Of a DNA stretch of 64,000 nucleotides, positions 1-64,000 are shown one piece after another. A program made the position numbers and the translations under genes. Every line of letters begins with the position of its first letter. Positions within the stretch are counted from its first letter, which is position 1. The notes under the pieces were generated by a model that did not search any database, was not told the DNA's origin, and worked only from the letters and a program-made list of their open reading frames with translations. Source of the DNA: Salinisphaera hydrothermalis C41B8 (GTDB lineage Bacteria > Pseudomonadota > Gammaproteobacteria > Nevskiales > Salinisphaeraceae); contig NZ_APNK01000005.1 in assembly GCF_000732535.1 (NCBI RefSeq), positions 1 to 64,000 of the forward strand. The letters run 5' to 3'.

Positions 1-205
1 GCGTGAGGTCGTATCTTGACCACCCGCACAGCCTCAAAACAGAGGGGGCGCCCGGACGCTTACGCCGGGTGCGCGCTCAGACCAGCCCTTCGGGGCACCC
101 GCTCGGGCCCAGGGCGGTGTCAGAGGCGCCTTGTGTGGCGCCACCACACCGCGTCGCCCCTTCCTACCCCTACCGCCCGAGCAGGCGCCGCAGTCCGCGC
201 CGTCC
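1..205. other. Left edge of window, no supported gene
   Basis: All frames here are either interrupted or look like GC-rich shadow frames with proline- and arginine-rich translations. A frame is open from about 20 to a TAG at 206-208 but has no ATG or GTG start. I see nothing I can name. The segment runs straight into the inverted-repeat element that starts at 206. Confidence 0.4.
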
Positions 206-493
206 TAGGGCGTGTTGAGGTTTCGTGCGAGCGCCGCGTTGGAGACCGCAAATCGTGACCGGCAAGGCGGGAGTCGCCGCGTCGTGGCGTGCCACGACCC
301 AGACTCGCAACGCCGCCGGGCGGGATTTGCGGCCCAACCCTTCGGGACAAGCGCTGTTTTGCGGCAATCCAGCGTTATAGCTCTCTCGCGTAGAAAACAA
401 CTACGCCACGTTCGCTACGCCTCGTCTTGCCGCCCCTAGTTAATTTTCAGGGAGCGCTTGGCGCGGACTCGCACGAAACCTCAACACGCCCTA
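206..493. repeat. TA-flanked inverted-repeat element, full copy 1
   Basis: A 288-bp non-coding element. Its two ends form a perfect 26-bp inverted repeat that starts TAGGGCGTGTTGAGG and, at the far end, reads as the complement. Inside are a perfect 8-bp hairpin (281-298, GTCGTGGC/GCCACGAC) and a 6-bp hairpin (388-406, GCGTAG/CTACGC). The same layout recurs at 37129-37427 and, more divergent, at 35455-35726. No open frame inside looks coding and there is no transposase. The size, the TA at both borders and the roughly 26-bp ends resemble MITE-like elements such as the Correia elements of Neisseria, but I do not recognise this particular family. Confidence 0.8.
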
Positions 494-509
494 ATGGAAT
501 AGGCTCTTA
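494..509. repeat. Half copy of a short palindrome
   Basis: The sequence ATGGAATAGGCTCTTA matches the right half of the 25-bp palindrome at 13151-13175. It directly abuts the right end of the inverted-repeat element at 206-493, which may have inserted into or next to it. The terminal TTA at 507-509 is the stop codon (TAA) of the hydrolase gene on the minus strand. Confidence 0.55.
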
Positions 510-1673
510 ATCGATCCCCAAAGGGTTCGAGATCCGCAGCTGCCAGATACCATCGGCGTTGCGTTCGGCCACCTGGGTCGCAACGCCGCGCTCTACGATC
601 TCGTCGTGATCGGGCGACGTCATACGGATTGTCCAGTCGAGTAGCAGTAGCGCGACGTCCCCGCTCGCGATGACCCGGCGAACGCCGTTACGTATTTGGG
701 GCCGTGCGGCCATTAACCGAGCAATTGCCTCGCGCAGTGCGCCGTGACCTTCGGCGATCGTGCGGCCATCCTGCATCCGCATCTTTGCCTCCGGGTGAAA
801 GAGCGACATCACCGCGTCGAGATCGCCGCGATTGATTGCGGCATCGAATACGGCGGGCACCTGCTCCGGCCGTGTCGCCGTACGACATACACCCGAACAT
901 TCGGTGTCGACGAATTCGACGATGGCCGACGCCAGCGCTTGCGGCGCCTCCAGCGGTATGAGATGCCCAACGTCCGGCAGGACCTGCATCGTCGCGCCGG
1001 GCAGCGATGGCAGCACGAGTCGTCGCAGCATATCCACGCCATCGACCTTGTCGTGTTGGCCGCCGATCACCCGAACCGGCACGTCGATCCGCGCCAGATC
1101 GGCACTCACATCCTCCGAAATCGCGCCATGCGGCCAGAACTGTTTGGCAGCTTCTGCCCCGCCCAGGCTGTCGGCGATCACCTGATCGCGCATCGCGGGC
1201 GATAAGGCCCGTTCGGTCAGAACATTATCGATCGTCCAGCCGACCGATTCCGGCGCGGCATAGGCAGCCGCCATCCCGTCGCGTTCCGGCTGCGGCAACG
1301 ATTTACCCTCGGCCGGCGACGGCGCCACCAGTACGAGCCCCGCCAAACCGCCGGGCCGACGCGAAGCCAGCAGCTGGGCCACCTTGCCGCCCATCGAATG
1401 CCCGACCAGCACATAGCGATCCATGTCGAGAGCGGCAACCGCTGCTTCAACGTCATCGGCCATGGTGGCGATATCGTAGCCGTCGTCCGGACGATCCGAC
1501 TGGCCCCATCCCCGAGCATCCAGCGCGACCTTGCGAAGATTCGCCGGCAGCGCTGCCATCACCGGGTGCCAGGTCCGTGCCGTGCCGCCCCAGTAGTGTA
1601 GAAAAACAAGGGCCAGAGAGCCGCTGCCGCTGTCGTCGGCATGCAGCGTCAGCCCGTTCGCGGTGATCTTCAT
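507..1673 (-). CDS. Alpha/beta hydrolase fused to a SnoaL-like domain
   Basis: A 388-residue two-domain protein. Residues 1-255 are an alpha/beta hydrolase: the nucleophile elbow GHSMGG puts the catalytic serine at 93, with likely acid Asp208 (GGQHDKVDG) and base His237 (DVGHLIP). Residues about 265-385 look like a SnoaL/NTF2-like fold (FDAAINRGDLDAVMSLFHPEA, then a GVRRVIASGDVALLLLDW strand region). No signal peptide is seen, so the protein is probably cytoplasmic. The ATG is preceded by TAGGAG at a 7-nt spacing. The gene is divergent from the LysR gene at 1794, its likely regulator. The substrate cannot be read from the sequence; esterase, lactonase or haloperoxidase-like activity are all possible. 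The fusion is less common than either domain alone. Confidence 0.85.
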   Translation of the reverse strand: MKITANGLTLHADDSGSGSLALVFLHYWGGTARTWHPVMAALPANLRKVALDARGWGQSDRPDDGYDIATMADDVEAAVAALDMDRYVLVGHSMGGKVAQLLASRRPGGLAGLVLVAPSPAEGKSLPQPERDGMAAAYAAPESVGWTIDNVLTERALSPAMRDQVIADSLGGAEAAKQFWPHGAISEDVSADLARIDVPVRVIGGQHDKVDGVDMLRRLVLPSLPGATMQVLPDVGHLIPLEAPQALASAIVEFVDTECSGVCRTATRPEQVPAVFDAAINRGDLDAVMSLFHPEAKMRMQDGRTIAEGHGALREAIARLMAARPQIRNGVRRVIASGDVALLLLDWTIRMTSPDHDEIVERGVATQVAERNADGIWQLRISNPLGID

Positions 1674-1767
1674 GGTTTAACTCCTATGAGTGAGAGACAG
1701 CTCAAACGCCGAAACAGATCATAGAAGACCTCGATTCAGGCGATAATCCGTCGCCTGCGATATGCAC

Positions 1768-1786
1768 TCGATAATATAGGTATCGA
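1768..1786. promoter_or_regulatory. Candidate LysR operator
   Basis: TCGATA and TATCGA form a perfect inverted repeat separated by 7 bases, which fits the T-N11-A pattern of LysR boxes. It lies 8 bp upstream of the LysR start codon and about 95 bp upstream of the divergent hydrolase start, so it could serve autoregulation and control of the hydrolase. Confidence 0.5.
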
Positions 1787-1793
1787 ATAAACC

Positions 1794-2699
1794 ATGGACC
1801 GATTCACTGGACTTGCGGTTTTCACAGCGGCCGTCGAACACGGCAGCCTGGCGGCGGCGGCACGAACCCTGGGCATAACGCCGGCCATGGCCGGCAAGCA
1901 TCTCGCCGCGATCGAGGCGTCGCTGGGCGTGCGACTCATGCACCGAACCACCCGTCGCCTCCATCTAACCGACGTCGGCCAAGACTATTACCAACGCAGC
2001 CGGCACATCCTCGAATCGCTCGAAGACGCCGACCGCGCCGCTCGCGAATTGCAGGACCAGCCCCGTGGCACATTGCGCGTCACCGCCCCAACGACGTTCG
2101 GCGCACTGCACATGGGCGGCGCGGTCGCCGAGTATATTCAGCGCTACCCCGATGTCGACGTCGAGATGACGCTCGACGACCGCTTTGTCGATCTTGTGGC
2201 CGGCGGTTTCGATGTCGCCATTCGCATCGGCGACCTGCCGGACTCCAGCCTAGTGGCGCGCCCCCTGGCACGCACCGAGATGATCGCCTGCGCCGCCCCG
2301 TCCTATCTCGCCGAACACGGCCGCCCGACGTCCCCCGCGGATCTGAGCCACCACGATCGGCTCGCGTTTAGCGAAGCCATCTCGGCGGACGACTGGGGTT
2401 TCACCGACGCCACCGGCCAGATGCACAACGTGGCAGGTCGATCACGGTTCTCGGCCAACAACATGGAAATGCTGCTGGCCGCCGCCCTACGCGGCGCCGG
2501 CATCGCCTACGGCCCCAGCTTTGTCTTCCACCGGCATCTTGCCAGCCAGGACTTGGAACAAATCTTGACGAATTACACCACCCGGAGCCTCGGCATTCAT
2601 GCGGTCTATCCCTCGGCCCGTTTGGTCGGCGCCAAAGTTCGCCGCTTCATCGAGTTGCTCGAGGAATGGTTTGGCCGGCCGGATGAGTGGTTCAGCTAG
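1794..2699 (+). CDS. LysR-family transcriptional regulator
   Basis: A 301-residue LysR-type regulator of the usual family length. The N-terminal winged helix-turn-helix is clear (FTAAVEHGSLAAAARTLGI, then the recognition region SLGVRLMHRTTRRLHLTD). It is followed by the periplasmic-binding-protein-like effector domain (RGTLRVTAPTTFG starting near residue 90). It resembles the CrgA/YafC branch. It is transcribed away from the alpha/beta hydrolase with a 120-bp gap holding a LysR-type palindrome at 1768-1786, so it probably controls that gene and itself. The inducer is unknown. Confidence 0.9.
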   Translation: MDRFTGLAVFTAAVEHGSLAAAARTLGITPAMAGKHLAAIEASLGVRLMHRTTRRLHLTDVGQDYYQRSRHILESLEDADRAARELQDQPRGTLRVTAPTTFGALHMGGAVAEYIQRYPDVDVEMTLDDRFVDLVAGGFDVAIRIGDLPDSSLVARPLARTEMIACAAPSYLAEHGRPTSPADLSHHDRLAFSEAISADDWGFTDATGQMHNVAGRSRFSANNMEMLLAAALRGAGIAYGPSFVFHRHLASQDLEQILTNYTTRSLGIHAVYPSARLVGAKVRRFIELLEEWFGRPDEWFS

Positions 2700-2781
2700 A
2701 GAACAAATGAGTACTCAAGGGAACGCGTCATGCGAGCTCAAGCGTGCACGGTGTCCGCACTCGACCCAAAGCGGACCCACC

Positions 2782-3381
2782 TTATCCCCCCAGCCCGATC
2801 ACCGGATAAAGCGACGCAACAAGCAGGCCTGCCATCGCGATGTTAAAGACCCGCCGGCGTCGGGCGTTCGACAACCACTCACGGACAATCGTGCCTAACC
2901 AGGCCCATACCGAAATCGCCGGGAAGCAGACCAGCGCAAAGGCCGCCGCAACAAGCGCGACCGATAGAAGCGAACGGTCGGGCGCGTAAATCGTGATCGC
3001 CGACAAGCCGATCGCCCATGCCTTCGGATTTACCCACTGGAAGGCCGCGGCCTGCACGAAAGTCATGGGGCGACGGTCCGTTGATGCCTCTTTCAACGGT
3101 TCGGCAGTAGCCACTTTCCACGCAAGCCAGAGCAGGTAGGCAATCGATATGGCCTGAAGCACGGTACGAACAACGGGATAAGTGTCGAACAGAGCAATCA
3201 ACCCGACGCCGGCGAGCCAGGTCAGCGCCGTAAGGCCGGCGACGATCCCCATCATATGCGGCAAGGTTCTGCGAAATCCGAAATTCGCGCCCGACGCCAT
3301 CAGCATCAGGTTATTCGGGCCCGGGGTTGCCGTGGTTACGAAGGCAAAGCCGAAAAGAGCCGCCAATACGGAAAAACTCAT
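2782..3381 (-). CDS. LysE/RhtB-family amino-acid exporter
   Basis: An inner-membrane protein of about 199 residues with six hydrophobic segments. The family signature TPGPNNLMLMASG sits near residues 19-31 and is followed by GFRRTLPHMMGIVAG, both typical of LysE/RhtB exporters. I chose the ATG at 3381 because the longer frame begins with a TTG and would add eight residues before the conserved start. It is transcribed divergently from an Lrp/AsnC regulator at 3483, a common arrangement in which the regulator senses an amino acid and induces its export. The exported amino acid cannot be predicted. Confidence 0.9.
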   Translation of the reverse strand: MSFSVLAALFGFAFVTTATPGPNNLMLMASGANFGFRRTLPHMMGIVAGLTALTWLAGVGLIALFDTYPVVRTVLQAISIAYLLWLAWKVATAEPLKEASTDRRPMTFVQAAAFQWVNPKAWAIGLSAITIYAPDRSLLSVALVAAAFALVCFPAISVWAWLGTIVREWLSNARRRRVFNIAMAGLLVASLYPVIGLGG

Positions 3382-3482
3382 GGCACATTCACTTATTGCG
3401 ATCAAACCTGCAGCAATTTTAATCGGTCCTTTTCGCAGTATATGGTCTAATTTGATCGTTTATATCTAATAATTTGCAATAT

Positions 3483-3935
3483 ATGAAAAAAATTGACGCG
3501 AAAGATCGGCGAATATTGCACGAGTTGAAGCATGACGGGCGAATGAGCAACGTGGAGCTCGCAGAACGTGTCAATCTCTCGCCGTCGACCTGCCTGCGCC
3601 GCGTCCAAGAACTCGAGCGTGCGGGTGTCATCCGAGGCTACCGTGTTGTCACCGACCCCGAACGTTTGGGCCACGGTTTTGTGGCTTACGTTAGCGTTGG
3701 CCTATCACTGCATTCCAAGGCCGCGCTGGAAGACTTCGAAAACTCGATGCGACAAGCCGAGGAGGTAATCGAGTGCCACAACGTTGCTGGAACCTTCGAA
3801 TATCTGCTCCGTATAGAGAGCGAAGACCTCGCCAGCTATAAGCGTTTCCATTCCGAAAGGCTCGGCACACACCCTTATGTGAGCGCGATCACAACCTATC
3901 TAGTGATGCACTCGCCCAAGGACGAACGCGCTTGA
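3483..3935 (+). CDS. Lrp/AsnC-family transcriptional regulator
   Basis: A 150-residue Lrp/AsnC regulator. Residues about 4-60 form the helix-turn-helix (KIDAKDRRILHELKHDGRM, then ELAERVNLSPSTCLRRVQEL) and the rest is the RAM ligand-binding domain (HNVAGTFEYLLRIESEDLASY). The ATG at 3483 is taken as the start; a TTG three codons upstream is possible. The gene faces away from the LysE-type exporter across a short AT-rich gap (3382-3482) that probably carries its binding sites, so local control of amino-acid export is the likely role. Confidence 0.9.
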   Translation: MKKIDAKDRRILHELKHDGRMSNVELAERVNLSPSTCLRRVQELERAGVIRGYRVVTDPERLGHGFVAYVSVGLSLHSKAALEDFENSMRQAEEVIECHNVAGTFEYLLRIESEDLASYKRFHSERLGTHPYVSAITTYLVMHSPKDERA

Positions 3936-4364
3936 GCGATCATCGGGACGTGGCGTGTCAAGATTCGAATCGCCGGCTTCGTCGGTCGCAGGATTCGACC
4001 TCTCTGTAGAGACCGCGTTGATCGCGCGAAACTTGGCTGATGCACGTGTTTTCGAGCTTTCCGACAGTCTGCTATGGGCCGATAGCCGACGCTACACAGG
4101 TAGCCTAACTGTACTCCGCTAGCCTCGACGAAGACCCGTTGATCGGCAATAGAGACGGAGCAAGGCCGGACAACTGCGTCGTGGCCCCATCATCTCGTCG
4201 CGCGACGTGCCTATGCCTGCCTTATCTGCGTTGATCTGCGGACAGTCACTGGCGAACGACGGCAACGAGACTTAACGAACCACGAAACCTCGCTTGTCCA
4301 CCCAGCAATTGTCGCCGTGGCCCGGCCGGATTAGCGTAGTGGCGGATTCCAAACGGTGACCGCC
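3936..4364. other. Intergenic region, no gene seen
   Basis: About 430 bp lie between the Lrp gene and the CoA-transferase gene. No frame with coding character is visible on either strand, and I see no strong hairpin, tRNA or repeat copy. It probably holds the promoter of the CoA-transferase operon, but I cannot place a convincing -35/-10 pair. Confidence 0.4.
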
Positions 4365-5606
4365 ATGACCGAACCCTCCGCCGCTTCGCCCCACTCTTCC
4401 AATCAGGCTCTGTCCGGCATCAAGGTGCTGGAACTTGGCCAGCTGATTGCCGGGCCGTTCGCGGCCAAGCTGTTCGGCGAGTTCGGGGCCGATGTGATCA
4501 AGATCGAACCGCCCGGCACCGGCGATCCGCTGCGCCGCTGGCGGGTGATGCGCGATGGCACGTCGCTTTGGTGGCATGTGCAGACGCGCAACAAGCGCTC
4601 GGTGTCGCTGGATCTGAAATCCGAGGACGGCCAGGCGATCGTGAAGAAGCTGGTCGCCGAGGCGGATATCGTGATCGAGAATTTCTCGCCCGGACGGCTG
4701 GAAAAATGGGGACTCGGCTGGGAGGATCTGGCCGCGATCAACCCCGGCTTGATCATGGTGCGGATTTCCGGCTACGGCCAGACCGGGCCGTATCGGGACC
4801 TGCCCGGCTTCGGCGTCATCGGCGAAGCCATGGGCGGCCTGCGTTATCTATCCGGGCATCCCGGCGAGTCGTCGGTGCGCGTGGGGGTATCGATCGGCGA
4901 TTCGCTGGCCGCGCTGTACGGCGTGATCGGCGCGCTGCTGGCGCTGCATGAACGCGCCCGTTCCAGCCAGGGCCAGTACATCGACGTGGCGCTGTATGAA
5001 TCGGTGTTCGCGATGATGGAATCGCTCATTCCGGAATACGATGCGGCGGGCGTGGTGCGCGAGCCAAGCGGCAGCGCCCTGCCCGGCATCACGCCGTCCA
5101 ATGCCTATCCCTGCGCCGATGGTTCGGAAGTCCTGATTGCCGGCAACGGCGACTCGATCTTCAAGCGCCTGATGACCGCCATCGGCCGCGCGGATCTGGC
5201 CGAGGACCCGGATCTGGCTCACAACGACGGCCGCGCCAAGCAGGCCGAGCGGATCGACGGCGCCATCGCCGAATGGAGCCACGCCCACTCGCGCGAGGAC
5301 GTGCTGGCGACGCTCGAAGCCGCCCGCGTGCCGGCTGGCCGGCCCTACACCGCGGCCGACATCGTCGCCGACGAACACTACGCGGCCCGTCGCATGATCG
5401 AGACCATCACCACCGCCGAAGGGCGCAAGCTGAAAGTGCCGGCCGTGATGCCGCGCTTGTCGCGCACGCCCGGGCGCATCCAGGGCGGCGGCCCGGCGCT
5501 GGGCGCGCATACCCGCGCGGTGATGGACGAACTGGGCATCGATCGAGAAACCCAGGACGCGCTGTACGAGCGCGGCGTTCTGTACGACTCGGAGCATGGA
5601 CAATGA
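4365..5606 (+). CDS. Class III (CaiB/BaiF) CoA-transferase
   Basis: A protein of about 413 residues in the class III CoA-transferase family, which moves CoA between carboxylic acids. Visible family features are GIKVLELGQLIAGPFAAK near the N-terminus, KIEPPGTGDPLR, IENFSPGRLEKWGL, and the VSIGDSLAALYG stretch, whose aspartate is in the place of the catalytic Asp. The ATG at 4365 has GGTGA five bases upstream; a GTG at 4356 is the alternative. Its stop overlaps the start of the HMG-CoA lyase gene (ATGA), so the two are translationally coupled. Human SUGCT, of this family, accepts glutarate and 3-hydroxy-3-methylglutarate; a similar substrate here is an inference from the neighbour. Confidence 0.88.
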   Translation: MTEPSAASPHSSNQALSGIKVLELGQLIAGPFAAKLFGEFGADVIKIEPPGTGDPLRRWRVMRDGTSLWWHVQTRNKRSVSLDLKSEDGQAIVKKLVAEADIVIENFSPGRLEKWGLGWEDLAAINPGLIMVRISGYGQTGPYRDLPGFGVIGEAMGGLRYLSGHPGESSVRVGVSIGDSLAALYGVIGALLALHERARSSQGQYIDVALYESVFAMMESLIPEYDAAGVVREPSGSALPGITPSNAYPCADGSEVLIAGNGDSIFKRLMTAIGRADLAEDPDLAHNDGRAKQAERIDGAIAEWSHAHSREDVLATLEAARVPAGRPYTAADIVADEHYAARRMIETITTAEGRKLKVPAVMPRLSRTPGRIQGGGPALGAHTRAVMDELGIDRETQDALYERGVLYDSEHGQ

Positions 5607-6535
5607 GCGATCGCGTATTCATCAACGACGTCGCTGCCCGTGACGGCTTCCAGATCGAGGCCCGCTGGATCGAGACGGCCGACAAGATCGCCTTCATCGA
5701 CCGGCTGTCGGCCACCGGGCTGGCCAAGATCGAGGCGACCTCGTTCACCTCGCCTAAGGCGATCCCGAATCTGGCGGATGCCGCCGACGTGATGCGCGGC
5801 ATCCGGCGCGCTGCTGACGTCGTTTACGTGGCCCTGATTCCGAACGCGAAAGGTGTCGAGCGTGCACTCGACGCCTGCACCGACGAACTCAATTTCGTGA
5901 TGTCGGCCTCCGATAGCCACGGCCGCGCCAATCTGCGCATGACCGCCGACCAGTCGCTGGCGCGCTTCGCCGACATGGTCCGCGCGGCCGAAGGTACGTC
6001 CGCACGCCTGAATGCGTCCATCTCCACGGCTTTCGGTTGCCCATTCGAAGGCACGGTGCCCGCCGCGCGCGTGCTGGAGATCGTCGATCGCATCGAAGAT
6101 CTTGGCATTGCCGGCGTCACGCTCTGCGATACCACCGGGGTGGCCAACCCGTTGCAGGTGGCGGCCCTTTGCGAGGCCGTGCACGAACGCCATCCACGCA
6201 TCAGGCTCACTCTGCATCCGCACAATACCCGCGGCATGGGCCTGGCCAACGCGCTGGCCGCCTGGCAGGTCGGCGTCCGACACTTTGACGCTGCCCTGGG
6301 CGGCCTCGGCGGCTGTCCCTACGCGCCGGGCGCCTCGGGCAATATCTGCACCGAAGATCTGGTGCATATGTTCGAGTGTATGGGCGTGTCCACCGGTGTC
6401 GACCTGGACGCTCTGATCGCGACCAGCGAGACCCTGCCCGAACTCATCGGCCACGACGTCCCAGGCCAGGTCGTCAAGGCCGGCAAGGCGGATCGGCGCT
6501 ATCCGCTGCCGGCGGCCGTAGCTGAACGCCAATGA
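5603..6535 (+). CDS. mvaB: Hydroxymethylglutaryl-CoA lyase family protein
   Basis: A 310-residue TIM-barrel lyase of the HMG-CoA lyase/homocitrate synthase superfamily. It begins VFINDVAARDGFQIE, holding the conserved Arg-Asp pair, and contains the metal-binding HPHNTRGMGLANALAA and the GGLGGCPYAPGASGN loop with its catalytic cysteine. The enzyme cleaves HMG-CoA to acetoacetate and acetyl-CoA, normally in leucine breakdown. Here the start codon overlaps the stop of the CoA-transferase, and no methylcrotonyl-CoA carboxylase genes are nearby, so it may use CoA-thioesters made by that partner. A related substrate such as a citramalyl-type CoA-ester is possible. Confidence 0.85.
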   Translation: MSDRVFINDVAARDGFQIEARWIETADKIAFIDRLSATGLAKIEATSFTSPKAIPNLADAADVMRGIRRAADVVYVALIPNAKGVERALDACTDELNFVMSASDSHGRANLRMTADQSLARFADMVRAAEGTSARLNASISTAFGCPFEGTVPAARVLEIVDRIEDLGIAGVTLCDTTGVANPLQVAALCEAVHERHPRIRLTLHPHNTRGMGLANALAAWQVGVRHFDAALGGLGGCPYAPGASGNICTEDLVHMFECMGVSTGVDLDALIATSETLPELIGHDVPGQVVKAGKADRRYPLPAAVAERQ

Positions 6536-6544
6536 TCATGCCCG

Positions 6545-6570
6545 CGAAACAAGCCTAACCGCTTGTTTCG
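6545..6570. terminator. Hairpin downstream of the lyase gene
   Basis: CGAAACAAGC and GCTTGTTTCG form a perfect 10-bp stem around a 6-base loop, 10 bp after the lyase stop codon. There is no T-tract, so it may be an mRNA-stabilising hairpin or a weak terminator separating the lyase from the dehydrogenase gene. Confidence 0.4.
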
Positions 6571-6639
6571 ACGGCCTGGCTGCCGGACAACCGCGATCGG
6601 GTTTATCCTGCGGGCAACGCTTTGCTCCGCTGGATTCTG

Positions 6640-9600
6640 ATGCTGCCGACCCTGCCGCCCGAGCACGCCCTCGACTCATTACACTGCGCCTTCGTCGAGC
6701 GCGTCGCCGCGCTCGGCTTTACCGGCGATATCGATACGAGCTACGCGACGCGCATCACGCTGGCCACCGACAACAGCGCTTTTCAGACGCTGCCGGCCGG
6801 CGTGTTCTTTCCGCGGGATGAAGCCGATATCGAGCGCGTCGCGAGCGCGCTTGCCGAGCCCGAGTTCCAGGCGGTCTATCTCGCCCCGCGCGGCGGCGGC
6901 ACCAGTACCATCGGCTGCTCGCTAACCGCCGGTTTCGTGCTCGACTGCTCGCGGCATATGAACCGGATCGTCTCGATCGATCCCAACGCGCGCGAGGTCA
7001 TCGTTCAGCCCGGCGTAGTGCTGGATCAATTGAACGCGGCGCTGGCCGAGCACGATCTGTTCTTCGCGCCGAACGTCGCCCCCTCCTCGCGCGCCACGCT
7101 CGGCGGCATGGCCAATACCGACGGCTGTGGCAAGGGCTCGCGCATTTACGGCAAAACCAGCGATCACGTGCTGGCCACTCGCGTGGTGCTTACCGACGGC
7201 GCGGCGCATGTGATCGACTCGCGTGATGACGCCCCCGCGCCCGACGCGCGCATCGCGGCCATCAACGATCGCGTCAAATCCATCATCGACGACAATCGCG
7301 GCGAGATCGCACGCGTCTTCCCGGATCTGTCTCGTTATCTGTCCGGCTACAACTTGGCCCAGGCGGTCGACGCACAGGGGCGTTGTCATCTCAACAAGCT
7401 GATCGGCGGCTCCGAGGGCACGCTCGCGCTGGTCTCGGAGCTCACCCTCAAGCTCACGCCCATCCCGAACACCACGGTGCTCTATGCGCTGCGCTACGAC
7501 AGCTTCGACGCGGCCCTGCGCGACGCCGAGCGGCTGGTCGAATACGACCCGAGCGCGATCGAATCGGTCGATGAAAAAGTCATGGGGCTGGCCCGCGACA
7601 ACCCGATCTACGAGCGGGTGCGGGACATGATCGAGAACGCCGACGGCAGCACGCCCGGCGCGGTCAATCTGGTCGAATTTGCCGGCCGCGATGCCTTGCC
7701 CGAGGGCGCGAGTCGACTCGACGCGGCGCTGAACAACGACGAAGCCGGTGCGACCGGGCATTATCGCGCCGAATCGGCCGAGCAGCGTGCGGCGCTCTGG
7801 GATCTGCGCAAGGGCGGCGTCGGCCTCCTCGGCTCGACGCCGGGGGCGAAAAAGCCGTTGCCGTTCGTCGAGGATACGGTGGTCGATCCACGCGTTCTGG
7901 CGGACTACGTCGCCGATTTTCGGGCGATTCTTGATGAATACGGCGTCGCCTACGGCATGTTCGGGCATATCGACGTCGGCTGTCTGCATGTGCGACCAGC
8001 GCTGGATCTGACCGATCCGGACGATGAGCGCATCATGCGCGAAATCACCACGCGGGTACGCCATCTGGCCGAGTCCTACGGTGGCCTGCTCTGGAACGAG
8101 CACGGCAAGGGCTATCGCTCGGAATACAACCGGCCGTTCTTCGGCGAGCCGCTGTATGGCGCGCTCGGCGATATCAAGCGGGCGTTTGATCCGCGCAACC
8201 AGCTCAACCCGGGTAAGATCGTGGCGCTCGAGCCCGAGCGTGTGCCGATCGCGGCCATGGATGCACCGACCCGCGGCACGTTCGACCGGCAAATCCCGGC
8301 CGATGAGCGCACGGCTTTTCCCGGCGCCATGCAGTGCAACGGCAACGGGGCTTGCTTCGACTACGATCCGGCGCATGTGATGTGTCCCTCGTATCGCGCC
8401 ACCCGTGATCGGCTGCATTCGCCGAAAGGCCGCGCGAGTGCGATGCGCGAATGGCTGCGCCAGCTCGCCGCGACCGGTCAGACCACCGCCGATCTGGTGC
8501 CGGCGGAATCGCCACTGTGGCTGCGTGCGGCACGGGACCTGGGTGCTGCGCCCACCGATCCCGAAGCGGATTTCTCGCATCAGGTCTGGCAAGCGATGGA
8601 CGGCTGTCTGTCCTGTCGAGCCTGCGCGACCCAGTGCCCGATTCGCGTCGACGTGCCGACGTTCAAGAGCGAGTTCCTGGCGCTGTATCACGGCCGCTAT
8701 GCTCGGCCACCGGCCGACTACGCGCTGGCCGGGCTCGAGACCGGCGCGGCGTGGGCGGCAAAGCTGCCGGGTCTGGCCAATACCGCCCTGCGTGTGCCGG
8801 CGCTTCGCCGCATCCTCGCCGACAAGCTCGGCTTGGTCGATCCGCCGGCGCTCAGCCGGCCGAGCCTCCCCGCCTGGCTGAAGCAGTATCCCGCATACCG
8901 CTATACGCCGGATAGCTGGGCGCTGATGGACGACCGCGAGCGCAAGCGCACCGTGTTCGTCTTCCAGGATGCCTTCACCAGCTTCTTCGACGCCCCGGTG
9001 GCCATCGCGGTGGTGGAACTGATCGCGGCGCTGGGTTACCGGCCCCAGGTGGTCCCGTTTTCAGCCAGCGGCAAGCCGCTGCACGTCAAAGGCTTTCTGC
9101 CCGAGTTCGAACGCACCGCGAACCGCCATGCCCGCGTTGTCGAGGCCGTGGCGGAACACGGACGGCCGCTTGTCGGCATCGAGCCTAGCGTGACGCTGGC
9201 GCTGGATACGGACTATCGCCAGGCCATCGGCCGGGCATTGCCGGTGCAGCCGTTCGAGCAATGGCTCGCCGCGGCGCTCGGCGAGCAGGCGCCCTCGGTC
9301 GTGGCCGACGCGTCCCCCACCTATCGACTGTTCAATCATTGCACGGCGCGCACCGAATCCTCGGCCAGCAGCCGGGCCTGGCGCGATGCGTTCGAACATC
9401 TCGGGCTGGTGCTCGAAACCGGCGATGTCGGCTGCTGTGGCATGAGCGGCGCGTATGGACACGAAGCCCGACATCGCGACACCTCGCAGGCGATCTTCGA
9501 GCTGTCGTGGGCGGAAACCCTGGCAGCATCGACACCGCAACCGCTGGTCCCGGGTTATAGCTGCCGGAGCCAGATCGCGCGTTTCCAGCAGAAAACGGCC

Positions 9601-9642
9601 CAGCATCCGGCGCAAGTGCTGTTGGCTGCGTTACGGGCCTGA
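6640..9642 (+). CDS. ydiJ: FAD-linked oxidase with Fe-S and CCG domains (YdiJ-type D-2-hydroxyglutarate dehydrogenase)
   Basis: A protein of about 1000 residues matching the length and layout of E. coli YdiJ. The N-terminal half is an FAD-binding type 4 domain (APRGGGTSTIGCSLTAGFVLD) with an FAD-oxidase C-terminal domain (GHIDVGCLHVRPALDL, NEHGKGYRSEY). Then come Fe-S motifs: CNGNGACFDYDPAHVMCPSYR and CLSCRACATQCPIRVDVP. The C-terminal part has CCG-type cysteines (HCTARTES, DVGCCGMSGAYGHE). YdiJ oxidises D-2-hydroxyglutarate to 2-oxoglutarate. The frame also opens at a TTG at 6622, but MLPTLPPEHALDS from the ATG at 6640 fits the family better. It may be co-transcribed with the two genes before it, about 100 bp away. 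Confidence 0.88.
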   Translation: MLPTLPPEHALDSLHCAFVERVAALGFTGDIDTSYATRITLATDNSAFQTLPAGVFFPRDEADIERVASALAEPEFQAVYLAPRGGGTSTIGCSLTAGFVLDCSRHMNRIVSIDPNAREVIVQPGVVLDQLNAALAEHDLFFAPNVAPSSRATLGGMANTDGCGKGSRIYGKTSDHVLATRVVLTDGAAHVIDSRDDAPAPDARIAAINDRVKSIIDDNRGEIARVFPDLSRYLSGYNLAQAVDAQGRCHLNKLIGGSEGTLALVSELTLKLTPIPNTTVLYALRYDSFDAALRDAERLVEYDPSAIESVDEKVMGLARDNPIYERVRDMIENADGSTPGAVNLVEFAGRDALPEGASRLDAALNNDEAGATGHYRAESAEQRAALWDLRKGGVGLLGSTPGAKKPLPFVEDTVVDPRVLADYVADFRAILDEYGVAYGMFGHIDVGCLHVRPALDLTDPDDERIMREITTRVRHLAESYGGLLWNEHGKGYRSEYNRPFFGEPLYGALGDIKRAFDPRNQLNPGKIVALEPERVPIAAMDAPTRGTFDRQIPADERTAFPGAMQCNGNGACFDYDPAHVMCPSYRATRDRLHSPKGRASAMREWLRQLAATGQTTADLVPAESPLWLRAARDLGAAPTDPEADFSHQVWQAMDGCLSCRACATQCPIRVDVPTFKSEFLALYHGRYARPPADYALAGLETGAAWAAKLPGLANTALRVPALRRILADKLGLVDPPALSRPSLPAWLKQYPAYRYTPDSWALMDDRERKRTVFVFQDAFTSFFDAPVAIAVVELIAALGYRPQVVPFSASGKPLHVKGFLPEFERTANRHARVVEAVAEHGRPLVGIEPSVTLALDTDYRQAIGRALPVQPFEQWLAAALGEQAPSVVADASPTYRLFNHCTARTESSASSRAWRDAFEHLGLVLETGDVGCCGMSGAYGHEARHRDTSQAIFELSWAETLAASTPQPLVPGYSCRSQIARFQQKTAQHPAQVLLAALRA

Positions 9643-9783
9643 CCACGCTAATGACTTGTGGAGTTAACCACGGGTATAGATGATCGCGCGCTCGCCGCGG
9701 TCAGCCACCGGCCGCGATGCGATGGCAGAGGCTGATAAATGCCGCTGTTTGGAGACCAACACCATAAGGCGGCGGTCTACGGA

Positions 9784-10980
9784 TCATGGCCGCCCGCGAC
9801 CGCGCTTGCGCCCCGCGGCCGGATGGTCCACACGCCCCGATGCCTCGCGTGGCGCACCCACCGCCCGATCGCGGCCGCCCGCTTTGGCGTCGTAGAGCGC
9901 GCGATCGGCCAGGCGCAATAGCGTGTGGTTAGGCAGACGCCGATTACTGTCGTTCTGGGCGATCCCCATCGAAAGCGTGATCGAAAAGTCGGTACCGTCC
10001 TCGCCATGAAAGACGAGCTCGGCGACCTGGCGCCGCAGACGCTCGGCGGCTTCCATCGCATGCTCGAGATCGGTATCGGGCACGATCCATAAAAATTCCT
10101 CGCCGCCGAAACGTCCGAAACTGTCGATCTCGCGCACGCCATCGGCCATGAGGCGCGCCAGCCGCTTGAGCACCTCGTCGCCGACGGCATGCCCGTAAGT
10201 GTCGTTAATCTGTTTGAAGTGGTCGACATCGATCAACGCCACGCAAAACACATAGGGAGCGCGTTGGCAGCGGGTGCGTTCGCGATCGAGCATGTCCATC
10301 AGCCAACGGCGGTTGTACAAGCCGGTGAGATGATCACGCACCGCCATGGCCTCTATCCGACTCATGGCCTCGCGCACCTCATGGTTGCGCTCGCGTAGCG
10401 TTCGGCGCAGCCGGTTGATGAGCGCACTCAACAACACGATCTGCGGCATGACGATTGCCAGGGAGGCCGCCAGAATCCAGTTGTGGAAGAACGGACCCTC
10501 ATGAGCGTGCAACAGACCGTGACTGAACACCACGACCAGATAGCCGACCGTATAGACCGTCACGGCCACGATGAAACTACCCATGCTCAGGTCGAGCGTG
10601 CCGTAGAGCAACGGCACTACGGTGGTGAGCACCAGCGCGGCCTGCGACTCGGCCGAATCCAGCGCATAGAGCAGTAACAATCCCGGGAGCGCGGGCGCAA
10701 GCACCTGGGCCAGCGTGAGATTCGGCTCGGACGAACGCAGATTGACACCCGTGCGAAACGCTAGATAAAAGCTCGCCACGATGACGCACTGCGCCATCGC
10801 ATAGCCCATTGCGACCATGGGTTTGACAGCCCCGAGCAGCGCGATCACTACGGCCAGTGCAATCTGCAACGCGTATGAAATACAGGACAGACCCAGCCGT
10901 CGCAACCGAACCCGCTGATGCCGCGCGACACGCTCGGCTGCGGATTCCCCGGCGCGGCCGTCGTCCGCTGACATCGTCAT
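9784..10980 (-). CDS. Membrane-bound diguanylate cyclase (GGDEF)
   Basis: A protein of about 398 residues. Residues about 25-200 contain roughly six hydrophobic helices, and the C-terminal third is a GGDEF domain (HLTGLYNRRWLMDML, IDVDHFKQINDTYGH, RFGGEEFLWIVP). The active-site motif is GGEEF, a functional variant, and REID five residues before it is an RxxD inhibitory site, so the enzyme probably makes c-di-GMP from GTP with product inhibition. The membrane part is not a named sensor fold to me. The longer frame from a GTG at 11019 is possible. It stands alone, convergent with ydiJ and divergent from murI. Confidence 0.88.
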   Translation of the reverse strand: MTMSADDGRAGESAAERVARHQRVRLRRLGLSCISYALQIALAVVIALLGAVKPMVAMGYAMAQCVIVASFYLAFRTGVNLRSSEPNLTLAQVLAPALPGLLLLYALDSAESQAALVLTTVVPLLYGTLDLSMGSFIVAVTVYTVGYLVVVFSHGLLHAHEGPFFHNWILAASLAIVMPQIVLLSALINRLRRTLRERNHEVREAMSRIEAMAVRDHLTGLYNRRWLMDMLDRERTRCQRAPYVFCVALIDVDHFKQINDTYGHAVGDEVLKRLARLMADGVREIDSFGRFGGEEFLWIVPDTDLEHAMEAAERLRRQVAELVFHGEDGTDFSITLSMGIAQNDSNRRLPNHTLLRLADRALYDAKAGGRDRAVGAPREASGRVDHPAAGRKRGRGRP

Positions 10981-11104
10981 GAATACAGCAACGGGTAGAT
11001 CACCGAATGAGGGCCACACCGTGCCATCAGACGCGCCATCGCGGCTGAACCGCGCGCATGCAGTAACCGGTGGCGAAACCAGGCCGTGGCCGCGACAATA
11101 GGCC

Positions 11105-11947
11105 TTGGGTTCCGTTCATGCTGTGCTTTCCATTGTGTCTGATTCGGTTGTCACCGACGCGCCGATCCTGATTTTCGACTCCGGCGTAGGCGGCCTCTCC
11201 GTGCTGCAAGCGATACGACGCCACCTGCCTACGGCGCCGGTGGTGTATGCCATGGACGGCGCGGGCTACCCCTACGGCCAGCGCGACGACGCCGAGTTGA
11301 CCGCGCGGGTTCCGGCTCTGTTGGGGCGTCTTGTCGAACGCTATCGGCCGCGACTGGCCGTGATTGCGTGCAACACGGCCTCGACCATTGCCCTGGCGAC
11401 GGTTCGTGACGCGCTTGCTGTGCCGGTCGTAGGGACCGTGCCGGCGATCAAACCCGCCGCTGCCTGTTCGGCCACCCGCGTGATCGGCGTGCTCGGCACC
11501 CGCGCCACCGTCCGACAGGCCTATGTCGACGATCTGACCCGTCGTTTTGCGGCCGACTGCCGCGTACTGCGTCATGGCGCCCCTACTCTGGTCGACTATG
11601 TGGAATCGACGCTGCGTGACCAAACGCCCGCCGATCCCGATGCCCCCCGGCACGCGCTCGCGGGGCTGTTCGAACAGCCGGACGGAAACGCCATCGATAC
11701 CATCGTGCTGGCTTGCACGCATTTTCCTCTGGCGGCCGACGCTTTACAGGGCGTCGCCCCCGCGCACGTCCGGTTCGTCGATGGAGCCGAAGGTATTGCC
11801 AGGCGCTGTGCCACCCTGCTCCACGGCCAACCGTGGCCGCAGCATACCGTACCCGGCGTTACTGTGACGACCGGGCCCGCGAACGCTTGCGCCGCGCTCG
11901 CACCCGGGCTGGCACGCCTGGGCCTGGCGCCGCCGACGACGTTCTAG
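11105..11947 (+). CDS. murI: Glutamate racemase
   Basis: A glutamate racemase, which supplies D-glutamate for peptidoglycan. The N-terminal ILIFDSGVGGLSVL and the two catalytic cysteines (VIACNTAST and VLACTHFPL) are present, as is GTVPAIKPA. The frame opens with a TTG at 11105; GTG codons at 11123 and 11135 are alternative starts and would bring the protein closer to the usual 265-270 residues. The TAG stop at 11945-11947 is the first three bases of a partial inverted-repeat element, so the current 3' end may have been reshaped by that insertion. Confidence 0.9.
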   Translation: MGSVHAVLSIVSDSVVTDAPILIFDSGVGGLSVLQAIRRHLPTAPVVYAMDGAGYPYGQRDDAELTARVPALLGRLVERYRPRLAVIACNTASTIALATVRDALAVPVVGTVPAIKPAAACSATRVIGVLGTRATVRQAYVDDLTRRFAADCRVLRHGAPTLVDYVESTLRDQTPADPDAPRHALAGLFEQPDGNAIDTIVLACTHFPLAADALQGVAPAHVRFVDGAEGIARRCATLLHGQPWPQHTVPGVTVTTGPANACAALAPGLARLGLAPPTTF

Positions 11948-12129
11948 GGACTGTTGCCGTTTCGTGCGGGTCCGCGCCAAGTGCTCCCTGAAAATTAACC
12001 AGGGGCCGCAAGATGAGGCGTAGCGAACGTGGCGTAGTCGTTCTGCGCGAGCGAGCGACAACGCTGGATTGCCATCGTGTCGTTAATTTAAGGGCGCGTG
12101 TCCCTTCGGGTTGGGCCGCAAATCCCGCC
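11945..12129. repeat. Partial inverted-repeat element (left end plus core)
   Basis: Starts TAGGGACTGTTGCCGTTTCG and follows the reverse complement of the 206-493 copy for about 185 bp, including the 6-bp hairpin at 12032-12048 (GCGTAG/CTGCGC, with one T-G wobble) and the AACGCTGGATTGCC block at 12060-12073. Its own right terminal repeat is missing. A matching terminal repeat with the same TTGCCG variant lies at about 16036-16061. The TAG of its left end is the murI stop codon. Confidence 0.7.
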
Positions 12130-12190
12130 AGCCAGGCGGAAGTCAGGCCGGGGGACCAGCCCGGGGCGCAGAATGCTCACGATATGTCTC

Positions 12191-13066
12191 CTAACGCAGA
12201 CGCTCGATTGCGACGCCGGCGTCCACGGCGGCGGCTATATCGTCTTGGACCGCGATCAACGCAAGCTCGCGGCCACCGGCAGCACGAGTCGCCTCGAACA
12301 GGATCTTGACCGCAGCAGCCGTGCGCGCCAGCGCTCGCGCCGGCCCGTCGTCGCCCAGACCATAATCGAGACAGCCGGCGAGAAACATGGCGGCCGTGAA
12401 GTCGCCGGCGCCGTTCGGTGGGGTTTCGAACGCGATCATCGGCGTGGAGACCCGCCAACTACCCGCCGCGGTATCCACCAGCATGGCAATGCGATCGGCA
12501 TCGCTGTCATCGACCACCAGCGACGTGACCAGCACGACCCGTGGGCCGCGTTCGCGCAGCGCCGCCGCTGCGGCCACTGCATCGTCGCGTGTAACGATCT
12601 CGCGCCCGGCCAGCCAGGCCAGTTCGAACTGGTTGGGTGTGACGATGTCGGCGCTCGGCACGGCCTGGTCGCGCATCCATTCGGGCAGCCCTTCGCGGAC
12701 GAAGAACCCGCGGCCGGTGTCGCCCATCACCGGATCGCAGCAGTACAGCGTCTCGGGCCGCACGGCCCGTAGGCGCGCCAGGGCATCGAGCACGGCGGCG
12801 CCGGTGGTCTGATCGCCCATATAACCAGTCAATAGCGCGCGTACGCGGGCGAAACCGGTCAGCGCTTCGATCCCGTCGACCACGTCGCGAATATGATCGG
12901 CGGAAAACACGTCGCCGGTGAATCGCCCATAACCGGTGTGGTTGGAGAACTGCACCGTATTGATGGCGGTGACGTCCCAGCCGAGCCGCTGCAACGGAAA
13001 GACCGCGGCCCGGTTGCCGACATAACCGTAAGCGACATGGCTCTGGATGGAGATGATGTCGCTCAT
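12191..13066 (-). CDS. pdxY: Pyridoxal kinase PdxY
   Basis: A 291-residue ribokinase-fold enzyme that phosphorylates pyridoxal to pyridoxal 5'-phosphate in the vitamin B6 salvage pathway. It begins ISIQSHVAYGYVGNRAAVFP, the standard PdxY/PdxK start, and carries VQFSNHTGYG, YCCDPVMGD and the anion-hole motif GAGDFTAA near the C-terminus. AGGAG precedes the ATG by 10 nt. It sits convergent to murI, with the partial repeat at 11945-12129 between them, and is followed upstream by an MFS gene in the same direction. Confidence 0.93.
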   Translation of the reverse strand: MSDIISIQSHVAYGYVGNRAAVFPLQRLGWDVTAINTVQFSNHTGYGRFTGDVFSADHIRDVVDGIEALTGFARVRALLTGYMGDQTTGAAVLDALARLRAVRPETLYCCDPVMGDTGRGFFVREGLPEWMRDQAVPSADIVTPNQFELAWLAGREIVTRDDAVAAAAALRERGPRVVLVTSLVVDDSDADRIAMLVDTAAGSWRVSTPMIAFETPPNGAGDFTAAMFLAGCLDYGLGDDGPARALARTAAAVKILFEATRAAGGRELALIAVQDDIAAAVDAGVAIERLR

Positions 13067-13150
13067 GACGTATCGCTCCTGTGGTTTCGGGGACGGGGTC
13101 GATCCGGCAACGCCGGCCCGCGCAGCGTAGCGCAGGAACGCGTCGCCGTT

Positions 13151-13175
13151 TAGAGCCTATCCCAATAGGCTCTTA
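13151..13175. repeat. Short 25-bp palindrome
   Basis: TAGAGCCTAT and ATAGGCTCTTA flank a short CCCA centre, giving a near-perfect inverted repeat. The right-hand TTA (13173-13175) is the stop codon of the MFS gene on the minus strand. A half copy at 494-509 also ends in a stop codon. Confidence 0.6.
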
Positions 13176-14372
13176 GTGCACGGCCTCCGAGGGCGTGGCG
13201 TTGGGCACATGGCCGACCCGGCGATCGTAGTTCCAGGTCAGCGCCCAGATGACCAGCCCGGCCACGGCCAGCCCCGCCCCGACGTAGCCGGCGATTTCAG
13301 CGCCGAAGCCGAACGCGATCACGATGCCGGCCAGGAGCGGGCCCAGCGCGTTGGCGAAGTTGAAGGCCACATGGTTGAGCGCCGCGGCCAGGTTCTGAGC
13401 ATCGCCGGCCACGTCCATCAGGCGTGTTTGCAGGATCGCCGCCAGCGAGACGCCGAACCCGATGCAGAAAACATCGATGGTGACGGCGATGCCGTTGTGG
13501 CTGGCCAGCGGGAACGCCAGCAAGGCCAGCAGACTCCAGACCAGCATGGCACCGGCGGTCGGCATCTGGGCCCGATCGGCAAAGCGCGGCACGATCATGT
13601 TACCCATCGTCATGCCCACGCCGAAAATACCCAGCACGACCGGCGCCAGGGCGCTCGACATATGCGTGACGTGGGTCAGCGTGGTCGTGAGATACGTATA
13701 CACCGCGAACACGCCACCGAAACCGATGCCCCCGATGGCGAGCGTCAGCCAGACGTTGGGCCGGGACAGCGCGGTCAGCTCACGCATCGGATGCGCATCG
13801 CTGTGCGCGCCCTGGTACGGCGCGAAGATCATGATCAGAACGCCGGCGGCCAGCGCAATGGCGGTCACGGTCCAGTAGCCGGCCCGCCAGCCGGCAAGCG
13901 ACGCAAGCCAGGTGGCCGCCGGCACACCCAGGATGGTGGCCAGCGTCAGCCCGAGCATCACATAGCCCACCGCCTGCGTCCGACGATGCGGTTTGACCAC
14001 CGACGCCGCCATCAGCGACGCCAGCCCGAAATAAGCGCCATGCGGAAGACCGCTGATAAAGCGGAACAGAATAAGCCAGTGATAGCTCGGCGCCAGCGCG
14101 CTCATGCCGTTGCCCACGGCAAACACCGCCATCAGGCCGATAAGCAGCGGTTTGCGCGAGACGCGCGCGGCCAGCACGGTGATGATGGGCGCACCGACCA
14201 CCACGCCCAGCGCGTAGGCGCTGATGATATGGCTAGCGGTCGATTCACCGATGTTGAAGGCGTGCTGGATGAGCGGCAGCAGGCTCATGGTTCCGAATTC
14301 GGTCGTGCCGATCGCGAAACCACCGGTCGCCAGCGCCACGAACACCAGCACTTGGAGCACTCTGTTCGGCAT
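13173..14372 (-). CDS. MFS transporter, DHA1 family (YdhP/AraJ-like)
   Basis: A 399-residue inner-membrane protein with about 12 hydrophobic helices. FAIGTTEFGTMSLLPLIQ in helix 1 and the loop RVSRKPLLIGL are typical of the DHA1 drug:H+ antiporter subgroup that includes YdhP and AraJ; FRFISGLPHGAYFG is the expected helix 4 motif. It probably exports sugars or drugs using the proton gradient, but the substrate is unknown. Its stop codon is part of the palindrome at 13151-13175. The gene is divergent from the DUF2252 gene at 14625. Confidence 0.88.
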   Translation of the reverse strand: MPNRVLQVLVFVALATGGFAIGTTEFGTMSLLPLIQHAFNIGESTASHIISAYALGVVVGAPIITVLAARVSRKPLLIGLMAVFAVGNGMSALAPSYHWLILFRFISGLPHGAYFGLASLMAASVVKPHRRTQAVGYVMLGLTLATILGVPAATWLASLAGWRAGYWTVTAIALAAGVLIMIFAPYQGAHSDAHPMRELTALSRPNVWLTLAIGGIGFGGVFAVYTYLTTTLTHVTHMSSALAPVVLGIFGVGMTMGNMIVPRFADRAQMPTAGAMLVWSLLALLAFPLASHNGIAVTIDVFCIGFGVSLAAILQTRLMDVAGDAQNLAAALNHVAFNFANALGPLLAGIVIAFGFGAEIAGYVGAGLAVAGLVIWALTWNYDRRVGHVPNATPSEAVH

Positions 14373-14624
14373 AAGCAGATCGCAGGGAAACGGCCCGACA
14401 CGGGCCCTGAGGAAAATCGCCCCTCAGGATACACGCATTGCTCCTAAGACTAAAGTATTAGATAAAGATTCAGGCGGTTTTTCGGGCAATGTCACGCGGA
14501 ACCGGTCCCAGTATAAAAATCGACGGCTGTCGCGGCGTCCGTCGTCGCCGCTTGATTCAATGTTTTTGCCGTCGACAAGGGGCTGACGTAGAGTCGCGAA
14601 GAGAACGCATCAACACGAGCGGCC

Positions 14625-15944
14625 ATGGCCGGTCACGGCGAACGCCCGAGTCGGGAAGAGCGCGTCATCGACGCGATCGACGTACAGAACCGCGATCTTC
14701 GCGACATCGATCGACACCGCAAGTACGCCAAGATGGCGCGCTCGCCCTATCGCTTCTTTCGCGGCACCAATCATCTATTTTGGGCCGATGTCGCTCATGA
14801 CTGGCGCATCGATCTGTACGGCGGCGCGCCCGATACGCGCACATGGCTGCAGGGCGATGCCCATGTGCACAACCACGGCGCCTACGGCGACGATCGGCAG
14901 GGCGTGCATTTCGGCATGGATGATTTCGACGATGCCTTCGTCGGCGATTATCAGTACGACCTGTGGCGCCACGCGGCCTCGATGATGCTGGACGCCGAGG
15001 AAAACGCCGGACTACCGCGCGACAAGGCCCGCCGTGCGATACGTCATTTCGTCACCAGCTATCTCGACACCCTCGCCGAGGGCCGTCTGGCCGAAGAAAT
15101 CCACGTTGCCTACGAAGACCCGCCGCTGGACCACTTCATGGCCAAGGTGCTCAAGAAGCGCGGCGTAAATCGCCAGCTCGACAAATGGACCGTACCCGGC
15201 GACGACGGCGAGCGCGTCTTCGATACCGAGTACCGCAAACTGGGCGGCGTGTCGGCCGCCGAACGCGCTCAGCTGCACAAGGCGATGACCGAACAGTATC
15301 CGACCACCCTCGTCGCGGACGCTGACGGGCTACGGCGCGAGCCACGCGTCGTGGATATCGCCCGTCGCATCGATGCCGGCACGGGCTCGCTGGGGGCAGA
15401 TCGCTTCTATGCGCTGGCGCGGGAACAGGCGCACGACGCCGACGACTATCTCATCCTCGACATCAAGCAGCAGACCGAACCGCCCGCGCTGGCGGTGTTC
15501 GACGAGGCGCGCGTGCACAACCGCAATGAAGAGTTCGAGCACGAAGGCGACCGCCATGCCGCCGCCGCGCGGGCATTGTCGCAACACCCGGATGCCTACA
15601 TCGGCTGGCTGTCGCTGGGCGATGCCTGGTTTTCGGTCAAGCGCCGCTCGCCGTACAAGAAGGATTTTCCCACCCACAAGATCGGCGGGTTCAAGGCCTA
15701 TCGCAATCTGACCCGCCAAAGGGGCCGCATCCTGGCGCGCGAACATCTGCGCGGGGCGGCTTATCTGGAACCCGACAATCCGGCCCGTTTTGCCCGAACC
15801 ATCGGCGAGCGCATCGGCACCGAGCGTGAAACCTTCAAACGGCTAATCGTCGAGTTCGCCGAAACCTACGCCGAACGTACCCGCCACGACTACGCCGCGT
15901 TCATGGCCCAACGCGCGCCGAGCGATCAAACGGCGAGCGCATGA
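14625..15944 (+). CDS. DUF2252 family protein
   Basis: A 439-residue soluble protein of the DUF2252 family. Characteristic stretches are YRFFRGTNHLFWADV (residues about 44-58), LQGDAHVHNHGAY, FGMDDFDDAFVGDYQYDLWR, and the C-terminal SLGDAWFSVKRRSPYKKDF. The GDxHxxN and DFDD patterns recall kinase-like folds such as aminoglycoside phosphotransferases, so phosphotransfer is a plausible but unproved role. No partner gene is obvious. It lies inside the stretch bounded by two matching halves of an inverted-repeat element. Confidence 0.85.
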   Translation: MAGHGERPSREERVIDAIDVQNRDLRDIDRHRKYAKMARSPYRFFRGTNHLFWADVAHDWRIDLYGGAPDTRTWLQGDAHVHNHGAYGDDRQGVHFGMDDFDDAFVGDYQYDLWRHAASMMLDAEENAGLPRDKARRAIRHFVTSYLDTLAEGRLAEEIHVAYEDPPLDHFMAKVLKKRGVNRQLDKWTVPGDDGERVFDTEYRKLGGVSAAERAQLHKAMTEQYPTTLVADADGLRREPRVVDIARRIDAGTGSLGADRFYALAREQAHDADDYLILDIKQQTEPPALAVFDEARVHNRNEEFEHEGDRHAAAARALSQHPDAYIGWLSLGDAWFSVKRRSPYKKDFPTHKIGGFKAYRNLTRQRGRILAREHLRGAAYLEPDNPARFARTIGERIGTERETFKRLIVEFAETYAERTRHDYAAFMAQRAPSDQTASA

Positions 15945-15954
15945 TCATGGGGCC

Positions 15955-16061
15955 TGGCCTTGCCGCACAACAGGGCGCGGTGCCCGTCCGGAAACGCGAC
16001 CCGGCCACGCTGATTGTCCGGCGATGCCGCGCAGACTCGTGCGAAACGGCAACAGGCACTA
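15955..16061. repeat. Partial inverted-repeat element (right end)
   Basis: Ends CGTGCGAAACGGCAACAGGCACTA. Read in reverse it starts TAGTGCCTGTTGCCGTTTCG, sharing a 14-bp core (CTGTTGCCGTTTCG) with the left end at 11945 that other copies in the window lack. The left limit is uncertain. The piece is about 110 bp, so together with 11945-12129 it would make one element of roughly normal length. Confidence 0.55.
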
Positions 16062-16320
16062 GAATAGCGCCCCTGTAACGCGCGGTATGCGACCGCCCGG
16101 GCAACGCCTCGAGCGCCTGTCGTACAATAGCTGCATAAACCAGCCATTCGGATCATCGATAATATCGACGATGCGGATGGGTCCAACGACGACGATACAT
16201 ACCGGTCTAGCCGAAAAACCGTTCGCCCTCGGCGCAGCGCGCCGACACGGCTTGCGAAATACGGTCACCATCCCCACCCCAGTGGGATCACCACAAGCTC
16301 TGCGAGGTTGAAACGCGACG
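16062..16320. other. Upstream region of icd
   Basis: No gene seen. The stretch is locally less GC-rich (for example around 16130-16205) than its neighbours and must hold the icd promoter. I cannot assign a firm -35/-10 pair. Confidence 0.35.
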
Positions 16321-18561
<2,241 letters not shown>

Positions 18562-18593
18562 CCGGCGACCGATCGTTCGGAATGTTCGGACCA

Positions 18594-18629
18594 GACCGGT
18601 GCAAGCTTCGGCTGCACCGGTCTTTTTTT
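18594..18629 (+). terminator. Rho-independent terminator of icd
   Basis: GACCGGTGCA and TGCACCGGTC form a 10-bp stem around a 9-base loop, followed by TTTTTTTA. It lies 33 bp after the icd stop codon. Confidence 0.9.
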
Positions 18630-18732
18630 ATTAGACAACGACGTTGGCCGTCGCCGTTTCGATAGAACTAACGCTCGCGTGGCGCCGCTCTGGTAGGCTC
18701 GATTACCTGTCGCATCGAAACCACCGGAGCTC

Positions 18733-19389
18733 ATGGCCAAGTCGAGTCGAATCCTCATTACGGGAACCATCATCTGCGCCAGCATCACCATGGCGGGATG
18801 CACCACGGTCCGCGAAACCCAGCCGACTCAGACGGCGCGGGAGCAGCTCATGCTCTCGACAGCCGCCGATCTTGCGAGTGCGCAAATCAAGCCGAACGTG
18901 CCGAAGGGTAACTCGATCTACGTCGATACCAGCGAATTCACCGACGATTCGGAATATCGGACCAAATACGCCGTTGCCCGGATTCAGTCGCAACTGTTGG
19001 CAGACGGCTACAAACTCGTCGGCTCGGCCGACAAGGCCGACACCATCGCCGAGGTGAGCAACGGGGCCCTGTCGATCGACCAATCCGACACCCTGTTCGG
19101 CATACCCAGCATCCCGATCCCGATCCCATTGACCGGCACCGTGAAAACGCCGGAGCTCGCGTTCTACAAGAAAGCGCGTCGCACGGGTGTCGCCAAGTTC
19201 GGGGTCGCGTTCTACAACGCCAAGACCGGCGACATGCAGGATATCGTTGGACCGGTGTACGGCTTCTCGCACTACGATCGATCTTCAATCCTCGGCATCA
19301 GCTGGAAACACCAGAATCTGTTGCCGCAAGAGGCCCAGCAGCGGATGAACGGCAAGACGCCGTCGCACGCGCCGACTGGCGCCGACTGA
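18733..19389 (+). CDS. Lipoprotein of unknown function
   Basis: A 218-residue predicted lipoprotein: a short hydrophobic signal (ILITGTIICASITMAGC) ends in a lipobox, with the lipidated cysteine near residue 23. The mature part (VRETQPTQTAREQLMLSTAADLA, then IYVDTSEF and a segment ending VGFSHYDRSSILGISW-like residues) has a CTTVRE/TAREQLMLSTAADLA pattern that I associate with uncharacterised outer-membrane lipoproteins such as DUF6655, with moderate confidence. Role unknown. It lies between the icd terminator and a CBS-domain gene. Confidence 0.75.
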   Translation: MAKSSRILITGTIICASITMAGCTTVRETQPTQTAREQLMLSTAADLASAQIKPNVPKGNSIYVDTSEFTDDSEYRTKYAVARIQSQLLADGYKLVGSADKADTIAEVSNGALSIDQSDTLFGIPSIPIPIPLTGTVKTPELAFYKKARRTGVAKFGVAFYNAKTGDMQDIVGPVYGFSHYDRSSILGISWKHQNLLPQEAQQRMNGKTPSHAPTGAD

Positions 19390-19509
19390 CCGGTCGCGCC
19401 ACGGCGGCGGGCGCGAGAACGTGCATCCGGGTCGGCTCCTCTATCGTGATTCCCCCACAGATCACGGTACGATCTGAATTCCACGATTTTCAGGGAGGAG
19501 CCAAGACCC

Positions 19510-19941
19510 ATGACGACCATCAACGACTTACTTCGCGATAAATCGTCCGACATCTGGACTGTGGGACCGGACGAATCGGTTTACGACGCCCTGCAGCTGA
19601 TGGCCGACAAGAATATCGGCGCGGTGCTGGTCATGGATTCCGGGCGGCTGGTCGGCCTGCTTTCGGAACGCGACTATGCCCGCAAACTCGTGCTTGAAAA
19701 CCGCTCGTCCCGGGAAACCCCGGTGCGCGACGTGATGACCCAGCGCGTGGCCTATGTGTCGCCTTCACAGGAAATCGAAGGCTGCCTGGCCCTGATGACC
19801 GACAAGCGATTCCGGCATCTGCCGGTCATGGATAACGACAAGCTCGTGGGGCTCGTATCGATCGGCGATCTGGTCAAGGGCGTGATCGCCGACAAGGAAT
19901 TCATGATCGAGCAGCTGGAGCAATACATTACCGGCCAATAG
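19510..19941 (+). CDS. CBS-domain protein
   Basis: A 143-residue protein made of two CBS domains, about residues 10-65 and 75-135. The ends of each domain show VLVMDSGRLVGLLSERDYARK and LPVMDNDKLVGLVSIGDLVKG. CBS pairs bind adenosine nucleotides or similar ligands and usually act as regulatory modules; here there is no attached enzyme. AGGGAGGAG precedes the ATG at a suitable distance. It shares a bidirectional terminator with convergent htpX. Confidence 0.9.
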   Translation: MTTINDLLRDKSSDIWTVGPDESVYDALQLMADKNIGAVLVMDSGRLVGLLSERDYARKLVLENRSSRETPVRDVMTQRVAYVSPSQEIEGCLALMTDKRFRHLPVMDNDKLVGLVSIGDLVKGVIADKEFMIEQLEQYITGQ

Positions 19942-19967
19942 CGCAACATGCGCCATACCGGCCCGAA

Positions 19968-20003
19968 AAAAGAAGGCCGCCGAAATTTCGGCGGCCTTTT
20001 TTT
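19968..20003. terminator. Bidirectional terminator between CBS gene and htpX
   Basis: The self-complementary stem GGCCGCCGAAATTTCGGCGGCC (22 bases; 19975-19996) is flanked by an A-rich run on the left and TTTTTTT on the right, so it can end transcripts from both sides. Confidence 0.9.
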
Positions 20004-20025
20004 GATCGTTGTCCGGCTGGCTGGC

Positions 20026-20895
20026 TTACATTCGCGCGCGGCCGCTCATGGCTTCCAGCCGCTGGATTCGTTCGGCGGTGGGGGGATGGGTCGAGAACAG
20101 CTTGCCGATGTTCACGCCCGCCAACGGATTCACGATAAACAGATGCGCCGTGCCGGGATTGTGCTCGGCAGACGCCATCGGATGCGCCTGATTGGCCTGC
20201 TCGAGCTTGCGTAACGCGCTGGCCAGGCCCATCGGGTTGCCGGAAATTTCGGCGCCCCCCTTGTCGGCCGCGAACTCGCGCGAACGCGAAACCGCCATCT
20301 GAATCAGCGCGGCCGCGAGCGGCGCGAGAATGATGGTGGCCAGGGCCCCGAGCATGCCGCCTGCCCCGTCGCGATTGTCGTTGCCGCGAAAACCGCCGAA
20401 CAACATCGCCCACTGCGCCATGTTGGCGATCATGGTGATCGCCCCGGCGAAAGTCGCCGCCACCGCGCTGATCAGCGTGTCGCGATGCCGTACGTGCGCC
20501 AACTCGTGCGCGAGCACGCCGCGGAGCTCTTCCCGGTTCATCATCCGCAGCAGCCCCGTAGTCGCCGCCACGGCCGCATGCGACGGATTACGACCGGTCG
20601 CGAAGGCGTTGGGCGTATCCGACTCCATCACGAACACACGGGGCATGGGCAGCTGTGCACGCTGTGCCAATTCACGCACAACGTTGTACAGCTCGGGCGC
20701 ATCGGCTGGCGAGGCTTCACGCGCGCCGTGCATCTTCAACACCAGGCGATCGGAGAACCAGTAGCTGCCGAAATTCATCGCGGCAGCGAAAATCAGCGCA
20801 ATCACCATGCCGCCACGGCCACCCAGCGCCCCGCCCACGAGGACCAGCAACACGGTCAGGCCAGCCAGCAATACGGTCGTCCGCAACGCATTCAT
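20026..20895 (-). CDS. htpX: HtpX heat-shock zinc metalloprotease
   Basis: A 289-residue inner-membrane protease of family M48 that degrades damaged membrane proteins. It has two N-terminal hydrophobic helices, the zinc motif [10 protein letters not shown], a further hydrophobic pair, and the glutamate-bearing [15 protein letters not shown]. The start is the ATG at 20895, preceded by GAGGAGG at a good distance; the longer frame to 20916 would add seven residues upstream of the ribosome site. Near the end, [15 protein letters not shown] is typical of HtpX. Confidence 0.94.
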
Positions 20896-21225
20896 ACCAC
20901 ACACCCTCCTCAACAAAGAGGTTTTGCCCTCTCGCTCAAGATAACGGCGTTTGCAACGTAATCAAGATGACGCAGTAAATGCTCGATTCCCCTCAAGGTA
21001 GCGCGTATCCTTGATCAATAGTCCGTGATGATACGTAGACACAATCGATACCCGGGCCAGTCGGCATAGCCACCCTGTCGACCATACCCGACCGCTCTGT
21101 TGACCGAGACGATCCATGACCGATCCGCTTCCGGCTTCGCTTTCGCTTCACTGGGTCCCCCCGGCAGGTCGGGCGCCGGTTGCGTACGCGCCGGCTCGGC
21201 ACACCCACGGCCTGTCGTCGACCCC

Positions 21226-22422
21226 ATGAACGCGGTTACGGCGCGCTACAACGGCTATCAGCTACACAGCGTGTTTCAACCCATCCTGAGCCTGTGTCAT
21301 CGACGCAGTGTGGGTTTCGAATCACTGATGCGTCCTGTGGACGCGGACAATCACTCGCATTCCCCGGTCGATGTGATCCGGGAAGCCGCCGAGCACGGCG
21401 ATATTCGTCAGCTGGACACGCTCTGTCAGAGTCTGCATATCCGCAACTTCTCCGCGCAGGCGCCGGACGAACGCTGGCTCTTCCTCAATCTCGACCCCAG
21501 CACCATTGCCGATCGCTGGTACCACGACGGAACATTGACGAGCGCCTTGCGCGAGGCTGGGGTCCCGCCGCAACGACTGGTCATTGAGATCGTCGAGGGG
21601 GCCATCGACGATGAGCCACAGCTGTTCGCGGCGGTCGATTACTTTCGTTCGATCGGCGCCCTCGTCGCGCTCGATGATTTCGGCACCGGGCATTCCAACT
21701 TCGACCGGATCTGGCGGCTGGCGCCCGACATCATCAAGCTCGACCGCAGCCTCATCGTCGAGGCGGAACAGCATCGCACGGGCCGCCTGCGTCAGATGTT
21801 GCCCAATCTGGTCTCGCTCATTCACGAAGCCGGCTCTCTCGTACTGGCCGAGGGCATCGAAACACGTGAACAAGCCCTGCTGGCCATGGACGCCGACATC
21901 GATTTCGTTCAGGGCTTCTATTTCGCGAAGCCAACGCGCGAGATCGACCATACCCGCATCGACGGTCTGCCCATTTTCGGCGAAATCAGCCAGCACTTCG
22001 AAACCACGAGCACGATTCAGGAACGCCTCGAAGCGGACCGTATCGCGCCTTATTCGGACGCGTTCCGCGACGCGATCGAGCGCATTGCCAGAGGCGAAAG
22101 CCCTCAAGAAGCCACACGCGCGCTCATGAATATGCCGCGTGCAGCGCGCTTCTACATGCTCAACGCGCGCGGCGAACAGCTCATGCATGTGGACGGTCGC
22201 TCGTTGCGCACGCGGCGCATCTTTCATGCCGGCCCCATCACCGATACCTCGGGTGGCACCTGGTCGCGACGCCAGTATTTCCGGGCCGCGATGGCCGAGC
22301 CCCAGCGACTGCAGACATCACGCCCCTACTTATCGAGCACTGGCGCTTACATGTGCGTGACATTGTCGATCGCCCAGGGCAATCCGCCGGAACGGGTGGT
22401 CTGTTTCGATATCGACTGGTAG
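21226..22422 (+). CDS. EAL-domain c-di-GMP phosphodiesterase with C-terminal sensor-like domain
   Basis: About 398 residues. The EAL domain covers roughly residues 10-250 and keeps the expected catalytic set: FESLMRP in place of EALxR, LFLNLDP, VIEIVEGAIDDE, LDDFGTG, IIKLDRSLI, LAEGIET and QGFYFAKP, so hydrolysis of c-di-GMP is likely. The last 120 residues (RAARFYMLNARGEQ, WSRRQYFRAAM, SRPYLSSTGAYMCVTLSIA, VVCFDIDW) look like a Cache/PDC-type sensor domain placed after the enzyme rather than before it. The start is uncertain; a TTG frame opens at 21100. Confidence 0.85.
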   Translation: MNAVTARYNGYQLHSVFQPILSLCHRRSVGFESLMRPVDADNHSHSPVDVIREAAEHGDIRQLDTLCQSLHIRNFSAQAPDERWLFLNLDPSTIADRWYHDGTLTSALREAGVPPQRLVIEIVEGAIDDEPQLFAAVDYFRSIGALVALDDFGTGHSNFDRIWRLAPDIIKLDRSLIVEAEQHRTGRLRQMLPNLVSLIHEAGSLVLAEGIETREQALLAMDADIDFVQGFYFAKPTREIDHTRIDGLPIFGEISQHFETTSTIQERLEADRIAPYSDAFRDAIERIARGESPQEATRALMNMPRAARFYMLNARGEQLMHVDGRSLRTRRIFHAGPITDTSGGTWSRRQYFRAAMAEPQRLQTSRPYLSSTGAYMCVTLSIAQGNPPERVVCFDIDW

Positions 22423-22542
22423 CGCAAGCGACATAACGGTCGCGAATCGAGCTGTCCCCGCCCGCTATACTCTGGGCGCCCTGGATTCGCGGCCTTGCCC
22501 AGCTCTAAAATAAAGACCGATCAAACCAAGCCGACGCATATC

Positions 22543-23106
22543 ATGGGTCAGTCGCTACAGGATCAATTGCTCAAGGCGGGCATCGCCAAGCCCAAGCAGG
22601 CCAAGAAGGCGCGCCACGACAAGGCACGGCGCAACAAGGCGGCGCGGCGGGCCGGCGGCAAGGGCGATGAAGAGCAACAGAAGCTCTCTAAAGATGTCGA
22701 GGCGGCGACCGCCGCCAAACGCGAGGCCGATCGCAAGCGCGCCCAAGCGGCCAATGCGGAACGCGAACAACGCGAGCGCAAGCGCCAGGCGATCCAGATC
22801 ATCAACGAGCATCGCATCGCGATCGAAAAGCCGGAAGCCGACGAGCCACCCTACAGCTATACGGTGAAAGGCAAGATCCGTCGCCTGCCGGTCAGTCGCG
22901 ATCAGCGTCGTCGTCTAGCCGATGGCCGACTGGCAATCGTACGTTACGACGGCCAGACCTCGCTGGTCGACGTCGAAACCGCCCAGCGCCTGGAAGCACT
23001 GATTCCGAAAGCGATCTCCCGGATCACCGAAGCGGACAAAGCCTCGGAAGCGGACCCCGACGACCCCTACGCCGGCTATGAAGTCCCCGACGACCTGATG
23101 TGGTGA
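22543..23106 (+). CDS. DUF2058 family nucleoprotein/polynucleotide-associated protein
   Basis: A 187-residue protein of the DUF2058 (YaiL-like) family. It begins MGQSLQDQLLKAGIAK, followed by a highly basic, charged, probably coiled segment (residues about 15-95, rich in Lys, Arg, Ala, Glu) and a C-terminal domain with YSYTVKGKIRRLPVS and LAIVRYDGQTSLVD. The basic region suggests nucleic-acid binding. The frame opens at 22495, but the ATG at 22543 starts the conserved family N-terminus. Confidence 0.85.
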   Translation: MGQSLQDQLLKAGIAKPKQAKKARHDKARRNKAARRAGGKGDEEQQKLSKDVEAATAAKREADRKRAQAANAEREQRERKRQAIQIINEHRIAIEKPEADEPPYSYTVKGKIRRLPVSRDQRRRLADGRLAIVRYDGQTSLVDVETAQRLEALIPKAISRITEADKASEADPDDPYAGYEVPDDLMW

Positions 23107-23172
23107 CACCGGCCGCGGCCCGAGGGCCGCGATCGGGAAAACGCCGGTTCGGATGGCGTCGCGACCGGCGAA

Positions 23173-24984
23173 TCAATAGCCAGCTGCGAGCCCCGCCGGG
23201 CGCCGACGATCGTTGGCGCCTTCCAGCGTGCCGTCGGCGTGGCGAAGGATGGCCTCGTCCGCGCCCCAGGAGCGCACCACGTGGAAGCTATGCCCCATGG
23301 CTTCGAGCTTCTGCTTGACCGAATCCGTCAGATAACCCGGCTCCACCTTGGTCCGATCCGGCAGCCACTGATTGTGAATGCGCGGCGCGTTGACCGCCTG
23401 CTGCACGTTCATGCCGAAATCGATCACGTTGAGCATGCTCTCGAGCGTGGTCGAGATGATGGTCGAGCCACCGGGGCTGCCGGTGACCATGAACAGGTTG
23501 CCGTTCTTGAGCACCAGCGAGGGCGACATCGACGACAACGGCCGCTTGCCGCCCTCGACCTGATTAGCCTTGCCCTGCACCAGCCCGAACGCATTCGGCA
23601 CCCCGGGCTTGGCTGTGAAATCGTCCATCTCGTTGTTGAGGAAGAAGCCCGTGTTGCCGGCGATATGACCGTTACCGAACAGATAGTTGATGGTATAGGT
23701 CACGCTCACGGCGTTGCCCTGGTCGTCGACCACCGAATACTGCGTGGTGTGCTGACCCTCTCGCGGCCCGAGGCTACCGTGAATCTGCGACGACGGCGTT
23801 GCCTCGTCGGGATTGATGCTGTCGCGCAGCTGGGCCAGGTGATCGGCCGACAGCAGCTTGTCGATCGGGTTGTGCACGAACGCAGGGTCGCCCAGATAGG
23901 TATTGCGATCGGCGAACGCCCGTCGTTCGGCCTCGATCAGATAATGCGACGTCTTGACCGAACCGTAACCCCATTGCTGTAACGGCAGCGGATCGAGAAT
24001 GCCCAGAATCTCGCAGATCGTGGTTCCACCCGAACTTGGCGGCGGCGTCGAGACCACGGTATAGCCGTGATAGCCACAGGTGACCGGTTGGCCCCACGGT
24101 GCGGTGTAGTCGGCAAAATCCTGCAGGGTCAGGATACCGCCGTGGGCCTTGCTGGCCTTGACCACCGCTTTAGCGATGGCGCCGTGATAGAACGCTTTCG
24201 TGCCCTGTTTCGAGATCAACGACAGCGTATGCGCGAGCTGGGGCTGCTTGAGGGTGTCGCCGACCTGATACGGCTTGCCGTGATTGAGAAAGATCTTGGC
24301 GACGTTGGGCTGGTCGGCGAAGTCGTCACTGCGCTCGTGCAGGATGTTCACGTCGCCCTGTTCCAGAGTGAAGCCCTGGCGCGCCAGCCGAATCGCCGGC
24401 GCCATCAGTTGTTTTCGGCTCATGGTGCCAAAACGCCGGCGCGCTTCTTCCAGCCCCATCACCGTGCCCGGGACGCCGGTGCCGAGATAAGTCTTTGTAC
24501 TGCGGCCGTCCACGACGTTGCCATCCGCATCTTGGAAAAGCGTGGGTGTGGCTTTTTCGGGCGCTTTCTCGCGGAAATCGAGAAACAGGTTGCGTTCTGG
24601 ATGATCCGCCGACTTGGCCAGATGCAACACCATGAAGCCCCCACCGCCGATGTTGCCGCAGCAGGGATGGACCACGGCCAGCGCGTAGCCGACCGCTACG
24701 GCCGCGTCCACCGCGTTGCCGCCCTGCTTGAGCACGTTGACGCCAACTTTCGTGGCCAGATGCTGGGCCGTCACCACCATCGCGTGCTGGGCGCTGACCG
24801 GTTGTGCCTTCGCCAGCGCCTGGCGCGTGGTCGGCGGCGCGGTGACGTCCAGCGCGCTGGCGGATATGCCCGAATCGCTCGGCGTTGCGGCGATCGATAC
24901 GCCCGTGCTCAAACCGATCGCGACGATGGTTGCCCCGCCGATCATCCCCAGGCGGCGCAAGAATCCCTTAAACATGAAACGCAT
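23173..24984 (-). CDS. ggt: Gamma-glutamyltransferase (glutathione hydrolase)
   Basis: A 603-residue periplasmic precursor. Residues 1-32 are a signal peptide (basic start, then a hydrophobic stretch ending SIAATP). The large subunit contains GGNAVDAAVAVGYALAVVHPCCGNIGGGGFM. The proenzyme self-cleaves before the catalytic threonine in EGQHTTQYSVVDDQGNAVS, and the small subunit carries SSMSPSLVLKNG and GSPGGSTI. It hydrolyses or transfers the gamma-glutamyl group of glutathione. It is a single gene, with the two aldo/keto reductases further upstream on the same strand. Confidence 0.95.
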   Translation of the reverse strand: MRFMFKGFLRRLGMIGGATIVAIGLSTGVSIAATPSDSGISASALDVTAPPTTRQALAKAQPVSAQHAMVVTAQHLATKVGVNVLKQGGNAVDAAVAVGYALAVVHPCCGNIGGGGFMVLHLAKSADHPERNLFLDFREKAPEKATPTLFQDADGNVVDGRSTKTYLGTGVPGTVMGLEEARRRFGTMSRKQLMAPAIRLARQGFTLEQGDVNILHERSDDFADQPNVAKIFLNHGKPYQVGDTLKQPQLAHTLSLISKQGTKAFYHGAIAKAVVKASKAHGGILTLQDFADYTAPWGQPVTCGYHGYTVVSTPPPSSGGTTICEILGILDPLPLQQWGYGSVKTSHYLIEAERRAFADRNTYLGDPAFVHNPIDKLLSADHLAQLRDSINPDEATPSSQIHGSLGPREGQHTTQYSVVDDQGNAVSVTYTINYLFGNGHIAGNTGFFLNNEMDDFTAKPGVPNAFGLVQGKANQVEGGKRPLSSMSPSLVLKNGNLFMVTGSPGGSTIISTTLESMLNVIDFGMNVQQAVNAPRIHNQWLPDRTKVEPGYLTDSVKQKLEAMGHSFHVVRSWGADEAILRHADGTLEGANDRRRPAGLAAGY

Positions 24985-25117
24985 ACCGAGCTGAAATCTC
25001 TCGAGCCACTATAGCGGGCTCACGCAGCAGACGGCACCCCGGCCTTGCGTCAAAACGCTACCGGATCGACCGTACGGGCCGATCCGGCAGGTCCGGACAC
25101 AACGTCGAACGGACGGC

Positions 25118-26104
25118 TCAATCCGGCACGTAGGCCGACGCCGGCAACAAGCCCTCACGTTTGAACTCGGCCCAGAGTTCGGCCGGAATATCGGTCTCGA
25201 ACAACGCCTTGTTCTGCGGAATCCGCTCCGGCTTGCTGGCACCGGGGATGATCGAGTCCACCGCCGGATGAGCCGCCGAGAACTGTAACGCGGCAGCCTT
25301 GAGATCCACGCCGTGGCCACGGCAGATCTCGGCCATCCGATCGCGCGTACGTATCGATTCCTCGGTCGCCTTCTGATAGAGATAATGATCGCCGCCGGCG
25401 AGCAGTCCCGACCCGAACGGCGCCCCGACCACCACGCTCACGTCGCGATCGAGGCAACGCGGAAACAGCTCGTCCGCCCCCGCCGTGTTGAGCAGGTGAT
25501 ACTGGGTCGCGAGCAGGAATACGTCGGGATCCGCCTCGTCCAGCGCCCGCAGGCAAGGCTCGATGGTGTTCACGCCCAGCCCCCAGCCGTGGATAAGCCC
25601 CTGGTCGCGCATTTCGGTGAGCGCCCTGGCCGCGCCGGCCATGGCAGTGGCGAAATAATCGGTCCACGCATCGCCCAGCGCGTCCGGCGAAAGATCGTGG
25701 ATATAGACGATGTCGAGATAGCCCACACCCATGCGCTGGAGGCTGTCGTGCACGGCCTGCTTCGCGCCGTCGTAGGAATAATCCAGGCGGCGCTTGAAAT
25801 ATAGCCCGCCCACGAACGGGCCGGTGGCCTCGGGCTCTTCGGCCGGTTCGAGCACGCGCCCGACTTTGGTCGAGAGCACATATTCGGAGCGCGGCTTGCG
25901 CGCCAGGAACGAACCAAAGCGCTGCTCCGACAGCCCGGCCCCGTAGTGCGGCGCCGTGTCGTAGTAGCGAATACCGTGCTGCCAAGCCGTGGCCAGCGTC
26001 TCGCGGGCCCGGTCGTCGTCCGAATGCGCATACATATCGCCCAGCGGTGCGCCGCCGAAGCCCATGCGATCCAGAGTCGGGCCAGAATGCTTGAAGTCGC
26101 TCAT
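25118..26104 (-). CDS. Aldo/keto reductase (L-fucose/pyridoxal-type dehydrogenase group)
   Basis: A 328-residue aldo/keto reductase with the catalytic set visible: Asp and Tyr in YDTAPHYGAGLSE, Lys in LSTKVGRVL and His in VYIHDLSPD. The pattern GFGGAPLGDMY at the start and the C-terminal IIPGASKPERI fit the group of D-threo-aldose 1-dehydrogenase and pyridoxal 4-dehydrogenase. It is probably an NAD(P)-dependent oxidoreductase of sugars or aldehydes. AGGAGG lies directly before the ATG. A second aldo/keto reductase gene starts 73 bp upstream on the same strand, so the two may be co-transcribed. Confidence 0.88.
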   Translation of the reverse strand: MSDFKHSGPTLDRMGFGGAPLGDMYAHSDDDRARETLATAWQHGIRYYDTAPHYGAGLSEQRFGSFLARKPRSEYVLSTKVGRVLEPAEEPEATGPFVGGLYFKRRLDYSYDGAKQAVHDSLQRMGVGYLDIVYIHDLSPDALGDAWTDYFATAMAGAARALTEMRDQGLIHGWGLGVNTIEPCLRALDEADPDVFLLATQYHLLNTAGADELFPRCLDRDVSVVVGAPFGSGLLAGGDHYLYQKATEESIRTRDRMAEICRGHGVDLKAAALQFSAAHPAVDSIIPGASKPERIPQNKALFETDIPAELWAEFKREGLLPASAYVPD

Positions 26105-26177
26105 ATATCCTCCTGAGCGGTGGATGAGTCGTTGGCGGCCGCGTCGTCGGCCCGACGCGGCCGGGTTCGGAAATCGG

Positions 26178-27146
26178 TTATTCGCGCTCTTCCGGCGGGG
26201 TCGCGCTCGCCTCGTCCAGCGTGGTCACAGCCGCCTCGTCTAGCGTGATCGAGGTCGCCGTGACGAGCTGGTCGAACTGCGACTTCGACGTGGCCGATAC
26301 GATCGGCGCGGTTACGCTCCGACGCTGGATGAGCCAGGCCAGCGCGATGGCCGCCGGCGTGGTGTCGTAGCGCGCGGCGACGTCGTCCAGCGCGGCGAGA
26401 ATCCGCATGCCGCGGTCGTCGAAGTACTTGTCCACGAACGGCGCACGCGCCCGGCCTTCGGCATCGGCCCGGCTGCGATATTTGCCGGTCAGAAAACCGC
26501 TGGCGAGCGAGAAATACGGCGTCACGCCCAGATCGTGCTCGATGCAGATCTCGGCCAGATCGTTTTCGAAATCGAATCGATCGTAAAGATTGTAGAACGG
26601 CTGCAGCACTTCATAACGCGGCACCTCGAGATCGCGTGCCGCGCCCAGCGCCGACACCAGCCGCGCGCCGTCATAGTTGGACGCGCCGATGTTACGGACC
26701 TTGCCGTCCGAGATCAGCCGGTCGAACGCTTCCATGGTTTCGTCGAGCGGCGTGGTGTCGTCATCGGTATGGGCAAAGTACAGATCGAGATAATCGGTGT
26801 TCAGACGGCGCAGCGAGTTCTCGATTTCGGTCGTGATCCACTCGCGCGACAGCCCTTCACCCTGATCGGGCATTTCCATGCCGACCTTGCTGGCCAACAC
26901 GATGCGATCGCGATTGCCGCGTTCGGCGAGATAACGCCCGAGCAGCGCTTCCGATTCGCCGCCCGAATGGCCTTCAGCCCATTTCGAGTAGACGTCGGCG
27001 GTATCGATCATGTTGAAGCCGGCATCCAGCCAGGCATCGATCATGTCGAAGCTGTCTTTTTCGTTCAGCGTCCAGCCGAACACATTGCCGCCGAAGATCA
27101 GCGGGGCGGTCTTGAGTTCGGTCAGACCCAGGGTGCGATATTCCAT
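26178..27146 (-). CDS. Aldo/keto reductase
   Basis: A 322-residue aldo/keto reductase with Asp and Tyr in NMIDTADVYSKWAEG, Lys in VLASKVGMEM and His in LYFAHTDDDTTP. It begins MEYRTLGLTELKTAPLIFGGNVFGWT, typical of the YajO/Tas-like subfamily of general aldehyde and ketone reductases. GGAG precedes the ATG. It shares strand and spacing with the reductase at 25118 but the two are only distantly similar, so they probably have different substrates. Confidence 0.88.
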   Translation of the reverse strand: MEYRTLGLTELKTAPLIFGGNVFGWTLNEKDSFDMIDAWLDAGFNMIDTADVYSKWAEGHSGGESEALLGRYLAERGNRDRIVLASKVGMEMPDQGEGLSREWITTEIENSLRRLNTDYLDLYFAHTDDDTTPLDETMEAFDRLISDGKVRNIGASNYDGARLVSALGAARDLEVPRYEVLQPFYNLYDRFDFENDLAEICIEHDLGVTPYFSLASGFLTGKYRSRADAEGRARAPFVDKYFDDRGMRILAALDDVAARYDTTPAAIALAWLIQRRSVTAPIVSATSKSQFDQLVTATSITLDEAAVTTLDEASATPPEERE

Positions 27147-27193
27147 GTTGGCTCCATTGCATGAATCGATTCGGTTGCAAAACGGCAGCGGCG

Positions 27194-27529
27194 CTATCCG
27201 TCGAGGCTCGGGATGCCGTGTTCCCAGAGCGCGACCAAACGCGGCGGCGCGTCGGTTTCGTCGATCGTGAGCTGCTCGGTGGGCGTAGTGAGATCGTCCC
27301 CCGCGAACAGCTCAAGTCGGAAGAAGCGCTGGTCACCCCGACCCGGGCGTGCCGTGGCGCGCTCGCGCGCCACGTCGACCAGCTCGGCCAGGCGCTGTTG
27401 CTGTCGGCCCGGCTGGCAATCACCCCAGGCGAATTCCCGCGCCCGCATCAGACCCGGCGCCGCGACCAGCCCGCCCTCGCGGGTCAGCCGAAAACGAGAG
27501 TCAGGGGGCAGCGCGCCAGGCTTCGCCAT
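27194..27529 (-). CDS. Emfourin-like inhibitor of protealysin
   Basis: A 111-residue protein that follows the M4 protease gene by only 7 bp on the same strand. Its features (FRLTREGGLVAAPGLM early, FFRLELFAGDD, LTIDETDAPPRLVALWEH) resemble emfourin, the small proteinaceous inhibitor encoded beside protealysin in Serratia. Without a signal peptide it should act inside the cell, holding the protease inactive. The call rests on both the sequence pattern and the gene order. Confidence 0.75.
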   Translation of the reverse strand: MAKPGALPPDSRFRLTREGGLVAAPGLMRAREFAWGDCQPGRQQQRLAELVDVARERATARPGRGDQRFFRLELFAGDDLTTPTEQLTIDETDAPPRLVALWEHGIPSLDG

Positions 27530-27536
27530 GACCGCA

Positions 27537-28577
27537 TCAGACCTCGGCCGGCGTGACGCCCACGTCGCTCCAGGCTTGGCTCACGATGTCGGCAAGCTCC
27601 CGGCCGGCGTGTTCGCGTGCGTTGGCGAGCGTCACGCCCGCGAATTGAGCGAAATCGGCGTTTTCGGTCAATCGATGATCGTTGAGCGTGGCGTACCACA
27701 CCGGGCCGACCGTTTCCCAGCTGTATCCACCGGCCGCCATCGCGGCCCGATAGAAGGCATGGTTCGGAATCCCGGAATTGATATGCACGCCGCCGTTATC
27801 CTGACGGGTCTCGACATAGTGAGCCATGGTGGCCGGTTGCGGATCGCGACCCAGTGTTGGATCGTCGTAGGCGGTCCCCGGCCGGGCCAGCGAACGCAGC
27901 GCCGCGCCGTGAACCTGATCGGTGAGCAGTTCAGCACCGATGAGCCAGTCGGCTTCGGCAGCCGTCTGGCCGGCCGCATACTGGGCCGTCATCACGCCGA
28001 ACACGTCGGACACGGATTCGTTGAGCGCGCCCGACTGGTCCTGATACGCCAGCCCGGCCGTGGCCTCGGTCACGCCGTGGGTGAGTTCGTGGGCGACGAC
28101 ATCCAGCGAACGCGTAAACGGTCGGAAAATCCGGCCGTCTCCATCACCAAAGACCATTTCGCGTCCGTTCCAGAACGCGTTGTCGTAGTGACGCCCGTAA
28201 TGCACGCTGCCGTCCAGCGCCAGTCCGTGGTTGTCGATCGAGTTGCGGTCGAACACTTCCTTATAGAACCGCCATGTCCGGCCGAGATCGTCGTAGGCCT
28301 CGTTGACTTCGCGGTCGTCGGCGGCGGCCTCATCCTCGCGCCGAACCATCCGCCCGGGAAGATCCTGCGTATGGCCGGCATCGTAGATCGTGCGGCGCAG
28401 TTCATCGGCCGCCTCTGGAAGCGCTGTGACGGCGGTCAACCGCATGCGCTGTAGTGCTTCGTTCGCGCGCTGTGTTTCCAGCACACATTGCTTGATGTCG
28501 TCGGGCGCGTGCTGTGCCAGACGCTCGAGAATATGCGGCGGCACGATGCCGCTGCGGCGATGACGGGTCGAAACCAT
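27537..28577 (-). CDS. M4 metalloprotease, protealysin-like
   Basis: A 346-residue thermolysin-family zinc protease. The zinc-binding and catalytic motifs are HELTHGVTEATAGL and ALNESVSDVFG, and the proton-donor region is GVHINSGIPNHAFYRAA. The first 40-50 residues form a short propeptide with PPHILERLAQHA, matching the PPxxL segment of protealysin precursors. There is no signal peptide, so it is not a classical exported thermolysin. GAGG precedes the ATG. An emfourin-like inhibitor gene follows directly, making a protease-inhibitor pair. Confidence 0.9.
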   Translation of the reverse strand: MVSTRHRRSGIVPPHILERLAQHAPDDIKQCVLETQRANEALQRMRLTAVTALPEAADELRRTIYDAGHTQDLPGRMVRREDEAAADDREVNEAYDDLGRTWRFYKEVFDRNSIDNHGLALDGSVHYGRHYDNAFWNGREMVFGDGDGRIFRPFTRSLDVVAHELTHGVTEATAGLAYQDQSGALNESVSDVFGVMTAQYAAGQTAAEADWLIGAELLTDQVHGAALRSLARPGTAYDDPTLGRDPQPATMAHYVETRQDNGGVHINSGIPNHAFYRAAMAAGGYSWETVGPVWYATLNDHRLTENADFAQFAGVTLANAREHAGRELADIVSQAWSDVGVTPAEV

Positions 28578-28706
28578 GGCTGGCCTCGGAAAAACGAGAG
28601 ACTGATTGCATCATGCACCCGACAATCTCCCTGCGCATCCCGTCGTACACGGATGGCAGCTGGGTTAATCTCAACGCCATTGACCACCGCCCCGCCGGAG
28701 ATCGCC

Positions 28707-29138
28707 ATGCGCCGCCTATTGCTATTTGCCACCGGGCTCGCCCTGCTCGCCACCAGCCCGTTCGCCGCGGCGCAGAGCAATACGCCGGGCAAACCCGGTG
28801 ATCTGTCGGCCACGCGCGCCCTGTTCGACCAGCTCGATGCCAACGGCGACGGCTACCTGTCGCGTGCCGAAGCCAGCGCTGTCGAACCGATCGCGAACAT
28901 GTACGACTCGATGGATACCAACGCCACCCTGGAAAAACAGGCCCAGCACAGTAATCCCGGCATCGACTACGCCCAGTTCAAGGCGGGCATCGAAGCGGCC
29001 CGTTCGAGCGGCGCCTTCGGCCCGGCCGTCTCCGGGGGACAAACCTATCTGGTGTACCCGGACGGCCACCGTGTCCAGGTCAAACCCGGCGCGAACCCGA
29101 ATGCCGGCGACAACAACGGCGACACATCGAATCACTGA
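28707..29138 (+). CDS. Exported EF-hand protein
   Basis: A 143-residue protein with a cleavable signal peptide (LLLFATGLALLATSPFAAAQ). One canonical 12-residue calcium loop is present (DANGDGYLSRAE, residues about 44-55); a second hand near NPGIDYAQFKAGIEA looks degenerate. The C-terminus (TYLVYPDGHRVQVKPG) is a short beta-type tail. CGGAG lies upstream of the chosen ATG. It is followed after 6 bp by the CDP-diacylglycerol diphosphatase gene, so the two are probably co-transcribed. Calcium sensing or binding in the periplasm is inferred. Confidence 0.8.
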   Translation: MRRLLLFATGLALLATSPFAAAQSNTPGKPGDLSATRALFDQLDANGDGYLSRAEASAVEPIANMYDSMDTNATLEKQAQHSNPGIDYAQFKAGIEAARSSGAFGPAVSGGQTYLVYPDGHRVQVKPGANPNAGDNNGDTSNH

Positions 29139-29144
29139 CCACCA

Positions 29145-29927
29145 ATGCGTTTACTCCGATGGATCGCGCCAGTCGTGCTCGCCGCGGGCTGGATCGCGCT
29201 ACCGGCCGCGGCGCACAATCCCAACGCGCTCTGGCAGATCGTGCACGGCCGCTGCGTGCCAGCCGCCAAGGCGGGCGACGGAACCGGCCCCTGTGCTCGC
29301 GTCGATAGGCGTGACGGTTATGCGCTGCTCAAGGATCGGGTCGGCCCGCTGCAATACCTGCTAATCCCGACGATTCGGGTGTCCGGAATCGAAAGCCCGA
29401 CGCTACTCGAACCGCATGCCCCGCCTTATCTGGCCGAGGCGTGGCACGATCGCCATATCATGGCAAAACGCTTCGGCCACCCGATTGCCGACGACGACAT
29501 CATGCTGGCGCTGAACTCGCCGCATGGACGCACGCAAAACCAGCTGCACATTCATATTTCCTGCATCGCGCCCGACGTGAAGCGCGCCCTGGCGAACATG
29601 GCCTCCGACATCGGCGCGGACTGGACACCGTTGCCACGGCCACTGGCCGGCCATCGCTATATCGCACGCCGCGTGACGCCGACCGCGCTGCAACGCAGCG
29701 GCGCCGCCCGCCTGCTGGCGCGCCATGACGATGCCGACGAACATATGGGCGATTATGGGCTGGCACTGACTCGGGTGGACGGCGCCGGTCTCGTGCTGCT
29801 GGCCACTCGCGTGCATCGGCTGGCCGGCAATTTCGCCTCGCCGGAGGAGCTGGAATCACATGCCTGCCATGTTCTGCCCGGCATCGCGGAGTTCCATGCC
29901 CCGGCCGCGCCGCAGGCCAACGAATAA
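29145..29927 (+). CDS. cdh: CDP-diacylglycerol diphosphatase
   Basis: A 260-residue protein of the Cdh family, which hydrolyses CDP-diacylglycerol to phosphatidate and CMP at the inner membrane or periplasm. An N-terminal hydrophobic segment (IAPVVLAAGWIALPAAA) acts as signal or anchor. Family features are ALWQIVHGRCVP, PLQYLLIPTIRVSGIESP, and the HIT-like active site QLHIHISC near residue 145. It starts 6 bp after the EF-hand gene and is followed after 12 bp by a VanZ-like gene. Confidence 0.92.
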   Translation: MRLLRWIAPVVLAAGWIALPAAAHNPNALWQIVHGRCVPAAKAGDGTGPCARVDRRDGYALLKDRVGPLQYLLIPTIRVSGIESPTLLEPHAPPYLAEAWHDRHIMAKRFGHPIADDDIMLALNSPHGRTQNQLHIHISCIAPDVKRALANMASDIGADWTPLPRPLAGHRYIARRVTPTALQRSGAARLLARHDDADEHMGDYGLALTRVDGAGLVLLATRVHRLAGNFASPEELESHACHVLPGIAEFHAPAAPQANE

Positions 29928-29939
29928 TCGGCCGCCCTC

Positions 29940-31154
29940 ATGCCATCCATATCATCGGTCGATTCTCCGCGTCGTTTCGTCTATGCCACGCTGCTGGCGG
30001 TGGCGTTCATCATCTACGGCTCGTTGTATCCGTTCCGGTTTCACGACGCCTCGTTCATCGCTGCGGTCCAGACCCTGTTTCTGTCGTACCACATGCACGA
30101 TCAGCCGCTGTCCGGCCTGATCGCCAATATCGTGCTCTACATGCCTCTGGGGCTGTTCTTCGTCCCCGCACAAAGGCATACCCGTGCAGCCTGGCGACAA
30201 GTGCTGCTCGCTACGCTTCTTGGCACGGCGCTGAGCACGAGCATCGAGCTCACGCAATTTTTCGACCAAGGCCGCGTTACCACGCTCACGGATGTGTTGC
30301 CCAACGTGCTCGGTACGCTCGCGGGGGCTCTCCTATCGCTGCCCCTGACGCGATGGCTCAACCAGCGTGTCGATATGAACTCGCCGGCACGCCAAACGGC
30401 CGCCCTGTTATTGCTGGCGTATCTGGGCTACCGACTGTTTCCCTACGTACCGACGCTGGATCTGCATGCCTACTGGCGAGCGATCAAACCGGTGGTCGTA
30501 CATCCGACGCTCCACGCCTTCGATATCGCCTCCTATACAGTGATATGGACCGTTGTCGCTGCCCTGCTGGCCGATCTGGCGGGGCGCGAGCGTAGCCGCT
30601 GGCTCATCGTCGTCGCGATGCTGGGCGTGCTTTCGGCCAAGGTCATCATTACGCATAACCGATTGTCGTTATCCGAAATCGTGGCCCTGCCCATTGCCGT
30701 GATCGCCTGGCAGATCATCGCCGGCGCGCCCCGGCGTACCGGGGGCGTTCTGTTGGCCATACTGCTGGCACTGGTCGTGCTGGGCGATCGCCTGCTGCCT
30801 TTCGACTGGCAGTCGAACGCGCATCACTTCGACTGGATTCCCTTTTTCTCGATCCTCCACGGGTCGATGGCCGCAAATACGCAGGCTCTGGCCGACAAGC
30901 TGTTCCTCTACACCAGCCTCGTCTGGCTGCTTTCGGTGGCCGGGCTCCGGCACGCCGCCGCCGGGGCCATGGTCGCGGCGGGGCTGTTCATCACCAGCCT
31001 GCTCGAAACCCATCTGCCCGGACGTTCGGCGGAAATCACGGATGCCCTGATTGCGCTGGCCGCGGCGGCCGTACTTTCGTGGCTGGCGAGCACACGGGCA
31101 ACCGCCTCCGAAGGCCCGCGTCGCGGCGCCGGAAATATCGTCCCGGCGGATTGA
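29940..31154 (+). CDS. VanZ-like membrane protein
   Basis: A 404-residue protein with about 9-10 hydrophobic helices. VanZ-family features are GSLYPFRFHDASF, NIVLYMPLGLFFV and SIELTQFFDQGRVTTLTDVLPNVLG in the first third. The family is named after the VanZ protein of the vancomycin resistance cluster but most members, including this one, have no known role. The gene at 34222 is a paralogue of nearly equal length with the same motifs. It follows cdh after 12 bp on the same strand. Confidence 0.85.
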   Translation: MPSISSVDSPRRFVYATLLAVAFIIYGSLYPFRFHDASFIAAVQTLFLSYHMHDQPLSGLIANIVLYMPLGLFFVPAQRHTRAAWRQVLLATLLGTALSTSIELTQFFDQGRVTTLTDVLPNVLGTLAGALLSLPLTRWLNQRVDMNSPARQTAALLLLAYLGYRLFPYVPTLDLHAYWRAIKPVVVHPTLHAFDIASYTVIWTVVAALLADLAGRERSRWLIVVAMLGVLSAKVIITHNRLSLSEIVALPIAVIAWQIIAGAPRRTGGVLLAILLALVVLGDRLLPFDWQSNAHHFDWIPFFSILHGSMAANTQALADKLFLYTSLVWLLSVAGLRHAAAGAMVAAGLFITSLLETHLPGRSAEITDALIALAAAAVLSWLASTRATASEGPRRGAGNIVPAD

Positions 31155-31166
31155 CGCGCATCCGCG

Positions 31167-32036
31167 TCAGCCGAGCGCGTCGAGCACCCCGACCGCCAGC
31201 AACAACGCGGCGCCGGCGATCTGCATGCCAGTCAGGGTCTCGCCAGCGAACAGCGCGGACGAAACCACGCCGACCAGGACTTCGCTCATCAACAGAATAC
31301 CGACGCGTGCCGGCTCAAGCCGAGTCGTGGCCCAAACCAGCGCCAGCATGGAGCCGATCCACCAGACCGTAGCGGCTGCCAACGCCCAGGCCCCGGTCGC
31401 CCCATCGGCATGAATCGGCCCGGTTGAGCCCACCGGCAGCAGCGCCCAGACCAACAGACCGGCCGTCAACGCGCCGGCGGCAAATACGGCGCTGCCCGGC
31501 CACGGTGCCAGCTCACCCCGAACCCGCATACCGACGGACGAGATCGACCACAACACGCCCGCGGCCAGCCCGAGCCACTCGCCGGGCGCATGAGGCAACG
31601 GCACGCCGCCGTCCGCGCCGAGCACCAGCACCAGACCGACCAGGCCGAGCGCGATCACCGCATAGCGCAGACGCGGCACCGGCCAGCGCAGGACGAACGC
31701 GGTGATCATCGTGGTCCAGACCGGCGTCAGATAAAACAACAGAATGACCGAGCTCACCCGCCCTTCGACCAGCCCAATGGAATAGAGCATGAAGGCCGCA
31801 CCGCCGGTGGCGCTGGCCGCGAGCGCCAAGCCGTCGGCGTGCCCAATCGGCTCGCGGCGAAGCAACAGGGCGACGATCAGAATAGCCAGCGCGATCGCCA
31901 CGACGACCAGCGAGCCGGTGGCGCCGGTAAGCCCCGCCGCGGCCAGCGCACGTACCGGGATCCAGTACAGCCCCCAGAGACAGCCGGCGCCGAGCACGCA
32001 GAGGCTCGCCAAACCGACATGACGATCGTTCGACAT
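31167..32036 (-). CDS. EamA/DMT-family transporter
   Basis: A protein of about 289 residues with ten predicted transmembrane segments arranged as two EamA repeats (first starting ASLCVLGAGCLWGLYWIPVRAL; second around LAAGVLWSISSVG). The ATG at 32036 gives the normal family length; the open frame upstream would add 61 residues of shadow sequence. These carriers move metabolites across the inner membrane, often out of the cell; the substrate is unknown. It is convergent with the VanZ-like gene. Confidence 0.82.
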   Translation of the reverse strand: MSNDRHVGLASLCVLGAGCLWGLYWIPVRALAAAGLTGATGSLVVVAIALAILIVALLLRREPIGHADGLALAASATGGAAFMLYSIGLVEGRVSSVILLFYLTPVWTTMITAFVLRWPVPRLRYAVIALGLVGLVLVLGADGGVPLPHAPGEWLGLAAGVLWSISSVGMRVRGELAPWPGSAVFAAGALTAGLLVWALLPVGSTGPIHADGATGAWALAAATVWWIGSMLALVWATTRLEPARVGILLMSEVLVGVVSSALFAGETLTGMQIAGAALLLAVGVLDALG

Positions 32037-32085
32037 GTTGCGTTGAGTCACGGATTCAATTCGCGATGCTACCAGCCCGGCTCCG

Positions 32086-33102
32086 TCAGGCAGGCGGCAA
32101 CAGACGTGCAAACTCCGGATGATCGAGACACCAGCGCACGGTGGCCGCGAGCCCTTCATCGAGACCGATGCGCGGCTGCCAGCCGAGCGTATCGCGGATC
32201 CGGCGCGTATCCAGCGCATAGCGCTGATCGTGGCCGGCTCGATCGGCGACGAACCGAATGCGCTCGGCTACCGGCGCGTGGGCCGGCGCGAGGCGATCGA
32301 CGATGGCTGCGATGCGCTGCACCAGATCGCGATTCGTGCAGACCCGGCCGGTGGCGATGTTGTAACGCTGGCCGGCCTCGCCCGCGGTGAACACCCGTGC
32401 GATGGCTGCCGCGTGATCGTCGACGTGCAGCCAATCGCGCATCTGCCCGCCGTTGCCGTAGACCGGCAACAGCCCGCCCGTGAGCGCGCGATAGATCGCG
32501 ACCGGCACCAGCTTTTCGGGATACTGGAACGGACCGTAGGTATTGGCGCCGTGGGTCACCAGCGTCGGCAGGCCGTAAGTCACGCGCCAGGCCCGGACCA
32601 GATGATCGGCCGCTGCCTTGCTCGCGGCATACGGTGAGTTCGGGGCATAGGGGCTGGATTCGTCGAAGACATCGCTCGGCCCGGCGCTGCCATAGACCTC
32701 GTCGGTGGATACCTGCAGCCAGCGAAACGCATCGGCCCGCGCGCCGGGCAATCGGTCACGGTGGCGTCGCGCGGCTTCCAGCAGCACCTGGGTGCCGCCG
32801 ACATTGGTCTCAACGAAAACGGCCGGGCCCGCGATCGAACGATCGACGTGCGACTCGGCCGCGAGGTGGATCACGCCATCCGGATCGTGGGTCTCGAATA
32901 CCGCCGCCATGGCAGCCGCATCGCGCACGTCCGCGTGCACGAACACATGATGGGCGTCATGCTCGACGTCGCCGAGCGCGCCAGGCAGCGCGGCATAGGT
33001 CAACGCATCGACGTTGATCACGACATGCCGTCGATCGGCCAGCAGGTGGCGGACCAGCGCCGAACCGATGAACCCGGCGCCGCCGGTGACGAGGATACGC
33101 AA
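32086..33102 (-). CDS. rmlB: dTDP-glucose 4,6-dehydratase
   Basis: A 338-residue extended short-chain dehydrogenase. TGGAGFIGSALVRHLL binds NAD; VSTDEVYGSAG and YAASKAAADHLV carry the catalytic Thr-Asp-Glu and Tyr-Lys; NTYGPFQYPEKLVPVAI is the RmlB substrate-loop pattern. It converts dTDP-glucose to dTDP-4-keto-6-deoxyglucose for surface sugars. The start is a TTG with AGGAG five bases upstream. No rmlA, rmlC or rmlD gene is in the window, so those must be elsewhere, or the enzyme may use a related sugar nucleotide. Confidence 0.86.
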   Translation of the reverse strand: MRILVTGGAGFIGSALVRHLLADRRHVVINVDALTYAALPGALGDVEHDAHHVFVHADVRDAAAMAAVFETHDPDGVIHLAAESHVDRSIAGPAVFVETNVGGTQVLLEAARRHRDRLPGARADAFRWLQVSTDEVYGSAGPSDVFDESSPYAPNSPYAASKAAADHLVRAWRVTYGLPTLVTHGANTYGPFQYPEKLVPVAIYRALTGGLLPVYGNGGQMRDWLHVDDHAAAIARVFTAGEAGQRYNIATGRVCTNRDLVQRIAAIVDRLAPAHAPVAERIRFVADRAGHDQRYALDTRRIRDTLGWQPRIGLDEGLAATVRWCLDHPEFARLLPPA

Positions 33103-33163
33103 ATCGGCTCCTGGGGCCTGTCGCTATTTCGCTGCGTTACCGCCCAGGCGATACGAGCTCAAC

Positions 33164-33206
33164 GGCCGCGGGGCGCCGGCCCATTAGCCGTCGGCGCCCC
33201 GCGGCC
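33164..33206. terminator. Strong hairpin between the SDR gene and rmlB
   Basis: GGCCGCGGGGCGCCG and CGGCGCCCCGCGGCC form a perfect 15-bp stem around a 13-base loop, 14 bp downstream of the SDR stop codon on the minus strand. There is no T-tract. It may be a stabilising hairpin, or a Rho-linked pause, between the two minus-strand genes. Confidence 0.5.
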
Positions 33207-33220
33207 CGACGCCGGCAGGC

Positions 33221-34135
33221 TTATTCGCCGAGCCGTGGCGACGTCACGTAGCGATGCCAGGGATGCTCTTCGACAAAACCGAGCATCTCGCGGATCTTGC
33301 GATTGGAATACAGCGCTTCGTATTCGCCCAGCTCGCCGCGAACCGGCACATCCGGATAGAACTCCTCGATGATCTCAGCGGTCGTCAGATCCACCGAATT
33401 GTGGTCGTTGCCAGCGTTGAACATCTGATAACCGAGGCCATCGGTGGCCAGACAGCGATCGACGATCTGGCCCAGATCACGTGCATCGATATAGCAGAAG
33501 ATATTGCGCCGACGCAGCGACGGATCGTCGAAATAACGCGGGAAATAGGTGGCGTATTCGTGCGGCTCGATCACGTTGCCGATACGCAGGCCATAGATAT
33601 CCGCACCGCTACGCTTGGCGAACGCCCGCGCCGTCGCTTCGTTGCAGACCTTCGACATGGCATAGCTATCGATCGGATCGGTCGGATGATCCTCGGTCAC
33701 CGGCAGGAAATCCGGCTTGACCTCGCCTTCGGCGAAACAGATGCCGTAAGTCGTCTCCGACGAGGCGAACACGATCTTGCGCACACCGAGTTTGGTCGCA
33801 GCCTCGAGCACGTTGTAGGTACCGACCGCGTTGACGCGATAGGTTTCGTTGTCCGGGGTGACCAGAATCCGCGGGATTGCGGCGAAATGCACCACGGCAT
33901 CGAAGGGTTTCGGCCCGCCGTTGGCCTCGTCGAGCTCGCCGAGATGGGCATACGCGGTCAGCGCGTTGAACATCTGGCCCGCGTCGGTGATATCGGCGAC
34001 CAGGTTGTGGACACGCGGATCGTCCAGCGGCGTGCGATCGATATTGACCACGGTATGGCCGCGATCCAGCAAATAAGGCACCACATGGCGGCCGGCCTTG
34101 CCGGAGCCGCCGGTGAACAGAATGCGAAGACTCAT
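33221..34135 (-). CDS. NAD-dependent epimerase/dehydratase (extended SDR)
   Basis: A 304-residue extended SDR. ILFTGGSGKAGRHVVPYLL is the nucleotide-binding start, FASSETTYG carries the catalytic Ser/Thr, and YAMSKVCNEATAR the Tyr-Lys pair. RGNIFCYIDARDLGQ-like residues and NAGNDHNSVDL lie near the end. It may act on a nucleotide sugar or uronate, but no specific substrate motif is clear to me. It is upstream of rmlB on the same strand with a strong hairpin between, and is divergent from the second VanZ-like gene. Confidence 0.82.
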   Translation of the reverse strand: MSLRILFTGGSGKAGRHVVPYLLDRGHTVVNIDRTPLDDPRVHNLVADITDAGQMFNALTAYAHLGELDEANGGPKPFDAVVHFAAIPRILVTPDNETYRVNAVGTYNVLEAATKLGVRKIVFASSETTYGICFAEGEVKPDFLPVTEDHPTDPIDSYAMSKVCNEATARAFAKRSGADIYGLRIGNVIEPHEYATYFPRYFDDPSLRRRNIFCYIDARDLGQIVDRCLATDGLGYQMFNAGNDHNSVDLTTAEIIEEFYPDVPVRGELGEYEALYSNRKIREMLGFVEEHPWHRYVTSPRLGE

Positions 34136-34221
34136 ACGCGTTCATCTTGTGTACAAAGATGCCGCTATCCTGACACAGCCGTTGTATCAGCGGCCTTTTC
34201 CCATTATTCGCCATTCGTTGC

Positions 34222-35457
34222 ATGCCGGCCTCCGATCCCGATATCTCGCGGCCGAACGCGAGCACAGCCCCCTATTCCGAGCTCGATTCATCGCGCGGCC
34301 GCCCCGGGCGCCCGGCCATGCCGCCGCGCTACCTCTGGGCCGCGTTGATTACAGCGGCCGTGATCGTCTACGGCTCGCTCAACCCGTTCGATTTCTATGC
34401 CGGACGCGGCGGCAATCCGGTGCTGTTTCTTTTGGCGCACTGGCGTACCCCGGCTCAATCGCCGGCCGGATTCGTGGCCAACATCGTGCTGTATCTGCCA
34501 CTCGGGTTGTTCATCGGGCTCGCCGGGTCGGATCGGCATCGAGCCTCACGGGTCGTTCTGGCAGCGGGCCTGACCAGTCTCGCTCTCTGCGTCAGCGTCG
34601 AACTCGTCCAGTTTTACGACTGGGGCCGCCAGACCACGCTCACCGATGTCTATCTCAACGTGCTGGGCGGCGCGCTGGGTGGCTGGATCGCGACCCGCAT
34701 ACCGGCGCGCCTGCGACAACCGGTCGGCGACCTGCGTCAGCCCGGCGTCTGGGCCCTACTGGCGGCGTTCGGCGTGATCGAGCTCTATCCGTTCGTGCCC
34801 ACGCTCAACACCGGGTGGTATGCGGACGCGCTCAGCTCGTTGTGGCGACACCCGCATATCGATCCGCTGGGCCTGGCGCGCGAGACGCTGCGCTGGCTTG
34901 TCGCTGCCTGCCTGTTCGGCCAGCTCATCGGCGCGCGCCGTACGCGCGTGCTATTGCCGATCATCATGCTCGTCGTGTTCTGTGCCCAGATCGTGATGCT
35001 GAATATCTGGCTGTCGATCACGGAATGGACCGGCGCGCTGATCGCGCTGGCCCTGTGGCTCGGGCTGGCCACGCAGCCCCGCCAACGACGCGCCGGCGTT
35101 ATCGCCGCGGCTCTGGCCCTTGTCCTGCTCGCCGAGCATTTGCTGCCCTGGCACGAGCAATCCGGCGCGCCTCTTGGTTCGGTATTCGGCTTCGCCGACG
35201 TGGACGGGCTTTCGCCGATCGCCACCGCGCGCCATGTCATTGCCCATTTCTACGCGGCCGGCGCGCTTGTCTGGCTGACTGCGATCGCTGGCGTCGGCCG
35301 GTGGCGCGCAGCCGTCGGCACGGCTATGTTCTTTCTCGGCCTCGCGCTGATCCAAACCCGAGATGCCGGCCACCCGCCGGGTCTGACCGATACGCTGCTC
35401 GCCGTGCTGGCCGGCGTGTTGTTTATCGGGGCCGGCGATCGCGACGAGCCGGTTTAG
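34222..35457 (+). CDS. VanZ-like membrane protein (second copy)
   Basis: A 411-residue protein with about 9-10 hydrophobic helices, paralogous to the protein at 29940. Matching features are GSLNPFDFYAGRGG, NIVLYLPLGLFIGL and SVELVQFYDWGRQTTLTDVYLNVLGG. Its TAG stop (35455-35457) is the first three bases of the inverted-repeat element that follows. It is divergent from the SDR gene at 34135. A role in the cell envelope is likely from the family and the neighbouring sugar-nucleotide genes, but unproved. Confidence 0.85.
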   Translation: MPASDPDISRPNASTAPYSELDSSRGRPGRPAMPPRYLWAALITAAVIVYGSLNPFDFYAGRGGNPVLFLLAHWRTPAQSPAGFVANIVLYLPLGLFIGLAGSDRHRASRVVLAAGLTSLALCVSVELVQFYDWGRQTTLTDVYLNVLGGALGGWIATRIPARLRQPVGDLRQPGVWALLAAFGVIELYPFVPTLNTGWYADALSSLWRHPHIDPLGLARETLRWLVAACLFGQLIGARRTRVLLPIIMLVVFCAQIVMLNIWLSITEWTGALIALALWLGLATQPRQRRAGVIAAALALVLLAEHLLPWHEQSGAPLGSVFGFADVDGLSPIATARHVIAHFYAAGALVWLTAIAGVGRWRAAVGTAMFFLGLALIQTRDAGHPPGLTDTLLAVLAGVLFIGAGDRDEPV

Positions 35458-35726
35458 GGCGTGTCGTCACGAGAGACACCACCGCATGAGGCCCGCCCAT
35501 CGTGTCAGGCAAGACGCATGCCGCCGAGCGTGGCGGGCCCCACGGTCAAGGCATGCAACGCCGCCTGGCGCGGTGGGCGGGCATCACCCGCAGGGCCCGT
35601 GCCGGTGAGGCGGCAATCCGGCGTTATCGTTCGCTCACGTGGCCGGGCCACGCGACGCTCACGATGCCTTGTCTTGCCACCTCATGGGCGCGGGTGCGGC
35701 GGTGTATCTCATGACGACACGCCCTA
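35455..35726. repeat. TA-flanked inverted-repeat element, full copy 2 (divergent)
   Basis: A 272-bp element filling the gap between two convergent genes. The ends form a 31-bp inverted repeat with three mismatches, starting TAGGGCGTGTCGTCA. Only the first ten bases match the ends of the other copies; the interior keeps GGCAATCCGGCGTTAT (35612-35627), CAACGCCGCC and CTTGTCTTGCC. A hairpin CGTGG/CCACG (35638-35652) sits where other copies have GCGTAG/CTACGC. The first TAG is the stop of the second VanZ-like gene and the last CTA is the stop of the exporter gene on the other strand. Confidence 0.8.
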
Positions 35727-36938
35727 GGTCTCGTCAGGCGCCGGCGCCCAACGACGCAGCGCCAGATAAGCCACGAATGCCGAACCGGCGGCTCCCGCCA
35801 TCACGATCGCCATCGCTTCCGCGTCGCCGCCGATGAACCCGACGGCCCAGGTTGCGATCGCGCCACAGGCGAACTGGAACACGCCGAACAGCGCCGAGGC
35901 CGCACCGGCCGCGTCGGGCGCCAGATCCAGCAGACCGGCGACCGTGTTCGCGCCGGCCACACCGACCGTCGACAACAGGAAGAACAAGGGAACGGCCACC
36001 CCCCAGAACCCGCCGAAGCCGGTGAGCGTGGTCGCCAGCAGGACCAGCGAGCACGTCAGCGTGTTGCCGACCGCCACGCCCAGCAAGGTTCGATAGCCGA
36101 AACGCTGCACGATGCGGCCGTTGGTGAACGTCCCGATCAGCATCGACACGACGTTGGTACTGAAATAGAAACCGAACAACGATTCGTCGACACCGAACTG
36201 GTTCACGTAAACGAACGAGCTGGCCGCGACATAAGAAAACAGCGCGCCGAACATCAGCGAACCACAGGCCAGATACAGAAACACCGGCAGCCGCGTGACC
36301 AGCGAAACATAGCCGATGTACTGCGACGTCAGACTGCGATCCCGCACGCGACGATGATGCGGATGCGACTCCACCAGCAGCACGGCCAGTGCGATCAGTG
36401 CGACCACCGAGTAGCCCACCAGCATCCAGAAGATGAGCTGCCACTCGCCCAGAAACAGGATCAGGCTGCCGATCATGGGCGCAATCAGCGGCGCCGCGCC
36501 CATGACCATCACCACGAACGACATCACGCTGGCGGCCTTGGCGCCGCGAAAACGATCGCGCACGATGGCCCGGGCCATCACCGGCCCGGCCGCCGCGCCG
36601 AGTCCCTGCACCAGACGCGCGACGATGAGCATGTTGATCGACACGGACAAGGCACAGGCGAGGCTCGCGACCAGATACAACGCCAGGCCGAAATAAAGCA
36701 CCGGCCGACGGCCGTGGCGGTCCGAGATCGGCCCATACAACAGCTGGCCGAAGCCAAGCCCGACAAAGAACAGACTCAGGCTGTACTGAACATGCGCCGG
36801 ATCGACCGCAAACTGTCGGGCCAGCGCCGGCATGGCCGGCAAATAGGTATCGATCGACAACGGCGCGACAGCCGTCAGCAGGCCGAGTACGCAGACCATG
36901 AGCACGTACTCGCCCCGGCTCTGAGCGGTTTCGGTCAT
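35724..36938 (-). CDS. Bcr/CflA-family multidrug exporter (MFS)
   Basis: A 404-residue, 12-helix drug:H+ antiporter. SIDTYLPAMPALARQF at the first helix, GLGFGQLLYGPISDRHGRRPVLYFGL between helices 2 and 3, and RLVQGLGAAAGPVMARAIVRD in helix 4 are Bcr/CflA patterns. It probably exports drugs such as bicyclomycin or chloramphenicol, or a native metabolite. The ATG at 36938 has AAGGAG eight bases upstream; the longer frame from 36956 overlaps that site. Its TAG stop is supplied by the right end of the inverted-repeat element. Confidence 0.88.
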   Translation of the reverse strand: MTETAQSRGEYVLMVCVLGLLTAVAPLSIDTYLPAMPALARQFAVDPAHVQYSLSLFFVGLGFGQLLYGPISDRHGRRPVLYFGLALYLVASLACALSVSINMLIVARLVQGLGAAAGPVMARAIVRDRFRGAKAASVMSFVVMVMGAAPLIAPMIGSLILFLGEWQLIFWMLVGYSVVALIALAVLLVESHPHHRRVRDRSLTSQYIGYVSLVTRLPVFLYLACGSLMFGALFSYVAASSFVYVNQFGVDESLFGFYFSTNVVSMLIGTFTNGRIVQRFGYRTLLGVAVGNTLTCSLVLLATTLTGFGGFWGVAVPLFFLLSTVGVAGANTVAGLLDLAPDAAGAASALFGVFQFACGAIATWAVGFIGGDAEAMAIVMAGAAGSAFVAYLALRRWAPAPDET

Positions 36939-37128
36939 CGAGTGAGCTCCTTGCACCGCCCGGCGGGCGGCAAGACGGGCGCGCAGAATAGTCGCCGCGG
37001 GCTGCGGCGGCGCGTCGGTTCAAGTGGCGCGTATTATGCCAGCGGGGTCTACGGCCGGCTAACCGCGCCGGGCAGAACGTCAGGCGCAGCACGCCCCGGC
37101 GTCGCGTTCTTACGCAACCTAAACGCCC
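36939..37128. other. Upstream region of the MFS gene, no gene seen
   Basis: GC-rich non-coding DNA that leads into the inverted-repeat element starting at 37129. The last bases before it (CGCCCTA) mirror the start of the element, so another element end may once have lain here. Confidence 0.35.
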
Positions 37129-37427
37129 TAGGGCGTGTTGAGGTTTCGTGCGAGCGCCGCGTTGGCGTCCGCAAATCGTGTCCGGCAAGGCGCGAGTCGC
37201 CGCGTCGTGGCGTGCCACGACCCAGGCTCGCAACGCCGCCGGGCGCCCCTGGTTAATTTTTTATGGGCGGCCCAACCCGAAGGGACAAGCGCCCTTAAAT
37301 TAACGACACGACGGCAATACAGCGTTGTAGCTCTCTCGCGTAGGTTCACTACGCCACGTTCGCTACGCCTCGTCTTGCCGCAAAACAGCGCTTGGCGCGG
37401 ACTCGTACGAAACCTCAACACGCCCTA
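37129..37427. repeat. TA-flanked inverted-repeat element, full copy 3
   Basis: A 299-bp copy close to that at 206-493. The end repeats agree over 26 bp with one mismatch. Internal hairpins are at 37204-37221 (GTCGTGGC/GCCACGAC) and 37338-37354 (GCGTAG/CTACGC with a different loop). It has a segment GGGCGCTTGTCCCTTCGGG (minus strand) also seen in the 11945 copy. The terminal CTA at 37425-37427 is the TAG stop codon of mdcH. Confidence 0.8.
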
Positions 37428-38363
37428 AGATTCCCGTGTTCGCAGGATCAGTGCCCGGGCGTTGGCCCGTCCGGCGTCGGCCCAGGCGATGGCCTCGCCG
37501 GGCGGTTCGACCGCCGGGTGCAATCGCGTCAACGTATGGCCGGGCGGCATCTCGACGGCGAGCCGAAAGTCTGATTCATCGACGATACGGGCGGTATCGG
37601 CCCAGCGGACGGTACGCGCCATGTTGAACACGAGATCGTCGCGGATTTCCTCGCCCCGCCACAGACGACGACGCCGATTGGCCGAAAAATAAGCCAGGCG
37701 CGGGGCGTTGAATGTCACTTCGGCGGCAATCCGTTGCAGTGCCTCGGCCGGCGCATCCATCAGCGCACAGTGGGACGGCACTGACATGTCGAGCCGTATC
37801 ACACGCTGCGCGCCTGCCCGGCCGGCCTCATGTTCGAGCCGGGCGAGCGCCGCCTCGGCCCCGGCAACCACAATCTGCTGATCGGCGTTCACATTGGCCA
37901 GATACAGCGCGTCGGCTGCCTGAGTTCCGGCATTCAGACGCTCAAGCAAGGCGACCACGGCCGCCTCCGACAAGCCGATGACCGCCCTCATACCGTAGCC
38001 GCGCGGATAGGCCTCGCGCATCAGCCGCCCGCGTTCGGCCACCAGCCGGACGGCATCGCCGAAATCGAGCGCGCCCGCGATAACGGCGGCCGGCCAGGCG
38101 CCGATGGACAGGCCCATCGCGGCCGACGGCGGCGCGCCCGCGTCGATCAGATCACGTGCCGCCGCCACACCGACCACACACAACGCGATCTGGACCGCAC
38201 GGGTATCGGCCAGCGCCTCGGGCGTATCCAGCGCCCGCACCTCTTCGCCCAGCGCCTCGCTGGCCACGGCCAGCGTATCGGCCACGACAGGCGTGTCCGG
38301 CAGCTCGACCAACATACCCGGGCGCTGCGCGCCCTGGCCCGGAAAAGTGAACACGACGCTCAT
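37425..38363 (-). CDS. mdcH: Malonate decarboxylase epsilon subunit (malonyl-CoA:ACP transacylase)
   Basis: A 312-residue FabD-like acyltransferase. FTFPGQGAQRPGML is the substrate-entry motif and MGLSIGAWPAAV carries the catalytic serine (GLSIG in place of the usual GHSLG). Later residues include MSVPSHCALMDAPAE with the histidine and YFSANRRRRLW. In the mdc pathway it loads a malonyl group onto the acyl carrier subunit to start the cycle. It is the last gene of the operon, 3 bp after mdcG, and its stop codon lies in the repeat at 37129-37427. Confidence 0.9.
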   Translation of the reverse strand: MSVVFTFPGQGAQRPGMLVELPDTPVVADTLAVASEALGEEVRALDTPEALADTRAVQIALCVVGVAAARDLIDAGAPPSAAMGLSIGAWPAAVIAGALDFGDAVRLVAERGRLMREAYPRGYGMRAVIGLSEAAVVALLERLNAGTQAADALYLANVNADQQIVVAGAEAALARLEHEAGRAGAQRVIRLDMSVPSHCALMDAPAEALQRIAAEVTFNAPRLAYFSANRRRRLWRGEEIRDDLVFNMARTVRWADTARIVDESDFRLAVEMPPGHTLTRLHPAVEPPGEAIAWADAGRANARALILRTRES

Positions 38364-38366
38364 GGC

Positions 38367-39041
38367 TTACAGGTTGCCACGACGCCAGGGATCGGCCGCC
38401 AGATAAGGCCCTTGATCCGACTTGACCAGCACGTCGGCTGCTTCGGACAACCAGTCGGCCAGCGCAACACCGCCCGCCGGCGTTTCCATCTGGAGATCGC
38501 AACGGACCGGCAACTCGGCCAGTTGCGCAGCAAGCCGGCGCAAGGCGGCGGTATCCGGCCGTTCGAGCAGGCGCAGAAGCAGATCGATATCGGAATCCTC
38601 ATGGCAGGCGGCCACGCCGGAGGCCAACTCATAGCCCACCGCCCCGCCGATGCCCCAGGCACCGGCCCACGGCGTCATCAGCGCCCGTAATTCGACCAGC
38701 GCTGCCAGAGCCGGCACGTCGGCGGCGCGCTGCGGAGCGGCGCTCTCGACGAGCGATTCCGGCGTAATGACGGCACCGCAGATATGCTCGGGCGCCACCT
38801 GCATCGCATGGCGGCGATCCCGACTCGCGCCGCGCACGCCCACGGGAAGCCGATTGCCGTCGCGCCAACCGCGTCGCACCACCACCGGTTCGCCGTTGGC
38901 GAGCACGGCCCGTGCCCAGTCCGGCGCCTCGTTTTGCAGCGCCTCGGGCGCGATGTGCACCAGATCATGCGGCCGGAAGATCGGCGCCCGATCGCGCGGA
39001 CGACTGTAATCGCCCCCGTTCAGGTCCTTTACCCGGCCCAC
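38367..39041 (-). CDS. mdcG: Phosphoribosyl-dephospho-CoA transferase (malonate decarboxylase holo-ACP synthase)
   Basis: A 224-residue nucleotidyltransferase-fold enzyme that attaches the 2'-(5''-triphosphoribosyl)-3'-dephospho-CoA group, made by MdcB, to the carrier subunit MdcC. The active-site motif is ASGVAACHEDSDIDLLLR. PFRPHDLVHI-like residues at the start and VRGASRDRRHAMQV are family features. The start is a GTG at 39041, overlapping the end of mdcE by 13 bp; a shorter start cannot be excluded. Confidence 0.85.
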   Translation of the reverse strand: MGRVKDLNGGDYSRPRDRAPIFRPHDLVHIAPEALQNEAPDWARAVLANGEPVVVRRGWRDGNRLPVGVRGASRDRRHAMQVAPEHICGAVITPESLVESAAPQRAADVPALAALVELRALMTPWAGAWGIGGAVGYELASGVAACHEDSDIDLLLRLLERPDTAALRRLAAQLAELPVRCDLQMETPAGGVALADWLSEAADVLVKSDQGPYLAADPWRRGNL

Positions 39042-39826
39042 TGCTCGCGTAGCCGGCGCCGGACCTCCATCGAGGCCGCGCGGCCCTCACGTTCGTAACG
39101 ATCGGCCAGATCGCGCGTATCGCCGATGTCGTCGAGCGCCTCGCTCAGCGCGCGGCGCACGGTCTCGGCCTGGCCCGGGTCTTCGGCCGGCACGTCGAGC
39201 CGCCGATACAACAACCTCAGCGAGGCATAGCTGTCGATGTCGTAGGCCATGGGCGTGATGGTGCGGGCCAGCGCCTCGACGCCTTCGACGCTGCGCTGGG
39301 TGATGCGCGCCGCCGCCTGCTTGCCCATGGCATGGACCTGCACCGAGTCGCCGGACAATGCGATCAGCCGATTGGCCTGATAGCCATGGGCCAGAAAACC
39401 GCCGGACATGGCACGCCCGACGATCAGCCCGATCGCCGGGTGCCCGGCGCGCCGCGCCCGGGCATACGCCTCGGCCGCTGCCGCCAGCGCCTGATGAATG
39501 CCATAGGCTTCTTCGGTGCGGCCGTAGGCCTGGCTCGGTACGTCGATTACGGCCACGATCGCCCGCCGGACGCTGGCATCGGCATCCGCGTCCATCGCGT
39601 CACGCACGGCCCGCGCCAGTGCCCAGCCCTCGGCCAGGCCCACTTCGCCGGCCCGCGCTCGCGGATAGCGGCTCGCCGGGTCGGGCACAACGGCAATGAA
39701 GCGGGCGGCGCGGCCGTCCAACTCACCGTCGACCACGCGCACGCTGGCCGGATAACCGGACAACGGCGCGGCACCATCGGTCAGGGCGTCCAGCCAGCGG
39801 GCGCCGAGCGATCGCACATCAGTCAT
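39029..39826 (-). CDS. mdcE: Malonate decarboxylase gamma subunit
   Basis: A 265-residue protein of the crotonase/carboxyltransferase fold. Together with MdcD it forms the decarboxylase that converts malonyl-ACP to acetyl-ACP and CO2 in the biotin-independent pathway. Family stretches are RFIAVVPDPASRYPRARAGEVGLAEGW, VIDVPSQAYGRTEEAYG and LIVGRAMSGGFLAHGYQANRLIAL. GGAGG precedes the ATG, and the gene overlaps mdcD by 8 bp. Confidence 0.9.
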   Translation of the reverse strand: MTDVRSLGARWLDALTDGAAPLSGYPASVRVVDGELDGRAARFIAVVPDPASRYPRARAGEVGLAEGWALARAVRDAMDADADASVRRAIVAVIDVPSQAYGRTEEAYGIHQALAAAAEAYARARRAGHPAIGLIVGRAMSGGFLAHGYQANRLIALSGDSVQVHAMGKQAAARITQRSVEGVEALARTITPMAYDIDSYASLRLLYRRLDVPAEDPGQAETVRRALSEALDDIGDTRDLADRYEREGRAASMEVRRRLREQWAG

Positions 39827-40679
39827 GACAACCTCCGAAATACCGCGCGAACGCGGCGCGTACGTCGCCGGCCTCGGCGCGTTCGGCCGGGTCGATATGG
39901 TCGAGCATCGCCTCCCAGGTCGCGATATCGGCGGTGCGGTGCAGCGGGCCCGGTTCCTGCGTCACGGCGGCGGCGATTTGGGCCCGGATCGCGGTAAGGT
40001 CGTCGTCGACGCGTGCGTCCACGAGCCCGGTCGCCGTGCGCTGCTCGCCGCCGAGCAGACTCCAGATCATGGGGCGATCGCGGGCATCGAATTCCTCGAT
40101 GCCGGCTTCCTGTTCGATGACCTGCGGGCCATTGAGTCCAAGCCGTGCTTCCCGCGTGACGATGAGATGCGAACACAGCCCGGCCGCGATCGACATGCCG
40201 CCGAAACAACCCACCGGGCCAGTGATCACACCGACGACCGGCACGAACTCGCGCAGCGCGACGATCGCGGCATGAATTTCGGCGATGGCCGCCAGGCCAC
40301 AGTTGGCTTCCTGCAGACGCACGCCGCCGGTTTCCAGCAACAGCACGGGGACGACCGGCGAGCCGGCGGCTGCATCGTCGGCCGCGAGCTCCAGCGCGCC
40401 GGCGATCTTGGCGCCGCCAACCTCGCCCATCGAGCCGCCCTGGAACGCCGGCTCGATCGCCGCCACGACCACCGCTGTGCCGTCGATCGTGCCGCGCGCG
40501 ATGATCACGCCGTCGTCGGCTTGGGTGACAATGTCCTGCTTGGCCAGCCATGGCGAGCTCAGCCGCTCGAACGGCCCGACCAGCTCACGCCGCGTACCGG
40601 CATCCAGCAGCCGCTCCACCCGCGCCCGCGCCGGCAGCTCCACGAAGCTCTCGCGTTCGAGCAGTTCCGCCGTATTCAT
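39819..40679 (-). CDS. mdcD: Malonate decarboxylase beta subunit
   Basis: A 286-residue carboxyltransferase-fold subunit, partner of MdcE. It has a FVELPARARVERLLDAGTRRE start typical of the subunit, PFQGGSMGEVGGAKIAGALELAA-like residues around 80-105, and GCFGGMSIAAGLCSHLI forming the oxyanion region. Its ATG overlaps the mdcC stop (ATGA), so translation is coupled. Confidence 0.9.
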   Translation of the reverse strand: MNTAELLERESFVELPARARVERLLDAGTRRELVGPFERLSSPWLAKQDIVTQADDGVIIARGTIDGTAVVVAAIEPAFQGGSMGEVGGAKIAGALELAADDAAAGSPVVPVLLLETGGVRLQEANCGLAAIAEIHAAIVALREFVPVVGVITGPVGCFGGMSIAAGLCSHLIVTREARLGLNGPQVIEQEAGIEEFDARDRPMIWSLLGGEQRTATGLVDARVDDDLTAIRAQIAAAVTQEPGPLHRTADIATWEAMLDHIDPAERAEAGDVRAAFARYFGGCHD

Positions 40680-40993
40680 GGCGTGGCTCCGTCGCTCTGC
40701 CGGGTGGCCTGCTCCATCGCCTGCGCGATCCGCAGCCGCACCACCGCCGGCGTGGCACCGAAATCGTTGATCTCCACCGCCACGGCGGGGCCGTTGTCGT
40801 CGGCAAAAATTCGGTCGATCACCGCTGTCCAGATCTCGTTCACGCCGTCCACCGAGGTCCGCACGGCTACTGTGGATCGGCCGGCGGAGCCTGGTTCCAG
40901 CAGCACTTCCAGGTCGCCGGAACCGACGACGCCGGCCAGTGCACGCCGGGGTGGCGGATCACCGGCCGGGTATTCAAGCGATAGCGTTTGCAT
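40676..40993 (-). CDS. mdcC: Malonate decarboxylase acyl carrier protein (delta subunit)
   Basis: A 105-residue carrier protein that bears the triphosphoribosyl-dephospho-CoA prosthetic group and carries acetyl and malonyl groups between the other subunits. The likely attachment serine is in VLLEPGSAGRSTVAV, near residue 32. The ATG at 40993 has AGGAG seven bases upstream; the longer frame to 41038 lies inside mdcB and is rejected. Its start overlaps the end of mdcB by 20 bp. Confidence 0.88.
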   Translation of the reverse strand: MQTLSLEYPAGDPPPRRALAGVVGSGDLEVLLEPGSAGRSTVAVRTSVDGVNEIWTAVIDRIFADDNGPAVAVEINDFGATPAVVRLRIAQAMEQATRQSDGATP

Positions 40994-41906
40994 GGTCTGT
41001 CTCCTGCACGTCCGGGCCCGGCCCGGCCGTGGTTTCAAGACGATCGACGAGCAGCGTGGCCGCCAGCAGATCGGCGGCGCCGCCCGGCGAGGCGTTCAGT
41101 TCCAGAAACAAGCGGTCGAGCTGCGCGAGCGCCTCGCACCCGGCGGGACTCGCCGCGCCGCCCCGTTCGGCGACCGTGACCGCGGCCGCCTGCACGCTCG
41201 CCAACCCATCGGGGCCGGCTCGATGCAGCACACAGGTGTCGTCGAGCACCGCGATGAGCGCAGCCAGCGCATCCAGTCGCGCGGCCGTTTCGCTCGCGCC
41301 CATCGCGCGGGCGGCCTGAAGCGCCGGCAACCCGGCTTCGACAATCTGCGGGAAACCGGCCATGGCTTCGCCGCGGGCGCCGGCGACCCGGTAACGCGCG
41401 ACCACCCGCGCCCCGTTGGATACCCGGCGCGGCGCCGCCAGCGCGGGATCGTCGATCGCCGCCATGGTCGCCACCCAGCGCAGCAATACGGCAGCCCGCC
41501 ACTGCGAACGCGGCAGCGCAGCAGCCGCGCCCACGATCAGGCCGAGCGCCCAGATGGCCCCGCGGTGTGTGTTCACGCCTCGGGTAACCCGCATCATCGC
41601 GGCCTCGGCATCGCGCCCGGCCGCGCCGAGCGCGGCGCGTAACGCGACCGGATCCGACTCAGACTCTGCGGCGCGTGCAATCGCGGTGAAACCTGGCTCC
41701 AACGCCTGTGCGGAGGCGACCATCAGCGCATGATCCATGTCGCGATGCGCACCGCGGGTCGCGCGATCCACCAGACCGGGTTTAGGGGTGAGGTCGACCT
41801 CGTCCCGCAAGGCCGAGACGGCCAGAGCGGCCAGAGCGGCCAGTTCGACCGCGGGAGAACTCGGGCCGGCCGCGCCGGTCGCATCGAAATCCAGGCGTCG
41901 CATCAC
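40974..41906 (-). CDS. mdcB: Triphosphoribosyl-dephospho-CoA synthase
   Basis: A 310-residue CitG-family enzyme that makes 2'-(5''-triphosphoribosyl)-3'-dephospho-CoA from ATP and dephospho-CoA, the precursor of the MdcC prosthetic group. DLTPKPGLVDRATRGAHRDMDHALM is the family signature, with MMRVTRGVNTHRGAIWALG in the middle. Its ATG overlaps the mdcA stop. Confidence 0.9.
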   Translation of the reverse strand: MMRRLDFDATGAAGPSSPAVELAALAALAVSALRDEVDLTPKPGLVDRATRGAHRDMDHALMVASAQALEPGFTAIARAAESESDPVALRAALGAAGRDAEAAMMRVTRGVNTHRGAIWALGLIVGAAAALPRSQWRAAVLLRWVATMAAIDDPALAAPRRVSNGARVVARYRVAGARGEAMAGFPQIVEAGLPALQAARAMGASETAARLDALAALIAVLDDTCVLHRAGPDGLASVQAAAVTVAERGGAASPAGCEALAQLDRLFLELNASPGGAADLLAATLLVDRLETTAGPGPDVQETDHANAIA

Positions 41907-43561
41907 CAGCTCTTGAAGCGGGCCGGCGGTTCATACAGACCACCCGACCAGTCGACCAGGTCGGCGATGCTCGACGCCGCGAGCTGTGAGCGAGTTGCTT
42001 CAGTCCGGGAGACGCCCAGATCCTCCGGCAGCCGGATCTTGCCCTCGGCGCGCAAGCGCGCGCTGGTGGCCGGATCGGCCGCCAGACCCAGCGGCGTCAC
42101 GCCGGCCACCGCGGCGATCATCGCCCGGCGCTCGGCAAGCGATTCGGCCTTGTACAGATAGGCCAGCCCTTCCTCGGTGAGCAGATGCGTGGTGTCGTCG
42201 CCATAGACCATCACCGGGGCGACCTCGAGATTGGCTTTTTCGGCCACCTTCACTGCGTCGAGCTGGTCGACGAAGGTGGGCTTCAAGCCGGCCTGGAAGG
42301 TCTCGACCATTTGTACGACCAGCTTGCGGCCTCGGCCCAGCCGATCACCCGGGGCCGCGAGGTTGGCCCAGGCGGGCGTGGCATGCCGGCGCCCGCGGGC
42401 GTCGCTGCCCAGGTTGGGCGCCCCGCCGAAGCCGGAGACACGCGACTCGGTCACGGTCGAGGAGTTGCCGTCCGGGTCGATCTGCAGCGTCGCACCGATG
42501 AACATGTCGGCGGCGTACTGGCCGGCGAGCTGGCAGAACGCGCGATTGGAGCGCAGCGAGCCGTCGGGGCCGGTGAAGAACACATCCGGACGTGCGGCCA
42601 CGTAATGCTCCATGCCGAGCTCGGTGCCGAAGCAATGCACCGATTCCACCCAGCCGGATTCGATCGCCGGGATAAGCGTCGGATGCGGGTTGAGCACCCA
42701 GTTGCGGGCGATCTTGCCGCGCAGGCCGAGGCGTTCGCCGAAGGTCGGCAGCAACAGTTCGATCGCCGCCGTGTTGAAGCCGATACCGTGGTTGAGCGAG
42801 GTGACGCCGTGCTCGGCATAAATGCCCTTGAGCGCCATCATCGCCATGAAGATCTGGACCGGCGTGATGGCGCGCGGGTCGCGGGTGAACAACGGCTCGA
42901 TATAGAAATCGCGGTCGGCCTCGACCACGATATCGACCCACGACCCGGGAATATCGACCCGGGCCAGGCCCGAGACATCGTCGACGATGCGATTGGCCTG
43001 GGCGATCACGATACCGTCGGAGAATGCTGCTGCTTCGACCAGCGCCGGTGAGTCCTCGGTGGACGGCCCGGTATAGAGATTACCCTCGCGATCGGCGGCG
43101 AAGGCCGCCACCAGCACCACCCGCGGCGTGAGGTCCACGAACAGGCGCGCATAGAGCTCGATATAGGTATGAATGGCGCCGACCTCGATCGTGCCGTCCA
43201 TCATCAACGCGCCGATACGATGGCTCTGCGTGCCCGAAAAGGCAAAATCCAACTTCTTGGCGATACCTTTCTCGAACACGGCCAGATGCTCGGGGCGGCC
43301 GACGCTGGGCTGGATCATGTGCAGATCGTACACGCGCTCGGGATCGAGATCGGCTAGCGCCCGCGAGAGAAAATCGGCCTGTTTCTGGTTATTGCCCTCG
43401 GCGATCACCCGGTCGTGAGAGCGAATACAGGCATACAGCACGTCGGCGATCGATTCGCGCCGGGCGAGCTTGCCGTCGAGGTAAGGCGCGGCCGCGGCCA
43501 GGCGCTCGGCCTTGTCCTCACCGCGGGTGTTCCAGTTGCGTGTATCGTGTGGTCCGCTCAT
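41903..43561 (-). CDS. mdcA: Malonate decarboxylase alpha subunit (acetyl-ACP:malonate ACP-transferase)
   Basis: A 552-residue subunit, the family's normal size. It exchanges the acetyl group on the carrier protein for malonate, releasing acetate. It begins with RNWNTRGEDKAERLAAAAPYLDGKL, and contains GNNQKQADFLSRAL, GTIEVGAIHTYIELYARLFVDLTPRVV and YGDDTTHLLTEEGLAYLYK. It is the first gene of the mdcABCDEGH operon, divergent from mdcR across 117 bp. Confidence 0.93.
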   Translation of the reverse strand: MSGPHDTRNWNTRGEDKAERLAAAAPYLDGKLARRESIADVLYACIRSHDRVIAEGNNQKQADFLSRALADLDPERVYDLHMIQPSVGRPEHLAVFEKGIAKKLDFAFSGTQSHRIGALMMDGTIEVGAIHTYIELYARLFVDLTPRVVLVAAFAADREGNLYTGPSTEDSPALVEAAAFSDGIVIAQANRIVDDVSGLARVDIPGSWVDIVVEADRDFYIEPLFTRDPRAITPVQIFMAMMALKGIYAEHGVTSLNHGIGFNTAAIELLLPTFGERLGLRGKIARNWVLNPHPTLIPAIESGWVESVHCFGTELGMEHYVAARPDVFFTGPDGSLRSNRAFCQLAGQYAADMFIGATLQIDPDGNSSTVTESRVSGFGGAPNLGSDARGRRHATPAWANLAAPGDRLGRGRKLVVQMVETFQAGLKPTFVDQLDAVKVAEKANLEVAPVMVYGDDTTHLLTEEGLAYLYKAESLAERRAMIAAVAGVTPLGLAADPATSARLRAEGKIRLPEDLGVSRTEATRSQLAASSIADLVDWSGGLYEPPARFKSW

Positions 43562-43678
43562 GCCGCCGATTCGCGTGGGCCGGTCGAGCGACCATAGAAG
43601 CGGGAACCCGGGCGATCAATCAAGCTCGCGTTAGGTTTATTAACGTCGACGAAAAACCATCGAGGAGGCGCGACGCTG

Positions 43679-44587
43679 GTGAGCGGCAGCGACGAAATCA
43701 CCCTGCGCAAGCTGGAAATCTTTCTGGTGTTCATGCGCGAGCGCAATCTGGCCCGGGCCGCGGAAGCCCTCGGCTTATCGAGCGTATCCGTGCACAAGGC
43801 GATCCACTCGCTGGAAACCGCCGTCGGCGCGCCGCTGTTCGCCCATCGTGGGCGGGCGCTGGAGCCGCTGGCCTCGGCCACCGTGCTGGAAGCCCATGCC
43901 GCGGACATCATCGATGGTATTCAGCGCAGCGTGGATGCCACCCGCCAGGCCGCCGGCATCGCGCCGCGCACGTTCCGCATCGGCTCGCTGTATTCGCTCA
44001 CGATCGAGCTCGTGCCGCAGATCATTACGGCCATTCAGGCGTCGCTACCCGGCTGCAATATCGAACTGGTACTGGGCTCGAACACCGATCTCGAGGACAA
44101 GCTCGCCGCCGGTGAGATCGATGCCTCGGTGATGTGCGTACACGATATCGATCGCGGGCGCAGCCGACGCGTGATCGATCTGTTCGACGACGAGATGTAT
44201 CTGACCAGCCCGCGCGACAGCGCCCCCGTACGCACGCCGGTCGATCTGCGCGATTGGGCCGGGCAATCGTTCGTCATGCTGTCGCAGGAATTCTCGTCGG
44301 GCCGCGATGCCTATCGCATGTTTCAGCAGGCCGGCGTCACGCCGCGTGTGGCCCTGCGGGCCAACGATATCTTCACATTGTCGTCGCTGGTGCGCGGCGG
44401 TGTCGGGCTCGCCCTGCTGCCCGGGCGCATCAGCCAGCTCTACCCGGGCGCGCTCCAGTTCTCGCGGGTCAAACGCGAACAACGTGTCGCCCAGACGCTG
44501 GGGCTGTGCTATCTCGCCTCGCGCGCCGGAGACGAGGCCATCATGGCGCTGGAGACCGCGGCCCGCGAGGCCACGGCCGCCAGCTGA
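43679..44587 (+). CDS. mdcR: LysR-family regulator of the malonate locus
   Basis: A 302-residue LysR regulator. The helix-turn-helix is in FMRERNLARAAEALGLSSVSVHKAIHSLE, and the effector domain starts near RTFRIGSLYSLTIELVPQII. The start is taken as the GTG with AGGAGG 11 bases upstream. It sits between divergent mdcA and convergent madM, the position of MdcR in Pseudomonas and Klebsiella loci, where malonate acts as inducer; the symbol rests on family plus position. Confidence 0.88.
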   Translation: MSGSDEITLRKLEIFLVFMRERNLARAAEALGLSSVSVHKAIHSLETAVGAPLFAHRGRALEPLASATVLEAHAADIIDGIQRSVDATRQAAGIAPRTFRIGSLYSLTIELVPQIITAIQASLPGCNIELVLGSNTDLEDKLAAGEIDASVMCVHDIDRGRSRRVIDLFDDEMYLTSPRDSAPVRTPVDLRDWAGQSFVMLSQEFSSGRDAYRMFQQAGVTPRVALRANDIFTLSSLVRGGVGLALLPGRISQLYPGALQFSRVKREQRVAQTLGLCYLASRAGDEAIMALETAAREATAAS

Positions 44588-44593
44588 GCCGAT

Positions 44594-45358
44594 CTACCCT
44601 AGCAACATGCGGACCACCAGATAGAACACCGACGGCCCCAGCAGGCAGCCGAAACCGGTGTAGAACGTCGCCGTCATCGCCCCATAGGGCACGAGCCGGG
44701 CGTCGGTCGCGGCCAGTCCGCCGGCCACGCCGCTGGTGGTGCCCATCATGCCGCCGAAGACCAGAGCGGCCGAGGGGTTGTTCAACGAGATCAGACGCGC
44801 CACCGCGGGCGTGATGATCATCACCGAGATGGATTTCACCAGACCGATGGCGATCGACAACGCGATCAGGTCGGAGCCGGCACCGATGGCACTGCCCGTG
44901 ACCGGCCCCACGATGTAAGTCGCCGCGCCGGCGCCGATCGTGGTCACGGCCACCGGGTCGGTATAGCCGAAGGCATAGGCCATCATGCCGCCCAGCGTGA
45001 ACGGCACGAACAACCCCAGGAACAAGGCGATCACGCCGTTGGAGCCGGCCTTTCGGAGTTCGTTGACGTCGACGCCGAACGCCGTCGCGACGATCGCGAA
45101 GTCGCGCAGCATGGAGCCGCCCATCAGGCCCATGCCCGAGAACAGCGCGATGTCGGCGAGCCCGTGCTTGCCGCCGGTGTAGATTCCACCGAAATAGGAC
45201 AACAGCAAGCCGGCCGCGATGGCAATCGCCGAACCGTGGACGCGGCCCGCGGTGAGATATTTCGAGATGAAGTTGCAGACCAGCATCAGCAGACCGACCA
45301 CGGCAAAGGCCGTAATCAGGCCGTTGCCGGCGAAGACATGGTGAATGCGCTCAAGCAT
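44594..45358 (-). CDS. madM: Malonate transporter subunit MadM
   Basis: A 254-residue membrane protein with about eight hydrophobic segments, the larger of the two subunits of the Na+-dependent malonate carrier first described in Malonomonas. Characteristic stretches are GGIYTGGKHGLADIALFSGMGLMGG, TTIGAGAATYIVGPVTGSAIGA and MGTTSGVAGGLAATDARLVPYGAM. The ATG at 45358 overlaps the end of madL by 8 bp; the longer frame to 45436 would lie inside madL. Confidence 0.92.
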   Translation of the reverse strand: MLERIHHVFAGNGLITAFAVVGLLMLVCNFISKYLTAGRVHGSAIAIAAGLLLSYFGGIYTGGKHGLADIALFSGMGLMGGSMLRDFAIVATAFGVDVNELRKAGSNGVIALFLGLFVPFTLGGMMAYAFGYTDPVAVTTIGAGAATYIVGPVTGSAIGAGSDLIALSIAIGLVKSISVMIITPAVARLISLNNPSAALVFGGMMGTTSGVAGGLAATDARLVPYGAMTATFYTGFGCLLGPSVFYLVVRMLLG

Positions 45359-45770
45359 GGGAATTCGCCTCGCGCGTTTCGTCGTCCTCGATGGGCGGCA
45401 ATGGCTCGGCATACTTGCCGCGTCCCAGCCGTGCAATCACCGGCACCAGCGCGAAGCTCACCCCGACCACGACCAGGCCGCCGACGATCGCCAGTGGCCC
45501 GCCGGTGACCGCGCCGACCACGTTCTGGCTCGCTGCCATGGCGACCACGATCGGGATATAGAGCGAGCTCCAGAACTCCACGCCCCGGCGCGAAGTCATG
45601 TCCAGACAGCCCGCTTCCTGCAATCGATAGACCAGGAACACCAGCATCAGCATCGCGATGCCGACGCCCCCCACGTCCGAATGCACGCCGATTGCCATGC
45701 CGATGAGCTCGCCCACGGCCTTGCCGATGAGCAGACAGGCGGCCAGCAATGCCACGCCGTATATGACCAT
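45351..45770 (-). CDS. madL: Malonate transporter subunit MadL
   Basis: A 139-residue membrane protein with about four helices, the small subunit of the malonate carrier. It begins VIYGVALLAACLLIGKAVGELIG and has GVHSDVGGVGIAMLML and LDMTSRRGVEFWSSLYIPIVVAMAASQNV, all typical of MadL. GGAGGAG precedes the ATG. It is the first gene of madLM and is divergent from glk. Confidence 0.92.
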   Translation of the reverse strand: MVIYGVALLAACLLIGKAVGELIGMAIGVHSDVGGVGIAMLMLVFLVYRLQEAGCLDMTSRRGVEFWSSLYIPIVVAMAASQNVVGAVTGGPLAIVGGLVVVGVSFALVPVIARLGRGKYAEPLPPIEDDETREANSHA

Positions 45771-46092
45771 TGATTTTTCTCCTCCGATTATCGGTTCGGT
45801 CCGCGCATCTCGGCAGGGCCGCCAACCGCGATCAATCGCGTCGCCGTTAACGGAATTAGTCTGGTCTTAAAAACGCCGGAACTGCGCGCTGTTGCGCGCT
45901 ACGGGGTACAACTAATGTCGAGCGCGACAGGCCACCACCAGCGCGTCGAAACTAGGCAATACGCCCGCATGGCGCGCTTGTCGGCGGATCGATCCGAGCC
46001 GTGTCGCGACCCGTCATGGCGCGCCGCGCTGGCCTTCGCACGGCAGCTATGGCTTCATATGCGGCGTTTCGCATCCCAGTCGAGTGGCGCCC
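45771..46092. other. Divergent promoter region madL/glk
   Basis: About 320 bp with no supported gene. It must carry promoters for madLM on the minus strand and glk on the plus strand. The locally AT-rich stretch near 45850-45880 (GGAATTAGTCTGGTCTTAAAAAC) is the best place for a promoter, but I cannot assign one. Confidence 0.4.
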
Positions 46093-47085
46093 ATGTTCGA
46101 TAAACCTCGTGTTGGTCTTGCCGGTGATCCGGATAGTTCATGGCGGCTGGTCGCCGACGTGGGCGGCACCAACGCGCGGTTCGCGCTGGCCGACGACTAC
46201 GGCGCGCTGCAGGGTCAGGACACGCTGCGCTGTGAGGACTTCGACGGTCTCGCCGAGGCTGCGCGTCATTATCTTTCGAACCATAACGTCGGCAGCATCC
46301 GTGCAGCCGCGGTTGCGGTCGCGACCGCGGTCTACGAGGATCACGTCGCCTTCACCAACTCGCCCTGGTCGTTCTCGATTCGCGAGCTGGGCCGCCAGCT
46401 CGGGGTGAAGAACTTCCACGTCATCAACGATTTTACGGCGCTTGCTCTGTCCATTCCGCGACTCGATCGCGAATGGCTGGTGCCGATCACCGATGACGGC
46501 CGCGCAACCCCGGACGCGCCACGGGCAGTGATCGGCCCGGGCACCGGTCTGGGCGTGTCGGGGGTATTCCGGTTCGACGGACGCTGGCGGGCACTCGACA
46601 GCGAAGGCGGACACGTCACCCTGGCCCCGGCCGACGCACGCGAAGTAGAGCTGCTGGGCATCCTGACGCGACAGTTCGATCATGTATCGGCCGAGCGCGT
46701 GCTGTCCGGGCCGGGGCTGGTCAATCTCTACAAGGCCAACTGCGAGCTCGACGGCGTGACCGCGGAGGAACTCGAGCCTTCGGATATCACCGAACGTGGT
46801 CTGGCCGGCGAGTGCGATATCTGCGTGAAAGTGCTCGACGACTTCTGTGCGATGCTCGGCACCGCAACCGGCAATCTGGTGCTCACGCTCGGCGCCCGCG
46901 GCGGCGCCTATATCGGCGGCGGCATCGCGCCCCGGCTGCAATCGTTTCTTGCCAAGAGCCGTTTTCGCCAACGGTTCGAAGCGCACGGCCGGCTTTCCGA
47001 GTATCTCGCCGATGTGCCCTGCTATATCGTGACGGCGCAATATCCGGCGCTCGAAGGCGCCCTGGCCTCACTCGACAACCTGTAG
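46093..47085 (+). CDS. glk: Glucokinase
   Basis: A 330-residue ROK-independent, Glk-type glucokinase that phosphorylates glucose with ATP in the cytoplasm. It has LVADVGGTNARFALADDYG (phosphate-binding), VINDFTALALSIPRL with the catalytic Asp, GPGTGLGVSGVF, and SEGGHVTLAPADA. The ATG at 46093 is the start; a GTG three codons earlier is possible. It is followed by the glucose-type ABC transporter genes and faces the zwf-pgl-edd-eda genes. Confidence 0.92.
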   Translation: MFDKPRVGLAGDPDSSWRLVADVGGTNARFALADDYGALQGQDTLRCEDFDGLAEAARHYLSNHNVGSIRAAAVAVATAVYEDHVAFTNSPWSFSIRELGRQLGVKNFHVINDFTALALSIPRLDREWLVPITDDGRATPDAPRAVIGPGTGLGVSGVFRFDGRWRALDSEGGHVTLAPADAREVELLGILTRQFDHVSAERVLSGPGLVNLYKANCELDGVTAEELEPSDITERGLAGECDICVKVLDDFCAMLGTATGNLVLTLGARGGAYIGGGIAPRLQSFLAKSRFRQRFEAHGRLSEYLADVPCYIVTAQYPALEGALASLDNL

Positions 47086-47155
47086 CCCCTCACCTACTCC
47101 GCTTTTTCGAACAAGACCTTAGCCGAGCGGCAACGCAAACCTGGTCACGGTCCCA

Positions 47156-47174
47156 GAAGGTCTATTAGACCTTC
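47156..47174. promoter_or_regulatory. Palindrome upstream of gtsA
   Basis: GAAGGTCTA and TAGACCTTC form a perfect 9-bp inverted repeat around one T, 71 bp after the glk stop and 128 bp before gtsA. It could be an operator for a sugar regulator or a weak glk terminator, since TTGTTTTC follows within 10 bp. Confidence 0.4.
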
Positions 47175-47217
47175 GTGCCGTTGTTTTCTCCGAACGTTTG
47201 CTCGAAGCTTGAACAAA

Positions 47218-47235
47218 TGCGTCGTATGCGACGCA
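47218..47235. promoter_or_regulatory. Second palindrome upstream of gtsA
   Basis: TGCGTCG and CGACGCA around TATG form a 7-bp inverted repeat about 70 bp before the gtsA start, a suitable place for an operator. The regulator is unknown. Confidence 0.3.
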
Positions 47236-47302
47236 CAAGCCAATCGTAATCAAACGAAAGCGCCGCGGCCCAAGGGCCGAACACGGGCACAGGGAGGAGT
47301 TC

Positions 47303-48595
47303 ATGAGGAACCGGAGTATCTTTCGCAAGAGCGTCACGATCGGGTTGTCCATCGCGGCGATGACCGCGGGTAGCGCGGCCATGGCGGCGCAGAACAAGGG
47401 CACGGTCAGCGTATTGAACTGGTGGACATCGGGCTCCGAAGCCAAGTCCATGAACGTTCTGCAGCAGATGCTGGCGAACGAAGGTTACAAGATGGTCAAC
47501 GACGCGGTGTCCGGCGGCGGCGGTTCCAACGCCCGTACCGTGCTCAAGTCGCGCATCCAGTCGAACAACCTGCCGGGTGCGGCCCAGATCAAGGGTCCGG
47601 AAATCCAGCAGTGGTGCACGACCGGCCTGACCATGAACATCGACAAGGTGGCCAAGAGCCAGCACTGGTCGAAGATTCTGCCGGGTCCGGTTGCCAAAGG
47701 CATGCAGTGCGACGGCCACTACGTCGCCGTGCCGTTCAACCTGCACCGCATCAACTGGCTCTGGATCAACAAGTCGGTCCTGAAAAAGGCCGGCGCCAAG
47801 ATGCCGACCGACTGGGATTCGCTGGTCGCCGCACTGGAGAAACTGAAAAAAGCCGGAATCACCCCGATCGCCGGTGGCGGTGATACGTGGCAGGTCGCCA
47901 CCGAGTTCGATGCCATCGCGATCGCCACCGGCGGCGCCGATTTCTATCGCAAGGCATTCGTGGATCTCGACCCGGACGCGCTATCCAGCGACACCATGGC
48001 CAAGGTCTTCAAGCGTCTGCGCACGATCGAGCAGTACGAGGACCCGAACGGCCAGGGTCTGTCCTGGAACCATGACACCGGCCTGGTCGTGCAGGGCAAG
48101 GCCGGCATGCAGATCATGGGTGACTGGGCCAAGGGCGAGATCACCAACGACAACGCTACGCCCGGCAAGCAGATCGCTTGTATGGCCTTCCCCGGCGAGC
48201 ACAGCGGTTTCGTCTACAACACCGACTCGTTCGAGATGTTCAAGAGCGCGCATTCCGACAAGAGCGCCCAGTACGCCTTCGCGCGCACCGCGCTTTCGCC
48301 GAAATTCCAGCGCAAGTTCAACATGGCCAAGGGCTCGATCCCGGTACGCGAGGGTGTCTCGCTCAAGGGCTTCGATGCCTGCGCGAAGCAGTCCAAGAAG
48401 GACTTCACCGCGGCCGAGAAGAACAACGCTCTGGTGCCGAGCTTCTCCCAGGACATGGCCGAGAACGGCGCGGTCAAGGGCGCGATCTTCGACGTAATCG
48501 CCAAGTTCTACAACAACAAGAACATGTCGCCCGAAGACGCGGCCAAGGAAATGGCCTCGCAGGCCAAGCAGGCCAAGATGATGTCGCAGACGTAA
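47303..48595 (+). CDS. gtsA: Glucose/mannose-type ABC transporter substrate-binding protein
   Basis: A 430-residue periplasmic binding protein of the CUT1 family, with a signal peptide ending AAMAA near residue 29. VLNWWTSGSEAKSMNVL, SGGGGSNARTVLKSR, LPGAAQIKGPEIQQW, VAVPFNLHRINWLWINKSVLKKAGA and KAGMQIMGDWAKGE follow the pattern of Pseudomonas GtsA. It delivers glucose (or a similar sugar) to the permeases encoded next. GGAGG precedes the ATG. A strong hairpin follows the stop. Confidence 0.9.
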   Translation: MRNRSIFRKSVTIGLSIAAMTAGSAAMAAQNKGTVSVLNWWTSGSEAKSMNVLQQMLANEGYKMVNDAVSGGGGSNARTVLKSRIQSNNLPGAAQIKGPEIQQWCTTGLTMNIDKVAKSQHWSKILPGPVAKGMQCDGHYVAVPFNLHRINWLWINKSVLKKAGAKMPTDWDSLVAALEKLKKAGITPIAGGGDTWQVATEFDAIAIATGGADFYRKAFVDLDPDALSSDTMAKVFKRLRTIEQYEDPNGQGLSWNHDTGLVVQGKAGMQIMGDWAKGEITNDNATPGKQIACMAFPGEHSGFVYNTDSFEMFKSAHSDKSAQYAFARTALSPKFQRKFNMAKGSIPVREGVSLKGFDACAKQSKKDFTAAEKNNALVPSFSQDMAENGAVKGAIFDVIAKFYNNKNMSPEDAAKEMASQAKQAKMMSQT

Positions 48596-48615
48596 GCGAT
48601 CGTCGCTTGTAGTCC

Positions 48616-48645
48616 GGGCCGGCGCCGTCAGGCGCCGGCCCTTTT
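48616..48645 (+). terminator. Intercistronic hairpin after gtsA
   Basis: GGGCCGGCGCC and GGCGCCGGCCC form a perfect 11-bp stem around a 4-base loop, followed by TTTT. In a transporter operon this is expected to stop part of the transcripts or protect the 3' end, leaving more mRNA for the binding protein than for the permeases. Confidence 0.75.
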
Positions 48646-48680
48646 CGTCCCCGCGCCGAAAGTACAACGGATATTCCTAC

Positions 48681-49610
48681 ATGGCTGAATCATCGCCTCG
48701 CGCCGGCAAGATCGCGGCAACGCCGTGGCGGCGCCGGCTCGATCGCTGGCTGCCCAAAGTCTCGCTGGTGCCCAGCGGTCTGGCTTCTCTGATCTTCGTC
48801 TATGGCTTCATCGCCTGGACCATCTGGCTCTCGCTGACCAACTCGACCCTTCTGCCCACCAACAACTTCGCCGGCCTACGCCAATACAAGGTGTTGTTCC
48901 AGCTCGATATCTGGTGGGTATCGGTGGCCAATCTCGCCATCTTCGGCATTCTGTATGTCGCGATCTGCCTGGCCATCGGCCTGTTCCTGGCGATCATGCT
49001 CGACCAGAAAATCCGGGCCGAAGGCTGGCTGCGAACCATTTATCTCTATCCGCTCGCCCTGTCGCTGGTTGTGACGGGTGTAGTGTGGAAATGGCTGCTC
49101 AACCCGAGCCTGGGTCTGCAGCACTTCGTGCAGTCACTCGGCTGGACGGGCTTTTCCTTCGACTGGCTGATCAACCCCCACATGGCGATCTACACCGTGG
49201 TGATCGCCGCCGTGTGGCAGGCGTCCGGTTTCGTGACCGCTCTGTTCCTCGCCGGCCTGCGCGGGATCGACAGTTCGATCATCAAGGCCGCCCAGATCGA
49301 CGGCGCAAGCCTGCCGCGCGTGTATCTGTCGATCATCATTCCGAGCCTGCGCCCGGTATTTTTCTCGGCCATCATTCTGCTGGTCAGCCTCGCCATCAAG
49401 AGCTTCGATCTGGTGATCGCGCTGACCAACGGCGGGCCGGGCTATTCGACTTGGCTGCCCGCCATCTTCATGTACGACTTCGGCTTCAACCGCGGCCAGA
49501 TCGGCCTCGGTGCCGCTGCCGCCACCTTGATGATGGCCGCCGTGGCGCTTGCCATGCTGCCGATGCTCATTGCCGAACTGAAGGAGCGCCGCGATGGCCG
49601 GTCCCACTGA
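48681..49610 (+). CDS. gtsB: Glucose ABC transporter permease 1
   Basis: A 309-residue inner-membrane permease (MalF-type, six helices). The conserved EAA-like loop is at AAQIDGASLPRVYLSIIIPSLRPVFF. KVSLVPSGLASLIFVYGFIAWTIW forms the first helix. It works with GtsC as the transmembrane channel of the importer. Its end overlaps the start of gtsC by 17 bp. Confidence 0.9.
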   Translation: MAESSPRAGKIAATPWRRRLDRWLPKVSLVPSGLASLIFVYGFIAWTIWLSLTNSTLLPTNNFAGLRQYKVLFQLDIWWVSVANLAIFGILYVAICLAIGLFLAIMLDQKIRAEGWLRTIYLYPLALSLVVTGVVWKWLLNPSLGLQHFVQSLGWTGFSFDWLINPHMAIYTVVIAAVWQASGFVTALFLAGLRGIDSSIIKAAQIDGASLPRVYLSIIIPSLRPVFFSAIILLVSLAIKSFDLVIALTNGGPGYSTWLPAIFMYDFGFNRGQIGLGAAAATLMMAAVALAMLPMLIAELKERRDGRSH

Positions 49611-50478
49611 AGACGGAATCCAGCGCGGCGGGCCGATCGCCCGCCTCCTGATCTACGGCGTGCTCGTTCTGGCGGCACTGTACTTCCTGATGCCGCTGTA
49701 CGTGATGCTGATCACGTCGTTCAAGACCCTGCCGCAGATCAGTCACGGCAACCTGTTCTCGCTACCCGCGCCGTTCTCGACCGGGGCCTGGTCGTCCGCT
49801 TGGTCGAACGCGTGTACCGGCTCGGATTGCACCGGTCTGCATCGCTATTTCTGGAACTCGGTCGCTTTTACCGTGCCGGCGGTCGCCTTCTCGACGCTGT
49901 TCGGCGCGATCAATGGCTACGTGCTCACGAAATGGCGCTTCCGCGGCTCGGAACTGGTATTCGGCCTGTTGCTGGGGGGCACTTTCGTGCCGTTCCAGAT
50001 GTTCCTGTTGCCGATGGCTCGTGTGCTTGGCCTGATCGGCCTGGACAACTCGCTGGCCGGGCTGACTCTGGTACATACGGTGTACGGCATCGCCTTCACC
50101 ACGCTGTTCTGCCGCAACTACTACGTCACCATTCCGGACGAACTGGTCAAGGCGGCACGCATCGACGGGGCCGGTTTCATCGCGACTTTCCGCCACGTGA
50201 TCCTGCCGATCTCCACGCCCATTCTCATGGTCTGCGTGATCTGGCAGTTCACCCAGATATGGAACGACTTCCTGTTCGGCGTCGTGTTCACCTCCGGTAG
50301 CGAGCATCCGATCACGGTCGCGCTCAACAACCTGGTCAACACATCGTCGACCGGGGTGAAGCGCTACAACGTCGACATGGCCGGCGCGATCATCACTGCC
50401 CTGCCGACACTCGTCGTGTATATCGTGGCCGGACGCTATTTCATGCGCGGCCTGACCGCCGGCGCCGTGAAGGGCTGA
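49594..50478 (+). CDS. gtsC: Glucose ABC transporter permease 2
   Basis: A 294-residue MalG-type permease with six helices. The ATP-binding-protein contact loop is ELVKAARIDGAGFIATFRHVILPISTPIL. LMPLYVMLITSFKTLPQI at the first periplasmic loop is typical. AAGGAG lies seven bases before the ATG, inside the gtsB coding end. Confidence 0.9.
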   Translation: MAGPTEDGIQRGGPIARLLIYGVLVLAALYFLMPLYVMLITSFKTLPQISHGNLFSLPAPFSTGAWSSAWSNACTGSDCTGLHRYFWNSVAFTVPAVAFSTLFGAINGYVLTKWRFRGSELVFGLLLGGTFVPFQMFLLPMARVLGLIGLDNSLAGLTLVHTVYGIAFTTLFCRNYYVTIPDELVKAARIDGAGFIATFRHVILPISTPILMVCVIWQFTQIWNDFLFGVVFTSGSEHPITVALNNLVNTSSTGVKRYNVDMAGAIITALPTLVVYIVAGRYFMRGLTAGAVKG

Positions 50479-50516
50479 CGCCACGAACTCAAGTTCAATG
50501 AAGGGGGCGGACCTGC

Positions 50517-50541
50517 CGCGCGGCCAGCTATCGGCCGCGCG
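50517..50541 (+). terminator. Intercistronic hairpin between gtsC and gtsD
   Basis: CGCGCGGCC and GGCCGCGCG form a perfect 9-bp stem around a 7-base loop 38 bp after the gtsC stop, followed by only three Ts. It is more likely an mRNA-protecting hairpin than a true terminator. Confidence 0.45.
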
Positions 50542-50580
50542 CTTTCCGCGAACCCACGCCATCACGAGAAAGCGAATCAC

Positions 50581-51669
50581 ATGGCCGTACTGAAAATCGA
50601 TAACGTATCCAAGACCTTCGGCGAGACGCGTGTCCTCGAGGACATCAACATCGCCATGGCCGAGGGCGAATTCCTGATCCTGGTGGGCCCGTCCGGCTGC
50701 GGCAAATCCACGCTGCTGAACATGATCGCGGGGCTCGAGACGATCAGCTCCGGCACGATCACACTGGACGACACGCCGGTTAACGACCGCAGCCCGCGCG
50801 AACGCGACATCGCCATGGTGTTCCAGTTCTATGCGCTGTACCCGAACATGAACGTGCGCAAGAACATCGAGTTCGGGCTCAAGATGCGCGGCGTGGACAA
50901 GGGCGAGCGTGCCAAGACCGTCGAGCGCGTGGCCAAGATGCTCCAGATCGAGAACCTGCTCGACCGCAAGCCAGCGCAACTGTCCGGCGGCCAGCGTCAG
51001 CGTGTGGCCATCGGCCGAGCGCTGGCCCGCGATCCGGCGCTGTTCCTGTTCGACGAGCCGCTATCCAACCTCGACGCCAAGCTGCGCGTGGAAATGCGTA
51101 CCGAGATCAAGCAGCTCCACCAGCGCCTCAAGACCGCGATGGTTTACGTCACCCACGACCAGATCGAGGCCATGACGCTCGGCGACCGCATCGCGGTAAT
51201 GAACGAAGGCCGGGTACAGCAACTCGGCACCCCGCACGAGATCTACGACAACCCCGCCAATCGCTATGTCGCGGGTTTCATCGGCTCGCCGGCCATGAAC
51301 TTCATCGAGTGCGAATTCGCCAATGGCAGCGTTCGCCTGTCTTCGCCCGAAGCCAGTCTCGACCTCGCCTTACCCGAAGCCACCGCGGACAAACTGGCCA
51401 AGCACGGCCAGTCGAAGGTTGTGATGGGCGTACGCCCGGAACATCTGGCACCGGCCGATGGCGACGAGGCCAACGCGCTGGCCTGCCCGATCGAGATCGT
51501 CGAGCCGACCGGGCCGGATACCTACCTGCTGACCCACATCAACGATATCGAAGTCACCGCCCGATGCACGCCGTCGGTCGCACCGGACGTGGGCACCACG
51601 ATGCCACTGACGTTCGATACCGAGCGCGCGGTGTTCTTCGACTGTCAAAGCGACGAACGAATCGCGTAA
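50581..51669 (+). CDS. gtsD: Sugar ABC transporter ATP-binding protein
   Basis: A 362-residue ATPase of the MalK/UgpC type. Walker A is VGPSGCGKSTLLNMIAG, signature LSGGQRQRVAIGRALARDP, Walker B LFLFDEPLSNLDAKLR, and H-loop VTHDQIEAMTLGDRI. The C-terminal 120 residues form the MalK-type TOBE regulatory domain (VVMGVRPEHLAPAD). It drives the GtsB-GtsC channel. Such ATPases can be shared between sugar importers. Confidence 0.92.
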   Translation: MAVLKIDNVSKTFGETRVLEDINIAMAEGEFLILVGPSGCGKSTLLNMIAGLETISSGTITLDDTPVNDRSPRERDIAMVFQFYALYPNMNVRKNIEFGLKMRGVDKGERAKTVERVAKMLQIENLLDRKPAQLSGGQRQRVAIGRALARDPALFLFDEPLSNLDAKLRVEMRTEIKQLHQRLKTAMVYVTHDQIEAMTLGDRIAVMNEGRVQQLGTPHEIYDNPANRYVAGFIGSPAMNFIECEFANGSVRLSSPEASLDLALPEATADKLAKHGQSKVVMGVRPEHLAPADGDEANALACPIEIVEPTGPDTYLLTHINDIEVTARCTPSVAPDVGTTMPLTFDTERAVFFDCQSDERIA

Positions 51670-51694
51670 CAACGCGCGCCGTATCGATCGAACA

Positions 51695-51726
51695 TGAAAA
51701 AGCCGGGCACGATGCCCGGCTTTTTC
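51695..51726. terminator. Bidirectional terminator between gtsD and eda
   Basis: AGCCGGGC and GCCCGGCT around a short loop, with AAAAA on the left and TTTTT on the right. It can end gtsD transcripts on the plus strand and eda transcripts on the minus strand. Confidence 0.88.
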
Positions 51727-51787
51727 TCATCGGGGGCCGACAATGCGCTCGCAGCGGGCGCTCTGTCCGGCCGTGCAGGCCGCGGCT

Positions 51788-52417
51788 TCAGCGTCCGAGG
51801 CGAGCGGCGCGCTCCGCCGCGGCGCGAATCGGCGACTCGCCTTCCGGCAGGTCCCCTTTCGGCGGATTGGCCAGCCAGCTGCCGCCCACACATGGAATGC
51901 TCGACAGCTTGAGGTAATCCGACGCGCTCTGCTCCGTGATCCCGCCGGTCGGGCAGAATTTCACGTCGGGGAACACCGCCGCATAGGCCTTGATCGCTGT
52001 CGGCCCGCCGATGACCGAAGCCGGAAACAGCTTGACCTGCTGCCACCCCTGGCGGACGAGATAAGCCACTTCGCTGACCGTCTGTGCACCGGGCAGGTAA
52101 GGCAGATCGGCTTCGCGGCACACCGCGCCGACTTCGTCGGCGATACCCGGCGACACCATGAATTGCGCACCGACGTCTAGCGCTTCACGCGCCTGGGCTT
52201 CGGTCCAAACCGTGCCAATACCCATGCACAGTTCGGGCACCTCGGCCCGAATCGCCCGTGCCGCCTCCATGGCAACCTGCGTCCGGCGTGTGATCTCGAT
52301 CGTCTTGATGCCGCCGGCATACAGATCGCGCGCCATGGCAACGGCGTCGTCGACCGAATGGATGGTGACCACCGGGATCACCGGCGACATCTTCATGATG
52401 GCGAGTGTATCGGCCAT
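51788..52417 (-). CDS. eda: KDPG aldolase
   Basis: A 209-residue TIM-barrel aldolase that splits 2-keto-3-deoxy-6-phosphogluconate into pyruvate and glyceraldehyde 3-phosphate, the last Entner-Doudoroff step. KLFPASVIGG holds the Schiff-base lysine, FCPTGGITEQSASDYL binds phosphate, and IKTIEITRRTQVAMEA carries the catalytic glutamate. The ATG at 52417 has GAGGTAAGC just upstream; the longer frame runs into the repeat element and is rejected. The last gene of zwf-pgl-edd-eda. Confidence 0.92.
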   Translation of the reverse strand: MADTLAIMKMSPVIPVVTIHSVDDAVAMARDLYAGGIKTIEITRRTQVAMEAARAIRAEVPELCMGIGTVWTEAQAREALDVGAQFMVSPGIADEVGAVCREADLPYLPGAQTVSEVAYLVRQGWQQVKLFPASVIGGPTAIKAYAAVFPDVKFCPTGGITEQSASDYLKLSSIPCVGGSWLANPPKGDLPEGESPIRAAAERAARLGR

Positions 52418-52428
52418 GCTTACCTCGT

Positions 52429-52610
52429 GGGCATGTTGGTGTGTCGTACGAGCGCCGCGTTGGCGTCCGCAAATCGTGTACGGCAAGGCGCGAGTCGCCG
52501 GGCGCCCGTGGTTGATTGTTCATGGGCGGCCCCGCCCGAAGGGCCGGGCGCGGTTTGGCGGCAAAACAGCGCCCGGCGCGGACTCGGACGAGACATCAAC
52601 ACGCCCCCTA
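52429..52610. repeat. Inverted-repeat element, short copy inside the edd-eda operon
   Basis: About 182 bp between edd and eda. The edd-side end reads (minus strand) TAGGGGGCGTGTTGATGTC and the eda-side end GGGCATGTTGGTGTGTC; the two match at 20 of 24 positions. The interior keeps GTTGGCGTCCGCAAATCGTG and GCGGCAAAACAGCGC, but the hairpin core of the full copies is missing. CTA at 52608-52610 is the TAG stop of edd. The other end stops about 2 bases short of the eda ribosome binding site. Confidence 0.7.
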
Positions 52611-54437
52611 ACCGTTAAGTATCGGGCCCGCACCTTCCTCGGCCGGGGCGGCATTGTGGCGGAACAGCGCGAACAGTTCGCGCCCGAAACCGTATTCCGT
52701 GGGCGGCGGATCGGCGAACGCGACGTTCTCGCGCGCCTCCAACTCCGCTTGGTCGACCTGGACCGACAATTCGCCGGTATCGCTGTCGACGACGATGATG
52801 TCGCCGTCGCGGATCTTGCCGAGCATACCGCCGAGCTTGGCCTCAGGCGAGACCTGGATTGCCGCCGGCACCTTGCCGGACGCGCCCGACATACGACCGT
52901 CAGTGACAAGCGCGACCTGATAGCCGCGCTGTAGTAGAACCGACAGACTCGGCGTGAGCTTGTGCAGTTCCGGCATGCCGTTGGCGCGCGGTCCCTGATA
53001 CGGCACGACCACCACGACATCCTTGTTCAGCTCGTTGGCCTTGAATGCATCGAGCACGGCCTGCTGCGTGGAAAAGACCTGGGCCGGCGCCTCGATGCGA
53101 CGATATTTCTTGTCCACCGCCGAGGTCTTGATGATAGCCCGGCCAAGGTTGCCCTGCAGCACGTTGATACCGCCGGTCGGCGCGAATGGGTTGTCGACCG
53201 TACGCATGACGTCTTCGTCGTGGCTAGCGGCCGGGCCCTCACGCCAAGCGAGCTCACCGTTTTCGAGAAACGGCTCCTTGGTGTAGTGATGCAAGCCGTA
53301 GCCCTCGACTGTCATGACGTCGTCGTGCAGCAGACCGGCATCCAGCAGCGTGCGAATCATCAGCTGGATCCCGCCGGCCGCGCGCATGTGATTCACGTCG
53401 GCCACGCCGTTGGGGTAGACCCGTGCGAGCAGCGGGACGGCCGCGGACAGCTCGGCAAAATCGTCCCAGTTAATCTGAATGCCGGCGGCCCGCGCCACGG
53501 CGACATAGTGCATGGTGTGGTTGGTCGATCCACCCGACGACAACAGCCCTACCAGGCCGTTGACCACGGATTTCTCGTCGACGATATCGCACATGCGACG
53601 AGCCCGTTCGTCGTCGGCAACCGACGTCATTTCCACCGCGCGGCGCGCCGCCGCTTCCGTCAGCGCATGGCGCAGCGGCGTGCCCGGGTTGACGAACGAC
53701 GTCCCCGCTAGATGCAGCCCCATGAATTCCATCATCAACTGGTTGGAATTCGCGGTGCCATAGAACGTGCAGGTCCCCGGCGAGTGGTAGGCCATCGATT
53801 CGGCCTTGAGCAGCTCGTCGCGGCCGATCTCGCCCTGCGCGAAGCGTTCGCGCACCTTCGCCTTGACCGGGTTCGACATCCCCGAGGTCATCGGGCCGGC
53901 GGGGGCGAAGATCACCGGTAGATGACCGAACGCGAGACTGCCGATCAACAGCCCCGGCACGATCTTGTCGCACACGCCAAGACAGATGGCGGCATCGAAC
54001 ATGTTGTGCGTGAGCGCCACCCCGGTCGCCAGCGCAATGACGTCGCGCGAGAACAGCGACAGCTCCATGCCGGGCTGGCCCTGGGTCACGCCGTCGCACA
54101 TGGCCGGGGTGCCACCGGCGAACTGGGCAACGCCACCCGCGGCCCAGGCCGCTTTCTTGATGATGTCGGGATATTCCACGAACGGCTGATGGGCCGACAA
54201 CATTTCGTTGTAGGCCGATACGATGCCGACGTTCGGCCGTACGTCCGAGGCGAGCGCGTCCTTGTCAGGCTGGCCGCAAGCCGCGAAGCCGTGGGCCAGG
54301 TTCGAACACGACATGGTGCCCCGGTGCGGCCCATGCCGCCCGGCTTCGTTCATGCGCGCCAGATAATCGGCACGCGAATCGCGACTGCGCTCGATAATGC
54401 GCTGCGTCACATCGTGGATAACGGGATTGAGTGCCAT
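52608..54437 (-). CDS. edd: 6-Phosphogluconate dehydratase
   Basis: A 609-residue Fe-S dehydratase of the IlvD/Edd family that converts 6-phosphogluconate to KDPG. Residues such as [61 protein letters not shown] and [20 protein letters not shown] carry the cluster cysteines in Edd spacing. GGAGG precedes the ATG. The TAG stop belongs to the repeat element that separates it from eda. Confidence 0.95.
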
Positions 54438-54487
54438 GACAGCCTCCGTTCACTGACGCCCGGCCGACGACGGCCAGGCGTTTATAT

Positions 54488-55171
54488 TCATTCGGCCCAG
54501 TGGGCCTGTGCCACCGGGCGCTCGAGATGCAGGACCCCGCGAACCGGCAACTCGGCCACTGGTCCGACGGCTTGCGCGCGTTCGAAGACACGCCGCTTTT
54601 CCGTTCCGAAAATCAGAATATCGATACTGCGCGCGTCCGTCAGATACGCCAGGGTTAACGAGAGTCGCGCAGGCGGACCGACTGTCGGCGCCACGCAAGG
54701 GCCCCGTTCGTCGAGACAGTCCTGGATATCCGGCGCATGGGGGAACAACGAGGCGGTATGGCCGTCATCGCCCATGCCAAGCAGCACGACATCCAGCGGA
54801 CGCGGGACGTCGACCAGCGCCTTGGCGACCGATTCCACGGCTTCGGCCGGCTTGTCGGTCTCACGGTACAGGCCAACGAAACGCGCCCGGGCGGCCGGCC
54901 CCACGAGCAAGGTCTCGCGCACGAGACGCTCGTTGCTCTGGGGATCATCGACCGGCACCCAGCGCTCATCTGACGGCACCACGGTGACCCGCGACCAATC
55001 CAGCTCCTGTCCGGCCAGATATTCGAACAGCTCTTTCGGCGAGCTCCCGCCGCTGACCACAAGACTGGCTTCGCCACGCTCGGCAATAGCCCCGCGCAGT
55101 CGCTCGGCAATCGATGCCGCGAGCTGGCGCGCAGCCTCGCTACGGCTGGAATATTCGATCAATTCAGCCAT
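54488..55171 (-). CDS. pgl: 6-Phosphogluconolactonase
   Basis: A 227-residue DevB-type lactonase that hydrolyses 6-phosphogluconolactone. ASLVVSGGSSPKELFEYLAG binds the substrate phosphate, VVPSDERWVPVDDPQSN and LLGMGDDGHTASLFP hold the catalytic region. It is 50 bp upstream of edd and 76 bp downstream of zwf, all on the minus strand. Confidence 0.92.
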   Translation of the reverse strand: MAELIEYSSRSEAARQLAASIAERLRGAIAERGEASLVVSGGSSPKELFEYLAGQELDWSRVTVVPSDERWVPVDDPQSNERLVRETLLVGPAARARFVGLYRETDKPAEAVESVAKALVDVPRPLDVVLLGMGDDGHTASLFPHAPDIQDCLDERGPCVAPTVGPPARLSLTLAYLTDARSIDILIFGTEKRRVFERAQAVGPVAELPVRGVLHLERPVAQAHWAE

Positions 55172-55247
55172 GGGAACGGTCCCTTATCCTGGATTAAGTC
55201 GATGGCGGCGCCTCGCTGCTGGTTAGCGTAGGCGCCGGCCTTGGCAA

Positions 55248-56726
55248 TCAGTTGTCGTGCCACCGCCGCCCGTCACGATCGAGCAGGACGAACGCGTCGG
55301 TCGGGCCCCAGCTGCCGGCCATGTATTCCTGTGCCTCGACCTGCTCGAGCCGCCAGCTTTCCAGGATACGATCGATCCACTGCCAGCCCGCTTCCACTTC
55401 GTCGCGACGCATGAACAACGCCGGGTTGCCACGCAGCACTTCCATCAACAAACGCTCGTAGGCGTCCGGATAGGCGACTTCGAACGCCTGGCTGAAACTC
55501 AGATTAAGCGGCAGGCTCCGCATCCGGAAGCCGCCCGGGCCCGGCTCCTTGGTCATGATCGACATCTCCACGCCCTCTTCCGGCTGCAAACGCAGCACCA
55601 GACGGTTGGGCTGTAGAGGTTCTTCGCCAAAGATGGAGTGCGGTACAGGCTTGAATTCCACCACGATCTGCGACGACTTACGCGCCATGCGCTTGCCGGT
55701 ACGCAGATAGAACGGCACGCCCTGCCAGCGCCAGTTGTCGATCTCCGCCTTGATCGCCACGAAAGTCTCGGCCTCGGCATCCTCGGCCGGGGCCTGCTCC
55801 TTCTTGTTGGCGGCGCCGTAGGCCGGCACGGCCTTGCCATCGATCATCCCGGCGGCGTACTGGCCACGGGCCGTCACCTTGTGTACTTCTTGCGGGGTGA
55901 TGGGCTTGAGCGAGCGCAACACCTTGATTTTTTCGTTGCGCACGTCGTCGTGATTCATGCTGGCCGGCGGCTCCATGGCCGCGAGACACAGCAGCTGCAG
56001 CATATGGTTCTGCACCATGTCGCGCAGCGCACCGGTCGCTTCGTAGAAATCGAAGCGTTCGTCCACGCCCAGGCTTTCAGCCACCGTAATCTGCACGTTG
56101 TCGACCGCCTGACGGCCCCAGACCGGCTCGAACAACGAATTGCCGAAACGCAGCGCGATCAGATTCTGGACGGTTTCCTTGCCCAGATAATGATCGATGC
56201 GATAGATCTGCGATTCGGCGAATCGCGCACCGACCGCGTCGTTGATCTCGCGCGCGGACTCGTAGTCATGGCCGACCGGCTTTTCCAGCACAATGCGTGC
56301 CCGGTCGTCCACCAGTCCGGCATCAGCCACGCCGTTGGCGATCTTGCCGAAAAGACTCGGCGCCGTTGCGAGATAGAAGGCCCGGATACGACCATTGTCA
56401 TCAAAACGTTCGGAGAAAGCCTTCCAGCCGGCTTCGTCATCGACATCCAACTGGATATGCGCCAGTCGCGACTGGAACCGGGAAAAAACCTCGTTATCGA
56501 GTTCCTTGTCCGGGAGATGCTCCTCGAGCACTTCGCGCACCCACTGCGCATATTGCTCGTCGCTCATGTCCTGGCGAGACACGGCGACGATACGGCTATC
56601 GTCCGAGAACTGCCCGTCCTGGTCACGGTGATACAGCGCCGGCAGCAGCTTACGCCGCGCCAGATCGCCCGTACCGCCGAAAATGACCAGGTCGAACGGA
56701 TCCACGGGTACGAATTCGGCGGCCAT
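55248..56726 (-). CDS. zwf: Glucose-6-phosphate 1-dehydrogenase
   Basis: A 492-residue enzyme that oxidises glucose 6-phosphate to the lactone with NAD(P). VIFGGTGDLARRKLLPALY is the coenzyme-binding start, YRIDHYLGKETVQNL the active site, and RWQGVPFYLRTGKRMARK the substrate loop. It is the first gene of zwf-pgl-edd-eda, with AGAGAGAG before the ATG, and it follows the porin terminator. Confidence 0.95.
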   Translation of the reverse strand: MAAEFVPVDPFDLVIFGGTGDLARRKLLPALYHRDQDGQFSDDSRIVAVSRQDMSDEQYAQWVREVLEEHLPDKELDNEVFSRFQSRLAHIQLDVDDEAGWKAFSERFDDNGRIRAFYLATAPSLFGKIANGVADAGLVDDRARIVLEKPVGHDYESAREINDAVGARFAESQIYRIDHYLGKETVQNLIALRFGNSLFEPVWGRQAVDNVQITVAESLGVDERFDFYEATGALRDMVQNHMLQLLCLAAMEPPASMNHDDVRNEKIKVLRSLKPITPQEVHKVTARGQYAAGMIDGKAVPAYGAANKKEQAPAEDAEAETFVAIKAEIDNWRWQGVPFYLRTGKRMARKSSQIVVEFKPVPHSIFGEEPLQPNRLVLRLQPEEGVEMSIMTKEPGPGGFRMRSLPLNLSFSQAFEVAYPDAYERLLMEVLRGNPALFMRRDEVEAGWQWIDRILESWRLEQVEAQEYMAGSWGPTDAFVLLDRDGRRWHDN

Positions 56727-56824
56727 CGTCTCTCTCTTGTCGCGTTACCAATTCGACTCGCGAGTATACCCGCTTCGCCCGGCTCTGTGGTCGGGCATAC
56801 CGGTCTCGCGCCGTCGATACACAA

Positions 56825-56857
56825 TAAAAAGCCCGGCCATCCTTGCGGATGGCCGGG
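56825..56857 (-). terminator. Rho-independent terminator of the porin gene
   Basis: CCCGGCCATCC and GGATGGCCGGG form a perfect 11-bp stem with a 4-base loop; on the minus strand it is followed by CTTTTTATT. It lies 19 bp after the porin stop codon and separates the porin from zwf. Confidence 0.9.
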
Positions 56858-56875
56858 CGATTTCCGATCGCGCTA

Positions 56876-58498
56876 CTAGAAGCTGTAGTAGAAGCGGATA
56901 CGGTTGTCGTAGAAGTTCGGCGCGCCGTCGAACTTCGTGATGCCGAGGTTGTCCCCGATCTTCAGACCGGCGAGCTGCTTGTAGATACCGCCGAGGTCAT
57001 AGGTGATACCGATACCGATGCCTTCACTCTTCTGATTACGGACTTCGTTGCCAGTGAAGCTGGCGTCGGTGATCTGGTTGTTGCTACCACCGCTGAAGTA
57101 GAAGTCATGATAATGACCGTACTTGGCGCGGTACTGCACATAACGCGCATACATGGCCAGGTTGTCGGTCGGGGTGAAGTCGATGCGCGCACCGGCCGCC
57201 CAGCCCGGACCCATTTCCAGAATACCGTCGTTCATGGTGTCGGTGTAGATCACGCCCGACAGATCGGTATACGGATGCAACATCTGGCCATGATTGAACG
57301 AGCCGTTATGCACCGGCGAGAAGTTGCCGAAGATGGAGAAGCCCACTTCGCCGCTCTGCACGCCCAGCTTCAGACCGTAGATCTGGCTGTTGATACCATC
57401 CGGAATACGGTTCTTGTCCGCATTATAGGCGGCAACCACCTGGGCACGCGCATACGGCGCCCAAGCCATAGCCCCGGAGCCGATCGTCGGCGCCATGTAG
57501 CCAATTTCGCCGTAGTCGGCCGATTCGGTCTGCTGGAACCGGTAATGGTAGTACTGCCCCACCACCTGGCTGCCGTTGGACAGCACATCGCGATAGGACG
57601 TACCCAGAGACCAGAACCCATTGACATTGCTTAAGTAACGGTTGGCGTCCACGAACCGGTCGGCGGTACCACGCGCCTCACGCTTCGTGATCTTGGCGCC
57701 GAAGACCTGCCATTCCGGCTGGGTCATGGCGGAAGCGCCCGGACCGAAGAACGGGAGATACTGATCGGTCTCGAAGTTCGCGTTCAGATCGGGACTGGGT
57801 TTGTTGACCTGCGCACCATTGCCGCCAGTCTGCGCGGAGCCACCGCCCGAATACGACATGCGGTCCATCGTATCCAGCGGACGCCAAACCGCACTGACGC
57901 CCTGGAAAGCACGCGGCAGGAACGTGAACTGGTCGGCACCGGCCAGCGGCGTGTTGATCAGCTGACGACCGCCACGAAGCTGGAAGCCATACGCATTGAA
58001 CTGCAGGTAAAACTGGGTCAGGTTCGCAACCGTATGACCGCTCGGAGCACAGCCTTCGCCGGCCAGGTTACAGTTCAGTTTCGTACGAGCGGCATTATTG
58101 CCGTAGAGGCCGCGCTCGTACACGAACGCGGCACCGGACGAAAAGCCGTAGATACGGCCGGTGGTAATACCGATCTGCGCACCGAAGTTGGTGTTCTCGG
58201 TGTTGTAGTTGTCGCCGCTCTTGGCCTGGGAACTTGTCTGACCTGGATACGGTTGGTTGAGGTCGTGCCAGCGGCGGAAGTCGTAGAAGCCGACTCGGCC
58301 GTGTACTTCCGAACCTTCGACAACCTGCTTCTGGAACATTTCCGGAAAGCTCAGGGTCGACATATCGTCGCTGGAATTGCTGGTCTGTGCCTGGGCGGCG
58401 CCCGCACAAACCATCGCGGTTGTCCCGAGCAGCAATGTCGTATAACGACATACGCGGCCATTGAGCGCTGAACGCCCTTGTATTCTTAGCTTGCCCAC
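56876..58498 (-). CDS. OprD-family outer-membrane porin
   Basis: A 540-residue outer-membrane porin precursor. A signal peptide is followed by AQAQTS, the rest is beta-barrel with alternating aromatic residues and a terminal phenylalanine (IRFYYSF). Features of the OprD family are GRVGFYDFRRWHDLNQPYPG, GLYGNNAART, FQLRGGRQLINTPLAGADQ and GIGITYDLGGIYKQL. I chose the GTG at 58498 because AGGAG lies six bases upstream and a normal signal peptide then follows; the frame to 58618 would add 40 residues before it. Beside the sugar genes it probably admits sugars, although Pseudomonas glucose modules carry OprB. Confidence 0.85.
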   Translation of the reverse strand: MGKLRIQGRSALNGRVCRYTTLLLGTTAMVCAGAAQAQTSNSSDDMSTLSFPEMFQKQVVEGSEVHGRVGFYDFRRWHDLNQPYPGQTSSQAKSGDNYNTENTNFGAQIGITTGRIYGFSSGAAFVYERGLYGNNAARTKLNCNLAGEGCAPSGHTVANLTQFYLQFNAYGFQLRGGRQLINTPLAGADQFTFLPRAFQGVSAVWRPLDTMDRMSYSGGGSAQTGGNGAQVNKPSPDLNANFETDQYLPFFGPGASAMTQPEWQVFGAKITKREARGTADRFVDANRYLSNVNGFWSLGTSYRDVLSNGSQVVGQYYHYRFQQTESADYGEIGYMAPTIGSGAMAWAPYARAQVVAAYNADKNRIPDGINSQIYGLKLGVQSGEVGFSIFGNFSPVHNGSFNHGQMLHPYTDLSGVIYTDTMNDGILEMGPGWAAGARIDFTPTDNLAMYARYVQYRAKYGHYHDFYFSGGSNNQITDASFTGNEVRNQKSEGIGIGITYDLGGIYKQLAGLKIGDNLGITKFDGAPNFYDNRIRFYYSF

Positions 58499-59013
58499 AG
58501 TGATCTCCTGATTGGCTAGTTTTACTATATTCGCGGAGTAGCTCCACGCCCCTTCGATAACCGCCGGCTCAACGGACTCTTCCTCTAAGCCGCACTCTCC
58601 GGCCGGTTGGTCGCTCACATCATGTTCTAAGCCGTCATACCGGAATCGACTCGCGCGCCCGACATCGCGGCGCGAACGAGAGTCCCAGCCCCGCCCGCGC
58701 CTTGGTGTCGTCGACCCGGCTCGCAGACCGAATGTCGCTCGGATACATCAATATCCTGATTGCCCCTTGAGTTCGCGTTGCCTTCGGCCCGGTGAATATC
58801 GTCTTCATTCGACCCGGCACGGCAGCGATCCAGGCCCCTGAACCCTGTCGCAACAAGTCCCCGTTAAGCGAATCATAACGATCCGTGGACTCGTTACCCA
58901 TACGCGAAAAGTCGAACATAGCCCGACATCCGACTTTTCGGTTCCGAAAGAGGCTGCCCGTCGGCGCCCACCCGCGGTTCGCCCCGCGCGGCACGATCGG
59001 CGATACAAGCCGT
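58499..59013. other. Porin upstream region, no gene seen
   Basis: About 515 bp between the regulator and the porin. Open frames here have no family features and look like GC-rich shadows. One notable structure is a perfect 10-bp inverted repeat, CGAAAAGTCG (58905-58914) and CGACTTTTCG (58931-58940), just downstream of the regulator gene. The porin promoter should lie near the AT-rich TTTTACTATATTCG at 58520-58533. Confidence 0.45.
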
Positions 59014-59988
59014 TCAAGCCGCACGAGAATGCACCGCAAGCAAAGAACGCGCAGCCGGCTCATCAACGATCAGACGGTCGATCACGCCGCTGTTCAACAC
59101 GGCCTGGATTGCCGGCCCCTTGTCGGCGCCGCCCGTGACGGCAACGATTTCGCGCTCGGCGAGCTCGGCCAGCGACAAACCGATCGTGCGTTCATTCATC
59201 GCCATGTGGATCGGCTTGCCATTGCAGTCCAGGAAGTGGCCGACCAGTTCGCCCACCGCGCCGGCGTCGATCAACTCGCTCAGCTGTCGTTTTCCGAGCA
59301 ATCCGCGTTCTTCCATGAACATCGGCTGGTCCAATGCCATGGCACCGATACCCACGATCCCGAGGTCGATCTCTCTTGCGCGTGCCAGAACATCGGCCAC
59401 GCTGCGCTGCGCCATCAGGACATTGCGATCCTCGATGCTATCGGCGATGAACGGAACGGGCAGAAAGAAACCCTGCCCGCCGGTCTTTTCGGCAAGCCGG
59501 TAGACCACGTCGAACGGATTGATCGCGGACTGCTGGGTCAGACTGCCCATAAGCGACACGATCGCCAGTTCGGGGTGTGCTTCCCGCGGCAACTGGCGTG
59601 TCATTTCGGCCAGAGAACGCCCCCAGGAGACGCCCAGCGAGGACACTTCGCCACTGGCGATCCGACCGTGCACGTAACGCGCAGCGGCGCAACCGAGCGC
59701 CACGACATTTCCATGGCGATCGTTCGGGTCCTCCACATCGGGTACGACGAGGCATTGGCTCAGGCCGAAACACTCGGCGATTCGATCTTCGTACGACACC
59801 AGCCGCTGCGGTGAACGATCGATATAGACGTGTACGTACCCGGCCTGGTGCGCCTCCCCGATCAGGCGATGAACCTTGGCACGAGATAGCGACAGGCGCT
59901 CGGCGATCTCAGCCTGGGTGTACCCCCCGATGTAAGACAGCCACGCGACGTAGATCGCGAGATCGTCGGTTTGCCGGTCAGCAGCCAT
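59014..59988 (-). CDS. SorC/DeoR-family sugar-binding transcriptional regulator
   Basis: A 324-residue regulator of the SorC family. The helix-turn-helix is YTQAEIAERLSLSRAKVHRLIGEAHQAGYV near residues 18-48, and the rest is a sugar-phosphate-binding domain (GVSWGRSLAEMTRQLP, LMGSLTQQSAINPFDVVYRLAEKTGG, AVTGGADKGPAIQAVLNSG). It probably senses a phosphorylated sugar and controls the adjacent porin and perhaps the zwf and gts genes. A perfect 12-bp inverted repeat lies 12 bp before its ATG, indicating self-regulation. Confidence 0.88.
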   Translation of the reverse strand: MAADRQTDDLAIYVAWLSYIGGYTQAEIAERLSLSRAKVHRLIGEAHQAGYVHVYIDRSPQRLVSYEDRIAECFGLSQCLVVPDVEDPNDRHGNVVALGCAAARYVHGRIASGEVSSLGVSWGRSLAEMTRQLPREAHPELAIVSLMGSLTQQSAINPFDVVYRLAEKTGGQGFFLPVPFIADSIEDRNVLMAQRSVADVLARAREIDLGIVGIGAMALDQPMFMEERGLLGKRQLSELIDAGAVGELVGHFLDCNGKPIHMAMNERTIGLSLAELAEREIVAVTGGADKGPAIQAVLNSGVIDRLIVDEPAARSLLAVHSRAA

Positions 59989-59999
59989 GAACCCTGTCG

Positions 60000-60035
60000 T
60001 GAAATAATTTTCAACAATTGAGAAAAATTATTTCA
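60000..60035. promoter_or_regulatory. Candidate SorC-type operator
   Basis: TGAAATAATTTT and AAAATTATTTCA form a perfect 12-bp inverted repeat with a 12-base spacer, ending 12 bp before the regulator start codon. It is AT-rich in a GC-rich chromosome, which makes chance unlikely. Placement over the promoter or leader suggests repression of its own gene. Confidence 0.6.
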
Positions 60036-60212
60036 GCAAGGACAACGCTGTCATTGCGACCATGGTTGTAGCGTCGCGCGCCATGAGAATGTATCGCGAT
60101 AACAATCGATTGAGACGGCGCGCCAAAGACTGACGGCTACAGCGTGCAGCAACGCGTCTTCGCGCGGTACGGAATGCGCGATTTGATCTGCATCGACGCC
60201 GTACGCCGAGCA

Positions 60213-60243
60213 ATAAAAAAGGGATCAGGCTTAGCCTGATCCC
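60213..60243 (-). terminator. Terminator downstream of the tRNA remnant
   Basis: GGGATCAGGC and GCCTGATCCC form a 10-bp stem with a TTA loop; on the minus strand it is followed by TTTTTTATTG. It lies 7 bp after the CCA end of the tRNA remnant and was presumably the terminator of the original tRNA gene. Confidence 0.85.
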
Positions 60244-60250
60244 TTGATTG

Positions 60251-60300
60251 TGGTGGAGCCGGGCGGAATCGAACCGCCGACCTTCGCATTGCGAACGCGT
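60251..60300 (-). other. 3' half of a tRNA-Ala(CGC) gene, probable attachment site
   Basis: Read on the minus strand, the piece ends CGGCTCCACCA: an encoded CCA, discriminator A and the G3-U70 signature base of tRNA-Ala. Before it are the T-arm (GGCGG-TTCGATT-CCGCC), a 5-base variable loop AGGTC, the 3' anticodon strand TGCGA and loop TTCGCAA, which carries anticodon CGC. Upstream of the anticodon stem the sequence turns AT-rich and there is no D-arm or 5' acceptor strand, so the gene is not complete. This is what an integrative element leaves when it inserts in a tRNA gene. Confidence 0.75.
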
Positions 60301-60507
60301 AATTTTAAATCGTAACTTACTAATATTGTTGCTTTTTATAAAATTTCCGAATAGTCACTTTTGGTTATTTTTGCGCATTACTATCGGTTTTTCCGTCTCA
60401 ATTTCGTCCCAAAAAATCATCTCATATACAGGCGCAAACTCAGGACCTCGGACAATTCACAATCAGAATTGAGTGCAGCCGCCTTAATAGGTGTCTACCC
60501 TCAACTT
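60301..60507. other. AT-rich junction of the integrated element
   Basis: About 200 bp of strikingly AT-rich DNA (for example the stretch near 60312-60345 and 60355-60420) directly after the tRNA remnant, unlike the GC-rich DNA on both sides. Open frames across it extend from the tRNA and are not convincing. It probably belongs to the attachment-site region of the incoming element. Confidence 0.5.
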
Positions 60508-60678
60508 ATGCTCTCGCGCCTTATCAATGCCCCACTCCAGTTGTGGCGCCATCCGAACGGAAAGCCGCTGTATGCGGTTGGCCTCGCCTTAGCGGCTCTC
60601 TACGCGGGCTGGATATTCAGCTTCGAGATCCTGCTGATCGTCGGCTTCCTTTGGTGGACGTTGTTCGGCGATCACTGA
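60508..60678 (+). CDS. Small membrane protein, unknown
   Basis: A 56-residue protein starting MLSRLINAPLQLWRHPNGK, then a long hydrophobic stretch (PLYAVGLALAALYAGWIF and ILLIVGFLWWTLFGDH) that can form one or two helices. I do not recognise a family. It lies in the integrated element between the junction and a lipoprotein gene, on the same strand. No clear ribosome binding site is seen, so the call is tentative. Confidence 0.45.
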   Translation: MLSRLINAPLQLWRHPNGKPLYAVGLALAALYAGWIFSFEILLIVGFLWWTLFGDH

Positions 60679-60720
60679 CTTCGCTATGCTCGGATCAGTC
60701 GAATGGTTTGGGGGACTTCG

Positions 60721-61272
60721 ATGAAGTGGAGAGTACTCGTGCTGGCCATCGCCTTGGCCGGCTGCGCATCCGTAAAGACGCACGACGCGTTCAAGCCCGG
60801 GCCGGGCACCCATATGACAGGCGTCGGCCAGTCAATGATCCAAGTTCAAAAGCGCCAGGCACTCCGCAATGCCTTCGGCAAAGCTGACGTCTTCGGCCGC
60901 ACGACCTACGCAGGTGAAACGGATCTTCGCTATATCGGCATGCGAAACGGTCGGGCCGTTATGCGAGTCACCGACGTCGATGCCCATACCGACAAAACGA
61001 CCATGAGCGAGACCGGTGTAGGATTCGCGCACACGAGCGCCGACGTCACGGCAACGCCCATGGGTGCGCATGGCGAGTCGACCACGACTTATAGCTTGCC
61101 GCCCACGGGTCAGACTCAGGCGCTGCCGCCCAACGTGACGCAGTTCAGCGTCGACCCGACATCGCGGCCGACCGTTCCCGTAGGGAACGCGCGGATCACG
61201 ATCCTGTCCGCGTCGCCCCAGTCGATCCGGTACCGGATTGATCGAGCACCGTCTGGCGATAGCGCCGGTTGA
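60721..61272 (+). CDS. Predicted lipoprotein of the integrated element
   Basis: A 183-residue protein with a short signal and lipobox (VLVLAIALAGCASV; lipidated cysteine near residue 16). The mature part has no domain I recognise; it contains KRQALRNAFGKADVFGRTTYAGETD and a Thr/Pro-rich C-terminal segment. GGGGGA lies seven bases before the ATG; a GTG six codons earlier is less likely. Its last 77 bp overlap the end of the giant gene on the other strand. In prophages such lipoproteins can act in superinfection exclusion or lysis, but this is only a possibility. Confidence 0.6.
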   Translation: MKWRVLVLAIALAGCASVKTHDAFKPGPGTHMTGVGQSMIQVQKRQALRNAFGKADVFGRTTYAGETDLRYIGMRNGRAVMRVTDVDAHTDKTTMSETGVGFAHTSADVTATPMGAHGESTTTYSLPPTGQTQALPPNVTQFSVDPTSRPTVPVGNARITILSASPQSIRYRIDRAPSGDSAG

Positions 61273-64000
61273 ACAGCTGATACAGCTTCGTCTGCTGGTC
61301 CTCGATCTTGTCCGTGATCTCGCTCTTGCGAGCATCGGAGAGCTGTTTCGCGTTCATCACGCGATCCTTGCGCTTTTTCAGATCCCGCAGCTGCTTATTC
61401 AGACCATCGAGCATCCCGAGCATGCGGGTCTCGCCCGGGAACTGCTGCCGTAACTGCTGGTAGCGATCGCGATCGCCACGGGACCGGGCCAGTTCATACT
61501 CCTGCTTGAGATAGCGCAGCTTGGTCGTTCGATCGTAAAACAGGTCTCGCGAGTCGCCGGTACGCGGTGTGCCGTAGACCTTGCCCAGGAACGGGATCTC
61601 GTAGGCGTTGAAGTCCTGGCCGTGTGCCAGGAGATCGTAGGTCTTACGCGGCATGTCCGCCGACTCGGCCAGGAACCGGCCGACGCCGCCGGTGGCGAAG
61701 TCGTAGAAGTGATCGATCAGCTCCGGTGAGATGTTCACCGCGCCCGGCTGCACCTCGGTACCGCCGCTGACCATGTTCAACTCCTTGGCAATCCAGCGGG
61801 ACCAGCCGCGAGCGCCGGAATAATACAAGGTGTAGTTTGGCGGCGGCGGCCCGTAGGGGTCGGCTTCCGGATGGATCGGAAGGCCGGCGAAGTTCTTGTT
61901 CTCGGCCCACTGCACCAGCGGATCGGCGATCGTCGGAGAGACCAGCTGGAGAAGCGTCGGTGATGCGCCGATCGGATTGAAGGCGTCCATCACAGACATC
62001 ATCAGACCGGCCGCCTCGGATGCCGGGTTGTAGTTCTTGACGCTCCCCTCGATTGCGCCCATGGCCCGGCCGATCTTCTGGCCGGCGTAGTTGAGCACGT
62101 TGTAACCGTAGGGCAACGGGAATTTCAGGTAATCGCCCTCGGGCCCGCGCGCCCAGCCGGGCACCCAGTCGGGCATGTCCGTATTGGGCGGCAGCATGAC
62201 CACCCAGTTCATGCGCTTGACGTAGTCGGGGATGCGATCGTATCGGTTCTCGCCATCGTCATCGGTGCCGGCTACCCAGCGGTTGGCCACGTCGAGCGCG
62301 GTACCCAGGGCCACGGCGCCGTACATCCAGCGCCGCGCTTTCTTGCTCGAGGCAGCGCGCATGATTCGCGCGCTGCCCTGAATCGATGCGTTGTAGAACA
62401 GGTACAGGGCGTTCAGCGCATCCGCGCTCTCGCCCTTGCGGTTGAAGTTGACCGTCAGATCCTTGGCCATCGCCGCCGCGCGCTGGCGCGACACGCCGTC
62501 CTTTCGGGCATGGATATAGGCCGACAGGCGTACGCCGTTCTCCACGGCGGTGTTCGCGTTGCCGATGAACTCGAACAGGTTGCGCCCCTGGCGCTTGGCA
62601 AAGGCCCACGTGCCTGGCGCTTCACGATCAAGACGCTTTGTCAGCGAGGTCGCAAACTGGTCCAGATTCTCGTATCCCTCTTGCCAGCCGGTGGTCGCGC
62701 CATCATCGAGGAAGTCCTGGTAGTACTGGGTCCACTCCGAATCGCGCTGGCCCTTCTGGTGGCGCCGGATCGCGCGATACGCCTTGCCACTGGCCGCGTC
62801 GGCGATGATCCGCCGTTTCATGGCGCTGGCTTCAGTGTCGTTGAGGTTGATCGCCGCGGTCTGCAGGTCGCGTGCAAAGTTGCTGATCACGAACTCGGGG
62901 TTCAGCGACGTGCTGGCCAACGACAGATAGCCGTTCAGGCCATGCAGCAGCTTGAGCGCCGTACCCATCTCGGTGGCGCCCAGGTTCTTCAGCGACGCGG
63001 CGATGCGCATGGCATCCGTGTCGTTCTCGTTGAACTCGACGTGGTGCTCGACGCCGTTCACGCGGACCACGAACACGTTGTCGCGATTGCGCTGGCTCGG
63101 GTCCGGCGCCTGGGTCACGAGCCCGGTCACCGGATCGAGCATGCGCTTGGTCATCGGCTGGTCGATGTCCCATAGATCGCTCGGGTTCTCCTGCGCGAAA
63201 CGCAGCATCGACTGCCCGACCTTGTTCTTCTCGGCACGGGTGATGGTGGCGTAGTGGCCGGCCACCACGTTGGCCAGGATATTCTGGGCGGCGCTGTGTC
63301 GGCCGAGCCGGTGCTTGGACGACGAGCCGCGGGTGTCGAAGCCACGACCGGTGCCGGGCCGCGATGCGGTGTCACCGTTTTTCCCTGGACCGCCGGGCTC
63401 GCCCTTGAGCGGAACATAATGATCGTAGGCACTCGCCCACTGATCGACGGTCGACTTCTTCTCGAGTCCAGAGTCGACCAGCAGATCGCGCGTCGCTCGG
63501 GTCATGCGATCGACTCGGCCAGCCACGTCGTCCAGCGCGTCGGACTCGCCGCGGCCGCGCAGCGCATCGGTCATGCGCTTCGCCTGGTCGTCGGACATGC
63601 CGGACATGGCTTCTTCGCCCGGATTGATCTCGGCCAGCTTGGCGTTGGCCTCGGGCGCGTGCCGCGCGTACAGGTAGGCGTCTACGGCGCTCAGGTGGCC
63701 AAACTTCTCAGCCAGGTCCTGATCCAGATCCGGCACGTACTCGGTCACCGGCCGAAGCCGAAAACCGGTCTTCTGCAGCGCGTCGAGCAACGGCTGCACA
63801 TCGGATTCGTCAAAAGCGTCCATCGCCTGACGGGTCCGACCGTGATACAGCGTTTCCTGCAGATAAGGTGAGCCCTCGTCTTTCAAGCGCTCGCCGGTGC
63901 GGGCTTCGACTGCGGTCTCGAGCCGTTTCAGGGCCTCGAATTTGTTTTGTGCCTTGTAGACGAACGTCTGCGCCATCTGCCCGAAATAGCCTGCCTCGGG
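61196..64000 (-). CDS. Large polyvalent protein with LPD38-like region, partial
   Basis: The C-terminal 934 residues of a very large protein; the frame is open to the right edge of the window, so the start is outside (an internal ATG at 63976 is unlikely to be the true start). The part around SLNPEFVISNFARDLQTAAINLNDTEASAMKRR resembles the large polyvalent protein-associated domain 38 of phage and mobile-element proteins. Other stretches are FIGNANTAVENGVRLSAYIHARKDGVSRQRAAAMAKDLTVNF and FYNASIQGSARIMRAA. The last 90 residues are charged and probably coiled. Such proteins are often injected with phage or conjugative DNA. It overlaps the lipoprotein gene by 77 bp. Confidence 0.7.
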   Translation of the reverse strand, partial: PEAGYFGQMAQTFVYKAQNKFEALKRLETAVEARTGERLKDEGSPYLQETLYHGRTRQAMDAFDESDVQPLLDALQKTGFRLRPVTEYVPDLDQDLAEKFGHLSAVDAYLYARHAPEANAKLAEINPGEEAMSGMSDDQAKRMTDALRGRGESDALDDVAGRVDRMTRATRDLLVDSGLEKKSTVDQWASAYDHYVPLKGEPGGPGKNGDTASRPGTGRGFDTRGSSSKHRLGRHSAAQNILANVVAGHYATITRAEKNKVGQSMLRFAQENPSDLWDIDQPMTKRMLDPVTGLVTQAPDPSQRNRDNVFVVRVNGVEHHVEFNENDTDAMRIAASLKNLGATEMGTALKLLHGLNGYLSLASTSLNPEFVISNFARDLQTAAINLNDTEASAMKRRIIADAASGKAYRAIRRHQKGQRDSEWTQYYQDFLDDGATTGWQEGYENLDQFATSLTKRLDREAPGTWAFAKRQGRNLFEFIGNANTAVENGVRLSAYIHARKDGVSRQRAAAMAKDLTVNFNRKGESADALNALYLFYNASIQGSARIMRAASSKKARRWMYGAVALGTALDVANRWVAGTDDDGENRYDRIPDYVKRMNWVVMLPPNTDMPDWVPGWARGPEGDYLKFPLPYGYNVLNYAGQKIGRAMGAIEGSVKNYNPASEAAGLMMSVMDAFNPIGASPTLLQLVSPTIADPLVQWAENKNFAGLPIHPEADPYGPPPPNYTLYYSGARGWSRWIAKELNMVSGGTEVQPGAVNISPELIDHFYDFATGGVGRFLAESADMPRKTYDLLAHGQDFNAYEIPFLGKVYGTPRTGDSRDLFYDRTTKLRYLKQEYELARSRGDRDRYQQLRQQFPGETRMLGMLDGLNKQLRDLKKRKDRVMNAKQLSDARKSEITDKIEDQQTKLYQLFNRRYRQTVLDQSGTGSTGATRTGS

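Follow-up and report, generated by a model that had tools for sequence, protein, structure and literature searches.

The first 64,000 bases of contig 5 of the Salinisphaera hydrothermalis genome (4.28 Mb in 91 contigs) form the window analysed here. A repeat with terminal inverted repeats (TIRs) lies in it, and we asked what this repeat is, what moved it and why it is found between genes. Six copies or parts had been described in a sequence-only reading, and we found three full and three partial copies at those places. The full copies are an A-type element of 288 bp with its arm A on the + strand (206–493; TIRs 206–231 and 468–493, perfect over 26 bp, TA flanks on both sides), a B-type element of 272 bp with TA borders (35455–35726, +) whose TIR, TAGGGCGTGTCGTCACGAGA, differs from that of the 206–493 copy, and an A-type element of 299 bp with TA at both borders (37129–37427, +). 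The lengths of 272–299 bp, the TIRs and the TA borders claimed earlier are thus borne out. The partial copies are a C-type element with a single end (TAGGGACTGTTGCCGTTTCG) at 11945 (11945–12129, −), a degenerate C-type remnant with a damaged interior, an approximate left limit and a right end near 16029–16064 (15955–16064, +), and a degenerate A-type element of 182 bp, internally deleted and worn at its ends (52429–52610, +). TIRs measured 26–32 bp in the window copies. The full copies encode nothing, as had been stated; their longest internal ATG-to-stop reading frames are 0, 53 and 11 aa. The 20-bp A end matched the window four times at ≤3 mismatches, and none of 100 shuffled sequences had any match. 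To the left of the 37129 copy, the flank (37099–37130, AACCTAAACGCCCTA) resembles the worn end of an older element.

All window copies lie between genes, and the relation is sharper than first noticed, for five of the 53 called genes end on the TAG of an element. The stop codon of a racemase-like gene (11105–11947) is the TAG at 11945–11947 of the partial C-type element. Both ends of the 35455–35726 element are the stops of convergent genes, namely a VanZ-like gene (34222–35457, +) and a Bcr/CflA MFS gene (35724–36956, −). The right end of the 37129–37427 element gives the stop of an mdcH-like gene (37425–38363, −). Finally, the 52429–52610 element lies between edd (phosphogluconate dehydratase; 52608–54437, −), whose stop TAG is the element end, and the KDPG aldolase gene eda (ORF 51788–52486, −).

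We searched the whole genome with the 20-bp end TAGGGCGTGTTGAGGTTTCG and obtained 92 + 96 = 188 matches at ≤3 mismatches, a count that includes IS ends and single ends; the reversed control gave none. A first look yielded 168–170 candidates, just 40 and 12 of which were scored. The earlier estimate of several hundred copies was therefore too high, and 100–170 places is nearer. From the loci in hand, 77 distinct copies with both ends paired were collected (59 with A ends, 10 with B, 6 with C and 2 A/B hybrids), and elements were present in all 13 other genomes of the genus that were searched. Seventy-one of the 77 copies measure 271–316 bp (exactly 272 bp in 35) and six are shorter (146–236 bp). 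TA stands at both ends in 50 copies and at one end in 22.

The arrangement of the copies shows several further features. Length classes of 272, 287, 299 and 313 bp come from interchangeable short and long stem modules in the interior (columns 125–150, 184–204 and 285–300 of alignment A2, see below). Two hybrids (L087:1461–1735 and L093:1453–1657) combine an A end with a B end and switch inside the conserved interior, as expected from recombination between subfamilies. Tandem elements with one common TA occur at 48544–48581 of contig 7, at 144574–144989 of contig 2 and at L144:1495; copies can stack, since both borders of an element inserted into CTAG again read CTAG. Under a strict pattern, the outer flank is itself an element end in four of the 77 copies. 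Seven copies in S. hydrothermalis and the relatives G007 and G011 are bordered on one side by the same outer flank, CAAGACAC (left ends L008:483, L159:1200 and L164:1200; right ends L110:1772, L123:1812, L167:1512 and L173:1515), which is perhaps a compound or nested repeat. Copies at contig ends were considered as hidden copies of the insertion sequence IS-A described below, and all five that we checked were not IS-A.

Such repeats could in principle be intergenic sequence inherited vertically without any insertion, and their presence in all 13 relatives agrees with this. However, copies at unrelated places share up to 98% identity, and orthologous junctions in relatives are free of the element. 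The compared sites are orthologous gene junctions and not base-exact empty sites. In G013 and G010, edd ends with the same final residue and GGC TAG (a CTAG), and eda follows without an element; the edd–eda gap is at most ~60 bp in all 12 relatives with edd versus ~152 bp in S. hydrothermalis. Between mdcH and the MFS gene the gap is 469 bp in S. hydrothermalis versus 36–228 bp in 12 relatives, with an apparent 20-bp end remnant in G007. The VanZ and MFS genes of G010 have overlapping ends with no element between them, and G001 has an apparent decayed copy at this junction. Set against these relatives, the repeats are evidently insertions, as the sequence-only reading had held, and we give almost no credence to purely vertical descent.

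A mobilising enzyme elsewhere in the genome, sharing the TAGGGCGTGT end, had been predicted, and a likely one was found. The elements form three subfamilies with distinct ends of 18–20 bp, each common to a different IS5-family IS (840–864 bp) of the genome or genus. IS-A (864 bp; L057) has the end TAGGGCGTGTTGAGGTTTC, which is that of A-type elements. IS-B (840 bp; L074), with TAGGGCGTGTCGTCACGAGA and TAGGCTGTGTCGTCACGAGA as its two ends, matches the B type. IS-C (859/860 bp; L059 and L060) has the C-type end TAGGGCGTGTTGCCGTTT. Comparison of A-type elements with IS-A by eye showed that likeness is lost after about base 20. Ends, and only ends, therefore appear to be common to the elements and an autonomous IS, as is characteristic of type II miniature inverted-repeat transposable elements (MITEs). 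In S. hydrothermalis, a transposase gene lies within each of two pairs of A ends that are 864 bp apart. An in-frame stop interrupts two of the IS-A copies there, and one copy is intact. The intact transposase (267 aa) scored 257.7 bits with the IS5-family model NF033580 and also matched PF01609/PF13340. IS-C scored 267 bits and the pieces of IS-B 118.8 and 146.4 bits, so that all three types exceed the cut-off of 110 bits. Identity to the IS-A transposase was 39 and 41% for IS-B (two overlapping frames), 65% for L059, and 59 and 68% for the two pieces of L060.

The earlier proposal had been an enzyme of the IS630/Tc1 type, which uses a TA target, and the TA duplication would suit it. However, the IS that we found with matching ends encode IS5-family transposases, and the target is CTAG; all four IS copies lie in C-TA-G or C-TA-A. 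Since the ends are common to IS5-family IS, the partner would be IS5 and not IS630/Tc1, which we regard as very improbable.

The partner was not found everywhere, and IS with matching ends came to light for the three subfamilies only. The IS-A transposase was matched in eight of the 14 genus genomes and had no match in the other six (G004, G007–G010 and G013) despite the elements there. Elements without a transposase match also occur in the Solimonas genome (G040) and in all five Pseudomonas genomes of the search. An end pattern listed 30 ends in the Solimonas genome, with 11 pairs 270–286 bp apart and none at IS-like spacing. Beyond the genus, profile searches for a partner IS gave no match in 7 of 10 more distant genomes and in 7 of 10 genomes of named loci; the remaining three of each set (one of the latter again Salinisphaera) had some match, without matched ends.

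We reconstructed the target sites of the 50 S. hydrothermalis copies with TA at both ends and found CTAG 27 times, CTAA 14, TTAG 3 and TTAA once, with CTAC twice and GTAG, CTAT and TTAT once each outside YTAR. In the relatives, CTAG accounted for 22 of 36 reconstructed sites. This is a YTAR-type target, as dependence on the IS5 family requires. Even at CTAA sites the element end reads TAG, which assigns the G to the element and makes TA the duplication. The element begins with TA|GGG, so a stop codon hit by an insertion reads TAG afterwards.

To examine the genes that read into elements, we took 180 nt beside each TAG end and scored them with a codon model that had 44 ORFs of the window as its training set, where frame 0 means that the gene's stop is the element's own TAG. 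We tested 116 ends in S. hydrothermalis (71 with no clear frame) and 91 in the relatives (38 with no clear frame), leaving out ends other than TAG (32 and 27, respectively) and short flanks (6 and 2). At a threshold of 0.05, the frames that read in and stay open for at least 60 codons were distributed over frames 0/1/2 as 22/0/2 in S. hydrothermalis (p = 4 × 10−9) and 30/3/0 in the relatives (p = 8 × 10−12); thresholds of 0.1 and 0.15 gave similar results. The relatives' sample consists of 60 copies from six of the 13 relatives, of which G011 and G012 have at least two insertions in common. By genome, G008, G011 and G012 showed the effect clearly and G007, G013 and G001, which have few countable ends, only weakly. 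Eight more reading-in ends in S. hydrothermalis and two in the relatives stop less than 60 codons before the element. When genes stopping shortly before the element are included, frame 0 accounts for 23 of 32 and 30 of 35 cases, respectively. In total, 21 of 77 elements in S. hydrothermalis and 27 of 60 in the relatives serve as a stop codon. Outside the genus, the frames were 9/1/1 among 32 elements, which came from the 73 core matches listed once 10 Salinisphaera copies and 31 matches lacking an end pair had been removed.

The stop-codon pattern may not call for targeting of stops as such. Non-element CTAG sites in the window number 13 in genes, 2 on stops and 3 elsewhere, and non-element YTAR sites 40, 5 and 39. 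On these small numbers, and with CTAG as the target, the supply of sites together with the removal of insertions from genes could account for the pattern; if the looser YTAR were the target, the observed share of stop codons would be higher than expected.

The interior of the elements is better conserved than their ends. It consists of two imperfect hairpin arms flanking a small hairpin, and this core is kept while the ends change among subfamilies; B and A copies are ~70% alike, and this likeness is limited to the interior. The fold of element E1 had z = −9.8 (its reverse, −9.6), and the TIRs contribute to both values. Alignment A2 holds 69 copies, namely 53 of the 60 from relatives, 11 of the 77 from S. 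hydrothermalis and 5 from other genera; the relatives' copies outside it are L161, L184, L192 and L204 (uncertain bounds), L197 and L200 (by choice) and L183. With an inner structure taken from one copy, 88.9% of the cells were paired. Change on both sides was seen in 41 of 75 inner pairs and in 260 cells, against 82.5 in shuffled and at most 73 in slid controls, a count that relatedness and template switching can also feed. The likeness of arm B to the reverse complement of arm A was tested against the best of 200 shuffles and exceeded it in 16 elements of 28, namely all nine from Solimonas, all six from Nevskia sp. and one of three from Salinisphaera, with none of five from Pseudomonas.

What keeps this core may be explained in more than one way. 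It could be a functional RNA or single-strand DNA device, such as a stabiliser of mRNA 3′ ends, a terminator or an RNase III site, for which the transposon ends are only a vehicle. Conservation of the core under changing ends, the strong paired change and the position at gene ends, including that between the same-strand pair edd and eda, all suit such a device. The GU-versus-AC comparison for strand-specific RNA selection had a mixed outcome. In arm A, GU exceeded AC mismatches (20 versus 2 pairs). However, arm B has no such excess (11 versus 12 pairs; 112 AC cells and 30 GU cells), and over the whole interior AC cells (206) exceed GU cells (141), although the pairs lean to GU (39 versus 22, p = 0.04). 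In addition, copies with cut-down arms occur, and orientation relative to the gene ending on the element showed no clear bias (15 versus 7 in S. hydrothermalis; 16 versus 14 in the relatives). Rfam covariance models gave no relevant match in the nine loci searched, the sole match in an element being MIR3454 (23 bits, gathering score 142, E = 0.91). We consider this explanation possible but rather doubtful. Mutation itself could also maintain the palindrome, since template-switch correction during replication, which perfects quasi-palindromes and yields paired changes, acts readily on long imperfect inverted repeats; the TIRs, too, are filled with such changes. However, the arms retain mismatches and bulges across genera, as seen without counting in A2 and in a further alignment, A3, so this mechanism seems an unlikely cause.

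We propose that the family consists of non-autonomous type II MITEs mobilised in trans by IS5-family transposases, with a core kept by compensatory change, and we put the probability of this at roughly 0.86. The elements are short and non-coding and have TIRs and a target-site duplication. Their ends copy the TIRs of IS5-family IS, whose DDE transposase would act in trans, insert at CTAG or more loosely YTAR, and duplicate TA. Both ends carry TA|GGG, and an element that lands on the TA within a TAG or TAA stop therefore gives an in-frame TAG in either orientation, so that the neighbouring protein is unchanged. Purifying selection would clear insertions within genes and leave copies between genes and on stops. 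Compensatory change, presumably under selection on the fold, would hold the core, and the ends would diverge or be exchanged to suit different IS5 transposases. The sequence-only reading had not noticed the three subfamilies with their three IS types, the stop codons made by elements or the class-wide core.

We then explored the distribution of the core. The matches listed in a core-pattern scan came from Salinisphaera, Solimonas, Nevskia, other Nevskiales and Pseudomonas; 42 of the 73 listed had paired AGG ends, 30 of these spanning 267–272 bp. Matches in Pectobacterium (2), Planctomyces and Desulfovibrio had no TAGGG-type ends and were treated as chance. A model of arm A matched 70 of 274 gammaproteobacterial genomes and 59 of 221 genera, with rough E-values, 13 candidates scored per genome and the own genus counted in. 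Of 20 loci, 17 had terminal repeats that lie beyond the model, score above 20 shuffled controls and stand 267–287 bp apart; outside the genus this held for 15 of 18 loci, some with very different ends, e.g., TTAGAGCCTATCC. The single-contig genome G191 (3.0 Mb, same class) has at least 13 arm A matches (L345 among its loci) and so offers a complete genome in which the family is abundant. Three plasmid records, from Halomonas, Pseudomonas aeruginosa and Azotobacter, have copies over 96% of a Pseudomonas element. No annotated feature lies beneath these matches in a gene table that is incomplete, the Halomonas record being almost unannotated. The 206–493 copy had no match in plasmids, one other element had none in phages, and a contig scan with an over-specific core pattern gave none. 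It is conceivable, though we hold it only tentatively and at less than even odds, that the core is a class-wide, anciently conserved two-armed cassette that parasitises many IS5 transposases. Its ends would be swapped to fit the resident IS5 lineage, its fold would be selected for acting on transcripts or single-stranded DNA, and it would be harmless to the host as a stop codon.

Several known repeats are similar in part. REPINs consist of two inverted palindromic units moved in trans by a RAYT transposase, and have neither TIRs nor a target duplication. They resemble the present elements in the paired palindromic units and, on the view proposed here, in movement in trans. ERIC elements are 127 bp long, and we know of no IS with ends matching them. 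Correia/nemis elements insert at TA. The resemblance to these two families suggested by the sequence-only reading holds for layout and for nothing beyond it. Correia/nemis likewise are short, high-copy TIR elements with TA borders. The available part of a 2024 review gives them, in Neisseria, a length of 204 bp, RNase III cleavage and promoters (PMC10969869); that length and a host of another class set them apart. The same part describes ERIC as intergenic, palindromic and of high copy number in Gammaproteobacteria (PMC10969869), which our elements share, whereas length and the lack of a known matching IS distinguish ERIC. QMITE2 of Coxiella (~190 bp) lies chiefly in the 3′ untranslated regions of ORFs (PMC10969869) and is similar in its location at gene 3′ ends, but no link to CTAG or stop-codon formation is described in that part. 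By the type II MITE definitions given there (PMC10969869), the Salinisphaera elements look like members of this class. The nearest known system is MITEPsy1 of Pseudomonas syringae, an IS5-linked MITE with a CTAG-type target. According to the accessible part of its report, it is 100 nt long with an 18-nt TIR and a 4-nt duplication, probably derives from the IS5-family ISPsy2, uses CTAG or YTAA sites and has been demonstrated to transpose (PMC3189936). It differs in its TIR sequence and its 4-nt duplication, the Salinisphaera elements having TAGGG..TGT TIRs and a TA duplication, and that part describes no two-armed core or stop-codon pattern. Among titles and abstract openings, with subscription papers mostly outside this coverage, we found no account of the family, of a class-wide core with exchanged ends or of stop-codon-forming MITEs, which does not prove their absence in print.

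CTAG at gene ends as NNC-TAG, together with an end that rebuilds TAG either way, offers a simple route to harmless insertion. The exchanged ends on a constant core form a natural series in which the tracking of transposases by non-autonomous elements can be studied. Annotation could recognise the core, a structured repeat found in many Gammaproteobacteria for which our searches gave no Rfam family.
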